Origin: Clostridiales bacterium DTU073
GTDB lineage: Bacteria > Bacillota > Peptococcia > DRI-13 > DTU073
Length of the DNA: 50,908 nucleotides
NCBI GenBank assembly: GCA_001512665.1
Contig: LFSF01000028.1
Location: 66,779-117,686, forward strand
Direction: 5' to 3'
Part shown: positions 1-50,908 of the stretch, piece by piece
Numbering within the stretch: the first letter of the stretch is position 1
Layout of the letters: each line of letters starts with the position of its first letter
Made by a program: the position numbers and the translations under genes
Notes under the pieces: model-generated
Seen by the model: the letters and a program-made list of their open reading frames with translations, nothing else
What the model was told of the DNA's origin: nothing
Database searches by the model: none

Positions 1-1971
1 GCCGAAGAGGAAGCAAGAAAGAAGGCTGAAGAAGAGGCCAGACGTAAAGCGGAAGAAGAAGCAAAGAAAAATTTTGAAGTAAATGCAGAAAAAGCAGGAA
101 AAGTTGAAACATATGGCGAAGATATAATAGAAAAAAAATTATCTGAAGATTTACCAAAAGAGAACAAAAAAATAGAGTCGGCTGATATTTCCGATGATAT
201 TTTAAAAGACAGGATTATATCTAAGCAGAATAGAGAGGTTAGACACTTGAGAAACACATCTGTGCAGGAAAAGATAAAGGAATTAAAAGTAAGATTAGCC
301 AATAAAAAAGTTAGATTGGGAGCTGTATTGGTTGAGACAGGCTTGCTTTCCGAAGAGAATTTAGAAGCAGCTTTAAAAATACAAAAAGAAACAAAGCATA
401 GATTAGGGGAAATCCTTGTTGATAACGGTCTGGTGCAAGAAAGTGATATGGTCACTATTTTAAGTGAGCTAATGGGATTTCCTTATGTAGAACTTAGTAC
501 TATGCTTCTTGACCCGAAAATTCCGGCTTTAATCAAAGAAAGTCTTGCCAGAAAGCATGTCTTGATACCTTTAAAAATAGAAAATGGACGACTGGCAGTA
601 GCTATGTCGGATCCTCTTAACGTTTACGCGATTGATGATATTAGAATATCAACAGGGTATGGGGTAATTCCTTACATAGCCGGTAAAAGAGATATTCTTA
701 AAGCTATTGAGCTTTATTATGGTCAACAAAGCACCGAAGAAGCTGTCGAAGATTTGATGAAGGAATTGGATACCGAAGAAATTAAAAATCTTGACAAAGA
801 AACACTTAGCGAGATTAATAATGCGCCGTTGGTACGTTTAGTAAATTCTTTGTTGAGACAAGCAGTAGTTATGAAGGCTAGTGACGTCCATATTGAGCCT
901 TTTGAAAACTATGTCAGGGTACGTTTTAGAATTGATGGTGATTTGCAGGAAATAATGTCTTTAGATATTAATACACATGCTGCCGTTGTGGCGAGAATCA
1001 AGATAATGGGCAAAATGGATATCGCTGAAAAACGTATTCCACAAGATGGACGGGTAGGGATAAAATTAGAGGATCGTCGTATTGATTTGCGTCTTTCTAC
1101 TTTGCCCACTACCTATGGTGAAAAAATAGTTATTAGAATACTGGACAGAGAAAATGTCTTTATTCATAAAAGCCAATTAGGGTTTACACCGACAAATATT
1201 GAACGTTTGAATAAGATTATCCGGTATCCTTATGGAATTATACTTGTAACAGGTCCGACGGGATCCGGGAAAACAAGTACTCTTTACACGATATTGTCAG
1301 AATTAAACAAAGTTAACCGAAATATTATTACTGTTGAAGATCCGATTGAATTTAAAATAAGTGGTCTTAACCAAGTTCAGGTAAATCCCAAAGCGAATCT
1401 GACCTTTGCCTCCGGTCTCAGAGCAATTCTTAGACAAGACCCTGATATAATTATGATAGGAGAAATCAGAGACGTTGAAACAGTTGAGATTGCAGTAAGG
1501 GCAGCTATTACCGGGCATTTGGTTTTGAGCACAATCCATACAAATGATACAGCTTCGACAGTTGTTCGGTTAATTGATATGGGTATTGAGCCTTATCTTA
1601 TCTCTAGTTCTGTAGTGGGAATTATAGCCCAGAGGTTAGTAAAGAAGATTTGCTTGGATTGTAAGGAGGAATATTATCCTACCGAGGATGAAAGAAAGCT
1701 TTTGGGTATAGATGAATCTGTTCTCCTTTATACCGGACGTGGTTGCCCCACATGTAATAACATAGGTTATAAAGGGAGATCAGCTATCGCCGAAATAATG
1801 CAAATTAATTCAGAAATAAAGGCATTAATAGATCAGGGAAAAAACACTGCAGAAATTAAACGGGCAGCCAAAGCACAAGGCATGATAGATTTACAGGAAA
1901 ACTGTAGAGAATTAGTACTTAATGGTGTTACTACCATTGACGAATATATTAGAAATACCTATATCTTTTAG
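1..1971 (+). CDS. pilB: Type IV pilus assembly ATPase PilB, 5'-partial
   Basis: This is the hexameric cytoplasmic ATPase that powers pilus extension. The reading frame is open from base 1, so the gene starts outside the window. A TTG at 247 with an AGAGAGG sequence before it could be mistaken for the start, but 82 in-frame codons precede it, opening with a low-complexity Ala/Glu/Lys/Arg stretch that looks like a charged helix. A GSPII_E/MshEN-type N-domain follows (motif RLGAVLVETGLL). Then come Walker A GPTGSGKTS near residue 418 of the visible protein, Walker B DPDIIMIGEIRD near 480-490, and a CxxC pair (CLDC near 551, CPTC near 582) that binds zinc in this family. pilC follows 14 nt downstream. 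The family call is secure. What lies further upstream in the same protein cannot be seen. Confidence 0.95.
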   Translation, partial: AEEEARKKAEEEARRKAEEEAKKNFEVNAEKAGKVETYGEDIIEKKLSEDLPKENKKIESADISDDILKDRIISKQNREVRHLRNTSVQEKIKELKVRLANKKVRLGAVLVETGLLSEENLEAALKIQKETKHRLGEILVDNGLVQESDMVTILSELMGFPYVELSTMLLDPKIPALIKESLARKHVLIPLKIENGRLAVAMSDPLNVYAIDDIRISTGYGVIPYIAGKRDILKAIELYYGQQSTEEAVEDLMKELDTEEIKNLDKETLSEINNAPLVRLVNSLLRQAVVMKASDVHIEPFENYVRVRFRIDGDLQEIMSLDINTHAAVVARIKIMGKMDIAEKRIPQDGRVGIKLEDRRIDLRLSTLPTTYGEKIVIRILDRENVFIHKSQLGFTPTNIERLNKIIRYPYGIILVTGPTGSGKTSTLYTILSELNKVNRNIITVEDPIEFKISGLNQVQVNPKANLTFASGLRAILRQDPDIIMIGEIRDVETVEIAVRAAITGHLVLSTIHTNDTASTVVRLIDMGIEPYLISSSVVGIIAQRLVKKICLDCKEEYYPTEDERKLLGIDESVLLYTGRGCPTCNNIGYKGRSAIAEIMQINSEIKALIDQGKNTAEIKRAAKAQGMIDLQENCRELVLNGVTTIDEYIRNTYIF

Positions 1972-1985
1972 GAGGAGAGTGTCGT

Positions 1986-3197
1986 ATGGCTGTATATTCT
2001 TATGAGGCCGTAAGCAGTTCAGGCAAAATAGTGAGAAGTACATATGAGGCTGCCGATCGTGAGGGCGTTTTAGAAATGCTTAAGGAAAAAAATCTATACC
2101 CCGTTAAAATTGATTTAGCTACGGGTATAGAAATTAAGACTAAATTTGCTCGTCATCGTACTACTATAAATACAAGAGATATTGCCTTCTTTTGTCGTCA
2201 GGTTTCAGCTCTTCTTGATGCAGGTATTCCTATTGCAGATGCCTTAAGTATTATAAGTCAACAGATCGCAAATAAAAAACTGCAAACTGCTGTTGCCGAA
2301 ATCTCCGATGAGGTACAAACCGGTATTTCTTTTTCCGAAGCAATGAAGAAGCAGGGGGTATTCCCAGATCTTCTGGTACACATGATTGCTTCCGGAGAGG
2401 TCAGCGGTACGCTGAATTTCGTTATGCGTCGTATGGCTGAGGATTATGAAAAAGAATATAGTATGAAGAAAAAGATATCCGGAGCTATGGTTTATCCTAT
2501 TTTGATTATGGTTGTAGCTATTTGTGCTGTTGTTTTTGTTATTACATCTGTATTGCCGAGATTTGTAGCCATGTTTGAAAGTTCCGGTGTTGAGCTTCCT
2601 TTGGCAACACAGATGTTGATTAATTTAAGCGAATTTATTCGGGGCAACTGGTTATTACTTTTGCTAGCGTTGGGTTTAATGGTTTATTTCCTGATTCGTT
2701 TTGTACGTACATCTGAAGGTAGGTTTTGGCTGGATTCACTCAAACTTAAACTTCCAATAATAGGTGGGCTTAATAAAAAAATCATCTCTGCCAGATTCAC
2801 ACGTACTCTTTCCAGTCTTCTTAAGAGTGGAATTCCTTTGATGCAATCTTTGGAATATGTAGCAGCTGTGGTTGGAAATAAAATTATAAGAGGAAAAATT
2901 ATTAATATTAAAGAGGATATTAGTAAAGGGGCTAATCTGACGGATTCTGTGCGGAAGGCTAAATTCTTTGAGCCGGTTCTTATACATATGGTGAAAATTG
3001 GGGAAGATTCCGGAAAGTTAGATGAAGTTATGGAAAACACGGCACGAATCTATGACGATGAAGTAGACTCTTCGGTGCAAGGGCTTACTTCAATTATTGA
3101 GCCTTTGATGATTATTTTTATGGCGGTTGTTGTTGGAGCTTTGGTATTTGCTATTATTTCGCCTATGTTTGATATGGCTCAAACGTTGGAAATGTAA
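1986..3197 (+). CDS. pilC: Type IV pilus inner-membrane platform protein PilC
   Basis: PilC is the polytopic membrane platform that couples PilB to pilin insertion. The 403-residue length is normal for the family. It has two T2SSF domains: the first with DIAFFCRQVSALLDAGIP near residue 65, the second with RFTRTLSSLLKSGIPLMQSL near residue 265. Hydrophobic membrane segments lie near residues 170-195, 220-240 and 370-395. The ATG has a GGAGGAGAG ribosome binding site and sits 14 nt after pilB, so the two are co-transcribed. The next gene begins 100 nt downstream behind a candidate promoter. Confidence 0.95.
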   Translation: MAVYSYEAVSSSGKIVRSTYEAADREGVLEMLKEKNLYPVKIDLATGIEIKTKFARHRTTINTRDIAFFCRQVSALLDAGIPIADALSIISQQIANKKLQTAVAEISDEVQTGISFSEAMKKQGVFPDLLVHMIASGEVSGTLNFVMRRMAEDYEKEYSMKKKISGAMVYPILIMVVAICAVVFVITSVLPRFVAMFESSGVELPLATQMLINLSEFIRGNWLLLLLALGLMVYFLIRFVRTSEGRFWLDSLKLKLPIIGGLNKKIISARFTRTLSSLLKSGIPLMQSLEYVAAVVGNKIIRGKIINIKEDISKGANLTDSVRKAKFFEPVLIHMVKIGEDSGKLDEVMENTARIYDDEVDSSVQGLTSIIEPLMIIFMAVVVGALVFAIISPMFDMAQTLEM

Positions 3198-3245
3198 AGA
3201 ACATTATTTATTTAAAACTATGAAGGGGGGTAGATAGGGAAAAAT

Positions 3246-3274
3246 TGTCTATAATCTTTATTATATTTATAACA
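3246..3274 (+). promoter_or_regulatory. Candidate sigma-A promoter for the prepilin genes
   Basis: A TTGTCT -35 box (3246-3251) and a TATAAC -10 box (3269-3274) are 17 bp apart in the only sizeable gap after pilC. Transcription would start near 3281, just before the AAGGAGG ribosome binding site of the first prepilin. A separate promoter would fit the need for far more pilin than assembly ATPase. Motif reading only; A+T-rich DNA gives false hits. Confidence 0.4.
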
Positions 3275-3297
3275 ATTCTAAATAAGGAGGAAAAAAG

Positions 3298-3789
3298 ATG
3301 TTAACAAAATTAACCAAAATATTAAAATCTCAAAAAGGCTTCACATTGATTGAATTAATGACAGTCTTGATTATCTTGGGGGTAATTTTAGGCATCGGTG
3401 TACCGCGCTATTTACAGGTACAGGCTAAAGCGGAGTGGGAAGCAGATGTTTCTACAATCAGAAATTTTGCTAAAGCGGCGGAAACATATGCTGCTTCAAT
3501 AAATGAGTATAATCAGGGAGTTACAATAGAGGACTTAATTGATGCCGGCCTTATTGACGGTGGAATTGTTTTAAACAGAAAATCAGGAGGAGAAAACAAT
3601 ACATCGGTTAAAAACAAAGGTGAGGAAGGGGAGCAAAATGTAACCGCACATAACGGTGTGAAATTTACATTTAACAACCAATCAGGCAGAGTTAATAATC
3701 TTAGTAATGTAATACAAGCTATGATTGGGAATCCTCCTTATGGAAGTGGTCCTGTGTTCCCGGAAGATACAGCACCTGTAAATTGGTAG
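3298..3789 (+). CDS. pilA: Type IV prepilin, first of three tandem paralogues
   Basis: A 163-residue class III prepilin. A short basic leader ends at the prepilin peptidase site KG|FTLIE (G15, F16), and the Glu at +5 is present. A roughly 22-residue hydrophobic helix follows (LMTVLIILGVILGIGVPRYL). The polar C-terminal half starts with AKAEWEADVSTIRNFAKAAE. The N-terminal 60 residues are almost the same as in the next two genes, while the C-terminal parts diverge in length and sequence. That is the usual pattern for pilin paralogues, in which the helix packs in the filament core and the head is exposed. It has its own strong AAGGAGG site. Being first, it may be the major subunit, which is an inference. 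Confidence 0.9.
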   Translation: MLTKLTKILKSQKGFTLIELMTVLIILGVILGIGVPRYLQVQAKAEWEADVSTIRNFAKAAETYAASINEYNQGVTIEDLIDAGLIDGGIVLNRKSGGENNTSVKNKGEEGEQNVTAHNGVKFTFNNQSGRVNNLSNVIQAMIGNPPYGSGPVFPEDTAPVNW

Positions 3790-3827
3790 ATTGGACAAGA
3801 TAACATTTTATCAAAGCATTAGTTTGT

Positions 3828-3849
3828 CTGGGGAGGGAATCCTCCCCGG
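3828..3849 (+). promoter_or_regulatory. GC-rich intergenic hairpin without U-tract between prepilins 1 and 2
   Basis: GGGGAGG (3830-3836), a GAAT loop and CCTCCCC (3841-3847) form a perfect 7-bp stem, extended by a G-T and a C-G pair. It is followed by GGCAACAT rather than a run of T, so it is a poor intrinsic terminator. A stem of this kind could protect the 3' end of the first pilin message or mark a processing site, giving more of pilin 1 than of pilins 2 and 3. Confidence 0.55.
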
Positions 3850-3910
3850 CAACATATCTATCTTAATCTAATATATAAGAACTAATTATTTTTTAAGGAG
3901 AAGAACTATT

Positions 3911-4321
3911 ATGTTAGGCAAATTAAGAAAAATGTTATATAACCAAAAAGGTTTTACTTTGGTCGAGTTAATGACTGTGCTGATTATTTTGGGCGTCATT
4001 TTAGGAATCGGTGTGCCTAGGTATTTAAAGATTCAAGCAAAAGCACAATGGGATGCTGATGCTACGACAATTGAAAACTTTGCTAGGGCTGCCCAAGTAT
4101 ATGCTACTCAGAGAAATGATTTCAGTCCTGTAAAAATTAATGCGGTTTTAATTCAAAAGGGATTAATTGATGGAGATATTGAATTAAGTAGTAAAAAGGA
4201 AAAAATTAAGGATTTGACATCCGGTACTAATGATAAACAATTTGAATTTGTAGATGGGGAAGTAAGTAATTTAACTCAAATAACTGAATCATTAATTGGT
4301 AAGGATCCATATGAAAATTAA
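3911..4321 (+). CDS. Type IV prepilin, second of three tandem paralogues
   Basis: A 136-residue class III prepilin with leader MLGKLRKMLYNQKG, cleavage site G|FTLVE and a helix nearly identical to its two neighbours. The head region (from about residue 55) is shorter and more charged than in the first copy, and it has no cysteines, so the disulfide-bounded D-region of proteobacterial pilins is absent. An AAGGAGAAG ribosome binding site precedes the ATG. It is either an alternative or a minor subunit of the same pilus. Confidence 0.88.
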   Translation: MLGKLRKMLYNQKGFTLVELMTVLIILGVILGIGVPRYLKIQAKAQWDADATTIENFARAAQVYATQRNDFSPVKINAVLIQKGLIDGDIELSSKKEKIKDLTSGTNDKQFEFVDGEVSNLTQITESLIGKDPYEN

Positions 4322-4368
4322 TTAGGCGTTTGTTATTTTGAAAAAGGTTAGAAAGGGGATCGCAAGGT

Positions 4369-4809
4369 ATGCTCTATAAATTAAGAAAATTATTAATAGG
4401 AAACAAGGGCTTTACTTTGATTGAGCTAATGACCGTATTGATAATTTTAGGCGTAGTTTTAGCTATTGGTGTTCCCCGCTATACGAAGTTTCAAGCACAG
4501 GCAGAGTATGATGCAGATGTAGCAAGGATAAAAAGCTTGGCTAAACAGGCGGAAATGTATGCTGTGAGAAATGACGACTATACCGATAAGACGATCTCAT
4601 TTTTAACAAATAATAATGTGATCAATGATATTGATTTAGAAAGAAGGAATGACGGTTCCGGTAATTCAGTAAAAAATACTGATAATAAAACAATATCTCA
4701 AGTAAAGGGTTCAGCAACTTTTAAATTTAATGCAGATATAGGCTGTGTGACAGAAGACAGCATTAATGATGTTATTTTTGACTTAATTGGCAAACCACCA
4801 ATTGAATAA
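4369..4809 (+). CDS. Type IV prepilin, third of three tandem paralogues
   Basis: A 146-residue class III prepilin. The leader MLYKLRKLLIGNKG is followed by G|FTLIE with Glu at +5, then the hydrophobic helix LMTVLIILGVVLAIGVPRYT. The head is rich in Asn and Asp and contains a single Cys near the C-terminus (GCVTED). The GAAAGGGGAT ribosome binding site lies just upstream, and pilM follows 33 nt later. The three copies most likely arose by tandem duplication followed by head divergence. Confidence 0.88.
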   Translation: MLYKLRKLLIGNKGFTLIELMTVLIILGVVLAIGVPRYTKFQAQAEYDADVARIKSLAKQAEMYAVRNDDYTDKTISFLTNNNVINDIDLERRNDGSGNSVKNTDNKTISQVKGSATFKFNADIGCVTEDSINDVIFDLIGKPPIE

Positions 4810-4842
4810 AAATACCTTCCTAAATTTTGGAGGAATCAAATT

Positions 4843-5826
4843 ATGTTAAAAAAACAAACATTGTCATTTGATATTGGGACAAATTTGACTAAGGTAGTGA
4901 TAGGTAAAGGGAATGCTAACAAAGTAGTAATAAAAGAAGCTTTTTCTTTTCCTACACCTATGGGGACTGTAGAAGATGGGCAAATAGTAGATTCTGCAGT
5001 TTTAAAACAGGAAATATTAAAAAAGCTTGATGAAAAAAACATTTTTACGGAAAAAGCTGTTTTTACCCTTGCCAGTACTAAAGCGATAATGCGTGAATTA
5101 ACCCTACCCTATGTCAACGAAAAGAAGATGGAAGCGATGGTACCATATGAATTGCCCAAGCATTTACCGATTAGCGTTGAAAATTATGTAATAAAACATT
5201 TAACCCTTGATGTTTTTAAAGAAGATAATATTAAAAAATCACGTATACTTGTGATCGCTTTGCCGAAACAATTAGTTAAAAAGTATTGGGATTTATGCAT
5301 CGATTTGGAAATAGAACCTATTGTTATGACTTTACATGGAATTGGAGCCGGTGGGTTTTTCCAGCAAAAGTCAGAGGTTACTGGAGAACCCGAAACTGTA
5401 GCTTTGATTGACTTAGGAAATTCTAGTATTAATTGTAATATTATCAGTAACGGTAAGCTTGTCTTTAATCGGATTATTTCAACGGTAGGGATGAAAACAA
5501 ATCTTGAAAAGCTTGCCAATATTGATAAAGATCTGTCACCTACAAACTACGAAAAGATTGTAAAGGATGCATTCGATAAATGGCTCGATGAAATTAAATT
5601 GGTATTTAGGTTCTATTATTCCTTAAAAGGTAGGAGTGAAATTGAAAGAGTAGTGCTCTTAGGGGGGGCTTCTAATATTAAAGATATCGCCCTTTATTTT
5701 GAAGATAAATTAGAGAAAACGACGATGGTTTTACAGGATAATGGCAGAATTATTTATAAAGGCAATGATGACGATTTTAAATTAAACCAATATTTTAATG
5801 CGGCTAGCGCATTATCATTGAGTTAA
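4843..5826 (+). CDS. pilM: Type IV pilus assembly protein PilM
   Basis: PilM is an actin-like cytoplasmic ATPase that binds the N-terminal tail of PilN and links the PilNO membrane complex to the motor. The 327-residue protein begins with the phosphate-1 type motif SFDIGTNLTKVVIG and has further actin-fold signatures: VALIDLGNSSINCNII near residue 187 and VVLLGGASNIKDI near 270. It has a GGAGG ribosome binding site and lies in the canonical pilM-pilN-pilO order. Confidence 0.9.
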   Translation: MLKKQTLSFDIGTNLTKVVIGKGNANKVVIKEAFSFPTPMGTVEDGQIVDSAVLKQEILKKLDEKNIFTEKAVFTLASTKAIMRELTLPYVNEKKMEAMVPYELPKHLPISVENYVIKHLTLDVFKEDNIKKSRILVIALPKQLVKKYWDLCIDLEIEPIVMTLHGIGAGGFFQQKSEVTGEPETVALIDLGNSSINCNIISNGKLVFNRIISTVGMKTNLEKLANIDKDLSPTNYEKIVKDAFDKWLDEIKLVFRFYYSLKGRSEIERVVLLGGASNIKDIALYFEDKLEKTTMVLQDNGRIIYKGNDDDFKLNQYFNAASALSLS

Positions 5827-5842
5827 GGGCAGGTGAAAGTTA

Positions 5843-6412
5843 GTGCCTAAAATTAATTTTTTTACACCCTTTCAAGAAGAAAAAGAGCCATCACCACTTC
5901 AAAGTAAACCAATGATTATTTTATTTGTTATTCTTTTAGCTGTAGTGTCTTATGCAGCTTTGCAAGGTTGGGTGTATTATTTGGAAAAGGATTTAGCGGT
6001 TAAAGAGCAAGAGCTGAATTCTGTAAAAACAACACAATTAGATGAAGTTATACAGGCAAAAAGAAAGGTAAATGAACAAGTAAATTATCAGCAGTTGGCT
6101 GATAGAATTCAACAGGAAATAAAGAGAAAAGATTTTGTTAAGTTGCAATTAATCGAAAAGATACTGGAAACCGTCCCGCAAAACCTGTATTTCCAAGATT
6201 TCAGTCTGGACAGAAATCAATGGCGTTTGTTAGGATTCGCCGATTCTCGTCAAACTATTGCTAAATTTGAGTACAATTTAAAAAGAAGTGGGCTTGTTGA
6301 CAGAATTGCGATAGATAATATTAATACCGCTATTATAGAAAACGCCGGCGAAATGTTTATCTTTAATATGGATGGAACTTTTTCTCAGGGGGTGGTAGAA
6401 CATGAAAATTAA
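5843..6412 (+). CDS. pilN: Type IV pilus assembly protein PilN
   Basis: A bitopic membrane protein of the pilus alignment subcomplex. The GTG start at 5843 follows an AGGTGAAAG ribosome binding site. The N-terminal tail PKINFFTPFQEE matches the PilN INL-type motif that docks in PilM. One membrane helix follows (about residues 25-48), then a coiled coil and a ferredoxin-like PilN domain (VPQNLYFQDFSLDRNQWRL). It overlaps pilO by 11 nt, indicating translational coupling. Confidence 0.85.
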   Translation: MPKINFFTPFQEEKEPSPLQSKPMIILFVILLAVVSYAALQGWVYYLEKDLAVKEQELNSVKTTQLDEVIQAKRKVNEQVNYQQLADRIQQEIKRKDFVKLQLIEKILETVPQNLYFQDFSLDRNQWRLLGFADSRQTIAKFEYNLKRSGLVDRIAIDNINTAIIENAGEMFIFNMDGTFSQGVVEHEN

Positions 6413-7529
6413 TGAAAAGGAGAAGTTATTACTCACAGTTATGGCAATAGTCTTAGTCGGAGTCTTTTACTTCATGTTTTTATTGCCTCCGGTATGGGAA
6501 AAGGCACAAGATTTAAAGGCAGCTAAGATTCAAATGGACAAGGATATATTAGAAGCGAAGGAAGTAATTGGGCAAAGTGATTTGGTTAATGAACAGTATA
6601 AAGAGTTAAATGCCAGAATACTTTCTTTTTGTGAAAAGTTTTTTCCTAAATTAGAGCAAGAACGAATGATCTTAATTATAGATCAATTACTAGCTGAATC
6701 CGGTCTGACCGGAAATGAAATTGTTTTTAATGATGCTGTTAATTTAGGGCAGGAAATTTATGTGCCTGAAAAAGTAGCCGATATTAAATCATTGGATGAT
6801 TTACCCAGTCAGATAGTAAATATTGGATATTCCGGTTCATTTAGTTCATTATTGAATTTTTTAGGTAAAGTTAATAATTATAGTAGAAAAATATTAGTTA
6901 ATAAAGTAAATTTGATCAATTCCAGTACGAAAAATAATGTAAGTAACTTAACGGGAAGTGTTGTTTTAGAGTTTTATGCAATTCCCTCATTTATGAAAGA
7001 TACAATTGCTGCTTTAACTTGGGAAGAGGACGAAGATGAGATTGGCGTTATTAGTGACCCTTTTTCCGGAGCAAGTTTAATCGATTCTGTTTTAGGACCT
7101 TCAGAAATAGCTTGTGATTTTGTTTTGACTGTGAAACCAATTACTGCTGACTTACCTACGATTGTAATGGGTTTAGATGCGGATATCTCTGCTGATAGTT
7201 TTGTTTTTGCAGACAGTCCTGGTGTAGAGGATGTTGAATTAAGATTGTTTATGGAGGATGGTAAATATCTCTGTTCATATAAGGCCGGTAATGAAAGCTA
7301 TCCTCATAATAATTCTGATAAAGTTGAAATACCTTTTGCTACCGGTAATCAAAGAATAACAATGAAGATTTTCAGTACTCCTCGTACAGGTGAGCAGGAC
7401 CAAAGCGGTGCGAATTTAAGTATATATAATGAAACTGATCTTCCTCTTTATGTGCAAATAATAAACGATGATGAATTATTGCCGAGGGTCAATATTGTGG
7501 AGCAAACGAGCAATGTTATTGTTGAGTAA
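6402..7529 (+). CDS. pilO: PilO-like pilus assembly protein with extra C-terminal domain
   Basis: PilO pairs with PilN in the alignment complex. The first 200 residues fit the family: a short cytoplasmic tail, one membrane helix (residues 10-30), a coiled coil, then a PilO core in which IVNIGYSGSFSSLLNFLGKV near residue 137 is the recognisable motif. At 375 residues it is much longer than the usual 180-220. The additional 150 residues at the C-terminus read as beta-rich and acidic, with no recognised family. The position after pilN supports the assignment; the role of the extension is unknown. Confidence 0.8.
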   Translation: MKINEKEKLLLTVMAIVLVGVFYFMFLLPPVWEKAQDLKAAKIQMDKDILEAKEVIGQSDLVNEQYKELNARILSFCEKFFPKLEQERMILIIDQLLAESGLTGNEIVFNDAVNLGQEIYVPEKVADIKSLDDLPSQIVNIGYSGSFSSLLNFLGKVNNYSRKILVNKVNLINSSTKNNVSNLTGSVVLEFYAIPSFMKDTIAALTWEEDEDEIGVISDPFSGASLIDSVLGPSEIACDFVLTVKPITADLPTIVMGLDADISADSFVFADSPGVEDVELRLFMEDGKYLCSYKAGNESYPHNNSDKVEIPFATGNQRITMKIFSTPRTGEQDQSGANLSIYNETDLPLYVQIINDDELLPRVNIVEQTSNVIVE

Positions 7530-7549
7530 AATGAAGGAGGGGGAATAAA

Positions 7550-8356
7550 ATGCGTCTGCTTAAAGAAAAAGCGGGGTTTATTCTAGTAGAATTGATTATT
7601 GCTACAGCTATACTTGCTGCTGTAATTCCCCTTTCTAAGTTTTTTATGGATACAATTAGAGCCAGTAATGAGACAAAGATTCAACAAACTGCTAACCACA
7701 TAGCTCAACAGTATTTAGAGGAATATAAAGCAAAGGATATGAATGAAATAACGGCTATTACTAATCAGGTCGAGATTGTTAATGGTAAAGAATATAAGGT
7801 AAGTGTGGCTCTAGAATGGCTTCCTATAGAAATTAAGGGGCTTTTAGGAACAGTTACTATCTCTAAAGATACAGAAAGTGGTATCGATATAGAACTGTCT
7901 AGTTTAGCAGAAGGCAGCCCCAGAAAATATCATTGTCTTTCCGGAAGCAGTCACACGCTTAAATTTGAACCTCTTGGTAGTAGGAGTTGTATGAAATGGG
8001 GTACCAACGAACCCGGGGTTGAACTTCCTAATATTGCGGACGAGCCCAAGCAAAAACAATTGAACTTAATTGTGATTGACAATCCTAGTATAGAAGTCAA
8101 TATCAAGAATCGTACGAAAATAGAGCAATTACTTATTAACAAAACGGAAATAAAACCTGACAGTGAAGCCTCAAATTTCAAGATATATGTTGAAGAAGAT
8201 TTGGAAAATGATGCCGAAATTAACACTGATGTTATAATTCGTGATACTGAGCAAGTTGGTCAAAATGAATTGGGTGTCAATATTATTGTAACGGTTAATG
8301 ATGCCGATAATCATGAACTTGTCAAAATAGCCGAAACAAGAAAAATAGAATGGTGA
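7550..8356 (+). CDS. Prepilin-like minor pilin (PilV-type)
   Basis: A 268-residue protein with a short leader ending at AG|FILVE, so the prepilin peptidase site and Glu at +5 are kept, followed by a hydrophobic helix (LIIATAILAAVIPLSKFFMD). The middle carries two cysteines about 18 residues apart (HCLSGSS and SCMKWG). It has a GAAGGAGGGGG ribosome binding site. The block of three single minor pilins after pilMNO is typical of tip/priming pseudopilins that start pilus assembly. The exact PilV/PilI equivalence is inferred. Confidence 0.75.
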   Translation: MRLLKEKAGFILVELIIATAILAAVIPLSKFFMDTIRASNETKIQQTANHIAQQYLEEYKAKDMNEITAITNQVEIVNGKEYKVSVALEWLPIEIKGLLGTVTISKDTESGIDIELSSLAEGSPRKYHCLSGSSHTLKFEPLGSRSCMKWGTNEPGVELPNIADEPKQKQLNLIVIDNPSIEVNIKNRTKIEQLLINKTEIKPDSEASNFKIYVEEDLENDAEINTDVIIRDTEQVGQNELGVNIIVTVNDADNHELVKIAETRKIEW

Positions 8357-8369
8357 GGGTGATAAGGAA

Positions 8370-10502
8370 ATGAGAGGGATGTGTAAAAAAATCTTATTAA
8401 ACAATAAAGGCTCAGCCCTAGCAATGGTTATAATCATAATTACTATCCTTAGCACTCTTGGTATGGCTGTAATGACTTTAGGTGTGGTTAATCTAAGAAT
8501 AAGCATAGCTGACCAAAAAGCTAAATTATCATTCTATATGGCAGAATCAGGTCTGGAGCAGGCTTATGGGATTATATTAAATGAAATAAAAGAAGCGGTT
8601 ATTGCCGGTAATGAAGCAGTAAAAGAAGCCATTGATCAATTTATTGAAGATGAAATAATTAAACTGGCTCAAGAAGGAGGCAGTGAATATGTAACAGTTA
8701 ATGAAAATGGTAACTACATTGTTAACGAGGATAAGATAAAGCAAAATTTAGAAAATGGGTATTGGAATTCCCATTTTAAAGACGCCTATAAAGAATATTT
8801 TAGAAATTCGAAGTCTAGTTTTATATCTAAATTGGAAGATCCTAATGAATATATCAACCCTGATTTTGCTACAGGCGGAGCAAATAATAAACCTGTTGTC
8901 AGTGTGGAAGATAAAGCTCATTTAGATTTCTTTCCCGGTGGAGCTGACGAAACAACATTATCTTTGTGTTCTGTTTATGGGATTTCCGGTGACGCAATAC
9001 CACAAAGAGTGAAAATGCAAATTACGATTAAAACACCGGAGCAGATTCCGGAGAATTATTATGTTAATGTGGTTAAGACGACCCTTAAGGATAATCCTAC
9101 CTGGAATAAAACTTTAGCATCTTTTGGGGAGATAGTTATTAATGATTCCAAAGAAACAACAGATGGTCGTTTGGTTGTTTTAGGTAACATGTATGCTGAA
9201 GATGGAATTTCTTTAAACAGTGTCTATCCACAGGCGGATGTTTCAAATCCGGTTAGAATCAGCGGTAATGTTATCACTAGAGCAAACGTAGAGATTACGC
9301 CGGATTCTAAGGGCTGTCAATTGATGATCAACGGTAATGTTTTTGCAAAAAACGTATTAATAAGTGAGAATACAGATAAGAACAGAATAGAGGTTAACGG
9401 TGACTTATATATTAGTGATGACCTGGAACTCAATGGAACCCGTGCTGAAGTTGAAATAGACGGAAGTTTTTATGGTTTTTCTGACGGTTCTACTAAAGCC
9501 GGACATGACCAAAGCAGCGGAATTGTTATTAATGCTTTGGATATAAATGAGGATGATGGCTCTTCATTAAAAATAACAGGTACTGATGAGGTTTTTATTA
9601 ACGGAGTATCATATATTGATACGGTAGCACCGTTGTATCCAACCGGTGAGAGTCTTTCTATTAAAGGAAATTATCGGGCTTATAGTTATTATTTGCCTGA
9701 TTCGAGTGGTTATTCCTACTCCTATTATCCTCCACTTACACTAGTAAGCAAAAAGAAAATAGAAGGGACAAATGATTGGGAAGAAATGCGGATTGTAGAT
9801 AATGCCAGATATTTTAAAATGATTTGTGACCTTCCCGTAAATCACACCTGGTTGAATAAGGGAGGAGTAAATAACATTATCTTGCCAGATATAACTAAGG
9901 TGTATTCTTTAGGGTCTTATATAAATAAGGGTGAGGTTATAGAGAGAGGAAATGTTCGTTATACGATGGCTAATGCCCAAGATAGAGCAATTATCTATGA
10001 AGACATTTATAATAAAAGTTTACTGAATGACTTTTCAGAATATATCTCGATTAATGATGATATTAACAATGTGGCGGTAAGAGATACTAATTCCGAATTT
10101 GTTTTCTTTTCAAAGGATAAAAGTGTTTATTTATTAGGTTCGGGTTTTTATGAAGAACCATCAATTAGTAAAGAGATTAAAGAAGTAAATGCACCGATAC
10201 GTGGCATTATTGTTACGGAGAAGGATGTTTATATACGTGGTGCAATTAACTTCAGCGGTTTAATTGTTGCCAAAGGTAATATCTATATTGACGATTCTCA
10301 TTCGAAAATAATTAAGTTTGATAAGGAATATGTACGAGAAGTAGTTGGGAATATGGCTTCGGATGACAATCCATTTTTGGAGAATGAATCTTGGGAAAGA
10401 CAAACTTACGAAAAGAATTATATTGGTGTAATTGAATCTGCCAGTATAAATCCTTATAAGAAGTATATCTCCATTGATTCTTGGCAAAAGGAGACCAACT
10501 AG
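8370..10502 (+). CDS. PilX-like pilus protein with beta-solenoid-like body
   Basis: A 710-residue protein with an N-terminus typical of PilX/PulK-type minor pilins: basic leader, NNKG|SALAMVIIIITILSTLGMA, then RISIADQKAKLSFYMAESGLEQA. The Glu at +5 is missing, as is usual for this class. Residues about 270-460 and 600-650 are rich in short repeats of the type NGNV/NGDLY/DGSFYG and RGAINFSGLIVAKGNIYI, which resemble right-handed beta-solenoid rungs. It is large for a pilin and may form or cap the pilus tip. The start is the ATG with AAGGAA upstream; ATG 8379 is an alternative. Confidence 0.7.
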   Translation: MRGMCKKILLNNKGSALAMVIIIITILSTLGMAVMTLGVVNLRISIADQKAKLSFYMAESGLEQAYGIILNEIKEAVIAGNEAVKEAIDQFIEDEIIKLAQEGGSEYVTVNENGNYIVNEDKIKQNLENGYWNSHFKDAYKEYFRNSKSSFISKLEDPNEYINPDFATGGANNKPVVSVEDKAHLDFFPGGADETTLSLCSVYGISGDAIPQRVKMQITIKTPEQIPENYYVNVVKTTLKDNPTWNKTLASFGEIVINDSKETTDGRLVVLGNMYAEDGISLNSVYPQADVSNPVRISGNVITRANVEITPDSKGCQLMINGNVFAKNVLISENTDKNRIEVNGDLYISDDLELNGTRAEVEIDGSFYGFSDGSTKAGHDQSSGIVINALDINEDDGSSLKITGTDEVFINGVSYIDTVAPLYPTGESLSIKGNYRAYSYYLPDSSGYSYSYYPPLTLVSKKKIEGTNDWEEMRIVDNARYFKMICDLPVNHTWLNKGGVNNIILPDITKVYSLGSYINKGEVIERGNVRYTMANAQDRAIIYEDIYNKSLLNDFSEYISINDDINNVAVRDTNSEFVFFSKDKSVYLLGSGFYEEPSISKEIKEVNAPIRGIIVTEKDVYIRGAINFSGLIVAKGNIYIDDSHSKIIKFDKEYVREVVGNMASDDNPFLENESWERQTYEKNYIGVIESASINPYKKYISIDSWQKETN

Positions 10503-10522
10503 AAAAAGTTGGGGGAATGGTT

Positions 10523-11026
10523 ATGAAGAAAAGATTAAGACTAGGTAATAAGGGTTTAACTCTAATTGAATTAATTGTGGGTTTAGCACTTACTACAGTA
10601 GTTATGACAGCGATTGCCTCATTTCTTATTACTAATATTAATTTTTCTAATCTAGCTCAGGATGAACTTTATGTACAGGAACAAGTACGCAAGTCAATGA
10701 GGGCATTTACTAATTTGGTCATGGAAAAAGAAAGGATACAATCGATAACTACAGGTGGGAGTGGAGCTAGTACCTATACGCAATCCGTAACGTTTAGCGG
10801 TGATCAAGCATTAACGATTACCTTTGACTTAGTTGGGCAAGAATTGAAGTATAAACTTGGTACGAATCCTGAACAAAGTTTAGCTAAGAATATATCTAAG
10901 TTTTTTATTGAAGAAGATGCAAGTAATAGTAAACTAATTTATGTTACTATTGAAGGCAAGAAAAACCCCGGAGAAAGAAATGAAGTTTCTTTTGCCTTGA
11001 CCAATAAAATATTTTTGCGTAATTAG
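10523..11026 (+). CDS. Prepilin-like minor pilin (PilW/PilJ-type)
   Basis: A 167-residue protein with leader MKKRLRLGNKG, cleavage site G|LTLIE with Glu at +5, and helix LIVGLALTTVVMTAIASFLI. The start at 10523 was chosen because GGGGG (10511-10515) lies 7 nt upstream; ATG 10517 and an upstream alternative would give a longer leader. The head domain is beta-rich with no cysteines. It is the last gene of the pilus operon and is followed directly by a terminator. Confidence 0.8.
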   Translation: MKKRLRLGNKGLTLIELIVGLALTTVVMTAIASFLITNINFSNLAQDELYVQEQVRKSMRAFTNLVMEKERIQSITTGGSGASTYTQSVTFSGDQALTITFDLVGQELKYKLGTNPEQSLAKNISKFFIEEDASNSKLIYVTIEGKKNPGERNEVSFALTNKIFLRN

Positions 11027-11032
11027 CTATAG

Positions 11033-11059
11033 ACCGATGTTTATCGGTTTATTTTTTTT
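11033..11059 (+). terminator. Intrinsic terminator of the pilus operon
   Basis: ACCGAT (11033-11038), a 4-nt loop and ATCGGT (11043-11048) form a 6-bp stem followed by TTATTTTTTTT. It begins 7 nt after the last pilin stop and overlaps the last codons of the convergent ylbJ gene. Confidence 0.8.
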
Positions 11060-12318
11060 AGTAGGAAATTTAAGCTTAAGGTTAAGCAAGAGATAACTAG
11101 CAGAGAGAGCATGGTTAAGTAAAAGAGATTGCCGGTATAGAAAAAGTTATAGATAAAAAGTGGTAAAAAGGGCTTTTGAGGTTGTATGGGGGTTATTGTC
11201 GGGGCTGTTAGAGTAGGGAATAGATTATTATTTAAGGTAAGCAAATAGGTGATCAAACCGGCAAGCAATCCTTGGACGATTCTGCCTTTATAATAAAGAT
11301 GAAGATTTATACCGGTTCCGCTAACAACTCCTGTAACTTGCGATTGGATGGAAAGACCTCCCCAGCCCAGAAGGATACTGGCGATGATAGCTTTTTCCTG
11401 AAGGGATGCAGAGGATAAGGCTACTTCCTTCAGTCCGAGAGTCATTTCCCAAAATCCTGTTGCTAAAGCTAGATCCAGACAGGTATCTAAACCGCAAATT
11501 TGCAATAAGGCTGAACATGGGTACAGTAAAAGATTTAATACAGAGGTGACTTTAAGTATTCTAATGAGTACAGCATAAATAATTACAAAGCCGCCAATTA
11601 AACAAATGGTGTTAATACCGGAGCTGATGGCCTCACTAAGGAGTTTTCCCCAAGGTTTTCTTTTTTCTTGAGCTTGGAAAAAGACATGAATACTTTTTAA
11701 GATTAGACTGGAAGATTGTCCTTTTGTTTTTGATTGAACAGCCGGAAAAGAGTATAATTTGTCATTTCGGGTATTTATGGAGAAGCGATCTTTTAACCCG
11801 AGAAATATTCCCAGTAAAATGTTAGCTAGATAGTGGGAAATGGCAAGAATAATTCCTAAGGAGATTTGCTGAAACATACCTACGGCAACTGCAACCATTA
11901 GAAAGAGGGGGCTGGAATTGTTAGTAAAGGCGATTAAACGTTCGGCTTCAGATAGGGTACATTCTTTTTCTTCACAAAAACGTTTGGTCAGAACAGCACC
12001 CATAGGAAAGCCGGAGGTGAAACCCATGGCGATAACAAAGGAGGCTGAGCCAGGAAGATTAAAGAGAGGTCGCATTAATGGTTCCATGAGAACTCCTAAC
12101 ATCCTGACAATTCCTAAGCTCATGATAATTTCGGCGATAATAAAAAAAGGAAGAAGTGAAGGTACTAAAATGGTTGCCCATAATTCTAAGCCATAAAGTG
12201 CACCTTGGTATGTTTCTTCAGGCCAGAGCAGCATAGCTATAACGATTAAAGTAACAGCCAGTGCAGAGAAGGAAGAGAAAAGTTTTTTTCTTCGTTTATT
12301 CCAGATAGAACAGGACAT
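11041..12318 (-). CDS. ylbJ: Sporulation integral membrane protein YlbJ
   Basis: A polytopic membrane protein of 425 residues with nucleoside-recognition/gate-type domains; in Bacillus YlbJ is made in the mother cell and is needed for spore cortex formation. Family features seen are the repeated hydrophobic helices, GALYGLELWATILVPSLLPF near residue 38, SLGIVRMLGVLMEPLMRPLFNLPG near 65, FTSGFPMGAVLTKRFCEE near 105 and the LGWGGLSIQSQVTGV motif near 325. It begins at the ATG (complement of 12316-12318) with GGAGGG 7 nt upstream. That site is inside a hairpin (12324-12362). Presence of ylbJ supports a spore-former. Confidence 0.9.
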   Translation of the reverse strand: MSCSIWNKRRKKLFSSFSALAVTLIVIAMLLWPEETYQGALYGLELWATILVPSLLPFFIIAEIIMSLGIVRMLGVLMEPLMRPLFNLPGSASFVIAMGFTSGFPMGAVLTKRFCEEKECTLSEAERLIAFTNNSSPLFLMVAVAVGMFQQISLGIILAISHYLANILLGIFLGLKDRFSINTRNDKLYSFPAVQSKTKGQSSSLILKSIHVFFQAQEKRKPWGKLLSEAISSGINTICLIGGFVIIYAVLIRILKVTSVLNLLLYPCSALLQICGLDTCLDLALATGFWEMTLGLKEVALSSASLQEKAIIASILLGWGGLSIQSQVTGVVSGTGINLHLYYKGRIVQGLLAGLITYLLTLNNNLFPTLTAPTITPIQPQKPFLPLFIYNFFYTGNLFYLTMLSLLVISCLTLSLNFLLKKINR

Positions 12319-12323
12319 AAAAA

Positions 12324-12362
12324 TCCCTCCGAATACTCTCTGTATTGAGTATATGGGAGGGA
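12324..12362 (-). promoter_or_regulatory. Hairpin that buries the ylbJ ribosome binding site
   Basis: Read on the - strand, TCCCTCC (complement of 12356-12362) pairs with GGAGGGA (complement of 12324-12330), with an inner stem ATACTC/GAGTAT and an 8-nt loop. The 3' arm is the ylbJ Shine-Dalgarno sequence and is followed by TTTTTATG, so the structure looks both like a terminator and like a translational lid. It lies between the tmcAL stop and the ylbJ start. Confidence 0.65.
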
Positions 12363-12370
12363 GTGAAGGA

Positions 12371-13636
12371 CTAGACCTGTCCTGGATAAAAAACAGGTTC
12401 TTGCAGATAATCTAAGTTACCCTTGCGGTTTAATTGTTGATGGTAGAGTAAGGTGTAAAGATTAGTGGCTTTTACATCCATTTTCCAAAAGCATTGAGTA
12501 GTAGGATTATTATGTAAATATTTATAGATATGAGCCCCCTTTGTTATCAGTGGTAGTGTGCTTTTCTTTTTAATTTCCTTTAGCAGTTTTTGACCTTTAG
12601 GAGTATAGCCCAGAAGACGTAAATAAGGGGGACCGTTTTTTAGATGAACTGCTTGTTCTTTTGTATAGTTTAAGAGAAGATGGATCAAAAAGCGTTGCAG
12701 TCGTGTATAAGTATATCTTTTGGTTTTCAGAGCGTGGAGAAATTCCTCTAAGTTATTACAGCCCAGAGCTGTTTTAACGATACGGTTTTCCAGCCCTTCA
12801 GATATATCGATGATCTGTTGGAGTTCTGAGGCTGAGGTTCGTCGTAGTAGGGTCATTATTTGTGGAGAAAGTAACTCTAAATAAACAGGGGTTTGGCCTA
12901 GCTTGTATTCGTCTTCAAGAATATTTATAGTTTCTAGGGGAAGATATTCCTTTAATTCCTGTAAAGCTGTTAGGAATTGCGTAGAATTTTGGATTAGGTA
13001 GTTACGGATAGCTGCAGCACTGGGATATCTACCTTTTTCAAGGTTTTGTTCCATATAGGCGGAACCTTGACGTTCAATCATTACGGGTTTTAGGGTAAGC
13101 TTTTGTTCGTAAATTACTTGGAGGTAATTAAGAGCCAGAATATTGTTGGGACTGTGTAAAGTTTGGGAGTTTTGTAATAATAGTTCTCGTGGTAGAGCTT
13201 GTATTCTGGCTTGGGGGAACGAGAGCCCTTTTTGCAGTAAATTTTTTAGACGGTGTTGGTAAGAGGGAGTTTCTTTAGCCAGAAAAGCAGCGATTTCTTT
13301 AAGTACGGCCGGTTTTTTAGTTTCAACACCAAAGGTAAGGTGAGTAACAATCCCTGTTTGGGTTAAAGTTTCAATACCACCTCTGGCAAACCAATAAGCA
13401 CTATGGGTGGCATAGAGGGTTGGTAGTTCAAAAACTAAATCTATTCCGTTTTGCAGAGCCATTTTTGCTCGTGCCCATTTATTAAGGAGTGCTGGTTCTC
13501 CCCGTTGCAGAAAATTTCCGCTAAGGATACATATAACACCATCTGCAGCAGCAGTTCTTTTTTGCGCTTCTTGCAGGTGATAAAGGTGTCCATTATGAAA
13601 GGGGTTATATTCGGCAATAATACCTATTATCTTCAT
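12371..13636 (-). CDS. tmcAL: tRNA(Met) cytidine acetate ligase (YlbM/TmcAL)
   Basis: TmcAL uses ATP and acetate to acetylate C34 of elongator tRNA-Met in the cytoplasm. The 421-residue protein has the nucleotidyltransferase opening GIIAEYNPFHNGHLYHL (residues 4-20, HNGH is the HxGH-type ATP site), then LSGNFLQRGEPALLNKW near 40 and ELPTLYATHSAYWFARGG near 70, all family hallmarks. An AGGAG sequence precedes the ATG. It is divergent from pta and upstream of ylbJ; the ylbJ/tmcAL/pta/yceD/rpmF neighbourhood is common in Firmicutes. Confidence 0.92.
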   Translation of the reverse strand: MKIIGIIAEYNPFHNGHLYHLQEAQKRTAAADGVICILSGNFLQRGEPALLNKWARAKMALQNGIDLVFELPTLYATHSAYWFARGGIETLTQTGIVTHLTFGVETKKPAVLKEIAAFLAKETPSYQHRLKNLLQKGLSFPQARIQALPRELLLQNSQTLHSPNNILALNYLQVIYEQKLTLKPVMIERQGSAYMEQNLEKGRYPSAAAIRNYLIQNSTQFLTALQELKEYLPLETINILEDEYKLGQTPVYLELLSPQIMTLLRRTSASELQQIIDISEGLENRIVKTALGCNNLEEFLHALKTKRYTYTRLQRFLIHLLLNYTKEQAVHLKNGPPYLRLLGYTPKGQKLLKEIKKKSTLPLITKGAHIYKYLHNNPTTQCFWKMDVKATNLYTLLYHQQLNRKGNLDYLQEPVFYPGQV

Positions 13637-13757
13637 CGTAACTTTTTTCTCCTGTTTGATAAGGATTAAAAATATTATTTTGGTAGGAAAATATAAATCT
13701 TTGACGAATAGGATATATTTATAGTTAATTTATATTATAACAGAGGGGGTTCAGGAA

Positions 13758-14753
13758 ATGAATTTAATTGACAAAATAAAAGAAACAGCAAAAAAAAATC
13801 AACGTACAATTATTTTAGCAGAAGGTACAGAAGAGCGCACCGTAACTGCTGCAAGCATAATTGCTCGAGAAGGATTTGCCAAATTAATTTTATTGGGTAA
13901 TGAAAATGAAATACAAGCCGTTGCCGCAAAGGTAGGGACAGATCTTTCCGGAATCACCGTAATTGATCCGGTCAAATCAGAAAAATTTCCGGAGTATGCG
14001 GAAGAACTATATCAGTTACGTAAGCATAAAGGTCTTACGTTGGAAGAGGCGAAAAAACTCCTTACGAGTACTTTGTATTTTGGTGATATGATGATCTATA
14101 AAGGTGAAGCACAGGGTATGGTCGCAGGAGCACAGAATACTACCGGCGATGTTTTACGTCCTGCATTACAGATCATCAAAACGCAAGCGGGTATTTCTTC
14201 AGTATCTGGTGCATTTTTGATGGTTAGTCCTAAGCAGGAATTTGGGGAAGACGGGATTTTTGTTTTTGCTGATTGTGCCGTTAATCCTAATCCTACAGCA
14301 CAACAACTTGCCGAGATAGCTGTTTTATCGGCACAGACTGCTAAAGATCTGGTAGGTATGGAACCTAGAGTAGCAATGCTTTCTTTTTCCACAAAAGGAA
14401 GTGCAAAGCATGAATTGGTCGATAAGGTTATACAGGCAACGCAGTTAGCAAAACAGATGGCACCTGATTTGGTTATTGACGGAGAATTACAGGCAGATGC
14501 GGCAATCGTTTCCAAAGTAGGTTCTTCTAAAGCACCGGGCAGTAATGTTGCCGGAAAAGCTAATGTTTTGGTCTTCCCGGATTTGCAGGCCGGAAATATT
14601 GCTTATAAACTTGTACAACGTTTTGGCGATGTTGAAGCAATGGGACCGATCTTACAAGGCATGGCAAAACCTGTAAACGATTTGTCCAGAGGTTGTAGTG
14701 TTCAAGATATTGTTAACACAGTAGCAATTACTTGCTGCCAAAATATAGGTTAA
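13758..14753 (+). CDS. pta: Phosphate acetyltransferase
   Basis: Pta converts acetyl-CoA and phosphate to acetyl phosphate, the first half of acetate fermentation or, run backwards, acetate assimilation. The 331-residue length fits the short single-domain form. Motifs include ILAEGTEERTVTAASII near residue 18, GMVAGAQNTTGDVLRPALQI near 120, VFADCAVNPNPTAQQLAEIA near 172 and MLSFSTKGSAKHELVDKV near 212. It has a GAGGGGG ribosome binding site. Acetate kinase normally follows pta in relatives, but here yceD is next behind its own promoter, so ackA must be elsewhere or absent. Confidence 0.95.
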   Translation: MNLIDKIKETAKKNQRTIILAEGTEERTVTAASIIAREGFAKLILLGNENEIQAVAAKVGTDLSGITVIDPVKSEKFPEYAEELYQLRKHKGLTLEEAKKLLTSTLYFGDMMIYKGEAQGMVAGAQNTTGDVLRPALQIIKTQAGISSVSGAFLMVSPKQEFGEDGIFVFADCAVNPNPTAQQLAEIAVLSAQTAKDLVGMEPRVAMLSFSTKGSAKHELVDKVIQATQLAKQMAPDLVIDGELQADAAIVSKVGSSKAPGSNVAGKANVLVFPDLQAGNIAYKLVQRFGDVEAMGPILQGMAKPVNDLSRGCSVQDIVNTVAITCCQNIG

Positions 14754-14771
14754 AATATCGAGTGAACGTTC

Positions 14772-14801
14772 TTGACAATAAATTGTGATATTTTGTATAA
14801 T
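14772..14801 (+). promoter_or_regulatory. Strong sigma-A promoter for yceD-rpmF
   Basis: Perfect consensus TTGACA (14772-14777) and TATAAT (14796-14801) are separated by 18 bp in the 85-bp gap after pta. Transcription would start near 14808, 31 nt before the yceD start. Confidence 0.75.
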
Positions 14802-14838
14802 AGAGAAGCTTGCTTGTATTTATTAGGGGTGAGCAGAT

Positions 14839-15366
14839 ATGAAAATTAATCTGGTTAAGCTGTGGAAGGAATCTGGCGCCAAAGAGGATTTTAACTTTGT
14901 ATGGGAAGATTGCGCTGAAGATTTAGGAGAAGCTTCTCTAATTAAACCGATAACTGTCAAAGGTAATGTCTCTAATCGAGGCAATTATTTAGAGTTATCG
15001 CTGCATTTGAAGACAGAGATTATGCTTCTTTGTAGCCGCTGTTTAGAGGAGGTAAAGTTACCTCTCAAGCTTGATGTTACCGAGCAGTTTTGTTCAAAAG
15101 AAGCTGGGTCGGAGACGGAGAGGGCTGGTAATGAAAATAGTTTGTTATCATTCCTTGAGAATGAGGATTGGCTTGATTTAAAACAGATTGTGCTGGAAAA
15201 TTTACTCCTCAGTTTGCCAATGCGCGTTCTTTGTATGCCTGATTGTCCGGGGCTTTGTCCTGAATGTGGTGTGAATTTAAAAGAAAGCAAATGTAACTGT
15301 CAAAGGCAGGATATTGACCCTCGCTTTGAGGCGTTAGCGCAGTTGAAAAAGAAAATGGAATCCTAA
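14839..15366 (+). CDS. yceD: YceD family protein (DUF177), 23S rRNA accumulation protein
   Basis: A 175-residue small cytoplasmic protein of the DUF177/YceD family, which in several bacteria is required for normal 23S rRNA levels and is almost always next to rpmF. It has an internal CSRC pair near residue 58 and a C-terminal cysteine cluster (CMPDCPGLCPECGVNLKES then CNC, residues about 132-155) that looks metal-binding and is typical of Firmicutes members. The ribosome binding site is AGGGGTGAG. rpmF follows after 33 nt. Confidence 0.85.
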   Translation: MKINLVKLWKESGAKEDFNFVWEDCAEDLGEASLIKPITVKGNVSNRGNYLELSLHLKTEIMLLCSRCLEEVKLPLKLDVTEQFCSKEAGSETERAGNENSLLSFLENEDWLDLKQIVLENLLLSLPMRVLCMPDCPGLCPECGVNLKESKCNCQRQDIDPRFEALAQLKKKMES

Positions 15367-15399
15367 GAGTAGTTTAGGTGAAAGGAGGAGGTGGGTCTA

Positions 15400-15588
15400 A
15401 TGGGAGTGCCGCAGAGCCGTCGTTCTAAAGCCAGAAATCGTCGGAGAAGGGCTGAAATTATGAAGATAGAAGCACCCGGATTCATCGCATGTCCTAAATG
15501 TCATGAACCGAAGCAGTCTCATAGGGTTTGTCCATCCTGTGGTTACTATAAGAATCGTGAGGTTATCGCTCAGGAAGCTGAAGCTTAA
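15400..15588 (+). CDS. rpmF: Ribosomal protein bL32
   Basis: A 62-residue protein starting MGVPQSRRSKARNRRRRA, with the zinc-binding form of bL32: CPKC near residue 27 and CPSC near residue 40. The ATG at 15400 was chosen over GTG 15391 because it gives the conserved N-terminus and the AAAGGAGGAGG site lies at the right distance. It forms an operon with yceD. Confidence 0.95.
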   Translation: MGVPQSRRSKARNRRRRAEIMKIEAPGFIACPKCHEPKQSHRVCPSCGYYKNREVIAQEAEA

Positions 15589-15630
15589 TTAAAATTAATA
15601 AAGAAGATATTTTAGAATTGAAAATGCTTT

Positions 15631-15709
15631 AAAAGAGAGCTTTTGTGGTGTGTCCCCAGTGTTAATATTGGTTTAACATTAGGGATACAATCATTGGGGC
15701 TCTTTTTTA
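15631..15709 (+). terminator. Large structured terminator region after rpmF
   Basis: An outer stem AAAAGAG (15631-15637)/CTCTTTT (15700-15706) encloses a long hairpin in which GTGTCCC (15650-15656) pairs with GGGATAC (15682-15688) and AGTGTTAA with TTAACATT, with a 7-nt loop. The right side ends in GGGGCTC followed by six T. The GGGG (15696-15699) can instead pair with CCCC (15654-15657), giving an alternative fold. At minimum it terminates yceD-rpmF. Confidence 0.65.
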
Positions 15710-15847
15710 TTTATAGACAAATATTAACATATTTAGCAGGATATATATAAACTTATTAGCGAATATTATCTTTAGATTCTAAAATTTCAACAAATTATCC
15801 AAGACATTTATTTAATATTTTATTAATTTTTAAAAGGAGAGAAGAAA

Positions 15848-17251
15848 ATGTGTAAAAAAATAACGCAGTTTTCTGGACGGACAGCTTTTTTCTTGCTATT
15901 TGTCTGTATGTTTTGCAGCTCATTAATAGTGATGCCGTTGATGACATATGGAGCCGAATCTGAGGTAGAGATGATTGAGAGAAGTCTGCAAGCAATGAAG
16001 ATGATTACCGCAGGTAAAGATCATTCTTTAATCTTAAATAAAGATGGTAGTTTAGTAGCTTGGGGATCAAATACCGATGGTCAGTGTAATGTACCATCAG
16101 GTAATGATTTTGTAGCAGTTGAGGCAGGATGGCACCATTCTTTAGCTTTAAAAGCAGATGGCAGTGTAGTGGCTTGGGGGATGAAACATTATGGTCAGTG
16201 TAATGTGCCGGTTGAGGCCCAAAGAGATGTTATTGCTATTTCCGCAGGCAGTTATTTTTCAATGGCTTTGAAAGCAGATGGCAGTGTAGTGGTTTGGGGT
16301 TATAATGAACATGGTCAATGTAATGTGCCCGAGGAAGCTCGAAGCGGTGTTATTGCCATCTCTGCCGGTGGTTTTCATTGTTTAGCCTTAAAAGCAGATG
16401 GTAGTGTAGTGGCTTGGGGTGATAATAGTATTTATTATAAACAGTGTAATGTACCTGCAGCAGCGAAAAACGGTATAGTTTCCATTTATGCGGATTGTTA
16501 TCATTCGGTAGCTTTAAAGAATAACGGCAGTGTAGTGGCTTGGGGAAATAATGAGTACGGTCAATGTACTGTACCTGCAGAAGCCAGAAGCGGTGTGATC
16601 GCAATAGGTGCAGGTAATAGGCATTCTATGGCGATTAAGGCCGAGGGTAAGGTGATTGTTTGGGGAAATAATGAGCATGGTCAATGCACTGTACCTGTAG
16701 AAGCCAGAAGTGGCGTAATAGCGGTAATATCAGGGTGCTATCATAATTTGGCTTTAAAAAGAGATGGGAGTTTAGTGGCATGGGGTCTTAATAACAAAGG
16801 TCAATGTAATGTCCCCGAGCTGAATTTGCTGGGCAGGTTATCTAATTTGATTATTAGTGCAGGGACTTTTTCACCCGGATTTAATCCTAACACCTTAAAC
16901 TATTCCGTAAATATAGAAAATATGGGTTCGATAGCACTGGTAGCTATTTTGGAAAATCCCAGACATATTCTTAAAATTAATGGAGAGGAACATGCTAGTG
17001 GAGTGTCAAAGACGATTACTTTAACGGAAGGTGTTAATAAGATAAGAATTGATGTCGATAGCGGCAGTCTTATCTGTACATATACGATTAATGTAAATGT
17101 TGTGAATACTATACCTGTATTACCGTATATACTTGTTGAGTGGCATATGGATGAAGGAAAGCACACGACAGTAAATGATTCCAGTGGGCTGGAAAAACAC
17201 GGTACATTAAATGGGGCGGCATGGGTAGAGGTATTAAGGGGTATGGTTTAA
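15848..17251 (+). CDS. Secreted RCC1-repeat protein, N-terminal part of a frameshifted gene
   Basis: It begins with a signal peptide (hydrophobic residues 13-34, likely cleaved after TYGA). Seven RCC1/BLIP-II-type repeats of about 40 residues follow (residues 48-325, consensus VIAISAG..HSLALKADGSVVAWG.N..GQCNVP), predicted to form a seven-bladed beta-propeller. Next is a cadherin-like beta-sandwich domain (about 327-420, LGRLSNLIISAGTFSPGFNPN). The start of a LamG domain (VEWHMDEG..TTVNDSSG) then runs out of frame and stops at 17251. The missing LamG part is in the +1 frame from about 17230. Probably a cell-surface adhesin or carbohydrate-binding protein; the function is not known. AAAGGAGAG lies upstream. 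Confidence 0.8.
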   Translation: MCKKITQFSGRTAFFLLFVCMFCSSLIVMPLMTYGAESEVEMIERSLQAMKMITAGKDHSLILNKDGSLVAWGSNTDGQCNVPSGNDFVAVEAGWHHSLALKADGSVVAWGMKHYGQCNVPVEAQRDVIAISAGSYFSMALKADGSVVVWGYNEHGQCNVPEEARSGVIAISAGGFHCLALKADGSVVAWGDNSIYYKQCNVPAAAKNGIVSIYADCYHSVALKNNGSVVAWGNNEYGQCTVPAEARSGVIAIGAGNRHSMAIKAEGKVIVWGNNEHGQCTVPVEARSGVIAVISGCYHNLALKRDGSLVAWGLNNKGQCNVPELNLLGRLSNLIISAGTFSPGFNPNTLNYSVNIENMGSIALVAILENPRHILKINGEEHASGVSKTITLTEGVNKIRIDVDSGSLICTYTINVNVVNTIPVLPYILVEWHMDEGKHTTVNDSSGLEKHGTLNGAAWVEVLRGMV

Positions 17252-18144
17252 GGTTTTATGCTGACGGAAATAAGGTGAGTATAAATAAGAAAAGTCTTAA
17301 TCAGCTTGCCAATTGGAGTTTTGAAGTTTGGATTAAGCCTGAAGGATCCGGATATTTGTATACGGAAGGGAATCCTTGGGAAACGTTGATTCTGGGAATT
17401 ACTGATGATAATCAGTTGCGAATCAGTACATGTCATAACGGAAGACCCGGGAAGTGGTCTCACTATTATTCTCCGGAAAATATTATTAAGAGAAACGAGT
17501 GGAATCATCTGGTTGTGACGTTAGAAAATGGTGATGTAGGAGTTAACAGTGGTGTAGTTTGCTGTTATGTCAATGGTAGACTTGTTGATACAGGCAGACT
17601 GGGTAGTTTTAGTAATGAATATACTAATAATGCCGTAATAGGAGGTAATATTGGGTATGAGGTCGGACAGCTTCCTTTTACCTTTAAAGGTATTATGGAT
17701 CAAATGACTTTATATTCCATTGTACTTACACCGGAAGATATACTCCAAAGATATAATCAAATGCTATTTGTGCAAGACATCAAATTAACTACTATTGATA
17801 ATAAAGAGTTAATGACCTGTATGTTGCAGGATTCCTTTTTATGCAAATTAAGCTTTGAGTTGTACAAAACCATAGACACTTTAGAGTTGGAATTTGAGAT
17901 GCCTTCAAATATTATCATGGAATCAATCATGAATATTATGAAGGATGGTGTAAAGTCTGACTTCATTAATGCTACTATTGAAGAGAATAAGTTAATTATT
18001 ACACAAGAAGGACAAGCTCTAGAACCAGGTAAATATGAAATGCAAATATCGATGTTTAATGGTCATGTCTTTTCGGTAAATACGAAAGGTCATGATAGTG
18101 AACCGTTACTAGTGGAAATTGTGGAATCTCCCAATATTCTTTAA
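17221..18144 (+). CDS. LamG plus conserved C-terminal domain, 3' part of the frameshifted RCC1 gene
   Basis: This frame continues the gene begun at 15848. It opens with the missing LamG/concanavalin-like sequence (IKGYGLRFYADGNKVSINKK, WSFEVWIKPEGSGYLYTEG, NEWNHLVVTLENG, residues 5-185). A C-terminal domain of about 115 residues follows, homologous to the end of the next gene: C-x-L near the start, LELEFEMPSNI, and ITQEGQALEPGKYEMQ. The ATG at 17221 has no convincing ribosome binding site and lies inside the upstream frame, so it is probably not a real start. A single missing G in the GAGGT at 17228-17232 would restore one 765-residue protein. Confidence 0.65.
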   Translation: MGRGIKGYGLRFYADGNKVSINKKSLNQLANWSFEVWIKPEGSGYLYTEGNPWETLILGITDDNQLRISTCHNGRPGKWSHYYSPENIIKRNEWNHLVVTLENGDVGVNSGVVCCYVNGRLVDTGRLGSFSNEYTNNAVIGGNIGYEVGQLPFTFKGIMDQMTLYSIVLTPEDILQRYNQMLFVQDIKLTTIDNKELMTCMLQDSFLCKLSFELYKTIDTLELEFEMPSNIIMESIMNIMKDGVKSDFINATIEENKLIITQEGQALEPGKYEMQISMFNGHVFSVNTKGHDSEPLLVEIVESPNIL

Positions 18145-18209
18145 TATATAACAGCTTCTTAGTGCAAAGGGAGTTTAATCTTAAAACAATAAAGAGAGGG
18201 GGTAAATTT

Positions 18210-19691
18210 ATGCAAAAGATTAAAGGGTTTTTTAAGAGGATCTCTTTGCTACTCATTTTAATTTTTATCTGTGTTGTGATCCTCCTAACACCACATGCTG
18301 AAGCTGCTACATTTGAACAAGCACAGGAGTATGGAAAAAGGATGAGTTCAGGTTCATATCATGCACTTGTAATAGATTCTGAGGGAAATGTGATTGCCTG
18401 GGGAAATGACGAATTGTATAGTGTGGTTCCTGAGGGGATATCCAATGTGGTAGATGTTAAGGGTAGTCGGGTTAGTAATGCTGTAATAACGTCAGATGGT
18501 ACTGCTTATATATGGGGTCGTGATTTTAATTCCTCTTTTCATACCGGCAGCTATCGTTTACCCGGTATATATCGAGGTCGTGTTATTGATGTGGGATTTA
18601 CTTATAAACATCCTTATTATGGGGGTTATGATGCAATTTATTTACTTCTATCTGATGGTACTATTGCAGGTGGTGAATATAAATCTACTGCAACGGGAAT
18701 TAGTTTTACGGGAAAGGCAAATTTACCAGCGGAAAATTTTGGTTTTAAGGCACTGGAGTGTGCCGGACATCGTTGCGTTGGGTTAAAAACAGATGGTACT
18801 GTTGAAGTATGGGGAGGACTAATTCAGGAAGAATCTATACATAAAGCACCTAAAGGCTTAAGTGATGTTATAGCCATATCGGCTTCTGATACTCATACTT
18901 TGGCCTTAAAATCTGACGGTACTGTAGTAGCCTGGGGAAGTCCCGCTTATCCTCAAGGCTGGAGAGATATGCCTAAGGATTTAAGTGATGTTGTAGCAAT
19001 ATCTGCTGGTAATAATTACTCTTTAGCTTTACTTAGTGATGGTACTGTTGTGGCTTGGGGGTCTGAACCATATTATCTAAATGTTAAACCTGATGCTTAT
19101 AGTGATTTAGTTATACCTGAAGGATTAAATAATGTTGTAGCCATATCTGCCGGTAATCCGTCTTTTGCTTTACGAAGTGACGGTACTATTGTGGCTTGGG
19201 GTGATAATAGCTACTGGTTCTGGAATTTTCCTGATGACCTTTTCTTAGGACCGGTAGAGGAACCGGAACAGGAGCCTGAACAGGAAGAAGAGCCGATTTC
19301 TAATATACAAATTAAGTCTACAGATGAGACGGCATTAACTAAATGTATACTCAATAGTTCCTTTATTAGCCGGGTTAGCTTTAATTTAGACGAGGCTGTC
19401 AATAGTGCGGAATTAGAATTTTCGCTGCCTTCAAATGTGAGCATTACTTATGTTATGAATGTAAAAAGAGAAGGGAGCTCAGATGTAATTAATGTTGCCA
19501 TACAGGATAACAAGGTAATTATCAGCCAGGAAGGTCAAGAACTTGCTCCCGGCAAATATGAAATGCAACTTTTATTGTATTGCACAAACATGTTTAAGAT
19601 AAACACCAAGTCTTTTAGTGATACTACAGAAGTAATTAATTATTCGAGTACACCTTTGCTTATTGAAGCTCAGGAGCAAATTCAATCCTAA
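18210..19691 (+). CDS. Secreted RCC1-repeat protein with shared C-terminal domain
   Basis: A 493-residue protein starting MQKIKGFFKRI, with a signal peptide (hydrophobic residues 12-28, probable cleavage AEA|ATFEQ). The ATG at 18210 is preceded by AGAGGGGG and is preferred to an upstream in-frame start. Six or seven degenerate RCC1-like repeats follow (DGTVVAWGS and VVAISAGNNYSLAL types) up to about residue 350. An acidic Pro/Glu linker (EEPEQEPEQEEEP) leads to a C-terminal domain of about 120 residues (LEFSLPSNV, ISQEGQELAPGKYEMQ) shared with the gene before it. No LPXTG, SLH or other anchor was recognised, so the shared domain may serve for surface attachment. Confidence 0.78.
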   Translation: MQKIKGFFKRISLLLILIFICVVILLTPHAEAATFEQAQEYGKRMSSGSYHALVIDSEGNVIAWGNDELYSVVPEGISNVVDVKGSRVSNAVITSDGTAYIWGRDFNSSFHTGSYRLPGIYRGRVIDVGFTYKHPYYGGYDAIYLLLSDGTIAGGEYKSTATGISFTGKANLPAENFGFKALECAGHRCVGLKTDGTVEVWGGLIQEESIHKAPKGLSDVIAISASDTHTLALKSDGTVVAWGSPAYPQGWRDMPKDLSDVVAISAGNNYSLALLSDGTVVAWGSEPYYLNVKPDAYSDLVIPEGLNNVVAISAGNPSFALRSDGTIVAWGDNSYWFWNFPDDLFLGPVEEPEQEPEQEEEPISNIQIKSTDETALTKCILNSSFISRVSFNLDEAVNSAELEFSLPSNVSITYVMNVKREGSSDVINVAIQDNKVIISQEGQELAPGKYEMQLLLYCTNMFKINTKSFSDTTEVINYSSTPLLIEAQEQIQS

Positions 19692-19704
19692 TATTTAGTA
19701 TTAA

Positions 19705-19746
19705 TCAAAACAGGTCGGAATAGTTAATCCGACCTGTTTTGATGTC
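19705..19746 (+). terminator. Bidirectional intrinsic terminator ending the RCC1 islet
   Basis: A perfect 15-bp stem: TCAAAACAGGTCGGA (19705-19719) and its complement (19728-19742), with an 8-nt loop and TTTT within the right arm. It isolates the islet from the fapR promoter. Confidence 0.88.
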
Positions 19747-19791
19747 TTTAAAAAAATAATAATGTTATGTGTTATTTAATATAAATTTTAC

Positions 19792-19820
19792 TTGCTAAAT
19801 ATATAAAATATATTTATACT
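19792..19820 (+). promoter_or_regulatory. Sigma-A promoter of the fapR-plsX-fab operon
   Basis: TTGCTA (19792-19797) and TATACT (19815-19820) are 17 bp apart, 38 nt before the fapR GTG. The start point near 19827 falls inside the FapR-like operator that follows. Confidence 0.65.
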
Positions 19821-19825
19821 AGGTA

Positions 19826-19842
19826 TTGATACCTGATAATAA
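19826..19842 (+). promoter_or_regulatory. FapR operator
   Basis: The 17-mer TTGATACCTGATAATAA differs at only three positions from the Bacillus FapR-type site TTAGTACCTGATACTAA as I recall it. An additional AGGTAT-TG-ATACCT inverted repeat (19821-19834) overlaps it. It sits on the transcription start region of fapR, so bound FapR would block its own operon until malonyl-CoA releases it. Confidence 0.7.
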
Positions 19843-19857
19843 AAGGGGAGGTAAGCA

Positions 19858-20412
19858 GTGGCTAAGAGGTTAACAAAACAACAACGACAGTTACAATTAT
19901 ATAAGTTAATCGAAGCCCATCCATTTGTCACAGATGAAGAATTAGCGAAGCATTTTGATGTTTCCGTACAAACGATACGATTGGATCGCCTAGAATTAGG
20001 CATACCTGAATTAAGAATGCGAACAATGCAGGTAGCAGAACAGAAACATCAACAGGTTAAGGCGCTGGTAGCTAAGGAGATGGTAGGCGAATTAATAGAA
20101 TTGCAATTAGGTCAATTCGCTACTTCTGTCATGGAAGTTAGACCGGAAATGGTGTCGGAAAAAAGTCGAGTTTGTCGAGGCGATTATATTTTTTCGCAAG
20201 CTAATGTATTAGCGGCGGCTTTAATAGATGCAGATATTGTTTTGACGGGTAGTGCCAGGATACGTTTTCGTCGTCCCGTATATCTTCAAGAAAAGATTAC
20301 TGCTCATGCCTTTTTGGCGAGAAAAAAAATCAATAAATATTTGATTAAGGTTGTCTCTAAAGTTGGAAATGAAGAGGTGTTTGTGGGTAAATTTATTTTT
20401 GCTGCAAAATAA
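19858..20412 (+). CDS. fapR: Transcriptional regulator of fatty acid and phospholipid synthesis FapR
   Basis: FapR represses fatty-acid and phospholipid genes and is released by malonyl-CoA. The 184-residue protein has an N-terminal DeoR-like helix-turn-helix (KRLTKQQRQLQLYKLIEAHP, then DEELAKHFDVSVQTIRLDR, residues 3-50) and a C-terminal hot-dog-fold ligand domain (about 75-184) with GDYIFSQANVLAAALIDADI near 103. The GTG start has a GGGGAGG site. It heads the operon, and plsX is 15 nt downstream. Confidence 0.93.
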   Translation: MAKRLTKQQRQLQLYKLIEAHPFVTDEELAKHFDVSVQTIRLDRLELGIPELRMRTMQVAEQKHQQVKALVAKEMVGELIELQLGQFATSVMEVRPEMVSEKSRVCRGDYIFSQANVLAAALIDADIVLTGSARIRFRRPVYLQEKITAHAFLARKKINKYLIKVVSKVGNEEVFVGKFIFAAK

Positions 20413-20427
20413 GAGGGAGGTAAAATA

Positions 20428-21477
20428 ATGAGAATCGTTGTTGATGCCATGGGTGGAGATCATGCCCCTAAAGCGATAGTAGAAGGTGCTGTTCGGGCAT
20501 TGCATTTAGATCAGGATTTACAATTGATTTTGGTGGGTCAAGAAAAGGCTATTTCTGAATATTTACCCACGGATTATGATCAGTCAAGACTTAGTATTCA
20601 TCATTGTGAAGAAGTAATAGCTATGGATGAACATCCGGCTTTGGCTTATCGGAAGAAAAAAGATGCGTCGATCACGGTAGCTACTCGTTTGGTAAAAGAG
20701 AAAAAGGGTGATGCTGTGGTTTCCGCCGGGAATACCGGTGCACAAATGGTAGCTTCCCTTTTTGGCTTAGGACGTATCAAAGGGATTGATCGTCCGGCTA
20801 TCGGTACGGTTATGCCAGGATTAAAGGAGCCGAAATTTCTTTTAGATGCCGGAGCTAATGCCAATTGTCGTCCGGAACATTTAGTGCAGTTTGCCATGAT
20901 GGGCAAGGTTTATGCGGAAAAGATTTTGGGTATTTCTGAACCGCGTGTGGGTTTGGTAAGTAATGGCACGGAACCGACAAAAGGGAGTGATTTAACGCTT
21001 AAGACATATGAATTATTACAAAAAAACTCAGGACTTAATTTCGTAGGAAATGTAGAGGGCAGAGATTTTTTATCAGGGGATGTAGATGTGCTCGTTTGTG
21101 ACGGTTTTGTGGGAAATATTATTTTAAAAGTTTTAGAAGGAACTGCTGGGAGCATTTTTACGGTTCTCAAAGAGGAATTGCAAATGAATTTGCGTAGTAA
21201 AATGGGTGCTTTTTTGCTCCTTCCGGTCTTTAAAAGAATTAAAGCCAGGATGGATTATTCCGAATATGGAGGGGCTCCTCTTTTAGGTGTTAAAGGTATC
21301 AGTATTATTTGTCATGGTAGCTCTAATGCTTATGCTATTCAGAATGCTATTCGGATAGCGTGCTTATGTGTGGAAAAGAAAATGGTGCAAGCTCTAGAGG
21401 AGAGTATTTCTATAGAAAATAATGATAATGAGGTATTATCAGAGAGTATGGAAAAGGATGGTGAAACAAATGTCTAG
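20428..21477 (+). CDS. plsX: Phosphate acyltransferase PlsX
   Basis: PlsX makes acyl-phosphate from acyl-ACP for PlsY, the first step of phospholipid synthesis. The 349-residue protein has the family start MRIVVDAMGGDHAPKAIVEG, then VVSAGNTGAQMVASLFGLGR near 92, LLDAGANANCRPEHLVQFA near 138 and EYGGAPLLGVKGISIICHG near 275. It overlaps the fabH start by 8 nt. It is co-regulated by FapR. Confidence 0.96.
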   Translation: MRIVVDAMGGDHAPKAIVEGAVRALHLDQDLQLILVGQEKAISEYLPTDYDQSRLSIHHCEEVIAMDEHPALAYRKKKDASITVATRLVKEKKGDAVVSAGNTGAQMVASLFGLGRIKGIDRPAIGTVMPGLKEPKFLLDAGANANCRPEHLVQFAMMGKVYAEKILGISEPRVGLVSNGTEPTKGSDLTLKTYELLQKNSGLNFVGNVEGRDFLSGDVDVLVCDGFVGNIILKVLEGTAGSIFTVLKEELQMNLRSKMGAFLLLPVFKRIKARMDYSEYGGAPLLGVKGISIICHGSSNAYAIQNAIRIACLCVEKKMVQALEESISIENNDNEVLSESMEKDGETNV

Positions 21478-22468
21478 CAATCCCCGCTCAGTGGGAATTG
21501 TGGGGTTAGGCTCCTGGTTGCCGGATAATAAAATATCAAATTATGATTTAATGAAGCTTGTTGACACTTCTGATGAATGGATCTTAAGCCGTACAGGTAT
21601 TTCTGAACGACGTAAAGCTTCTGAGCAGGAGGCGGCATCCGATTTGGGGCTTATGGCGGCGAGAAGAGCTCTTGCTGCAGCTAATGTTCGACCAGAAGAA
21701 ATTGATTTGATTATCGTGGCAACAATTACTCCTGATATGTTTTTCCCTGCGACAGCGTGTCTTATCCAAAAAAACTTAGGAGCGATTAACGCAGCAGCAT
21801 TTGATTTATCGGCGGCTTGTTCCGGCTTTATATATGCCTTATCAGTAGGTAGTCAGTTTATTGCTAATGGACATTATGATACTGTACTTGTGGTTGCTGC
21901 TGAAGTAATGACCAAGATTATTAATTGGGAAGATCGTAATAGTTGTATTCTTTTTGGTGATGGTGCAGGAGCGGCTGTTTTGCAACCGGTTGCTAAAGAC
22001 TCAGGATTTTTGTCTTTTGAATTAGGGGCAGATGGGACCGGAGCTGAATATTTGCAAATTCCTGCCGGTGGATCACGTAAGCCGGCCAGTTTAGAAACTG
22101 TATTAAATAAAGAACATTTTTTGAAAATGAATGGTAATGAGGTCTTTAAGTTTGCTGTAAAAAAAATGGGTGATATATCTGTTAAAGCTTTAGAAAAAGC
22201 GGGTTTAACTGAGGAAGATCTTGATTATTTGGTTCCCCATCAAGCCAATACCAGAATTATCGATGCCGCTAGGAAAAGGTTAGGGCTTGCTGAAGATAAA
22301 GTTTATATTAATTTAGATAAATATGGGAATATGTCTAGTGCTTCTATTCCTATAGCTTTGTCTGAAGCAGTAGCAAAGGGGTATATTCAAAAAGGAAATA
22401 TTATTCTGTTAGTGGCTTTTGGTGCCGGCTTAACTTGGGGTTCTGCTGTAATTAAATGGGCAATATAG
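21470..22468 (+). CDS. fabH: 3-oxoacyl-ACP synthase III (FabH)
   Basis: FabH starts fatty-acid chains by condensing acyl-CoA with malonyl-ACP. The 332-residue protein has the catalytic triad in FDLSAACSGFIYAL (Cys), VPHQANTRIID (His) and YGNMSSASIPIAL (Asn). The ATG at 21470 was chosen from AAAGGATGG upstream and the conserved N-terminus (SVGIVGLGSWLPDNK). An in-frame start 48 nt upstream would add residues inside plsX with no family match. Confidence 0.96.
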   Translation: MSSNPRSVGIVGLGSWLPDNKISNYDLMKLVDTSDEWILSRTGISERRKASEQEAASDLGLMAARRALAAANVRPEEIDLIIVATITPDMFFPATACLIQKNLGAINAAAFDLSAACSGFIYALSVGSQFIANGHYDTVLVVAAEVMTKIINWEDRNSCILFGDGAGAAVLQPVAKDSGFLSFELGADGTGAEYLQIPAGGSRKPASLETVLNKEHFLKMNGNEVFKFAVKKMGDISVKALEKAGLTEEDLDYLVPHQANTRIIDAARKRLGLAEDKVYINLDKYGNMSSASIPIALSEAVAKGYIQKGNIILLVAFGAGLTWGSAVIKWAI

Positions 22469-22479
22469 GAGGGGAAAAA

Positions 22480-23454
22480 ATGTTATCAACGGAATTGTGT
22501 AAGCTTCTGCAGATTAAATATCCAATATTGCAAGGTGGTATGGCTTGGGTGGCAACAGCAGAGTTAGCCGCAGCAGTATCAGAAGCCGGAGGTTTAGGGA
22601 TCATTGGAGCGGGAAATGCTCCTGGTGAAGTGTTACGACAACAGATTTTAAAAGCTAAAAGTTTGACGAAAAAGCCTTTTGGGGTAAATGTTTATTACCT
22701 TTCGCCGTTTGTAGAGGAGGTAATTCAGGTTATTTTGGAGGAAGAAGTAAAGGTTATTACAACCGGGGCAGGGAATCCGGGTAAACATATTCCCAAATTG
22801 AAGGAGAAGGGAATTAAAGTTATTCCGGTAATACCTTCGGTAGCACTTGCTAAGAGGATGGAGAAAACAGGTGCGGATGCAATAATCGCCGAAGGAATGG
22901 AATGCGGCGGACATACGGGGGAATTGACGACAATGGCTTTGTTGCCTCAGGTTGTTGATGCGGTAAAGATTCCTGTTCTTGCTGCCGGAGGAATAGCTGA
23001 TGGTCGTCAGCTTGCTGCTGTATTGTGTATGGGAGCACAGGGAGTACAAATGGGGACACGGTTTATTTGTGCTGCTGAATGTACAGTTCATGAAAATTAT
23101 AAACAGGCGGTACTTAAGGCTAAAGATAGAGACACCTTTCTTTCAGGGTATAATGGACATTATGTGCGGGTATTGAAAAATAAATTGACTCAGGAATATC
23201 AAAGATTAATCAAAGAAGGAGCCAGTGAGGAGGAACTGGAAAAACTGGGGGTAGGTCGGTTACGTGCTGCGGTAGTGGATGGCGATACTGAAATGGGGTC
23301 ATTAATGGCCGGACAGGTAGCGGCAATGGTACAGAAGATTCAGCCGGCACGGGAAATTATTGAAGAAATAATCACCGAAGCGGTTAAGGTTTTACAGGAG
23401 AAACCAAAATTGTTGATTAAAGGAGAAGAAATTTTATGCGAAAGAGAAAGGTAG
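22480..23454 (+). CDS. fabK: Enoyl-ACP reductase II (FabK)
   Basis: An FMN-dependent reductase that completes each elongation cycle, used in place of FabI. It has 324 residues from the ATG at 22480, 5 nt after the GGAGGGG site. Motifs: YPILQGGMAWVATAELAAAV near residue 15, VITTGAGNP near 88, EGMECGGHTGELTTMALLPQ near 135 (catalytic His) and VLAAGGIADGRQLAAVLCMG near 168, with the flavin phosphate site in GAQGVQMGTRF. It overlaps fabD by 19 nt. Confidence 0.93.
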   Translation: MLSTELCKLLQIKYPILQGGMAWVATAELAAAVSEAGGLGIIGAGNAPGEVLRQQILKAKSLTKKPFGVNVYYLSPFVEEVIQVILEEEVKVITTGAGNPGKHIPKLKEKGIKVIPVIPSVALAKRMEKTGADAIIAEGMECGGHTGELTTMALLPQVVDAVKIPVLAAGGIADGRQLAAVLCMGAQGVQMGTRFICAAECTVHENYKQAVLKAKDRDTFLSGYNGHYVRVLKNKLTQEYQRLIKEGASEEELEKLGVGRLRAAVVDGDTEMGSLMAGQVAAMVQKIQPAREIIEEIITEAVKVLQEKPKLLIKGEEILCERER

Positions 23455-24395
23455 CCTTCCTTTTTCCGGGACAGGGTTCTCAGTATGTAGGTATGGGTAA
23501 AGAATTTTATGAACAATATCCTACAGCACAAAAAGTTTTTAAGCTAGGAGATAATGTGCTGGGCTCTCTCTTAAGCACACTGTGTTTTAATGGTCCTGAA
23601 GATGATTTAAAGATGACGGCTAATACACAACCGGCGATTTTACTTACTAGTGTAGCAATCCTAAAGGTGGTGGAAGAGCACGGGATAAAACCGGATTATG
23701 TAGCGGGTCATAGTTTAGGTGAGTATACTGCCTTAGTAGCGGCTGGTTCATTGACGATTAGTGATGCTGTTTGGTTAGTTCGTCAACGCGGGCTTTTGAT
23801 GCAAGAAGCCGTGCCTCCGGGGCAAGGTACGATGGCCGCTATTATCGGTTTAAATGCGGAAAAGGTTCAGGAGGTCTGTGCTGAGGCGGCGCAGGTAGGG
23901 ATAGTTGAACCGGCGAATTATAATTGCCCGGGGCAAATAGTTATAGCGGGACAAACACAGGCTGTATATAAAGCTATGGAGATAGCTAAAGAGAAAGGGG
24001 CCAAAGGTGTGGTTCAATTGGCGGTAAGTGGACCTTTTCATTCCAGTCTTTTGAAAGATGTATCCTCTAAATTAGCTGATGTTTTGGATCAAGTGATTAT
24101 TTCGCGGGCATGGGTACCCGTGATAGCCAATTATTCGGCTGATTTGGAAACTGATTCTACGGAAATTAAAGAAAATTTGATTAAACAAGTTAGTGCGCCG
24201 GTGCTTTGGCAGCAATCGATAGAACGGCTTTTAGCTGAAGGTGTGACTACATTTATTGAAATAGGTCCGCAAAAAGTTTTAACTAGTTTAGTGAAAAGGA
24301 TTGATAAAAAAATAGAAATGTTTAATATTGAAGATAGAGATTCTTTAGAGAGGACCATTTCCTTTTTTGGGGAGGTACAAGAGAATGTTGGTTGA
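23436..24395 (+). CDS. fabD: Malonyl-CoA:ACP transacylase (FabD)
   Basis: FabD loads malonate from CoA onto ACP. The 319-residue protein has the opening KVAFLFPGQGSQYVGMGKEF, the nucleophile elbow GHSLGEYTALVAAG (Ser near residue 92), and the catalytic His in AVSGPFHSSLL near 200. It overlaps fabK (19 nt) and fabG (11 nt), so translation of the block is coupled. Confidence 0.96.
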   Translation: MRKRKVAFLFPGQGSQYVGMGKEFYEQYPTAQKVFKLGDNVLGSLLSTLCFNGPEDDLKMTANTQPAILLTSVAILKVVEEHGIKPDYVAGHSLGEYTALVAAGSLTISDAVWLVRQRGLLMQEAVPPGQGTMAAIIGLNAEKVQEVCAEAAQVGIVEPANYNCPGQIVIAGQTQAVYKAMEIAKEKGAKGVVQLAVSGPFHSSLLKDVSSKLADVLDQVIISRAWVPVIANYSADLETDSTEIKENLIKQVSAPVLWQQSIERLLAEGVTTFIEIGPQKVLTSLVKRIDKKIEMFNIEDRDSLERTISFFGEVQENVG

Positions 24396-25125
24396 ACGTG
24401 TGGCTTTAGTGACCGGAGCTTCCAGGGGAATAGGCAGGGCAATCGCTATTGCGTTGGCTAGACAAAATGCAAAGGTAATTATTAATTATAAGGGTAATAA
24501 AGAAGCGGCAATAGAAGTGCAAGAGCTAATTCGTCAGAGTGGAGCTGAGGCCCAGCTGGTGCAGGCAGATGTGTCGTCGTCTGAACAGGTTCAGGAGATG
24601 ATGGAGAAGATTCTGAAGGAATACGGACGCTTAGATATATTAGTGAATAATGCCGGAATAAATCGTGATACTTTATTAATGAGAATGAAAGAAGAAGATT
24701 GGGCACAGGTTATGCAAACCAATCTTACGTCAGCTTTTTATTGTCTAAAGGCGGCGGTTCGTCCCATGATGAAACAAAGGAGTGGTAAGATTATTAATAT
24801 CTCCTCAGTGGTAGGTTTACATGGTAATGTAGGGCAGGCCAATTATGCTGCGGCTAAAGCCGGTATTATTGGGTTAACGAAAAGTGCTGCTAAAGAATTA
24901 GCACCACGTGGTATAATGGTTAATGCAGTTGCTCCTGGTTTTATCATCACAGATATGACTAAACAATTACCTTCCGAAATTCAAGATAAAATCATTTCGG
25001 GAATACCGTTAGGTTATCTGGGTAAACCTGAGGATGTAGCAAATCTTGTTGTATTTTTAGCGGGACCGGGGGCTGACTATATTACTGGACAGGTTATATC
25101 TGTGGATGGTGGTATGTCTATATAG
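24385..25125 (+). CDS. fabG: 3-oxoacyl-ACP reductase (FabG)
   Basis: An NADPH-dependent short-chain dehydrogenase that reduces the beta-keto group in elongation. It has 246 residues from ATG 24385, which follows GGGGAGG (24368-24374); an upstream in-frame codon has no site. Motifs: cofactor loop [20 protein letters not shown] near residue 88, and the catalytic Ser-Tyr-Lys in [23 protein letters not shown] (quoted as two parts: NISSVVGL, then NYAAAKAG). The C-terminal VDGGMSI is typical. Confidence 0.96.
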
Positions 25126-25180
25126 TTACGTTTACGGTATAGCCTCAGGAAAAGTTTTGATTTTGGAAGGGGGTGAAATC

Positions 25181-25420
25181 ATGGGTGAAATTATGAATGA
25201 ATTTGTTAGAATTAGGTCTCTCGTTGCTGAACAGTTGGGAGTTGACGAGAAAGATATTGATTTAGATACCACATTTGATGATCTTAATGCAGATTCTCTC
25301 GATGTTGTAGAATTAATCATGGCTTTAGAAGAGGAATTTGATATGGAAATACCCGATGAGGATGCTGAAAAAATTAAAACTGTCGGGGATGCTGTAGAGT
25401 ATGTTAAAGAAAGACAATAA
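25181..25420 (+). CDS. acpP: Acyl carrier protein
   Basis: A 79-residue acidic protein that carries growing acyl chains on phosphopantetheine. The attachment Ser is in [20 protein letters not shown] near residue 44. The ATG at 25181 follows GGAAGGGGG; ATG 25193 is a possible alternative that would remove four residues. A terminator-like hairpin follows directly, which would raise ACP relative to downstream genes. Confidence 0.95.
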
Positions 25421-25441
25421 TGGATAACGTTACATATAAAG

Positions 25442-25470
25442 GCTCCGTAGTAAACTACTGCGGAGCTTTT
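25442..25470 (+). terminator. Intrinsic terminator or attenuator after acpP
   Basis: GCTCCGTAGTA (25442-25452), loop AAC and TACTGCGGAGC (25456-25466) form an 11-bp stem with one G-T pair, followed by TTTT. The short T run suggests partial read-through into the next fab genes. Confidence 0.75.
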
Positions 25471-25507
25471 AAACCAAAATACCGAGAAAAGAAGGGAAGG
25501 CGGTAAT

Positions 25508-26479
25508 GTGATTATACCTAAACTAAGAATAGGACAACTCAAACCCGCATTACCGTTTATGCAGGGGGGAATGGCGGTAAGGATATCGACAGCATCATTA
25601 GCCGCAGCTGTGGCCAATGAAGGTGGTATTGGGATTATTGCTGCAAGTGGGATGTCCCCTCAAGAGTTAAGGGAAGAAATACGTAAAGCACGTGCTCTTA
25701 GTTCGGGGATTATTGGAATTAATATTATGTTTGCTGTTACCGCCTTTGCCGATATGTTTAAGACGGCTTTGCAGGAGGGCATTGATTTAGTTGTATCGGG
25801 GGCGGGCTTTTCCCGTGATATGTTTGCTTGGGGGAGAGAGGCAAAAGTTCCTGTTGTGCCGATAGTATCAACGGTTAAGCTGGCAAAAATTTCGGAAAAG
25901 TTAGGTGCACAAGCCGTAGTTGTGGAGGGGAAAGAAGCGGGAGGACATTTAGGGACTTCGCTTTCTGTTGCTGAACTCGTGCCTGCAGTGAAAAAAGCTG
26001 TTAGTATTCCGGTAATCGCAGCCGGTGGAATTGTTGAGGGCGAAGATGTAATCAAGGCGTTTAAATATGGTGCAGATGGAGTACAGATGGGGATTCGTTT
26101 TGCTGCTAGTGTTGAATCAAATGCAGCCCAAAGGCTTAAAGATTTTTATGTAAAATCCGGGAAACAGGATCTTGTGTTAATTGATAGTCCGGTGGGTTTG
26201 CCGGGAAGAGCCTTAAGAAATAAATTTACAGATAAGCTTAGTTCCGATCAGCTAAAAGTTAACGGTAAATGTAGTAAATGCTTAAAACATTGTAAAGGTA
26301 ATTTTTGTATTATGACAGCCTTGGAAAATGCTCAGCAAGGAAATTTAGAGGAGGGCTTAGTTTTTTCCGGAGAATATATTGAAAAAATAGACAAAATAAT
26401 GTCTGTAAAAGAGATAATTCAAACTCTGTGTGATAAAGTAGAGAACGCAAAGATAAAGTTTGGCAGTAGTTATTGTTAA
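25508..26479 (+). CDS. FabK/nitronate-monooxygenase-like flavoprotein with Cys cluster
   Basis: A 323-residue FMN-binding TIM-barrel protein of the 2-nitropropane dioxygenase/FabK family: LPFMQGGMAVRISTASLAAAV near residue 16 (shown in part), EGKEAGGHLGTSLSVAELVP near 137 (His kept), VIAAGGIVEGEDVIKAFKYG near 167 and GADGVQMGIRFAAS. It is clearly diverged from the FabK at 22480 and has a C-terminal cysteine group (CSKCLKHCKGNFC, near residue 258) absent from that protein. It lies between acpP and fabF, so a lipid role is plausible, but it could oxidise nitronates or another substrate. GTG start with GGGAAGG upstream. Confidence 0.8.
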   Translation: MIIPKLRIGQLKPALPFMQGGMAVRISTASLAAAVANEGGIGIIAASGMSPQELREEIRKARALSSGIIGINIMFAVTAFADMFKTALQEGIDLVVSGAGFSRDMFAWGREAKVPVVPIVSTVKLAKISEKLGAQAVVVEGKEAGGHLGTSLSVAELVPAVKKAVSIPVIAAGGIVEGEDVIKAFKYGADGVQMGIRFAASVESNAAQRLKDFYVKSGKQDLVLIDSPVGLPGRALRNKFTDKLSSDQLKVNGKCSKCLKHCKGNFCIMTALENAQQGNLEEGLVFSGEYIEKIDKIMSVKEIIQTLCDKVENAKIKFGSSYC

Positions 26480-26496
26480 ATAAGTAGAGGTGAAAT

Positions 26497-27738
26497 ATGA
26501 AAAAGAGAGTTGTGATTACGGGAATGGGAGCGGTTACCCCACTTGGCAATAATGTGAATGACTTTTGGCAAGGTCTGATTCAAGGTGAATCAGGAATAGA
26601 CAGGGTTACCCGCTTTGATTTGGGAGATATACCTACTCAAATAGCCGGTGAGGTTAAAGATTTTAATCCTTCCTTATATATGGATCGAAAAGAAGTAAGA
26701 AGGATGGATAGATTTACTCAGTATGCTGTTGCGGCAGCCAAAATGGCTTTAGAAGATGCGAACTTGGACATCTCCAAAGAAACATCGGACAGAGTAGGGG
26801 TTGTTTTAGGTTCGGGTATTGGCGGAATGGCAACCTTAGAAGAACAAATAGAAGTACGGCGAGTCAAAGGACCGGGTCGCGTAAGTCCTTTCTTTGTCCC
26901 GATGATGATTAGTAATATGGCTGCAGGACAAATTGCAATTATTTTTGGTGCAACCGGACCTAATTTTACTGTAGTTACGGCTTGTGCTTCGGCAACAAAT
27001 GCTATCGGTGAGGCTTTTAGAATTATTCAGCAGGGTAATGCCGAGGTGGTCATTACCGGGGGAACGGAAGCACCTATTACTCCTATGGCTTTTGCGGGAT
27101 TTTGTTCTATGAAAGCTATGTCTTGTCAAAACGAGCAACCGCAAAGAGCCAGTCGCCCCTTTGACCAAAAACGGGATGGATTTATTATGGGTGAAGGTGC
27201 AGGATTATTAATCTTAGAAAATTTAGAATCGGCACAAAAAAGGAATGCTCGTATTTATGCAGAAGTTTTAGGCTATGGGGCAACTGCTGATGCTTATCAT
27301 ATCACGGCACCTGCACCGGGAGGAGTTGGAGCGGCTAAAGCTATGCTTGCGGCGATAAATGATGCGGGAATTCAACCGGATGAGGTAGATTATATCAATG
27401 CCCACGGGACATCTACTGAGCTTAATGATAAATATGAAACAATGGCGATTAAAGAGGTCTTTGGTGAACATGCCGGGAAATTGGCGATCAGTTCGACTAA
27501 ATCAATGACCGGTCATCTCTTGGGAGCAGCCGGCGGGATAGAGGCGATTGCTACTGCTTTAGCGATTGCACATGAATTGATTCCACCTACGATAAATTAT
27601 GAGTATCCGGATCCTGAATGTGACCTTGATTATGTTCCTAATAAAGCCAGGAAGACTCCGCTACAATATGCTCTTAGCAATTCTTTAGGTTTTGGTGGTC
27701 ATAATGCGACAATTTTATTGGGAAAGTTTAAGGGGTAA
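26497..27738 (+). CDS. fabF: 3-oxoacyl-ACP synthase II (FabF)
   Basis: The chain-elongating condensing enzyme. The 413-residue protein starts [20 protein letters not shown] and has the Cys-His-His triad: [12 protein letters not shown] near residue 163, [11 protein letters not shown] near 303, and [15 protein letters not shown] near 334. The GAGGTGAA site lies 6 nt upstream. rnc follows after 5 nt. Confidence 0.97.
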
Positions 27739-27743
27739 TAATT

Positions 27744-28457
27744 ATGCTAAATCCACAGAGAAAAGCCCAGTTGGAACAATTATTAATTCAATTGAAACTG
27801 AAAGATGAAATCAACCTAGAGTTAGTAGATCAAGCACTAACACATCCTTCTTATATTTTTGAAGGAAGGGGTGCTTCCACACACCATAATCAACGTTTGG
27901 AGTTTCTGGGAGATGCGGTTATCGGGCTGGTTGTTGGGCAATATTTATATGAAAAGCTACCTCAAAAAACAGAAGGAGTGTTAACTAAAACCAGGGCCGC
28001 TATTGTTTGCGAAGCATCATTAGTTCAAGGAGCAAAGGCTTTGCGGTTAGGAGAGTATCTGTTATTAGGCAGAGGAGAGCAGCAGATGGGTGGGGCAGAA
28101 CGAGCTTCTAATCTGGCAGATTGTTTTGAAGCCTTTATTGGCGCCCTTTATCTTTCCTTGGGTTTGGAAAAGGTTCGAGCTATTATTCTTCGTGTTTTAA
28201 AACAGCAGATTAGGCAAGCCATTAAGGGCGAATTTGGAGATTTTAAGACAGAGCTGCAAGAATATATTCAAAAAGATCCCCGTAGTAGTTTGGGTTATAA
28301 AATATTGCAAGAAAAGGGTCCTGATCACGACAAGAAGTTTTGGGCAGCAGTTTACTTAAATGAAGAGGAATTGGCTAGGGGGATTGGGAAAACTAAAAAA
28401 GAAGCTGAGCAAAATGCCGCCATGTATGCCTTGCAAAAATTGGGTGTGGAAAAATGA
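27744..28457 (+). CDS. rnc: Ribonuclease III
   Basis: RNase III cleaves double-stranded RNA in rRNA processing. The 237-residue protein has the signature NQRLEFLGDAVIGLVVGQYL (residues 50-69), the second acidic site NLADCFEAFIGALYLSLG near 125, and a C-terminal dsRNA-binding domain (DFKTELQEYIQKDPRSSLGY, then GIGKTKKEAEQNAAMYAL). It overlaps the next gene by 4 nt. Confidence 0.96.
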   Translation: MLNPQRKAQLEQLLIQLKLKDEINLELVDQALTHPSYIFEGRGASTHHNQRLEFLGDAVIGLVVGQYLYEKLPQKTEGVLTKTRAAIVCEASLVQGAKALRLGEYLLLGRGEQQMGGAERASNLADCFEAFIGALYLSLGLEKVRAIILRVLKQQIRQAIKGEFGDFKTELQEYIQKDPRSSLGYKILQEKGPDHDKKFWAAVYLNEEELARGIGKTKKEAEQNAAMYALQKLGVEK

Positions 28458-29539
28458 AGAAACCGTTAATTATTCCTTTTTTTATTCCCCATGCCGGCTG
28501 TCCTTTTACCTGTGTTTTTTGTAACCAATGGAAAATTAGTGGGCAAGAGGAAAGTATAAAACCGGAGGAAATTGACCGTTATGTGGAAGCTTATTTGCAA
28601 AAGTCCAGCTCGTGGTCGGAGCGATATTGCGAAATAGCTTTTTATGGCGGAAGTTTTACTGCTTTACCTTTAGATGTGCAGATCGGTTTTTTAGAGGCGG
28701 CGGCTGAACAAAAGAAAAAAGGTCGGATTAAGGGTATTAGATTATCTACCCGACCTGATTTTATTGACCGGCAAATTTTGGATCGGCTCATGTCTTATGG
28801 GGTAACCACAGTGGAATTAGGGGTGCAGTCTTTAGTCGACGAAGTATTAACTAAATCCTGTCGAGGGCATAGTGTAGCTGATACGGACCGGGCTTTAAAG
28901 CTTTTAAGAGATTATCCTTTTCAGGTAGGCTATCAGCTGATGCTGGGTTTACCGGGTGATAGTTTTGTCTTTGCCCGTTTAACGGCGGAAAGAACGGTGG
29001 CGGCACAACCTGATGTAGTAAGGATTTATCCGACTTTGGTATTAAAGGGTACAGAACTAGCCAGATGGTATGATGAGGGCAAATACACTCCCTGGAGTTT
29101 GCAGAATGCTGTGGAGATGGCTGCATACTGGTTGGGAGTGTTTTCGCTTTATCAGATTCCGGTTATTCGTCTTGGGCTCCATGCCTCTGAGAATCTTTCT
29201 TTAGAAAAGGATTTGGTGGCCGGACCTTATCATCCTGCTTTTGGGGAATTAGTAGAAAGCCGGTTGATGTTGGAGCAAATCAAACAAGGGCTGGCAAAAT
29301 TAGGGATTAAGGCAGGAATCGGAGAAGAATTAACCCTTTCTTTTTCTCCACGTGATTATTCCAAGGTTGTAGGACAAAAAAGGAGTAATCTTCTTTTCCT
29401 GCAGGAAAAGTACCATTTTAGGGAAATCAAGCTGAACCCTGAGCAGGATATAGCCGAGAATGATTTGGAAATAAGTACGACATTACAAACACTTCGGATG
29501 AAAAGACAGGACTTCTTGGAAAATTATCGAATTAAATAA
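28454..29539 (+). CDS. Radical SAM protein, Elp3-like family
   Basis: A 361-residue radical SAM enzyme. The 4Fe-4S motif CPFTCVFCNQW (CxxxCxxC) is at residues 17-27, followed by IAFYGGSFTALP near 64 (glycine-rich SAM site), GVTTVELGVQSL near 117 and GYQLMLGLPGD near 158. It resembles the short Elp3/YhcC-type proteins (COG1243-like) that lie between rnc and smc in many Clostridia. It lacks an acetyltransferase domain. A tRNA- or heme-related role is often guessed for these proteins; none is shown here. Confidence 0.8.
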   Translation: MKKPLIIPFFIPHAGCPFTCVFCNQWKISGQEESIKPEEIDRYVEAYLQKSSSWSERYCEIAFYGGSFTALPLDVQIGFLEAAAEQKKKGRIKGIRLSTRPDFIDRQILDRLMSYGVTTVELGVQSLVDEVLTKSCRGHSVADTDRALKLLRDYPFQVGYQLMLGLPGDSFVFARLTAERTVAAQPDVVRIYPTLVLKGTELARWYDEGKYTPWSLQNAVEMAAYWLGVFSLYQIPVIRLGLHASENLSLEKDLVAGPYHPAFGELVESRLMLEQIKQGLAKLGIKAGIGEELTLSFSPRDYSKVVGQKRSNLLFLQEKYHFREIKLNPEQDIAENDLEISTTLQTLRMKRQDFLENYRIK

Positions 29540-29605
29540 GGGTGTGTGTTTTATTGAGGAAAGTAATATTAGCTCGGTGAACTATTGAAGAAGGGACGGG
29601 AAAAG

Positions 29606-32600
29606 GTGTATTTAAAAAGGTTGGAAATTCAAGGATTCAAGTCCTTTGCAGATAAAACCAGATTAGAGTTTAAACCTGGGATTATTTTGGTAGTAGGACC
29701 TAATGGCAGTGGAAAATCGAATATTACTGACGCTATTCGCTGGGTGTTAGGGGAACAAAGTATTAAATCTTTGCGCGGTGACAAAATGGAAGATGTGATC
29801 TTTGCCGGCAGTGAACAACGCCGTTCTTTGGGGATGGCTGAAGTTTCTTTAACGATAGATAATTCTTCCGGTTTTTTCCCTTTGGAATATAATGAGATCA
29901 CTGTTACTCGCCGTATTTATCGTTCGGGAGAAAGTGATTTTTTAATTAACCGTGTTCCTTGCCGTTTGAAGGATATCCATGAATTATTTATGGATACAGG
30001 AATTGGACGGGAAGGTTTTTCGATTATAGGACAGGGGAAAATTGATGAGGTTCTTTCAGTAAGACCCGAAGCTAGACGTAGTTTGTTGGAGGAAGCTGCG
30101 GGAATAGTTAAATATCGTTATAAAAAACGGGATGCTGTTAAGAAGCTGGAAGAAATGGAGAACAGTTTAGTGCGTTTAAATGATATCATCGGGGAACTTA
30201 CTGCACAGGAAGGTCCTTTAGCTGAACAGGCAGAAAAGGCCAAAGAATATAAAAGTAAAAAGACAGAATTGGATAGCTTGGAAATAGGTTTAATCGTGGA
30301 AGAAAATGAAAAGTGTCGGAGTAAGCTGGAAAAGGTCAAAGAGAATCTGCGTGAATTAGAGCTGGAGTTAGAAGAAGTAATTGCTCATTACCACCAGGTA
30401 CAGAGTAGTGAGGAAGAATATAAATTGGAATTGCAAAAAAAGGATGAGGAATTAGTTTCTTATCAGGAAAAGATTTATCAGGAAAACCTTTTACTGGGAA
30501 AAAATGAGAGTGAAAAACGATTAATTAGGGAAAGGTTGGCCAATTTAAATATACAGGCAGAACAGTTAGTTAAAGACAGAGAGCAGTTGTGGCGAGAAAA
30601 AGAGTTGTTAGAGCAGGAGCTTGTTCAACACAGGTCGCAAGAAGGTGCTCTTTTACAGGAATTAGCTGAAGGTGAAGCCAAGCTGCACAGTTATGAGGCT
30701 TTGTTAGCAGAAGATAATAAACAAGAGTTAATGGAAAGAAATAAGTTGGAGGAACTGAAGAACAATCATTTTGAGTTACTTCAAGAAGAGGCGCAGATAC
30801 ATAATGGTATTTCAGGATTAAAACAAAGAATTGAGTCTCTGCAAAAACAGAAAGAGCAGTTTTCTACACGGGAGGATCAGATTAAGAATGAGATTTCTCA
30901 GGTATTAGAGAAGCTTTCTTCTTTAGAAAAAGAAGCAGATCATAATGCTCTCATGTTGATGGATTTGGAAAAAGAATTAGTGAGTAAAGATAAGCAGTTT
31001 TTACAGGAAAGAGAGCAACTACAAAAATTGCAGCAAAAAAACCTAACATTAAAAGAGGAAATAAATCATCTTCGTTCCAGACATCAACTACTCTTGGAAA
31101 TGGAGAAAGAAGGGCAAGGTTATGGACATGCAGTCAGGGAAATCTTACAATTGCAAGCTAAAAAACAAATAGAAGGAATAATCGGCACGGTAGCTCAGAT
31201 TATTCAAGTTCCGGCTGAGTATGCCACTGCGGTAGAAGTAGTGTTAGGGGGAGCTTTACAACATATTGTTACAGAAAATGAAAAAGTAGCACAGCAAGCG
31301 ATTGCTTGGTTAAAACAGCAAAAGCTGGGTCGGGTAACCTTTTTGCCTCTGGATACGGTTAAGGGAACAGGAAAGAGTGGTACAATTCCCACCGGCAAAG
31401 GGGTAATTGGTCGGCTTAGTGATTTAGTGGAATATGAGGATAGATATAAGGGTATTATGGAATTTTTGTTAGGCCGTACCTGGTTGGTTCAAGATTTGGC
31501 TGTGGCTGTGGAAAAAGGAAAAGAAACAGGTTTTCGCTGGCGTTTGGTTACTTTAGACGGAGAAACGGTTAATCCGGGAGGTTCCCTGACCGGAGGCAGT
31601 GCTAAGGTTAATAACAGTAGTATATTAGGTCGGAAAAGAAATATTGAGATTTTAGCCCAAAAGGTAGAAAAGCTGGAAACTATTTATGCAGACGGACAAA
31701 AAAGAGAAACAGAATTAGCGGCAAATGTACAGGAGACTTACCGTCAGTGGGAAGAAGTAAAGGAGAAGATTCAGGCATTGCGCTTAAGGGAAGTAGAAGT
31801 GAGCAGTGTTTTGGATCGTTGGCGTGCCGATAAAGGACGGCGGGAATTAGAAATAGAGAATTTAAAGTTGGAAATTGATGAAGCCGGTAATGAAACTGAA
31901 CAACTTTTTCAAAGTGTGGAAAGGTATGAGCAGGAAAAACTGGCGGTGCAAGAAAAAATTACTCTTTGTTTAGCGGAAATAGAAAAATTACAGCAAAGTT
32001 TAGAAAAATGGCAGCTGGAAAAGTTACAAAAGAATGAAGCTCTTACGCAGTTGCGGATTGAAGCTGCTACAGGGGCTGCCAAACTAGCTGCTTATCGGAA
32101 GGAAGAGCAATATTATTTAGAACGGTTGTCGCAGTTGGCTCAAGCAGAGCAGGAAAAGCAAAAGGAGAGCGAAAATATCAAGCAAAAGGAAGTAGAATTA
32201 ACTCAAGCCAGTGTAAAGGTAGAGGAACAAATCGCTCAATCTTTGTGTTTATTGCAGGATTTAGAGGGTCAATTACAAGAAATGCGTCAGGGCAAAGAGA
32301 ATGTTAAGGAATTAATTAGTGAATTATCACAGGAAGTAAAGAAATACAGTTCTTTATTACGTGAAAAAGAAGAGAAACAACATCATTGGCAATTACAGCA
32401 ATCTAAATTAGAAACCACTTGGGAAGCCGGGGTAAGAAGACTTCAGGAACAATATAATTTAACGATTGAAGAAGCATTAACCAGAGGAAAACTTTTGGGA
32501 AATCGACAAAAAACATTAGAGAGAATCACTTGGTTAAAATTGGAGATAGACAAATTAGGAGAAGTAAATTTAGGCGCTATTGAGGAATATAGCCGTCTTA

Positions 32601-33169
32601 AGGAAAGATTAGATTTTTTAAATGTTCAAGTAAATGATATGTTGGAAGCTAAAAAAAGACTAGAGCTTGTCATTAAGGAAATGGATCAAATCATGGCCAG
32701 GAGATTTAAAGAGACTTACGGACTGGTTAATGAGGCGTTTAAAGAGATCTTTATACGGCTTTTCGGCGGGGGCAAGGCTGAATTAGTATTGAGTGAACCT
32801 GAGAATCTTTTGGAAACAGGGGTGGAAATAATAGCACAGCCACCCGGTAAGAAAACCGAGAATCTTTCCTTGCTTTCGGGAGGAGAAAGGGCTTTAACGG
32901 CAATCTCTCTATTAATGGCGATGCTGAAGGTAAGACCTAGCCCATTCTGTGTTTTGGATGAGATTGAATCACATCTAGATGAAGCTAATGTGCAGCGCTT
33001 TACTGAATTATTACGTAGTTTTGCTAAGGATAGGCAATTTATCGTGATTTCCCATCGTAAGGCAACAATGGAGGCAGCGCATGTGTTATATGGTGTGACC
33101 ATGGAGGAAACGGGTGTTTCACGGCTTATTTCTGTAAAATTGGAGGATGTGGAACAAGAAGCTAGTTAA
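29606..33169 (+). CDS. smc: Chromosome segregation ATPase SMC
   Basis: SMC dimers with ScpAB organise the chromosome. It has 1187 residues from GTG 29606, giving the conserved start YLKRLEIQGFKSFADKTRLE; an upstream in-frame TTG adds seven residues with no family match. Walker A GPNGSGKSNITDAIRWVLG is near residue 31. Long heptad coiled coils flank a hinge (about residues 520-680: EGIIGTVAQIIQVPAEYATA and GGSLTGGSAK). The signature LSLLSGGERALTAISLLMAM and Walker B FCVLDEIESHLDEANVQRF are near the C-terminus. The His in the Walker B loop (ESHLDE, where EAALDE is more common) is a small variation. Confidence 0.96.
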   Translation: MYLKRLEIQGFKSFADKTRLEFKPGIILVVGPNGSGKSNITDAIRWVLGEQSIKSLRGDKMEDVIFAGSEQRRSLGMAEVSLTIDNSSGFFPLEYNEITVTRRIYRSGESDFLINRVPCRLKDIHELFMDTGIGREGFSIIGQGKIDEVLSVRPEARRSLLEEAAGIVKYRYKKRDAVKKLEEMENSLVRLNDIIGELTAQEGPLAEQAEKAKEYKSKKTELDSLEIGLIVEENEKCRSKLEKVKENLRELELELEEVIAHYHQVQSSEEEYKLELQKKDEELVSYQEKIYQENLLLGKNESEKRLIRERLANLNIQAEQLVKDREQLWREKELLEQELVQHRSQEGALLQELAEGEAKLHSYEALLAEDNKQELMERNKLEELKNNHFELLQEEAQIHNGISGLKQRIESLQKQKEQFSTREDQIKNEISQVLEKLSSLEKEADHNALMLMDLEKELVSKDKQFLQEREQLQKLQQKNLTLKEEINHLRSRHQLLLEMEKEGQGYGHAVREILQLQAKKQIEGIIGTVAQIIQVPAEYATAVEVVLGGALQHIVTENEKVAQQAIAWLKQQKLGRVTFLPLDTVKGTGKSGTIPTGKGVIGRLSDLVEYEDRYKGIMEFLLGRTWLVQDLAVAVEKGKETGFRWRLVTLDGETVNPGGSLTGGSAKVNNSSILGRKRNIEILAQKVEKLETIYADGQKRETELAANVQETYRQWEEVKEKIQALRLREVEVSSVLDRWRADKGRRELEIENLKLEIDEAGNETEQLFQSVERYEQEKLAVQEKITLCLAEIEKLQQSLEKWQLEKLQKNEALTQLRIEAATGAAKLAAYRKEEQYYLERLSQLAQAEQEKQKESENIKQKEVELTQASVKVEEQIAQSLCLLQDLEGQLQEMRQGKENVKELISELSQEVKKYSSLLREKEEKQHHWQLQQSKLETTWEAGVRRLQEQYNLTIEEALTRGKLLGNRQKTLERITWLKLEIDKLGEVNLGAIEEYSRLKERLDFLNVQVNDMLEAKKRLELVIKEMDQIMARRFKETYGLVNEAFKEIFIRLFGGGKAELVLSEPENLLETGVEIIAQPPGKKTENLSLLSGGERALTAISLLMAMLKVRPSPFCVLDEIESHLDEANVQRFTELLRSFAKDRQFIVISHRKATMEAAHVLYGVTMEETGVSRLISVKLEDVEQEAS

Positions 33170-33246
33170 GTAAAAGGATATTTTTCTTAAGACTCTAGGG
33201 TAAAATATCCCCAAAGATGAATGATGAAAAAGCAGAGGAGATAGTT

Positions 33247-34122
33247 ATGGCATTTTTAGAATCTTTTTTTAAAAAAATATCACATGTGGTTACCGGTAGA
33301 AATTCCATAGATGAGGAGCTTTTTGAGGAATTGGAGGAAGCTTTGATTTTAGCGGATGTGGGCGTAAAAACTGCTGTGGAATTGGTGGAAATCGTGCGGA
33401 AAAGAACTAAGGAAGAAAAGTTAACTTCCGCAGAGGAACTGCAAGAGGTATTGAGAGATGAAATCACAACTATGTTAAAAGAGGGTGAACATGTTTTAAT
33501 TCTGGAAAAGGGAAAACTCACTCCGATATTGATGGTAGGTGTTAATGGGGTAGGTAAAACTACTTCTTTAGGAAAATTAGGTTATTGGTTAAAGAATAAA
33601 GGGTATAAAGTTATAGTTGCTGCTGCCGATACTTTTCGGGCGGCGGCAATTGAGCAGGTGGAGGTTTGGTGTAATCGTGCAGGGTTACAGTTGGTACATC
33701 ATCAGGAAGGTGCTGATCCGGCAGCTGTAGTTTATGATGCCTTGCAAGCTGCCAAATCCAGAAAGATGGATGTAATTCTCATTGATACAGCAGGACGCTT
33801 ACAGACCAAAACAAATTTAATGGAAGAATTAAAAAAGATTCGTCGAGTGATAAAGAAAGAACTTCCTGATGCTCAAGAGGAGATTCTCTTGGTTTTGGAT
33901 GCGACAACGGGGCAAAATGCTCTTTCTCAGGCTAAGCTTTTTACTGAAGCAGTTGGTGTAACCGGGGTAATTTTAACAAAAATGGAGGGAACAGCTAAGG
34001 GAGGAGTGATCCTCGGTATTCAGAATGAGTATAAATTACCGGTCAAATTTATTGGCGTGGGTGAGGATATCCATAGTTTGCAGGAATTTGATGCTGATGC
34101 TTTTAGTCAAGGGATTATTTAA
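33247..34122 (+). CDS. ftsY: Signal recognition particle receptor FtsY
   Basis: The SRP receptor GTPase, peripheral at the membrane. It has 291 residues from ATG 33247 (GAGGAG upstream) and lacks the long acidic A-domain of E. coli. It has the N helical bundle, G1 GVNGVGKTTSLGKLG near residue 98, DTFRAAAIEQVEVW near 130, G3 DTAGRLQT near 180, and G4 TKMEGTAKGG near 245. Its partner ffh is 4.3 kb downstream beyond the mtn genes. Confidence 0.95.
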   Translation: MAFLESFFKKISHVVTGRNSIDEELFEELEEALILADVGVKTAVELVEIVRKRTKEEKLTSAEELQEVLRDEITTMLKEGEHVLILEKGKLTPILMVGVNGVGKTTSLGKLGYWLKNKGYKVIVAAADTFRAAAIEQVEVWCNRAGLQLVHHQEGADPAAVVYDALQAAKSRKMDVILIDTAGRLQTKTNLMEELKKIRRVIKKELPDAQEEILLVLDATTGQNALSQAKLFTEAVGVTGVILTKMEGTAKGGVILGIQNEYKLPVKFIGVGEDIHSLQEFDADAFSQGII

Positions 34123-34143
34123 ACTTAAGGGAGGAAAATGGTA

Positions 34144-34929
34144 ATGCGTAAAGCTGAGCTTGCTGTTATTGGAGGCACGGGCGTTTATCGTGCTGAGATG
34201 TTAGAAAATATTCAAGAGGTTGATGTGGAGACCAGGTATGGTAAAGTAAATTTATTGCTTGGTACTTGTGAAGGTCGGAACGTGGCTTTTTTAACCCGGC
34301 ATGGTAAAGGACATACCGTTCCTCCTCATTTAATTAATTATCGGGCGAATATCATGGCTTTAAAGGAATTGGGGGTTAAAAAGATTATAGCCACTGCAGC
34401 GGTTGGTTCGCTTAATGAAGAAATGGCGCCCCATGATTTTGTGTTGCTGGATCAGTTTCTTGATTTTACGAAAACACGCCAAAGTACTTTTTTTGATGGT
34501 GGTGTGCAAGGTGTGGCACATGTTGATGTAACAGATCCTTATTGCCCGGGGATTAGAAAGTTTGTTTTTGAGAAGGCCAGAGCATTAAGGATTAAGGTTC
34601 ATCAGGGCGGCTGTTATGTCTGTACAGAAGGACCTCGTTATGAAACACCGGCGGAAATTAAAATGTTTAAGCAATTAGGTGGAGATGTTGTGGGCATGAC
34701 CAGTGTTCCCGAGGTTGTCTTAGCTCGTGAGGCAGGAATTTGTTATGCTACGTTATGTATGGTTACTAATTATGCGGCGGGCATTTCTCCACATGCGCTT
34801 ACCCATGAAGAAGTTCTGGTAGTGATGAAAGAGATGAGTGAGGATATCTCACGTTTGATTATGGCGACTTTGGCGGAAATGCCTGTGGAAATGGAATGTG
34901 GATGTTTGCCTGAGTTAAAAAGTATGTAA
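34144..34929 (+). CDS. mtnP: 5'-methylthioadenosine/methylthioinosine phosphorylase
   Basis: A PNP/MTAP-family phosphorylase of about 261 residues that releases 5-methylthioribose 1-phosphate from methylthioadenosine or methylthioinosine. Motifs: IGGTGVY at the N-terminus, LTRHGKGHTVPPHLINYRAN near 50 (phosphate site), VGSLNEEMAPHDFVLLDQFL near 91, and CTEGPRYETPAEI plus GMTSVPEVVLAREAG in the C-terminal half. Two in-frame ATGs exist (34138, 34144); AAGGGAGG spacing favours 34144. The nearby deaminase MtaD means the true substrate could be methylthioinosine. Confidence 0.88.
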   Translation: MRKAELAVIGGTGVYRAEMLENIQEVDVETRYGKVNLLLGTCEGRNVAFLTRHGKGHTVPPHLINYRANIMALKELGVKKIIATAAVGSLNEEMAPHDFVLLDQFLDFTKTRQSTFFDGGVQGVAHVDVTDPYCPGIRKFVFEKARALRIKVHQGGCYVCTEGPRYETPAEIKMFKQLGGDVVGMTSVPEVVLAREAGICYATLCMVTNYAAGISPHALTHEEVLVVMKEMSEDISRLIMATLAEMPVEMECGCLPELKSM

Positions 34930-34943
34930 TGTAAAAAGATGTA

Positions 34944-35174
34944 GTGTCTGTTCGTTTCTGTGCTTCGTTCAGAACAGACTAGAACTCGGCTCAGGAGAAT
35001 ACAGACTTCCCTCGATATACATCCTTGTACTGCGAGGGTTAGGGCTGACGTCCTGTCAGCCCTTCTGTATTCTCACTTCGCTTTCGTTAAGTCTGTTTTG
35101 CTGAACTTCGCAATGAAACGGTTCAGACACAACATCTTTTATAATGAATTTTATAGACACACTTCATATTGCAG
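34944..35174. repeat. Palindromic repeat element, full copy (MITE-like)
   Basis: The core 34944-35130 (187 nt) starts GTGTCTG and ends CAGACAC. The arms pair imperfectly along most of their length (for example GAGAATACAGA at 34995-35005 with TCTGTATTCTC at 35064-35074). The apex contains two clean stems: CCCTCG/CGAGGG (35009-35014/35033-35038) and GGGCTGAC/GTCAGCCC (35042-35049/35055-35062). The right side, 35035-35174, recurs 230 nt downstream. No transposase is present and no target-site duplication was obvious. Confidence 0.7.
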
Positions 35175-35264
35175 TTATCTAAAGTTGGAGTTTCAACACA
35201 ATTGCCTCTTACCTAAAACTTTGAAGTATTTAATTTGGGAGTAACCCCTGACCTTTTATACTCA

Positions 35265-35400
35265 AGGGTTAGGGCTGATGTCCTGTCAACCCTTCTGTAT
35301 TCTCACTTCGCTTTCATAAAGTCTGTTTTGCTGAACTTCGCAATGAAACGGATGAGACACAACATCTTTTATAATGAATATTATAGACGCTTTATATTGC
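35265..35400. repeat. Partial second copy of the palindromic element
   Basis: It repeats 35035-35174 with an offset of 230 nt and about ten to fifteen differences including a 2-nt gap. It lacks the left arm, so it is a right-half copy. It ends about 40 nt before mtnA and separates that gene from any ancestral upstream signals. It keeps a GGGTT/AACCC closing pair that replaces the GGGCTGAC stem of the first copy. Confidence 0.75.
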
Positions 35401-35439
35401 CAATAGCTTTTAATTCGGATGATATTTCAAGATGAAAGG

Positions 35440-36483
35440 ATGATGCTTTTGCAACCGGTGCAATGGGAAGATGGTGTATTAGTTTTATTAGATCAGACGC
35501 TGTTACCTTCACGAATTGAATATTGTCGTTGTCGAAATTATCTCCAGGTAGCTGAAGCAATTAAGACGATGAAGGTACGTGGAGCTCCTGCGATAGGGGT
35601 TAGTGCTGCCTATGGGATAGTTTTGGCAGCTTTTTCATATCAGGGAGAAGATAAAGCGGAATTTATGCGCACTTTGGAAAAAGCCCGGGCTGTCCTGGCA
35701 GAGACCAGACCTACGGCGGTAAATTTATTTTGGGCTTTGGAACGGATGAAAGGTGTCTGGGAAGAAAATTCTGCTTCCGCGATTTCGGAAATAAAAAACA
35801 TTTTGGCGGATGAAGCAAAGGCTATTTTAGATGAAGATTTGCAAGCTAATAAGCGTATGGGGAGCTTCGGTAATGAGTTGATTCCTAAAGGGGCTTCGAT
35901 TCTTACGCATTGTAATGCGGGTGCTCTGGCTACAGCCGGTTTTGGTACAGCTTTAGGTGTTATCCGTACTGCTCATGAAGCGGGGAAGGATATTCGGGTT
36001 TTTGCTGATGAAACGAGACCGCTTTTACAAGGAGCAAGGTTAACGGCTTGGGAACTGTTAGAGGACGGCATTCCGGTTACTTTAATAGCTGATAATATGG
36101 CAGGTAGTATTTTTAGACAAGGGAAGATAGATTTGGTCATTGTTGGTGCTGACCGTATTGCCGCTAACGGTGATGTTGCTAATAAGATAGGCACATATTC
36201 TGTTGCGGTGTTGGCTCATTATCATCATGTTCCTTTTTATGTGGCAGCTCCTTTATCTACATTTGATCTTTCTCTTTCTACCGGGCAAGAGATTCCTATT
36301 GAGGAAAGGGACGCAGAAGAAATGAGGAGATGGGGAGAGTATCAATTAGCCCCCCAAAATGTACCGGTCTACAATCCGGCATTTGATGTTACGCCGGCTG
36401 ATTTAGTAACAGCTTTTATTACTGAAAAAGGGATTATTCGGCCTCCTTTAAAGGCTGGGATAAAAAGTTTGTTTGAACTTTAA
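35440..36483 (+). CDS. mtnA: S-methyl-5-thioribose-1-phosphate isomerase
   Basis: Converts methylthioribose 1-phosphate to methylthioribulose 1-phosphate in methylthioadenosine salvage. It is about 347 residues of the eIF2B-like fold: KVRGAPAIGVSAAYGIVLAA near 43, ILTHCNAGALATAGFGTALG near 155 (catalytic Cys), FADETRPLLQGARLTAWEL near 187 and VGADRIAANGDVANKIGTY near 232 (catalytic Asp). The start is uncertain: ATG 35440 and 35443 follow GAAAGG very closely, and an in-frame ATG lies at 35419. The repeat element just upstream may have changed its initiation region. Confidence 0.92.
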   Translation: MMLLQPVQWEDGVLVLLDQTLLPSRIEYCRCRNYLQVAEAIKTMKVRGAPAIGVSAAYGIVLAAFSYQGEDKAEFMRTLEKARAVLAETRPTAVNLFWALERMKGVWEENSASAISEIKNILADEAKAILDEDLQANKRMGSFGNELIPKGASILTHCNAGALATAGFGTALGVIRTAHEAGKDIRVFADETRPLLQGARLTAWELLEDGIPVTLIADNMAGSIFRQGKIDLVIVGADRIAANGDVANKIGTYSVAVLAHYHHVPFYVAAPLSTFDLSLSTGQEIPIEERDAEEMRRWGEYQLAPQNVPVYNPAFDVTPADLVTAFITEKGIIRPPLKAGIKSLFEL

Positions 36484-36532
36484 ACTTTAAAGGTTGCTTT
36501 TGTATTTCCTTGTTAGAAAGGACTGATGCTAA

Positions 36533-37834
36533 ATGAACAGATTATTAATTAAGAATGCTTTAATTATTCCGTTGGATGATCAGGAAAGAGAGCAAGATTG
36601 GTTTAAGGGAGATTTAGTGATTGAAGGTAGTGTGATCAAAGAGCTGGGTGAGAATTTAGAGGAAAAGTACCCCGGTTTTACTATAATTGACGGAGAGAAC
36701 AGTTTAGTGACGCCGGGCTTTGTTAATTGTCATACCCACGCGGCAATGACCATGTTGAGGGGTTATGCCGATGATTTGCCTTTGATGAAGTGGTTGCAGG
36801 AGATGATCTGGCCACGGGAGGCACATTTAGATGCTGAGGATATATATTGGGGTTCACAGTTAGCTGTTTTAGAAATGATTAAGTCTGGGACAACTGCTTT
36901 TGCTGATATGTATTTCTATATGGAGCAGACAGCGCAAGTTGTGCTGGATTCAGGGATAAGAGCTTCTTTGTCCAGGGGATTGATTGGTAACGGAGAAATG
37001 GCGCAATATGCCCTTGAGGAAAATACAGAATTGGTCAAAAGATGGCACGGGCAGGGCGAAGGTAGGATTACTTGCATGTTTGGACCTCATGCTCCTTATA
37101 CTTGTCCTCCGGATTTTTTAGAAAAGGTGATGTCTCTTGCTGATGAATGGGGTGTAGGATTACATATCCATTTAGCAGAAACTTTAGATGAGATAGAGGA
37201 AATTAAGGGAAAATATGGTAAGAGACCGGTAGAGTTAATGGATTCTCTTGGTCTTTTTCAAGGACGCCATGTTTTAGCGGCTCATTGTGTACATTTAAAT
37301 GAAAATGAGATAGAAATATTGGCAAAAAACAAGGTGGGTATTGCCCATAATCCGGAAAGCAATATGAAATTAGTCAGTGGAGTTGCTCCTGTTCCTCAGC
37401 TTTTAAAAAAAGGTGCTTTGGTGGGTTTGGGAACTGACGGTGCTTCCAGTAATAATAATTTAGATATGTTGGAAGAGATGAGAACTTGTGCTTTATTGCA
37501 TAAGGTGTTCTCGGGAGAGCCTACGGTCTTGCCGGCTAATCAAGTTTTACGGATGGCCACTAAGGATGGAGCGAAGGTGTTAGGGTTGGAATATGTAGGG
37601 TCCCTTGAAGCCGGTCAGAAGGCAGATCTGCTGATTTTTGATTTGCAAAAGCCACATTGGACTCCTTTGTATAACCCTATTGCCAATCTTGTTTATGCTG
37701 CTCAGTCTTCTGATATAAAAACGGTGATTATTGATGGCAAGATAGTAATGAAAGACCGTGAAGTACTAACAATGGATGAAGAAAGAATTATGTTTGAAGC
37801 GGAAAAACGCGGACAGGAATTAATTCGAAAGTGA
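36533..37834 (+). CDS. mtaD: 5'-methylthioadenosine/S-adenosylhomocysteine deaminase
   Basis: An amidohydrolase-family deaminase of 433 residues that turns MTA/SAH into the inosine forms. Motifs: VTPGFVNCHTHAAMTMLRG near residue 60 (HxH metal site), GLHIHLAETLDEIEEIKG near 207, VLAAHCVHLNENE near 245 and LGTDGASSNNNLDMLEEMRT near 300 (catalytic Asp). It has an AGAAAGGA site. It ends the mtnP-mtnA-mtaD set; a promoter and terminator follow. Related SAH, chlorohydrolase or guanine deaminases are less likely in this context. Confidence 0.9.
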   Translation: MNRLLIKNALIIPLDDQEREQDWFKGDLVIEGSVIKELGENLEEKYPGFTIIDGENSLVTPGFVNCHTHAAMTMLRGYADDLPLMKWLQEMIWPREAHLDAEDIYWGSQLAVLEMIKSGTTAFADMYFYMEQTAQVVLDSGIRASLSRGLIGNGEMAQYALEENTELVKRWHGQGEGRITCMFGPHAPYTCPPDFLEKVMSLADEWGVGLHIHLAETLDEIEEIKGKYGKRPVELMDSLGLFQGRHVLAAHCVHLNENEIEILAKNKVGIAHNPESNMKLVSGVAPVPQLLKKGALVGLGTDGASSNNNLDMLEEMRTCALLHKVFSGEPTVLPANQVLRMATKDGAKVLGLEYVGSLEAGQKADLLIFDLQKPHWTPLYNPIANLVYAAQSSDIKTVIIDGKIVMKDREVLTMDEERIMFEAEKRGQELIRK

Positions 37835-37857
37835 ACATAATAATTAGGTAAAGATAG

Positions 37858-37886
37858 TTGACAGGTTAAGATGAATAGTTTAGAAT
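37858..37886 (+). promoter_or_regulatory. Consensus sigma-A promoter upstream of ylxM-ffh
   Basis: TTGACA (37858-37863), exactly 17 bp, TAGAAT (37881-37886). Transcription would begin near 37893, at the first base of a terminator-like hairpin, so any RNA made would start with that stem. Confidence 0.75.
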
Positions 37887-37893
37887 ATTAAAG

Positions 37894-37926
37894 GTGTTAA
37901 GTAAATCTACTTAACACGTTTTTGTT
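37894..37926 (+). terminator. Intrinsic terminator between mtaD and ylxM
   Basis: GTGTTAAGTA (37894-37903), loop AATC and TACTTAACAC (37908-37917) form a perfect 10-bp stem followed by GTTTTTGTTT. It would end mtaD transcription, yet it lies immediately downstream of the promoter at 37858. Confidence 0.75.
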
Positions 37927-37971
37927 TCTTGTTAGTTTTAGTTTAAATAAGTTTCCGACGGGTTGTTATTT

Positions 37972-38346
37972 ATGAAAGAACATGATTTAACGCGGCGAGC
38001 TTTATATTTTGATTTTTATGGTTCGCTTTTGACTGATAAGCAAAGGGAAATATATGATTTATATTATCAACAGGATTTATCTTTTGGAGAGATTAGTAAA
38101 ATTAGAAGTGTTTCGCGCGAGGCTGTTTATGACCTTTTAAAACGTACGGAAGAAGCACTGAAATTTTATGAGAGTAAATTAGGTTTGGTCAAGAAATATC
38201 AATTAAGCAGGGAAATAAGCAAAGAGATAGCACAAAAGATAGAGAACATCAGGAAAAGAGTAGAGAATGACCGTAAGGATAGACAACTGCAAGAAGAATT
38301 AGCTCAGCTGGCAGAGTTACTTCAGAAACTGGACGATAGTTGGTAA
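37972..38346 (+). CDS. ylxM: YlxM family SRP-associated helix-turn-helix protein
   Basis: A small DNA/RNA-binding-like protein of 124 residues, always next to ffh in Firmicutes and linked to SRP function in streptococci. The sigma-region-4-like helix-turn-helix is YGSLLTDKQREIYDLYYQQD then LSFGEISKIRSVSREAVYDL (residues 16-55). A charged coiled coil follows. ATG 37972 gives the canonical start; a TTG 9 nt upstream is in frame. The ribosome binding site is weak (GACGGG). Confidence 0.88.
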   Translation: MKEHDLTRRALYFDFYGSLLTDKQREIYDLYYQQDLSFGEISKIRSVSREAVYDLLKRTEEALKFYESKLGLVKKYQLSREISKEIAQKIENIRKRVENDRKDRQLQEELAQLAELLQKLDDSW

Positions 38347-38401
38347 TTAGAGAAAATGAGAAAATGATTATGATGATTGTTGATAGGCAGGTGAGAAGTT
38401 A

Positions 38402-39754
38402 ATGGCTTTTGAGAATATTGCTGAGAGACTGCAAGGTATTTTTAAAAACTTACGTGGAAAGGGTAAGCTTTCGGAAAAAGATGTGCGTGAGGCGATGCGT
38501 GAAGTGCGTTTAGCGTTACTGGAAGCTGATGTTAATTACCGCGTAGTTAAAGATTTTATTAATAAGATAACGGAAAGAGCTATAGGTTCCGAGGTTTTAC
38601 AAAGTCTTACTCCCGGACAGCAGGTAATCAAAATTGTGCATGATGAGATGACACAGTTAATGGGTGGGAGTCAGAGTAAAATAAATATGGCGGCAAAACC
38701 GCCTACAGTGGTGATGATGGTAGGCTTGCAAGGGTCAGGTAAAACGACGACAAGTGCTAAGCTGGCCCGTAATTTAAAAAAACAAGGAAAAAGACCGTTA
38801 CTGGTAGCCTGTGATGTTTACAGACCGGCAGCAATTAAGCAATTGCAAGTTTTGGGGGAACAATTGGAGATTCCGGTTTTTTCTCTGGGAGAAAAGCAAA
38901 ACCCTGTAGATATTGCCCATGGTGCGATAAAATTTGCGGAGAGAAATGGTCATGACTTGGTAATTATCGATACTGCCGGACGTTTGCATGTTGATGAAGA
39001 ATTAATGGCTGAGTTAGAGCAGATTAAAGCTAATTGTCATCCTCATGAGATTTTATTGGTTGTTGATGCTATGACCGGACAGGATGCTGTTAATGTCGCG
39101 GAGAGTTTTAATCAGAAGTTGGGTATTGACGGTGTTGTTTTAACGAAGTTAGATGGAGATACCAGAGGTGGAGCAGCGTTATCTGTAAAGGCAGTTACCG
39201 GTGCACCGATAAAATTTGCCGGTGTTGGTGAAAAGCTGGATGCTTTAGAGAATTTTTATCCGGAACGGATGGCTTCACGTATTTTAGGTATGGGTGATGT
39301 GCTTACCCTTATTGAAAAAGCCCAAGCGGCTGTAGATTTAAAAAGTGCTCAGGAATTAGAACGCAAAATGAGGGCCAATGAATTTACTCTGGAGGATTTT
39401 TTGGAGCAGATTCAGCAAATGAGAAAAATGGGTCCTTTACAGCAGTTTATGGAAATGATTCCGGGGATGGGGAATATTAAAGGATTGCAAGGAGCAGAAA
39501 TAGATGAAAAAGAAATAGATCATGTGGAAGCAATTATTCGTTCAATGACCCCGGAAGAGCGACGTAAACCGGAAATAATTAACGGAAGCCGTAGAAAGAG
39601 AATTGCTCAAGGCAGTGGCACATCATTGCAAGATGTTAATAAAATTCTAAAGCAATTTGCACAGATGAAAAAAATGATGAAACAGCTAACACAACAGCAA
39701 TTTTTGGGGAAAGCCAGAAAAAAAGGATTTGCTAAATTACCGTTTTTTAATTAA
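38402..39754 (+). CDS. ffh: Signal recognition particle protein Ffh
   Basis: Ffh binds signal peptides and 4.5S RNA and docks with FtsY. The 450-residue protein has the N-domain ([20 protein letters not shown]), G1 [20 protein letters not shown] near residue 108, [11 protein letters not shown] near 137, G3 [11 protein letters not shown] near 191, G4 [14 protein letters not shown] near 246, and a Met-rich M-domain after residue 300 ([19 protein letters not shown]). It starts at an ATG after AGGTGAG. Confidence 0.97.
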
Positions 39755-39797
39755 ATTTTTATATATCTTTGTGATATTTTTGTAAGGAGGTGAGACA

Positions 39798-40058
39798 ATG
39801 GCTACAAGAATCAGATTAAAAAGAATGGGTGCTAAAAAAGCTCCTTTTTACCGCTTGGTCGTGGCAGATTCCCGTTCTCCTCGTGATGGACGTTTTATAG
39901 AGGAAATTGGTTATTATGATCCTACCAAAAAGCCTTCGGTGATTAATATTAATGAAGAAAGAGCATTATATTGGATAAAAACAGGAGCACAACCTTCCGA
40001 AACAGCCAAATCTTTACTTAATAAAGCTGGTATTTTGGCGAAATTAAATAATGATTAG
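39798..40058 (+). CDS. rpsP: Ribosomal protein bS16
   Basis: An 86-residue protein beginning [20 protein letters not shown] and containing [20 protein letters not shown], the bS16 signature. The start has AAGGAGG 8 nt upstream. It heads the ribosomal part of the cluster, and khpA begins 10 nt after its stop. Confidence 0.97.
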
Positions 40059-40068
40059 GGGTGGAATC

Positions 40069-40299
40069 ATGGAAGAGTTGGTGAGAGTCTTAGCCGAGGC
40101 CTTGGTAACTAATCCTGAAGCCGTACAAGTTTCCCGTAGGGATGAAGAAGATAAGATAATTATTGAATTACGTGTGGCACCCGAAGATATGGGTAAGGTT
40201 ATTGGTAAACAGGGTCGAATTGCCCGAGCTATTCGCACTGTAGTGAGGGCTGCTGCTACTCGTGAAAACAAAAAGGTTATAATCGATATAGTCGAATAA
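40069..40299 (+). CDS. khpA: KH-domain RNA-binding protein KhpA
   Basis: A 76-residue single KH-domain protein (MEELVRVLAEALVTNPEAVQ at the start, then MGKVIGKQGRIARAIRTVVR with the GxxG loop GKQG). KhpA forms an RNA-binding pair with KhpB/Jag and affects cell elongation in Gram-positives. ATG 40069 follows GGGGTGG; an in-frame start 18 nt upstream overlaps rpsP and lacks support. Confidence 0.93.
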   Translation: MEELVRVLAEALVTNPEAVQVSRRDEEDKIIIELRVAPEDMGKVIGKQGRIARAIRTVVRAAATRENKKVIIDIVE

Positions 40300-40303
40300 A
40301 GAG

Positions 40304-40327
40304 GAGAGGTCACCAGGACCTCTCTTT
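40304..40327 (+). terminator. Weak intra-operon terminator/attenuator
   Basis: GAGAGGTC (40304-40311), a 5-nt loop and GACCTCTC (40317-40324) form an 8-bp stem followed by only TTT. It likely gives partial termination after rpsP-khpA. Confidence 0.55.
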
Positions 40328-40390
40328 ACCTATAAAGCCGGAATACTTCTCTTGACTCAAAATGTATTGTATATTAAAAGGAGGAAGAAT

Positions 40391-40795
40391 GTGGATAAGT
40401 TAATTATAAACCGTAAAATATTAGTGAAAGCAAAGGTAACTGAACAGTTTAAAAATCAGGTCAGACAAGAATTGCAGGAAGGTATGAATAAATTAGATGC
40501 AGAATTAAAATTTTTAGAACAGCGTGCTAAAAAGTTGATTACGGAATTAACTCTAAAGGGTTCACCACAGGTAGCTTCAGTAAGAGAACAATTAGAATAT
40601 GAAAAGCAGAAAAGAGAAGAAGCTAAAAAGGCAATGTCTGAGCAGATAAAAATGGTGGGAAATTTAGAGATGGGGCAAGAAGTTTTACAGGAAGAAATTC
40701 TAGGACCTGTCGAAGTCAAGGTAGGAGATAATTGGGTAGAATTAATGAATCGTGAGATTGTGATTGAGGATGGATTGATTGTGGAGATAAGGTAG
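40391..40795 (+). CDS. ylqD: YlqD family protein
   Basis: A 134-residue protein of the YlqD family, found between khpA and rimM in Bacillus and Clostridia; its function is unknown. GTG 40391 follows AGGAGGAAG. Residues 20-85 form a charged, coiled-coil-like segment (EQRAKKLITELTLKGSPQ), followed by a small beta domain (LQEEILGPVEVKVGDNWVEL) resembling an OB-like fold. Confidence 0.82.
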   Translation: MDKLIINRKILVKAKVTEQFKNQVRQELQEGMNKLDAELKFLEQRAKKLITELTLKGSPQVASVREQLEYEKQKREEAKKAMSEQIKMVGNLEMGQEVLQEEILGPVEVKVGDNWVELMNREIVIEDGLIVEIR

Positions 40796-40805
40796 GAAAG
40801 GAAAA

Positions 40806-41312
40806 ATGACGGATTATATCCAAATAGGCAAGATCATTAATACTCATGGACATAAAGGCGGTCTGAAAATATATCCTTTAACCGATGATGCCAAAAGATT
40901 TTATGAGTTGAAAAGAGTTTATATTAGACATAATGATGACTATATTGCTTATACAGTAAGTAAGGTGCAGCTACATAAAAACGTAGTGTTGTTAACACTT
41001 ATGGAAATTACTGATATGAATGCTGCCGAAAGGTTAAAAGGATTATATCTGGAAATTCCTAAAGAAGAAGCCAGACCACTTCCTGCAGATTCATATTATA
41101 TTTTTGAGTTGATTGGTTTAGATGTTTATGAAGGAGAGCAATATTTAGGAAAGCTTTGTGAGGTCTTAAAGCCTGGTAGCAATGATGTTTATGTAGTAAA
41201 AACTCCGGAAAATAAAGAAATATATCTTCCGGCTTTAAAGTCAGTTGTTACTCTGATTGATCTTGAGCATGGTCGTATGGAGGTAAAGATTCCACCGGGT
41301 CTTTTAGATTAG
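40806..41312 (+). CDS. rimM: 16S rRNA processing protein RimM
   Basis: A ribosome maturation factor that binds uS19 and helps assemble the 30S head. The 168-residue protein has the N-terminal RimM barrel (IQIGKIINTHGHKGGLKIYP) and a C-terminal PRC-barrel (YYIFELIGLDVYEGEQYLG, then LPALKSVVTLIDLEHGRMEV). It lies 10 nt after ylqD and 14 nt before trmD, the normal order. Confidence 0.95.
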   Translation: MTDYIQIGKIINTHGHKGGLKIYPLTDDAKRFYELKRVYIRHNDDYIAYTVSKVQLHKNVVLLTLMEITDMNAAERLKGLYLEIPKEEARPLPADSYYIFELIGLDVYEGEQYLGKLCEVLKPGSNDVYVVKTPENKEIYLPALKSVVTLIDLEHGRMEVKIPPGLLD

Positions 41313-41326
41313 GAGGAGCTTGCGGG

Positions 41327-42076
41327 ATGGAAATTCATGTTTTTACTATTTTTCCGGATATGTTTACCGGTCCACTGAATACTAGCATTTTAAAAAGGGC
41401 CCAAGAACAACAGAAGGTTAAGTTTCATCTGGTAGATTTTCGCTGTTATTCTCCGTCTAAACATAAAAATGTAGATGACAGTCCTTTTGGCGGTGGCGTA
41501 GGAATGGTTTTAAAACCTGAACCGATTTATTATGCGGTTGAAGCAGCTTTAGGTGATTTACATGACTACAAAGGGAAAATTTTACTAATGTCTCCCCAAG
41601 GAAAGCAATTTGACCAAAAGATGGCGCGGGAATTAGCCCAAGAAGAGCGTTTAGCAATTATTTGCGGTCATTATGAGGGCTTTGATGAGAGAATAAGGTT
41701 TTTGGTCGATGAAGAGATTTCTATAGGTGATTATGTTTTAACGGGTGGAGAGATCCCGGCAATGGTAGTCATTGACGCTGTTTGCCGTTTATTACCCGGT
41801 GTATTAGGAGAAAGTGAGTCTCCCCTTACTGATTCTTTTTACAACGGATTGTTAGAATATCCTCAGTATACTCGTCCAAGGGAATTTCGAGGCATGACGG
41901 TGCCAGAAACTTTGCTTTCAGGCAATCATGAGGAAATACGCAAGTGGCGGCGTAAGGAAGCTTTAAGACGAACATGGCTGAGAAGACCGGAGTTGCTCAA
42001 AACATTGGTTCTTTCAGATGAAGATAAAAAGTTTTTGTCACAGATTATGCAAGAAGAAAAGGGAATAAATAATTAA
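41327..42076 (+). CDS. trmD: tRNA (guanine-N1-)-methyltransferase TrmD
   Basis: A SPOUT-family enzyme that methylates G37 of tRNAs to prevent frameshifting. The 249-residue protein has the start VFTIFPDMFTGPLNTSILKR, DSPFGGGVGMVLKPEPIYYA near residue 50, CGHYEGFDERIRFLVDEEIS near 111, and the trefoil-knot SAM site SIGDYVLTGGEIPAMVVIDA near 130. Preceded by AGGAGGAG. Confidence 0.97.
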   Translation: MEIHVFTIFPDMFTGPLNTSILKRAQEQQKVKFHLVDFRCYSPSKHKNVDDSPFGGGVGMVLKPEPIYYAVEAALGDLHDYKGKILLMSPQGKQFDQKMARELAQEERLAIICGHYEGFDERIRFLVDEEISIGDYVLTGGEIPAMVVIDAVCRLLPGVLGESESPLTDSFYNGLLEYPQYTRPREFRGMTVPETLLSGNHEEIRKWRRKEALRRTWLRRPELLKTLVLSDEDKKFLSQIMQEEKGINN

Positions 42077-42119
42077 TAATTTGGTTTAGTGAAATTTGAG
42101 TAAAAAAAGAAAAAGATAG

Positions 42120-42149
42120 TTGTTAAGTTAATTAAGTATATGGTATAAT
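42120..42149 (+). promoter_or_regulatory. Candidate promoter for rplS
   Basis: TTGTTA (42120-42125), an 18-bp spacer and a perfect TATAAT (42144-42149) lie in the 165-bp gap after trmD. They would give a leader of about 86 nt ahead of rplS. Confidence 0.55.
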
Positions 42150-42186
42150 ATCTTGGATTGTTTGTTTAGGAAAAAGGATGGTCCGC

Positions 42187-42209
42187 TATCTTGATTTTAT
42201 GGCAAGATA
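42187..42209 (+). promoter_or_regulatory. Leader hairpin upstream of rplS
   Basis: TATCTTG (42187-42193) and CAAGATA (42203-42209) form a perfect 7-bp stem with a 9-nt loop in the predicted 5' leader, 13 nt before the GGAAGGAGG site. L19 leaders that bind their own protein are known in Firmicutes; whether this is one cannot be decided by eye. Confidence 0.45.
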
Positions 42210-42241
42210 TGAACATCTAGGTGGAAGGAGGTTATTATGTT

Positions 42242-42580
42242 ATGGATTTATTAAAATCTGTAGAAAATGAGTATTTACGTGATGATATTCCTGAATTTCG
42301 TCCCGGAGATACAGTGCGTGTACATGTTAAGGTTGTAGAAGGAAGCAGAGAAAGAATTCAGGTTTTTGAAGGTACGGTGATTAAGAGAAAAGGTAGTGGC
42401 TTGAATGAGACTTTTACCGTACGTCGCGTTTCTTATGGTGTAGGTGTTGAACGTTGTTTTCCCATTCATACACCAAGAGTGCAAAAAATTGAGGTAGTGC
42501 GTAAAGGACGTGTACGCAGAGCTAAGCTTTATTATTTACGTAATTTATCAGGTAAAGCGGCGAGAATTAAAGAGAGATAA
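42242..42580 (+). CDS. rplS: Ribosomal protein bL19
   Basis: A 112-residue protein of the 30S-50S interface. Motifs: [20 protein letters not shown] near residue 17, [20 protein letters not shown] near 41, [20 protein letters not shown] near 64, and a basic C-terminus ([20 protein letters not shown]). ATG 42242 lies 10 nt after GGAAGGAGG; a GTG start at 42221 would overlap this site and is rejected. Confidence 0.97.
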
Positions 42581-42591
42581 GTAATATTTTA

Positions 42592-42621
42592 AGAAGGGAC
42601 TGAGTTCACTCAGTCCCTTTT
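42592..42621 (+). terminator. Intrinsic terminator after rplS
   Basis: GGGACTGAG (42596-42604) and CTCAGTCCC (42609-42617) form a perfect 9-bp stem with a 4-nt loop, followed by TTTTGATT. Confidence 0.88.
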
Positions 42622-42708
42622 GATTAAAATTAAATTATTTTTTTATTAAAGTTATGCTATGCTTATAGTAATTAAGTGAAGTTTTTGTAAATAGTGGGAG
42701 GAATATTT

Positions 42709-43557
42709 GTGGTAAATTGGTTCCCCGGACATATGGCGAAAACCAAAAGATTAATCAGTGAAAATATTAAATTAGTAGATGTGGTTTTAGAACTTGTGGA
42801 TGCCAGGCTTCCGGCCAGTAGTAGAAATCCGCTCTTACAGGAAATTTTAGGAGCTAAACCGTTGGTGTTGGTGTTAAATAAAGCAGACTTGGCAGAAAAG
42901 GAAGAGACACAAAAATGGCTTGATTTTTATCAAAAAGAAGGTATAGCCGTAATTTCTTTTAATTCTTTGTCCAAAAACAAAGGGGAAAAGGATAAAAAAA
43001 AGTTATATAATTTAATCAGAGCCCAGGCACAAGAAGAATTAAGTCGTAGAAGTAAAAAAGGCATAAAAAATCAAGTGGTACGGCTGATGATTTTAGGTAT
43101 TCCTAATGTAGGCAAATCAACTTTAATTAATTATCTTACAGGTAGAGGTGTAGCAGAGACAGGTAATAAACCTGGTGTTACTAAAGGAAAACAGTGGGTA
43201 CGCCTAGAAAGTGAACTTGAACTTTTGGATATGCCAGGAATTCTCTGGCCAAAATTTGAAGATCCGATTATAGGGTATAAGTTGGCCGCAACAGGAGCAA
43301 TTAAAGATGAGGTTTATGATTTTCAAGAGCTTTCACTTTGGTTATTGTCTTGGTTAAGGGATCATAAGCCGGGAAGAATTGCCGGGCGTTATCAAGTTGA
43401 GGAACAACAGGAAGCGGTGCATGTTTTAGAAGATATTTGTCGTAAAAGGGGATTATTGTTGCGCGGTGGAGAACCTGATTTAGAAAAAGGGGCACATGTT
43501 GTGCTTACAGAGTTCCGCAGTGGTAAATTGGGAAAGGTGACGATGGATGTTTGCTGA
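42709..43557 (+). CDS. rbgA: Ribosome biogenesis GTPase RbgA (YlqF)
   Basis: A circularly permuted GTPase needed for late 50S assembly. The 282-residue protein starts with GTG 42709, 7 nt after GGGAGG, which gives the canonical opening VNWFPGHMAKTKRLI. G4 LNKADL (near 56) comes before G1 GIPNVGKSTLINYL (near 128), and G3 is DMPGILWPK near 175. A C-terminal ANTAR-like helical domain follows. An upstream GTG at 42694 is inside the ribosome binding site. It overlaps rnhB by 11 nt. Confidence 0.95.
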   Translation: MVNWFPGHMAKTKRLISENIKLVDVVLELVDARLPASSRNPLLQEILGAKPLVLVLNKADLAEKEETQKWLDFYQKEGIAVISFNSLSKNKGEKDKKKLYNLIRAQAQEELSRRSKKGIKNQVVRLMILGIPNVGKSTLINYLTGRGVAETGNKPGVTKGKQWVRLESELELLDMPGILWPKFEDPIIGYKLAATGAIKDEVYDFQELSLWLLSWLRDHKPGRIAGRYQVEEQQEAVHVLEDICRKRGLLLRGGEPDLEKGAHVVLTEFRSGKLGKVTMDVC

Positions 43558-44323
43558 TTGGGAAAGATTATCTGTTTTAAAAATTAAAGAAATAGTATCA
43601 GCATTACCTTGCAAATTTTGGGCAGAAATTAGTGAGGAATTAAAATTAGATTCTCGTAAGGGTGTGCAAAAGCTGGGTTTGCATCTGGAAAAAGAGTTGC
43701 TTAACTTGGAGAAGGAAAAAGCCAGATACAGAAAATTGCAGGAAAGGGAAAATGCTTTAAGAAAAGCCGGGTATAGCTATGTGGGGGGTATTGATGAAGC
43801 AGGTCGCGGTCCTTTGGCAGGTCCGGTAGTAGCGGCTTGTGTAATTCTCCCTGAAGGTTGTTATTTACCCGGTCTCAATGATTCGAAAAAGCTCACTGCT
43901 GAACAAAGGGAAGTTTTAGAACTGCAGATTAAAAAGGAAGCGTTGGCGTGGTCAGTAGGATTAGTTAATCATAAGGAGATAGATCTAATCAATATTTATC
44001 AGGCAACAAGATTAGCAATGTTGAAGGCTGTACGGGTACTGAAGGTCAAACCTGATTATTTGCTTATTGATGCCATGAAGATTGAGACAAATATCCCCCA
44101 AAAGAGTGTTATTCATGGAGACAGACAGTGTGCAGCGATTGCGGCGGCATCCATAATTGCCAAGACCTATCGTGATAGAATAATGGAAATGATGGATACT
44201 TTTTATCCTGTTTATGGTTTTAAAGAAAACAAGGGATACGGTACCGCACGTCACGTGGAGGCCTTAAAACTATATGGACCGTCAAAGGTACATCGCAGAA
44301 GTTTTTTACATAATATTTGTTAA
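43547..44323 (+). CDS. rnhB: Ribonuclease HII
   Basis: RNase HII removes ribonucleotides from DNA and RNA of hybrids. The 258-residue protein has an N-terminal extension of about 70 residues (typical for Firmicutes) before YVGGIDEAGRGPLAGPVVAA with the catalytic Asp-Glu pair. Further acidic sites are in LNDSKKLTAEQRE and DYLLIDAMKI; AAASIIAKTYRDRIM is the family motif. It overlaps rbgA. Confidence 0.95.
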   Translation: MFADWERLSVLKIKEIVSALPCKFWAEISEELKLDSRKGVQKLGLHLEKELLNLEKEKARYRKLQERENALRKAGYSYVGGIDEAGRGPLAGPVVAACVILPEGCYLPGLNDSKKLTAEQREVLELQIKKEALAWSVGLVNHKEIDLINIYQATRLAMLKAVRVLKVKPDYLLIDAMKIETNIPQKSVIHGDRQCAAIAAASIIAKTYRDRIMEMMDTFYPVYGFKENKGYGTARHVEALKLYGPSKVHRRSFLHNIC

Positions 44324-44345
44324 ATTGTTAATTGAGGAAGAAAGC

Positions 44346-44702
44346 ATGAATAGAATTGATGTAGGTAAAAAAGCTGAAGAGGCAGCGGCTTTATATTTGC
44401 GTAATCAAGGGTATAAGATTATTGAACGTAATTTTCGCTGTTCTTTTGGGGAAATGGATATAATTGCGGAAGACGGCGACGTTTTGGTTTTTGTGGAGGT
44501 AAGAAGCAGGCGTAGTTCAGCTTATGGATTACCTCAAGAAACGGTTGCTTGGGTTAAACAGCAGAAGCTTAGACGTTTAGCCGGTTATTATTTAAAAATA
44601 AAAAAAGCCGGAGAAAAGAAATGTCGTTTTGATGTGATTGGAATTTTATTTGATCAGAATATGAAGATAAAATCTTTAGATTTAATTCGGGATGCTTTTT
44701 AG
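44346..44702 (+). CDS. yraN: YraN family protein (UPF0102)
   Basis: A 118-residue protein with a predicted restriction-endonuclease-like fold, conserved next to rnhB and of unsettled function. Motifs: GKKAEEAAALYLRNQGYKII, then ERNFRCSFGEMDIIAEDGDV and VFVEVRSRRSSAYG (E-x-K-like catalytic pattern as E-V-R). ATG 44346 follows GAGGAAG; an earlier in-frame start lies inside rnhB and is not supported. Confidence 0.88.
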   Translation: MNRIDVGKKAEEAAALYLRNQGYKIIERNFRCSFGEMDIIAEDGDVLVFVEVRSRRSSAYGLPQETVAWVKQQKLRRLAGYYLKIKKAGEKKCRFDVIGILFDQNMKIKSLDLIRDAF

Positions 44703-44793
44703 CATGGGAAGAATTGGAGGCAGGATATCTAAAGAGAATCGAGAATTTGATGGTTATAAAAAAAGGGATAAAAGGAACAGGGGGAAAATAAAA

Positions 44794-45198
44794 ATGAGTT
44801 TTGGAACGAATTTACACATGAAGAATACTGAGGAGTTGAAATCAGCTAGAGCTAGAAAAACAAGTTCTTCTAAGTCGCTAGGTCCTCTCTATATTGTATT
44901 GTTTCTCCTGGTATGGGCTGGTTTAGTCTACGGTGGGTTTTATTATTCCAAGCAATATTTCGATCAGGAAATTAAGAATATCCAACAGACAAATGCAATG
45001 TATATTCAAGAGATTAAAGACAGAATGGATAGTTTGACTAATGAACTGATTGCATTAAAAGGGGACTTAAGCAATACTGATGAGACCATATCTTCATCCA
45101 GTAGTATTCAGAAAGAGTTAAATGCGAAGATTGAATTACTTGACAAGCAATTGAAAAATTTAGAAAAAAGTTTGCAAATCTTAAAGGAGGCTCCTTGA
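44794..45198 (+). CDS. Membrane-anchored coiled-coil protein, function unknown
   Basis: A 134-residue protein not recognised as a named family. The N-terminus is short and basic. One membrane helix (SLGPLYIVLFLLVWAGLVYG, residues about 29-48) is followed by an extracytoplasmic segment with strong heptad character (KDRMDSLTNELIALKGDLSN, then LNAKIELLDKQLKNLEKSLQ). ATG 44794 lies 9 nt after AGGGGG; a longer version from 44692 would add a very basic tail. Its stop codon overlaps the next start (TGATG), so the two proteins are translationally coupled and may work together. Confidence 0.65.
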   Translation: MSFGTNLHMKNTEELKSARARKTSSSKSLGPLYIVLFLLVWAGLVYGGFYYSKQYFDQEIKNIQQTNAMYIQEIKDRMDSLTNELIALKGDLSNTDETISSSSSIQKELNAKIELLDKQLKNLEKSLQILKEAP

Positions 45199-46244
45199 TG
45201 CGTAAATTATTTGTTTTAGCTTTATTAGTGCTTGCTCCTTTTCTAGGTATCTGGATTGCTTGTAGTAATTTTACCGGTTATGCTCATGCTTTAAGTATGC
45301 CGGTAGAAAAAGTTAACCTTTCTCTTTACGCACTGGAAGAAAGTGTAAACATTATCGAAAGAGAAATGAATAATGTTAAAACACAAGCTGAGAATCAGAA
45401 AAATCAGTATGAAGTACATGATGAGTCCTTGAGTAATCTAACTAAGCAGGCTACTCAGTATAAACAGATGTCGGATCAAATTTATGAAGAGCGAATTTTG
45501 ACGATGTTAGGCGAGCCCATTAAGGTACATTCTTCACGGAAGGTGGAAATTAAGGTTTTTAAATTGGAGGAGTTGGGTTATCGTGGCTATATTGCTAAGG
45601 TGAAGCTTTTTGATCCTAAGGCTTTTAAGGTAGTCTTAGCTAAAGATACTTTGGGTGAAAAAGAAACGACACTGGAGGCTGTTAAGAGAACAGGGGCATT
45701 GTTAGGTATAAATGGCGGTGGTTTTTATACGGAAATGAGAAATGGGAAGCCTTATATGGTTCATATCGGCAATGTAGTAATTAACGGAAAATTAATTACT
45801 CCTTTTAATGGTTATCCCGGTAATTTATGCTTTGCCGGAATTAATAAATCAGGGCGAGTGATTGGTGGCGTCTTGTCCACAGAAAAGGAGCTGATGGCTT
45901 TAAATCCATGGCAGGGGGTAAGTTTTATACCTGTGTTGATTAAAGGAGGGGTTTCTCAGCCTATCCCAGCCGAGTGGGCCAAGACCAAACAACCACGAAC
46001 CATTTTAGGTGAATATGCTAACGGTGATTTAATCATGATCGTTGTTGACGGTCGTCAAGCTGACTGGAGCAGTGGAGTAACACTGGAAAGGTTGATTGAA
46101 AAGCTTGTGGAGTTAGGTGTTAAAGAAGCTTATAATCTTGATGGTGGTGGTTCCAGTACTTTTGTTTATGATCAGGAGGTTTTAAATAAGCCTTCTGATG
46201 GAAAATTGCGTCCTGTGGTCACGAACATTGTGATAATGCCGTAA
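45198..46244 (+). CDS. Phosphodiester glycosidase family (NAGPA-like) envelope protein
   Basis: A 348-residue protein with an N-terminal hydrophobic signal/anchor (residues 4-22) and a coiled-coil segment (about 35-100). From about residue 120 it has a domain resembling NAGPA/phosphodiester-glycosidase proteins (PF09992-type): GALLGINGGGFYTEMRNGKP, VIINGK-like VVINGKLITPF, GDLIMIVVDGRQADWSSGVT and AYNLDGGGSSTFVYD. Such enzymes act on N-acetylglucosamine phosphodiesters or wall polymers outside the cell. The start has GGAGG (45185-45190) upstream; a TTG 3 nt earlier is in frame. A terminator follows. Confidence 0.8.
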   Translation: MRKLFVLALLVLAPFLGIWIACSNFTGYAHALSMPVEKVNLSLYALEESVNIIEREMNNVKTQAENQKNQYEVHDESLSNLTKQATQYKQMSDQIYEERILTMLGEPIKVHSSRKVEIKVFKLEELGYRGYIAKVKLFDPKAFKVVLAKDTLGEKETTLEAVKRTGALLGINGGGFYTEMRNGKPYMVHIGNVVINGKLITPFNGYPGNLCFAGINKSGRVIGGVLSTEKELMALNPWQGVSFIPVLIKGGVSQPIPAEWAKTKQPRTILGEYANGDLIMIVVDGRQADWSSGVTLERLIEKLVELGVKEAYNLDGGGSSTFVYDQEVLNKPSDGKLRPVVTNIVIMP

Positions 46245-46270
46245 AAATGCCCAAAAGCAGGGCATTTTTT
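46245..46270 (+). terminator. Intrinsic terminator after the NAGPA-like gene
   Basis: AAATGCCC (46245-46252), a 7-nt loop and GGGCATTT (46260-46267), followed by TTTT. It overlaps the stop codon's last bases. Confidence 0.85.
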
Positions 46271-46319
46271 TACGACTGAATTTTCAATAGCAAAAAGATT
46301 TAGACAAATCTGATGGTGT

Positions 46320-46349
46320 TTGCAGGAATTTGAAGAAAAAATGTAGAAT
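46320..46349 (+). promoter_or_regulatory. Candidate promoter for comM
   Basis: TTGCAG (46320-46325), an 18-bp spacer and TAGAAT (46344-46349) lie in the 145-bp gap between the terminator and comM. The predicted start is near 46356, 34 nt before the comM start codon. Confidence 0.45.
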
Positions 46350-46389
46350 AAATAAGTTTGTGAAAAAAGTTGTTTGAAGGGGTGAAATA

Positions 46390-47931
46390 TTGTTAGCCCG
46401 CGTTTTTAGTTGTACTACTGTAGGCATGGAGCCATATTTGATCGAAGTAGAAGTAGATGTTTCCGGTGGACTTCCTGAATTTACGATTGTAGGTTTACCA
46501 GACACTACAGTAAAAGAGAGTAAAGAAAGAGTAAGGACAGCAATTAAAAATGCAGGTTTTGATTTTCCACCCAGAAAGATTATTGTTAATCTTGCCCCTG
46601 CTGATATCAAAAAAGAGGGACCTGGATTTGATTTGGCTATTGCTATAGGAATACTTGCGGCAACCGGACAATTTAAGGCGGAAAATTTAGACGATTATGT
46701 ATTTGTCGGAGAATTGTCGCTTGATGGTTCGATTAGGGGTGTACCGGGTATTTTGCCGATGGCCCTGTTTATTCATAAGGAGACAAAGAAATCTTTCGTT
46801 GTGGCTCAGGATAATGGTAAAGAAGTAGCGTTAACTCCTGTTACTGCTTATTGTTTTGCTAGTTTGTTAAAGGTCGTAGAGTTCTCTGAAAATCCACAAT
46901 TCTATCGTAAAGTAGAACAACAAAGTTTAGAAGACTTTTTTAAAACGAAGCAGGAGGTAGTTTTTGATTTAGCAGATGTTAAAGGACAGCATTTGGCTAA
47001 GCGTGCTTTGGAAGTTGCCGCTGCAGGGGGACATAACTTATTACTCATAGGTTCTCCGGGGTGTGGAAAAAGTTTGTTAGCGAAGTGTTTGCCTTCCATT
47101 CTACCTCCACTTACTCCTGCAGAAGCTTTGGAAGTAAGTAAGATCTATAGTGTTGCCGGGCTGTTAAACAAAGAGAGTCCGCTCATAACCTGTCGCCCCT
47201 TTAGAGCACCACATCATACAGGTTCGGTTGCTAGTATTATTGGCGGAGGGGTTATTCCTAATCCCGGTGAAGTTACTTTAGCTACGCATGGGATTCTATT
47301 TTTAGATGAATTGCCGGAGTATCGACGGGATGTCTTGGAGTCTTTAAGACAGCCATTAGAAGATAGGATTGTAACAATATCCAGGGTTTCGGCAGTGATT
47401 ACTTATCCGGCCAAATTTCAATTAGTAGCTGCTGCAAATCCCTGTTATTGTGGTTATTATGGTGACGGCCTAAAGGAATGTACTTGTACTCCTTATCAGG
47501 TTAATAAATACCGGAATAAAATTTCCGGACCGTTACTTGATCGTATAGATATTCAAATCGAAGTGCCTAGATTGAATTATCAAGATTTGGTCGATAGAAA
47601 AAAAGAAGAAAGTTCTTGGGAAGTACAAAGAAGAGTGAGTAAAGCACGGCAAAGGCAGTTAGAACGTTTCGCAGGACAGGGTATAAGTTGTAACGCTCAG
47701 ATGGGTGGAAAAGAAGTTAGGAAATATTGTCAATTACAAGATGAAGCGAAAAATTTATTAAAAAAAGTATATGACAAATTGGGGTTAAGTGTACGTGCAC
47801 ATGAGCGAATTTTAAAAATAGCCCGTACAATAGCAGATCTTGCTGGTAGTGATGAAATTAATATTATTCATCTTGCAGAGGCTTTACAATATAGGGCTTT
47901 AGATCAAAGCAACAGTATTCGTGAGTATTAA
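46390..47931 (+). CDS. comM: ComM/YifB family Mg-chelatase-like ATPase
   Basis: A AAA+ helicase-like protein of 513 residues; ComM promotes branch migration during natural transformation, and close relatives occur in non-competent species. It has an N-terminal Lon-protease-like fold (GGLPEFTIVGLPDTTVKESK near 31), Walker A LLIGSPGCGKSLLAKCLPSI near 220, FRAPHHTGSVASIIGGG near 273, Walker B GILFLDELPEYRRDVLESLR near 303, and zinc-like cysteines CYCGYYGDGLKECTC near 355. TTG start with GAAGGGGTG upstream. dprA, its frequent neighbour, is not seen next to it. Confidence 0.93.
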   Translation: MLARVFSCTTVGMEPYLIEVEVDVSGGLPEFTIVGLPDTTVKESKERVRTAIKNAGFDFPPRKIIVNLAPADIKKEGPGFDLAIAIGILAATGQFKAENLDDYVFVGELSLDGSIRGVPGILPMALFIHKETKKSFVVAQDNGKEVALTPVTAYCFASLLKVVEFSENPQFYRKVEQQSLEDFFKTKQEVVFDLADVKGQHLAKRALEVAAAGGHNLLLIGSPGCGKSLLAKCLPSILPPLTPAEALEVSKIYSVAGLLNKESPLITCRPFRAPHHTGSVASIIGGGVIPNPGEVTLATHGILFLDELPEYRRDVLESLRQPLEDRIVTISRVSAVITYPAKFQLVAAANPCYCGYYGDGLKECTCTPYQVNKYRNKISGPLLDRIDIQIEVPRLNYQDLVDRKKEESSWEVQRRVSKARQRQLERFAGQGISCNAQMGGKEVRKYCQLQDEAKNLLKKVYDKLGLSVRAHERILKIARTIADLAGSDEINIIHLAEALQYRALDQSNSIREY

Positions 47932-47948
47932 TGGAGGTACTCAGTATA

Positions 47949-48521
47949 ATGGAATTTTTTCAATCTTTGTATAAGAAGTACTACCAAAGAGTTTATGGTA
48001 CCTGTTTTTTAATTCTAAAAAATACTGCTTTAGCTGAAGAAGCAACGCAAGATGCTTTTTTGAAAGCGTATACCAATATACACACTTTAAAAGACCCCGC
48101 AAAATTTGGAGCATGGGTAGCGGCAATAGCTACCAAACAAGCTATTAATATATATAATCGTAATAAAAAAGTCTTAACAATTGCTGAAGAAGAATTTATG
48201 GAACAATATCTCAAGTTGAATAATGAACGTCTTTATGAAAATGAACCGTGTAGTCAATATCTTCTTCAGGAAAAGACAGAGGAAATACGTAAAGCAATTT
48301 TATGTTTAACTCCTATACTTAAGCAAATGGTAATTTTAAAGTATTATTGGACATTAACCGATCCTGAAATAGCTCAAGTATTAAAGCTTCCTGTCGGTAC
48401 AGTAAAATCCTCATTATTTCGGGCCAGAAAATTATTAGTTAAGAAATTGACTAGTTATCATCAAGAATTTATGGCTAATAAATTAGTAAAGGGTGAGCCA
48501 AATGCGAAAGGAAGAGTTTGA
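47949..48521 (+). CDS. ECF-type RNA polymerase sigma factor
   Basis: A 190-residue sigma-70 family protein with region 2 (YYQRVYGTCFLILKNTALAE, then ATQDAFLKAYTNIHTLKDPA) and region 4 (LTPILKQMVILKYYWTLTDP, then IAQVLKLPVGTVKSSLFRAR), and no regions 1 or 3. ATG 47949 lies 11 nt after GGAGG (47933-47937), while an in-frame ATG at 47931 overlaps the comM stop. The two genes may be read together. It overlaps the next gene by 20 nt, the usual arrangement for a sigma factor with its membrane regulator. Confidence 0.88.
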   Translation: MEFFQSLYKKYYQRVYGTCFLILKNTALAEEATQDAFLKAYTNIHTLKDPAKFGAWVAAIATKQAINIYNRNKKVLTIAEEEFMEQYLKLNNERLYENEPCSQYLLQEKTEEIRKAILCLTPILKQMVILKYYWTLTDPEIAQVLKLPVGTVKSSLFRARKLLVKKLTSYHQEFMANKLVKGEPNAKGRV

Positions 48522-49248
48522 CAATAAAGAATATGATTGTTTAATTAAGGAAAACGTAAAAGCCTTAATTGATCATCTTCCTCCTGTGCATGTTGAAGAA
48601 AAATGGCAGGAATTTGAGAATAGACTGCAAGCAGAACAACAAAAAGAAACTAACAAGCAGATCTCGCTGTTTAGAAAATATCAACGCATGTTTGTTCCTG
48701 TAGCGGTATTTGCTGTGGTTTTCATAATTTTTATCTCGTTAAGCCCGAAAACAGTAATTGGCTTTAAAAATGAGGTGTTTAGGTGGTTTGGGCAAACAGA
48801 GAGTGGTGATGTAGTTATTTCGGAAAGACATAATCCTGAATATAAGCAAGGAATATTTAAAGACCTTAGTTGGGAAGAAGCTAAGGGCATGGTGGTCTTT
48901 GCCTTGAAATCTCCACAGTATGTACCGGCTGATTTTCAATCACCGCCTCAGATAAATGTCGTTTCTAATGAATATCCTCAATCGGTGGTTGTGATTACTT
49001 ATGTTGAAGAAGATAAACGTTTAATTATAAAACAAGAAAATATCCTTAATGAAACAAATCGTAATACTTTTGTGCCCCAAAATGCTGATATTCAAAAGAT
49101 TAGGGTAAATGATAATCTCGAAGTAACTTTGATTAATCAAGAGTCAACTGTACAAGTTTTCTGGACGGAGAACATGATTAGGTTTAATATTATGACCCAA
49201 AATATTGCTGTGGAGGAAATAATTAAAGTAATTGAGGCATTAAAATAG
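48502..49248 (+). CDS. Putative anti-sigma factor, DUF4367-type membrane protein
   Basis: A 248-residue bitopic protein. The cytoplasmic N-terminal 60 residues lack the zinc HxxxCxxC motif of classic anti-sigma factors. One membrane helix follows (RMFVPVAVFAVVFIIFISLS, about residues 62-82). The extracytoplasmic part has a DUF4367-like domain with LSWEEAKGMVVFALKSPQYV then PADFQSPPQINVV near 135-160, and a C-terminal domain of beta strands. ATG 48502 follows AAAGGG. Overlap with the sigma gene and topology suggest it controls that sigma factor; this is inference from organisation. Confidence 0.7.
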   Translation: MRKEEFDNKEYDCLIKENVKALIDHLPPVHVEEKWQEFENRLQAEQQKETNKQISLFRKYQRMFVPVAVFAVVFIIFISLSPKTVIGFKNEVFRWFGQTESGDVVISERHNPEYKQGIFKDLSWEEAKGMVVFALKSPQYVPADFQSPPQINVVSNEYPQSVVVITYVEEDKRLIIKQENILNETNRNTFVPQNADIQKIRVNDNLEVTLINQESTVQVFWTENMIRFNIMTQNIAVEEIIKVIEALK

Positions 49249-49288
49249 GGAGCTGTTGTTTGCTCCCTGTTTTAATGCCTCAATTACT
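49227..49288. terminator. 27-bp inverted duplication forming a shared bidirectional terminator
   Basis: The left arm 49227-49253 covers the last codons of the anti-sigma-like gene and GGGAGC. The right arm 49262-49288 is its complement apart from one T-G pair, with an 8-nt loop. The core AGGGAGC/GCTCCCT followed by GTTTTA acts as a normal terminator. The similarity continues outward (ATTAAAGTAAT on both sides), which is far more than a terminator needs. Confidence 0.8.
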
Positions 49289-49295
49289 CATTACT

Positions 49296-49685
49296 TTAAT
49301 CTATTATATAGTTTCCGGTGTAGGAGGTACGCGTTTCCCCGCCGGCCTTATGGGTTGATTTCACCCGGTATAGACCGGGGCTCAAAGGATACGCTCCCAT
49401 TACATCTAAGGTCATATGGTAATCAGAAGCAGACCATGTTTTAAGAGTTTTCCAAGTACCGTTTTCATATCTTTGTAAACTCATACTAATGGATTGGGAA
49501 TAAAAGTCGACCAAATCGGACCAAGCCGTACAGTTAATATAGTTGCCGTTTTTAGCAATACTCGAGCCATAAGACATAAATACTGAGGAAGCTTGAGCGT
49601 CAATAGTGACTTCCTCCAGAGCTAAGATAGGGGTTGCCGAAAGCACCAAGAGAATAAAAACCAAGATAATCATTTTTTTGTACAT
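49296..49685 (-). CDS. Small secreted protein of unknown function
   Basis: A 129-residue protein with a clear signal peptide (KKMIILVFILLVLSATPILA, cleavage after ALA or nearby) and a mature part of about 105 residues rich in Ser, Thr, Tyr and Trp (YINCTAWSDLVDFYSQSISM, then GTWKTLKTWSASDYHMTLDV), probably all-beta. It looks like the small secreted DUF6147-type proteins of Clostridia, but I cannot confirm the family. It has one Cys. The site GGAGGAG precedes the ATG on the - strand. It converges on the sigma/anti-sigma pair. Confidence 0.75.
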   Translation of the reverse strand: MYKKMIILVFILLVLSATPILALEEVTIDAQASSVFMSYGSSIAKNGNYINCTAWSDLVDFYSQSISMSLQRYENGTWKTLKTWSASDYHMTLDVMGAYPLSPGLYRVKSTHKAGGETRTSYTGNYIID

Positions 49686-49885
49686 AAGATCTCCTCCTAA
49701 ATTTGTTTTTCATTTTTAATGACTATTGAGCTGCATAAAACGTTCTCGTAAAATTATTAAAAAAAACAAAAAAACAGAGAACGATTTGGCGTTTATTTTT
49801 GTCATATATTTGATAGAGATGATAAGATAGTAATTATAATTGGCAGAAAACCGGATGTTTGTGTTAAAAACGGGAGTGGATCAGG
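49686..49885. promoter_or_regulatory. Divergent intergenic region with inverted repeat
   Basis: 200 nt between the small secreted gene and the sensor gene. It contains CGTTCTC (49740-49746) and GAGAACG (49778-49784) separated by an A-rich spacer, and an A+T-rich block with possible -10 sites for the right-hand gene (TATAAT near 49836). No clear -35 partner at standard spacing was found. Confidence 0.35.
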
Positions 49886-50887
49886 ATGATGGATTTAAAA
49901 AGGAAAGAGACTCAAATTTTGCGGTCAATGCTTAAACAGATCAGTGTGTTTTTATTAGGTGCTTTTTTATTGGCACAATTAGTAACAAGTCTCTTTTTAT
50001 CTCAGTATTTTTTTCAATTTCATGTAGGCATTGAATTGATTTGTATTTTTATTTCCTTTTTAATTTTTGTGTTAGTGTGGTACACATATGAAAAGAATAC
50101 TTATGTAGAGCATAACATCTGTTTTTGTTTTTTAATGGTAGGATTTTTCGGTATATTACATCTTCTTTTTTACTCATCAGAATTGTCTTTTAAGCAAAAT
50201 AATTTATCTACATGGTATTGGTTGCTGGGCAGATTTTCGCTTGCTCTAACTTTAGTTTTATTTACCGGAGATTTTAAGTTTAAGATTAATAAATATATAG
50301 GGCTTTTTTTCTCTCTTTTTACAGTGAGTTTTGTTGCTCTCGTTTTTTATCATTATTACGATCTTTTGCCTATCCTGTATATTAATGAAGGAGCTAGCAG
50401 GATTAAAATATTAATTGATTGTATGATAATTGTCTTATTTTTGCTTTCATTACATAATTTACGTTTAAAAATTACTCAAAAGGACGTATTAGTTTATAGC
50501 TTTATCATAATTGCGGTTGTTTTGAACTTACTTTCTATGTTATTTCATTCCATTAATTCAGTAATACCTGTTTATCATTTAATGGGACATTTCTTAAAGG
50601 TTGCTTGTTATTTTTTCTTTATGAAGGGTATTTTTGTTAGTGCTGTCAAGTATCCTTATCAAAAAATTGAAAAGCAAAGTAAAACTTTAATTCAAATTCT
50701 TGATGAATTACCTTTAGGTGTTGTGATTTATGATCAAAACTTAAGACTTTTTTTTGCTAATAGAAAGGCACTAGATTTATTGACAGATTCGAAAAAGGAT
50801 CTTTTCGGTATGCATCAACATGAACTTGTGCAAAAACTTGGTCGTATTTGTCAACGCCGGAATATTTTTGACCCAATCGCCGGTTAA
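49886..50887 (+). CDS. MASE3-PAS sensor protein, 3' end cut by an insertion sequence
   Basis: The visible protein has 333 residues. Seven or eight membrane helices (residues about 15-260, with FQFHVGIELICIFISFLIFV near 48) match the MASE3 sensory domain. A PAS domain follows from about residue 270 (LIQILDELPLGVVIYDQNLR and FFANRKALDLL). The frame ends after KLGRI..IAG in DNA that looks like an IS21-like end, so the rest of the PAS domain and any kinase or GGDEF output domain is cut off. It is probably a histidine kinase remnant. The start is ATG 49886 with GGAGTGGATCAGG upstream; the second Met (49889) is possible. Confidence 0.75.
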   Translation: MMDLKRKETQILRSMLKQISVFLLGAFLLAQLVTSLFLSQYFFQFHVGIELICIFISFLIFVLVWYTYEKNTYVEHNICFCFLMVGFFGILHLLFYSSELSFKQNNLSTWYWLLGRFSLALTLVLFTGDFKFKINKYIGLFFSLFTVSFVALVFYHYYDLLPILYINEGASRIKILIDCMIIVLFLLSLHNLRLKITQKDVLVYSFIIIAVVLNLLSMLFHSINSVIPVYHLMGHFLKVACYFFFMKGIFVSAVKYPYQKIEKQSKTLIQILDELPLGVVIYDQNLRLFFANRKALDLLTDSKKDLFGMHQHELVQKLGRICQRRNIFDPIAG

Positions 50888-50908
50888 AAATTGACCCAAA
50901 CGCCGGTG
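50849..50908. mobile_element. Left end of a probable IS21-family insertion sequence
   Basis: From 50849 the sequence reads TGTCAACGCCGG and then shows a 23-bp tandem unit: CGCCGG at 50855, 50878 and 50901, each pair separated by a TTGACCCA block. Repeated terminal units beginning with TGT are characteristic of IS21-family ends, where they are transposase-binding sites. The transposase genes would lie to the right of the window. Confidence 0.6.

Follow-up and report, generated by a model that had tools for sequence, protein, structure and literature searches.

In Clostridiales bacterium DTU073, mtnP and mtnA are separated by a long palindrome that very probably belongs to a dispersed palindromic repeat, non-autonomous, corresponding to TwoAYGGAY (RF01731) in Rfam and working like a REP/BIME element. 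Copies of this repeat are multiple and patchily present among related genomes, which also hold empty sites; they keep a fixed position and orientation, their arms change in a compensatory manner, and they nest and decay. Each of the two options in the original prediction, a non-autonomous mobile repeat and a structured RNA family, holds: 19 copies found by BLAST and 20 by covariance model, uneven spread in relatives and empty sites speak for the first, and strong covariation together with a near-cut-off Rfam match to TwoAYGGAY for the second.

The element and its decayed partner between mtnP and mtnA

Within the window, by which we mean the whole 50,908-nucleotide stretch that was analyzed, the element is flanked upstream by mtnP (34138-34929, plus strand, stop codon at 34927-34929) and downstream by mtnA (35440-36483, plus strand); the open frame called for mtnA begins at 35419, the alignment of relatives begins at about its residue 10, and 35440 is the more likely start. 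The palindrome runs, as predicted, for exactly 187 nt from GTGTCTG (34944-34950) through CAGACAC (35124-35130), and its pairing extends outward to AAAAGATGTAGTGTCTG / CAGACACAACATCTTTT, so that the full element with its outer arms, as defined by the inverted repeat, folds, Rfam and our own covariance model, occupies 34934-35140 (207 nt), with the GGA-loop strand on the minus strand. Its terminal inverted repeats (34934-34950/35124-35140) have 17-nt arms that are 94% complementary, and the first arm starts 4 nt after the mtnP stop codon. Both apical stems that had been described as perfect are real, although only the second deserves the word: the hairpin at 35041-35063 has a perfect stem of 9-10 bp with the minus-strand loop ACAGGACGT, and its plus strand also scored as terminator-like, whereas the stem of the hairpin at 35009-35038 is near-perfect and carries, at 35019-35030, minus-strand GTACAAGGATGT, which equals the CsrA SELEX consensus RUACARGGAUGU. 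A TAATG repeat stands on both sides of the copy, possibly by chance. Two open reading frames, 34960-35244 (94 aa) and 35235-35435 (66 aa), overlap the repeat; the sequence they share is due only to the duplication, and they are probably not genes.

The right part of the element is duplicated 230 nt downstream with changes, as had been noticed, in a direct repeat of 124 nt at 94% identity (35035-35158/35265-35388). This half copy is a decayed second, tandem copy at 35214-35388 on the minus strand, which our model matches at 35214-35334 with 30 bits and of which 35265-35388 is the good match. Near its left end, at 35243-35263 on the plus strand, lies a probable remnant, CCCCTGACCTTTTATACT, of a third short repeat (GGGGACATTCC...GTGTCCCCTGACCTCTTAATACTG), recognized by alignment with nested copies elsewhere in the genome (L158, L160). 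The operon is interrupted as proposed: 493 nt separate the aligned mtnP and mtnA, compared with 7-101 nt in about 37 relatives in which the two genes are adjacent, and the element model gave no match at a credible score at those roughly 37 loci.

The sole Rfam match in the region is RF01731, at 34960-35113 on the minus strand (41 bits, E 1.6e-4, against a cut-off of 43), and a sister copy in the same genome (C42:2299) scores 58.8 bits against that family. The TwoAYGGAY motif was reported by Weinberg et al. (2010; PMC2864571), and the family is listed as a probable structured RNA that is not cis-regulatory. Our covariance model, R1, built from twelve copies of the window type, matches the window copy at 34970-35104 on the minus strand with 147.8 bits; its family matches in the own genome and three relatives include canonical Rfam-type copies, and it also retrieves RF01731-type copies from other families of the class, with E down to 1e-20. 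Because R1 finds these copies too, we regard the window type and the Rfam type as subfamilies of one family. Like the published motif, the window copy has a long stem, conserved G-A internal loops and two terminal GGA-loop hairpins on the same strand (minus-strand loops CAAGGATG and CAGGACG), while its subfamily differs in having its own core sequence and its own outer arms, and the strict AYGGAY letters are absent from both of its loops. We distinguish type A, with outer arm AAATATGCTGTACCGTTT, from type B, with GTTTTAGCCAAGGTACTGCC; B copies often lie inside A arms (L168, L170, L171, L179, L180).

Ten occurrences of the third short repeat (GGGGACATTCCGC...GCGGTGTGTCCCC, also found as GGGGACATTCCGC...GCGGTGTGTCCCCTGACC) were counted in the genome, often in the apical loop of TwoAYGGAY copies (L158:2311-2504, L160:2068-2257, L161:1951-2138, L152 at about 791-901, L330:1500-1560). 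For nine of the ten, a TwoAYGGAY copy contains the repeat or lies no more than 160 nt away; the tenth lies inside a decayed copy, and the repeat seems to live only inside another repeat. Composites of a full copy plus a second copy with a nested third repeat are found also on C1, C36 and C42. Since the left end of the window half copy, which reads CCCCTGACCTTTTATACT, aligns with the end of the third repeat, the half copy is most likely the decayed second unit of such a composite, and it probably once held another nested repeat.

Dispersal of copies and conservation of the fold

The search of the genome for further copies, the first check proposed for the palindrome, returned about 20. BLAST gives 19 copies in the own genome (G000) including the query, the others being 73-93% identical to it, and R1 gives 20 matches. 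The true number must exceed 20 because the covariance model overlooked a decayed copy, L330. This copy (L330:1460-1640, G000:C3:41.4k) is of type A, contains a nested third repeat and sits directly behind a putative metK, so named from its C-terminal sequence only. Elsewhere we noted other long, near-perfect hairpins of GTGGCAGGAGAAACGTCCCCATGCCACA and GTGACAAGGGGACGGGGTTGTTGACA types filling intergenic gaps (L227:376-696 at G000:C1:84.4-84.8k; L228 in G004:C85), which are apparently unrelated palindromic repeats.

Presence among relatives is uneven. The genomes compared are for the most part fragmented assemblies, with copies often found at contig ends and with genes called from open frames; the closest relatives that bear names are metagenome genomes of Clostridia and Peptococcaceae. 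Six relatives belong to the same family, of which three carry 8, 9 and 12 copies (G002, G004 and G006, respectively) and three carry none (G001, G003, G005); G001 lacks copies though it shares its genus with the carrier G002. Across the class, 18 of 46 genomes carry TwoAYGGAY, with up to 25 copies each. In G027 and G029, from other genera, the median pairwise identity among copies is 90-91%, at unrelated loci. One site that has a copy in G002 has none in G000 and G001, and in G004 only a remnant with an internal deletion is left there. The host genes, with names inferred from Pfam domains, are unrelated housekeeping genes (among them gpmI, pcrA, ilvN, prmC, pgpA, leuA, a pyruvate-carboxylase-type gene and a D-Ala-D-Ala carboxypeptidase gene). 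At gpmI, the copy L172 is nearest to L150, which indicates a copy inherited in place rather than moved; at two other shared sites tested the copies are not mutual closest relatives, so that orthology is supported for gpmI only.

Folding and covariation, both proposed as checks, agree on a conserved structure. The element folds with -90.6 kcal/mol on the plus strand and -92.2 kcal/mol on the minus strand (z = -9.8 and -10.6), and none of 200 shuffled sequences was equally stable. In an alignment of 47 copies, 90.7% of cells are paired compared with 74.4% after shuffling, double (compensatory) changes occur in 39 of 49 pairs, covariation is 0.476 compared with 0.199 when shuffled, and sliding the structure as a control lowers the paired fraction to 30-40%; these figures lean towards structure, because the alignment was fitted to the covariance model. 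An independent MAFFT alignment of 12 sequences shows double changes in 24 of the 49 pairs. The outcome that would have spoken against the prediction, no other copies and no conservation of the fold, thus did not occur. In G021 we observed copies (L303-L320) whose outer arms of 25-45 bp diverge strongly from copy to copy and are almost perfectly paired, around a better conserved core, a pattern that points to conversion between arms or to very rapid compensatory changes.

The two strands are not equivalent. The ratio of single changes yielding G-U to those yielding A-C is 96:39 when structures are taken from the GGA strand, 47:67 when the opposite strand is used with its own structure, and 58:32 for pairs predicted from both strands. 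Because G-U variants exceed A-C variants on the GGA strand, this is probably the strand whose folding is protected, with the caveat that the events counted are not independent of one another; this strand also carries the conserved G-A internal loops. A purely DNA-level palindrome, hinted at by a weak asymmetry of A-C versus G-U in the core (46:34), was dropped because the preference for the GGA strand became clearer when changes were recounted genome by genome, with the arms included and the opposite strand as control. That the palindrome arose by chance or by misassembly can be dismissed with near certainty: draft contigs do often terminate in copies, but a fold z of about -10 and many copies in several genomes with consistent flanks stand against it, and the copy searches and covariation refute it.

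Position behind stop codons and a possible role in host transcripts

Copies share a position and an orientation. Of 42 scorable family copies, 38 have a convergent gene on the 3' side of the GGA strand, a table whose p-value is optimistic because it counts orthologous and tandem copies; in the own genome alone 17 of 18 do (p = 1.4e-4). The same tendency is seen in G027, G029 and G014, and the orientation bias is absent from G021. All 15 scorable copies of G000 start their outer stem no more than 17 nt from a stop codon, and all six of G002 no more than 13 nt from one, negative distances meaning that the stop codon already lies inside the stem; G004 is looser, with several copies 31-124 nt away. 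Many loci (for example L151, L167, L173) have a conserved pyrimidine-rich stretch (CTTCCTT / CCTCTTCC) on the 5' side of the GGA strand, between the full copy and a second partial copy; the gene strand there reads purine-rich GGAAG/GGAGG.

In the window, the strand that carries TwoAYGGAY runs antisense to mtnP and mtnA; the mRNA of the operon bears the complementary UCC-loop hairpin. The repeat would have settled directly behind the mtnP stop codon in the orientation common to nearly all copies, with its GGA strand antisense to mtnP, and the mtnP-mtnA transcript is predicted to carry a hairpin of about 200 nt that starts 4 nt past that codon. In E. coli, a proportion of REPs lie within 15 nt of a stop codon and stall ribosomes there (PMC12306157). 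By analogy with these REPs, and given the 4-nt distance of the window element, we infer that the hairpin may separate mtnP from mtnA expression by partly terminating transcription, by protecting the 3' end or by stalling ribosomes as they terminate.

The alternative that survives best carries this possibility further and is compatible with the repeat reading: the copies may now be mainly functional 3'-UTR elements under selection at their sites, acting as bidirectional terminators, mRNA 3' stabilizers or ribosome-stalling hairpins, with mobility an ancient matter. The fixed stop-codon position, the fixed orientation and the compensatory evolution of the arms speak for it, as do genes that have copies behind them in more than one genus (gpmI, pcrA, ilvN, leuA and others), one such case being clearly orthologous. 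Yet copies that are decayed or have internal deletions persist (L222, L231, L330), the carrier G002 has a congener with zero copies, the copies are not closest relatives at two of the three shared sites tested, and G-U pairing favors the strand that is absent from host mRNA. We give this alternative real weight while holding it to be less likely than not.

CsrA, REP transposases and the identity of TwoAYGGAY

A different function has been proposed for the family, in which TwoAYGGAY copies are CsrA-binding small RNAs or sponges whose two GGA hairpins titrate a CsrA dimer. The published proposal rests on motif matching (PMC4333381), and our data contain similar matches: the window minus-strand hairpin GUACAAGGAUGU is identical to the E. 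coli CsrA SELEX consensus RUACARGGAUGU (PMC6692469), csrA is found in the own genome, and by the G-U/A-C counts the GGA strand is probably the folded one. CsrB/RsmZ-type RNAs likewise present ANGGA hairpin loops closed by C-G, whereas TwoAYGGAY has only two such loops, occurs in many scattered antisense copies and is present without CsrA. The CsrA family was undetected in seven of the 18 carriers (G002, G004, G006, G008, G015, G027, G029), five of which are copy-rich, with 8-18 copies (G002, G004, G006, G027, G029), and chance loss of csrA from all seven is unlikely because completeness is 80-96%. CsrA and the element show no association over the 46 genomes (p = 0.38). Moreover, two CA(N)GGANG loops are intact in about 46 of 55 copies from genomes without csrA, in 11 of 18 in the csrA-bearing own genome and in 0 of 18 in the csrA-bearing G021, and a promoter scan over the window element returned two candidates versus 1.8 expected, so neither strand exceeds chance. 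Some lineages may have CsrA binding; as what maintains TwoAYGGAY it is unlikely, and we rate the sponge proposal as improbable for the family.

Equally poor is the standing of the proposal that the element is a REP proper, moved by a REP-associated Y1 tyrosine transposase (RAYT). The copies are extragenic, downstream of stop codons and multi-copy, as REPs are, and they share with the REP/BIME sequences of enterobacteria and pseudomonads their palindromic form and their composite arrays between operon genes; in keeping with a REP, no target-site duplication was seen by eye at clean G027/G029 copies. REPs, however, measure 20-40 nt, many of them bear a tag of the GTAG type (PMC3733652), and RAYT transposases are associated with them (PMC2817692). 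TwoAYGGAY elements are about 200 nt long (about 207 nt for the window copy) with a branched apex. No transposase was found inside the element, and our search for a mobilizing enzyme, which covered the Y1 family, found none in the own genome or in the other copy-rich genomes G002, G014, G021 and G027; Y1 transposases occur in nine of 18 carriers and 12 of 28 non-carriers (p = 0.76), with no association across the class. Its length and the lack of transposase association place the window element outside the REPs as strictly defined.

MITE-like non-autonomous repeats, which include the Correia, ERIC and BOX elements, offer a second comparison. TwoAYGGAY resembles MITEs in being short, non-coding and multi-copy, with terminal inverted repeats and a modular build with nested insertions, and differs from them in forming a single paired hairpin from end to end, with arms that vary between copies yet stay paired; nor was a parent transposon found in the search, which covered the Y1 family. 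Integron-type attC sites, imperfect hairpins behind stop codons, were considered and set aside because the copies appear to sit in ordinary housekeeping operons, not cassette arrays. For the dispersed repeat that we favor, copies would have spread by transposition with help supplied in trans, and the form recognized would be the GGA strand, whether RNA or single-stranded DNA. We put forward only tentatively, as an idea with perhaps a minority chance of being right, that TwoAYGGAY is a class of mobile hairpin elements rather than a regulatory RNA, spreading by way of its folded GGA strand in RNA or single-stranded DNA form, with targeting to the bases directly after stop codons in fixed orientation and a non-Y1 mover.

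Multi-copy, stop-codon-bound repeat behavior of TwoAYGGAY was not found described in the open-access papers searched, though the original supplements may mention it. The sole published functional proposal that we found for the family, the CsrA sponge, is weakened by GGA loops that stay intact in genomes without detectable CsrA. Covariation as strong as this is usually taken for the mark of a functional RNA; here it accompanies repeat-like behavior, which bears on how computational RNA screens are read. The long-unassigned Rfam family TwoAYGGAY would gain a different identity, as a dispersed, stop-codon-bound hairpin repeat.

Follow-up and report, generated by a model that had tools for sequence, protein, structure and literature searches.

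The hairpin at 49227-49288 of the window (the whole stretch of 50,908 nucleotides that was analysed) is probably a bidirectional intrinsic terminator that serves two convergent genes and that gained a longer stem when the polymerase switched template during DNA replication. For the outer part of its right-hand side (49279-49295), the best explanation is that the 3' end of the adjoining gene was copied there in reverse. The locus is a natural example of a known mutation process acting on an ordinary terminator, and it is real and well above chance. The features of the region, in window coordinates, are as follows.

47931-48521: ECF-type sigma gene (Sigma70_r2, r4_2), directly upstream of the anti-sigma-like gene
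48493-49248, + strand: anti-sigma-like gene with a C-terminal DUF4367 domain (PF14285, E 1.8e-08), 251 amino acids from the listed GTG start
49227-49253, + strand: left arm (inverted-repeat search), made up of the coding 3' end, the stop TAG (49246-49248) and GGAGC
49242-49273: older inner terminator, AAAATAGGGAGC, loop 49254-49261 and GCTCCCTGTTTT, with the same inner stem in Clostridia bacterium STF2_141 (G002) and Peptococcaceae bacterium UBA5356 (G004)
49262-49288, + strand: right arm (inverted-repeat search)
49279-49288, + strand: putative copied segment CTCAATTACT, the reverse complement of codons in the gene itself; neither the orthologous spacer of G004 nor G002 contains it
49289-49295, + strand: 7-nt insertion CATTACT, a near-repeat of the preceding CAATTACT
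49296-49301, - strand: last codon and stop of the convergent gene, GAT TAA, this Asp-stop occurring also in G004 and in Thermoanaerobacteraceae bacterium GB_MAG15_131 (L025)
49296-49685, - strand: convergent gene, encoding a 129-residue protein whose start, by eye, resembles a signal peptide

The hairpin and its flanking genes

The two arms of the hairpin are 27 nt each, are separated by 8 nt and are complementary at 26 of 27 positions (96%) according to the inverted-repeat search; the 27-bp inverted duplication of the 3' end of the anti-sigma-like gene that was described in an earlier note is thus present where that note placed it. The left arm takes in the final 22 nt of the gene, including its stop codon, and the sole mismatch, between T49246 and G49269, becomes a U.G wobble in the + strand RNA and a C.A mismatch in the - strand RNA. 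Past the perfect block the similarity between the arms resumes as ATTAAAGTAAT, after the 7-nt insertion on the right side, and runs until the stop of the convergent gene. This is the insertion that had been reported in the other arm as AATGAGT, that form and GAGTAAT being rotations of one insertion at 49289-49295. The predicted folds have energies of -54.3 kcal/mol (z -8.5) for the + strand RNA and -46.7 kcal/mol (z -10.4) for the - strand RNA, and in neither case did any of 200 shuffles equal the observed value.

A pattern of this kind might be produced by a chance inverted match, or by a chimera generated during assembly or amplification, and the state of the genome, a draft of 52 contigs in which the present one ends 1.6 kb downstream, would be compatible with an artefact. 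However, the hairpin has the top score in the window, 24, while the maximum across 562 dinucleotide shuffles of the window was 15, and both flanks continue as orthologous genes that are arranged as they are in relatives, which makes an explanation by chance or artefact extremely improbable.

The hairpin was placed in a wider context using a sample of 338,506 bases that comprises the window and 17 further stretches of the same genome. It ranks second among the nine hairpins with a score of at least 14, and it is the only one of the nine that contains the 3' end of an ORF. The one hairpin of the sample that is stronger (L035, 19750-19808) has 28-nt arms with one mismatch and a 3-nt loop, and lies about 80 nt past a reading frame ending near 19667, with no ORF of at least 90 amino acids ending within 60 nt of it; long stems by themselves are therefore not unique to the present locus. 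When the 302 sampled ORF 3' ends are considered, 22 have a hairpin with a score of at least 9 near the stop and four have the stop inside the hairpin. The present hairpin is by far the longest of these four and the only one with an arm of more than 12 nt, and it is also the strongest among the 16 convergent pairs sampled. The suggestion that all terminators of this genome are alike was rejected on the basis of these counts, given the scarcity of stops inside hairpins and the arms of at most 12 nt in three of the four cases. At another convergent pair (L034, 833-862) the final 18 nt of a gene lie within a 12-bp terminator stem, so that this kind of overlap is seen there in shorter form.

A mobile or repeated hairpin of the REP or MITE kind was also rejected: a search of the source genome for a second copy returned only the hairpin itself, on both strands, and the inner pattern has no exact match in viral contigs. 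Membership of a known RNA family was rejected because the nine matches to Rfam microRNA and small RNA families all lie below the gathering cut-off, the best being mir-627 with a score of 37.9 against a cut-off of 86.

As for the genes themselves, the label "anti-sigma-like" for 48493-49248 is reasonable, given as it is by position and by a hydrophobic segment judged by eye alone. No Pfam family above the cut-off was found for the convergent 129-residue protein, and its assignment to a known family was rejected, since seven members gave weak Pfam matches only (E at least 0.025, one member each). At the contig end (window 50869-50908) there are two near-copies of TTGACCC..CGCCGG, TTGACCCAATCGCCGG and TTGACCCAAACGCCGG, by which a MASE3 sensor ORF at 49886-50887 seems to be cut short. 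This region resembles an insertion-element end at which the assembly broke; the final 69 bases of the contig have no other occurrence in the source genome assembly.

The inner terminator and its age

Relatives of the two genes were sought in 40 genomes, including the source genome itself (G000). The anti-sigma protein was found in seven of the 40 and the convergent protein in nine, and the two genes adjoin end to end at seven loci, which are spread over six genomes: G000, G002, G004, Peptococcaceae bacterium UBA3937 (G001), Clostridia bacterium SV3-B14.1 (G010) and Clostridiaceae bacterium BRH_c20a (G038). The last of these accounts for two loci, L026 and L028, which are two diverged anti-sigma/convergent pairs in one assembly. 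An eighth end-to-end locus, L025, came from a collection of named genomes, so that the present locus can be compared with seven others. Searches at the level of the order (25 genomes) and the class (46 genomes) returned no further locus, and named genomes queried with the anti-sigma protein alone gave no relative. One further genome, G025, has the anti-sigma gene without any relative of the convergent one; it was for that reason omitted from the comparison of arms. In a tree of both proteins G002 stands beside G000 with a support of 93, and G004 and G001 are weakly grouped (67).

A hairpin is present between the convergent genes at all eight loci, with a sequence that is common only to G000, G002 and G004; those of G001, G010, L025 and the two BRH_c20a loci are different. 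In the three genomes that share it, the inner hairpin is the same and has the TAG in its stem, in the form ttaaaaTAGGGAGC, a short loop and GCTCCCTATTTT, the G of the right arm CTGTTTT being a change private to G000. Since the inner hairpin and its embedded TAG occur in G002 and G004, which belong to two other genera, they are older than the source genus, and the fold-back mutation proposed in the earlier note did not make the terminator, which already stood at the same junction. What survives of that proposal concerns the outer half of the right arm, for which a fold-back is the best explanation in view of the match to the gene's own arm. The note had also named conservation of the full hairpin beside unrelated genes in distant relatives as evidence that would speak against a fold-back. 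No such case was seen among the loci compared: the 27-bp form occurs at one of the eight syntenic loci, namely the present one.

The inner stem GGGAGC/GCTCCC is followed by TGTTTTAAT on the + strand and by TATTTTAAT on the - strand, giving the combination of a GC-rich hairpin and a T-tract in either direction, and AAAA at 49242-49245 and TTTT at 49270-49273 place an A-tract upstream of the stem on both strands. A terminator scan listed the - strand site and not the + strand site. With these tracts, the inner hairpin should be a good candidate for a two-way intrinsic terminator serving both genes. It resembles the usual bidirectional intrinsic terminator of convergent genes in having a GC stem between an A-tract and a T-tract and in its two-way use, but differs from it in that the stop and last codons lie inside the stem and that the stem runs about 15 bp beyond the A/T tracts.

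Origin of the outer right arm

The relatives that share the inner hairpin differ from the source genome in what lies outside it. The stop of the convergent gene in G002 abuts the inner stem, with zero spacer. The stem of G004 extends slightly; its right arm, TTTTAATGC, pairs better with GCATTAAAATAGGG, the left arm of G000 and G002, than with its own GGATTAAAATAGGG. In the interval from the inner stem to the convergent stop, ahead of GCATT, G004 has the spacer GCAAAAATTATAAACTAAAATCA (- strand), while G000 has AGTAATGAGTAATTGAG, which is unlike the spacer of G004 outside its flanks and instead matches the coding end of its own gene, AAAGTAATTGAG. In local alignments the right arm of G000 reaches 20.2 with its own left arm, 15.2 with that of G002, 9.6 with that of C82 (one of the two BRH_c20a arms, C81 and C82), 9.5 with that of G004 and at most 8.0 with the remaining four left arms. 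The acceptor arm thus matches the donor of its own lineage rather than the orthologous acceptor, the right spacer of G004 being unrelated outside the flanks. When the six inner bases that are shared are removed, the own-against-own score of G000 is 16.2, which was reached by none of 5000 shuffles; the corresponding number of shuffles, out of 5000, that reached or exceeded the observed score was 0 in G001, 455 in G010, 497 in C81, 1222 in C82, 1660 in G002, 2401 in G004 and 4923 in L025.

The direction of copying can be read from the conservation of the coding arm. The left arm encodes the C-terminus VIEALK, which corresponds to VIKALK, VINGLK and VIEELK in family orthologues (conserved VIxxLK), and the left arm is therefore the donor and the spacer the acceptor, with copying from left to right. 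Both edges of the new segment have homology to flanking sequence that is older: the right arm TTTTAATGC of G004 ends exactly where the new segment starts, and the shared Asp-stop sits exactly at its end, TTAATC being found at the stop of G004, L025 and G000. The orthologues in G004 and L025 terminate in this Asp-stop too, so that TTAAT is taken as the likely return point and not as copied sequence, and the possibility that the convergent-gene stop belongs to the copy was rejected on the same ground (GATTAA being common to both). The similarity that the earlier note had followed up to the convergent stop accordingly holds for the ATTAAAGTAAT match, but its final TTAAT is more plausibly ancestral. 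A point against the fold-back copy is the shortness of the perfect match that is strictly new: outside the shared GCATT it amounts to 10 nt only, plus ATTAAAGTAAT past the gap.

The outer copy is absent from G002 and G004, both of which are in other genera. If it is unselected, the 15-nt perfect match between the arms is unlikely to predate the split of G000 from G002, since these two genomes agree at only 11 of 40 fourfold-degenerate sites of the anti-sigma gene. The outer stem might instead be old and useful, contributing to termination, to the stability of the 3' end or to a block on antisense read-through, with the right arm having tracked the coding arm by selected point mutations. The occurrence of a hairpin at every one of the eight loci is in line with this idea, as are the differences between the BRH_c20a loci, which keep their pairs (C-G to T-A and A-T to G-C) apart from one A.C mismatch, and the suggestion, made in passages of PMC12207403, that pairing of the A-tract with the U-tract stabilises terminators. 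However, G002 has none of the outer pairs and G004 almost none, so that there is no conserved need for them; they lie past the expected transcript end in both directions; and the divergence of the right spacer of G000 from that of G004 outside the flanks has the form expected of a block replacement. A long-standing selected stem is for these reasons unlikely.

The preferred reading, a template switch, would proceed as follows. The older terminator stem (GCATTAAAATAGGGAGC or similar) would fold in the nascent strand, and the 3' side of the folded stem would prime on its own 5' side. Copying would start past the GC at 49277-49278, where the older stem ends, and the polymerase would copy the last codons of the anti-sigma gene backwards, generating the segment at 49279-49288. 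The 7-nt stutter that follows could be either a slip during this copying or a later tandem duplication, and the strand would return to the normal template at TTAAT, in the stop of the convergent gene, where it would meet TTAATC at 49296-49301. Self-priming of the nascent strand on the older stem predicts exactly the edges that are observed. The 7-nt insertion must be given a separate explanation, and it counts against an account that involves a single copy. From sequence comparison we infer the replication event, its primer, its return point and an age younger than the split from G002; the event would be bracketed by relatives from other genera, the state that preceded it not being seen among them.

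The process itself has precedents. Quasipalindrome mutation, in which the nascent strand serves as template and an imperfect repeat becomes more perfect, is established in E. coli according to passages of PMC7202029, and passages of PMC8794818 propose that template switching creates and maintains RNA hairpins. The present case resembles the thyA and lacZ events in E. coli (PMC7202029) in that an imperfect repeat is perfected by copying from arm to arm, but it is inferred across genera rather than observed, and it involves a terminator repeat with a coding end as donor. It resembles hairpin-making template switching in that one copying event makes or repairs a stem, although the passages of PMC8794818 concern rRNA and microRNA genes, whereas the structure here is a bacterial intrinsic terminator. 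In the yeast template switching reported in PMC8604942 the arms of an inverted repeat at a gene are likewise homogenised, but there the coding sequence is altered, while in the present case the donor is the coding arm and the protein stays as it was. A search of open-licence PubMed Central papers on template switching and terminators returned no description of a terminator lengthened in this way.

A single recent event is not the only form that template switching could have taken. The ancestor of the family may have had an extended hairpin that was re-homogenised or eroded in each lineage, with G001 as a second survivor whose gene end was rewritten. The arms of G001 score 11.8 against each other, which none of 5000 shuffles reached, and the left arm of G002 scores 11.7 against the right arm of G001, which 17 of 5000 shuffles reached; the anti-sigma protein of G001 (L024) has a 3-residue, in-frame C-terminal extension, TEA, which lies inside its different hairpin and is possibly the result of a template switch that rewrote the gene end. 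An older, repeatedly corrected extension also fits the data because the right arm of G001 resembles the ancestral coding end. This cross-genus similarity is short, however, and was noticed post hoc as one of several comparisons (the left arm of G000 against the right arm of G001 gives 10.4, with 132 of 5000 shuffles), and G002 and G004 have no trace of an outer copy beyond GCATT. Recurrent switching from an extended ancestral hairpin is accordingly regarded as quite unlikely.

Termination and the evolution of gene ends

According to passages of PMC12207403, the median distance from the base of the hairpin to the transcript end is 6 nt in three Gram-positive species, and in vitro it is 7-9 nt. 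Transcript ends would thus be expected near 49273-49276 on the + strand and 49239-49242 on the - strand. The outer copied stem is probably a by-product, because it lies beyond these expected ends both ways; its pairs should matter little for termination, and would be transcribed only on read-through. Passages of PMC4824070 report that in E. coli a terminator near a stop codon is almost fully repressed, and the stop codon in the present stem would repress such a terminator if the coupling of transcription and translation were tight. The arrangement fits a Clostridia-like genome that would tolerate the overlap of stop codon and stem, by comparison with B. subtilis as treated in passages of PMC12207403.

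The locus offers a naturally occurring trace of template switching in a bacterial terminator, for which a donor, a primer and a return point can be named, and in which the direction from the donor is fixed because one arm is coding. The case alone changes nothing in the understanding of termination, but it suggests a route by which terminators can lengthen and swallow gene ends, which could be tested by a survey of convergent pairs. A broader proposal, which we consider speculative and rather improbable, is that terminator hairpins at convergent ends act as recurrent self-primers, so that the 3' ends of genes are repeatedly copied into the spacer and C-termini can be rewritten by copying in the reverse direction, as perhaps in the TEA extension of G001. 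If this were true, terminators in bacterial genomes would both arise from template switching and drive it.
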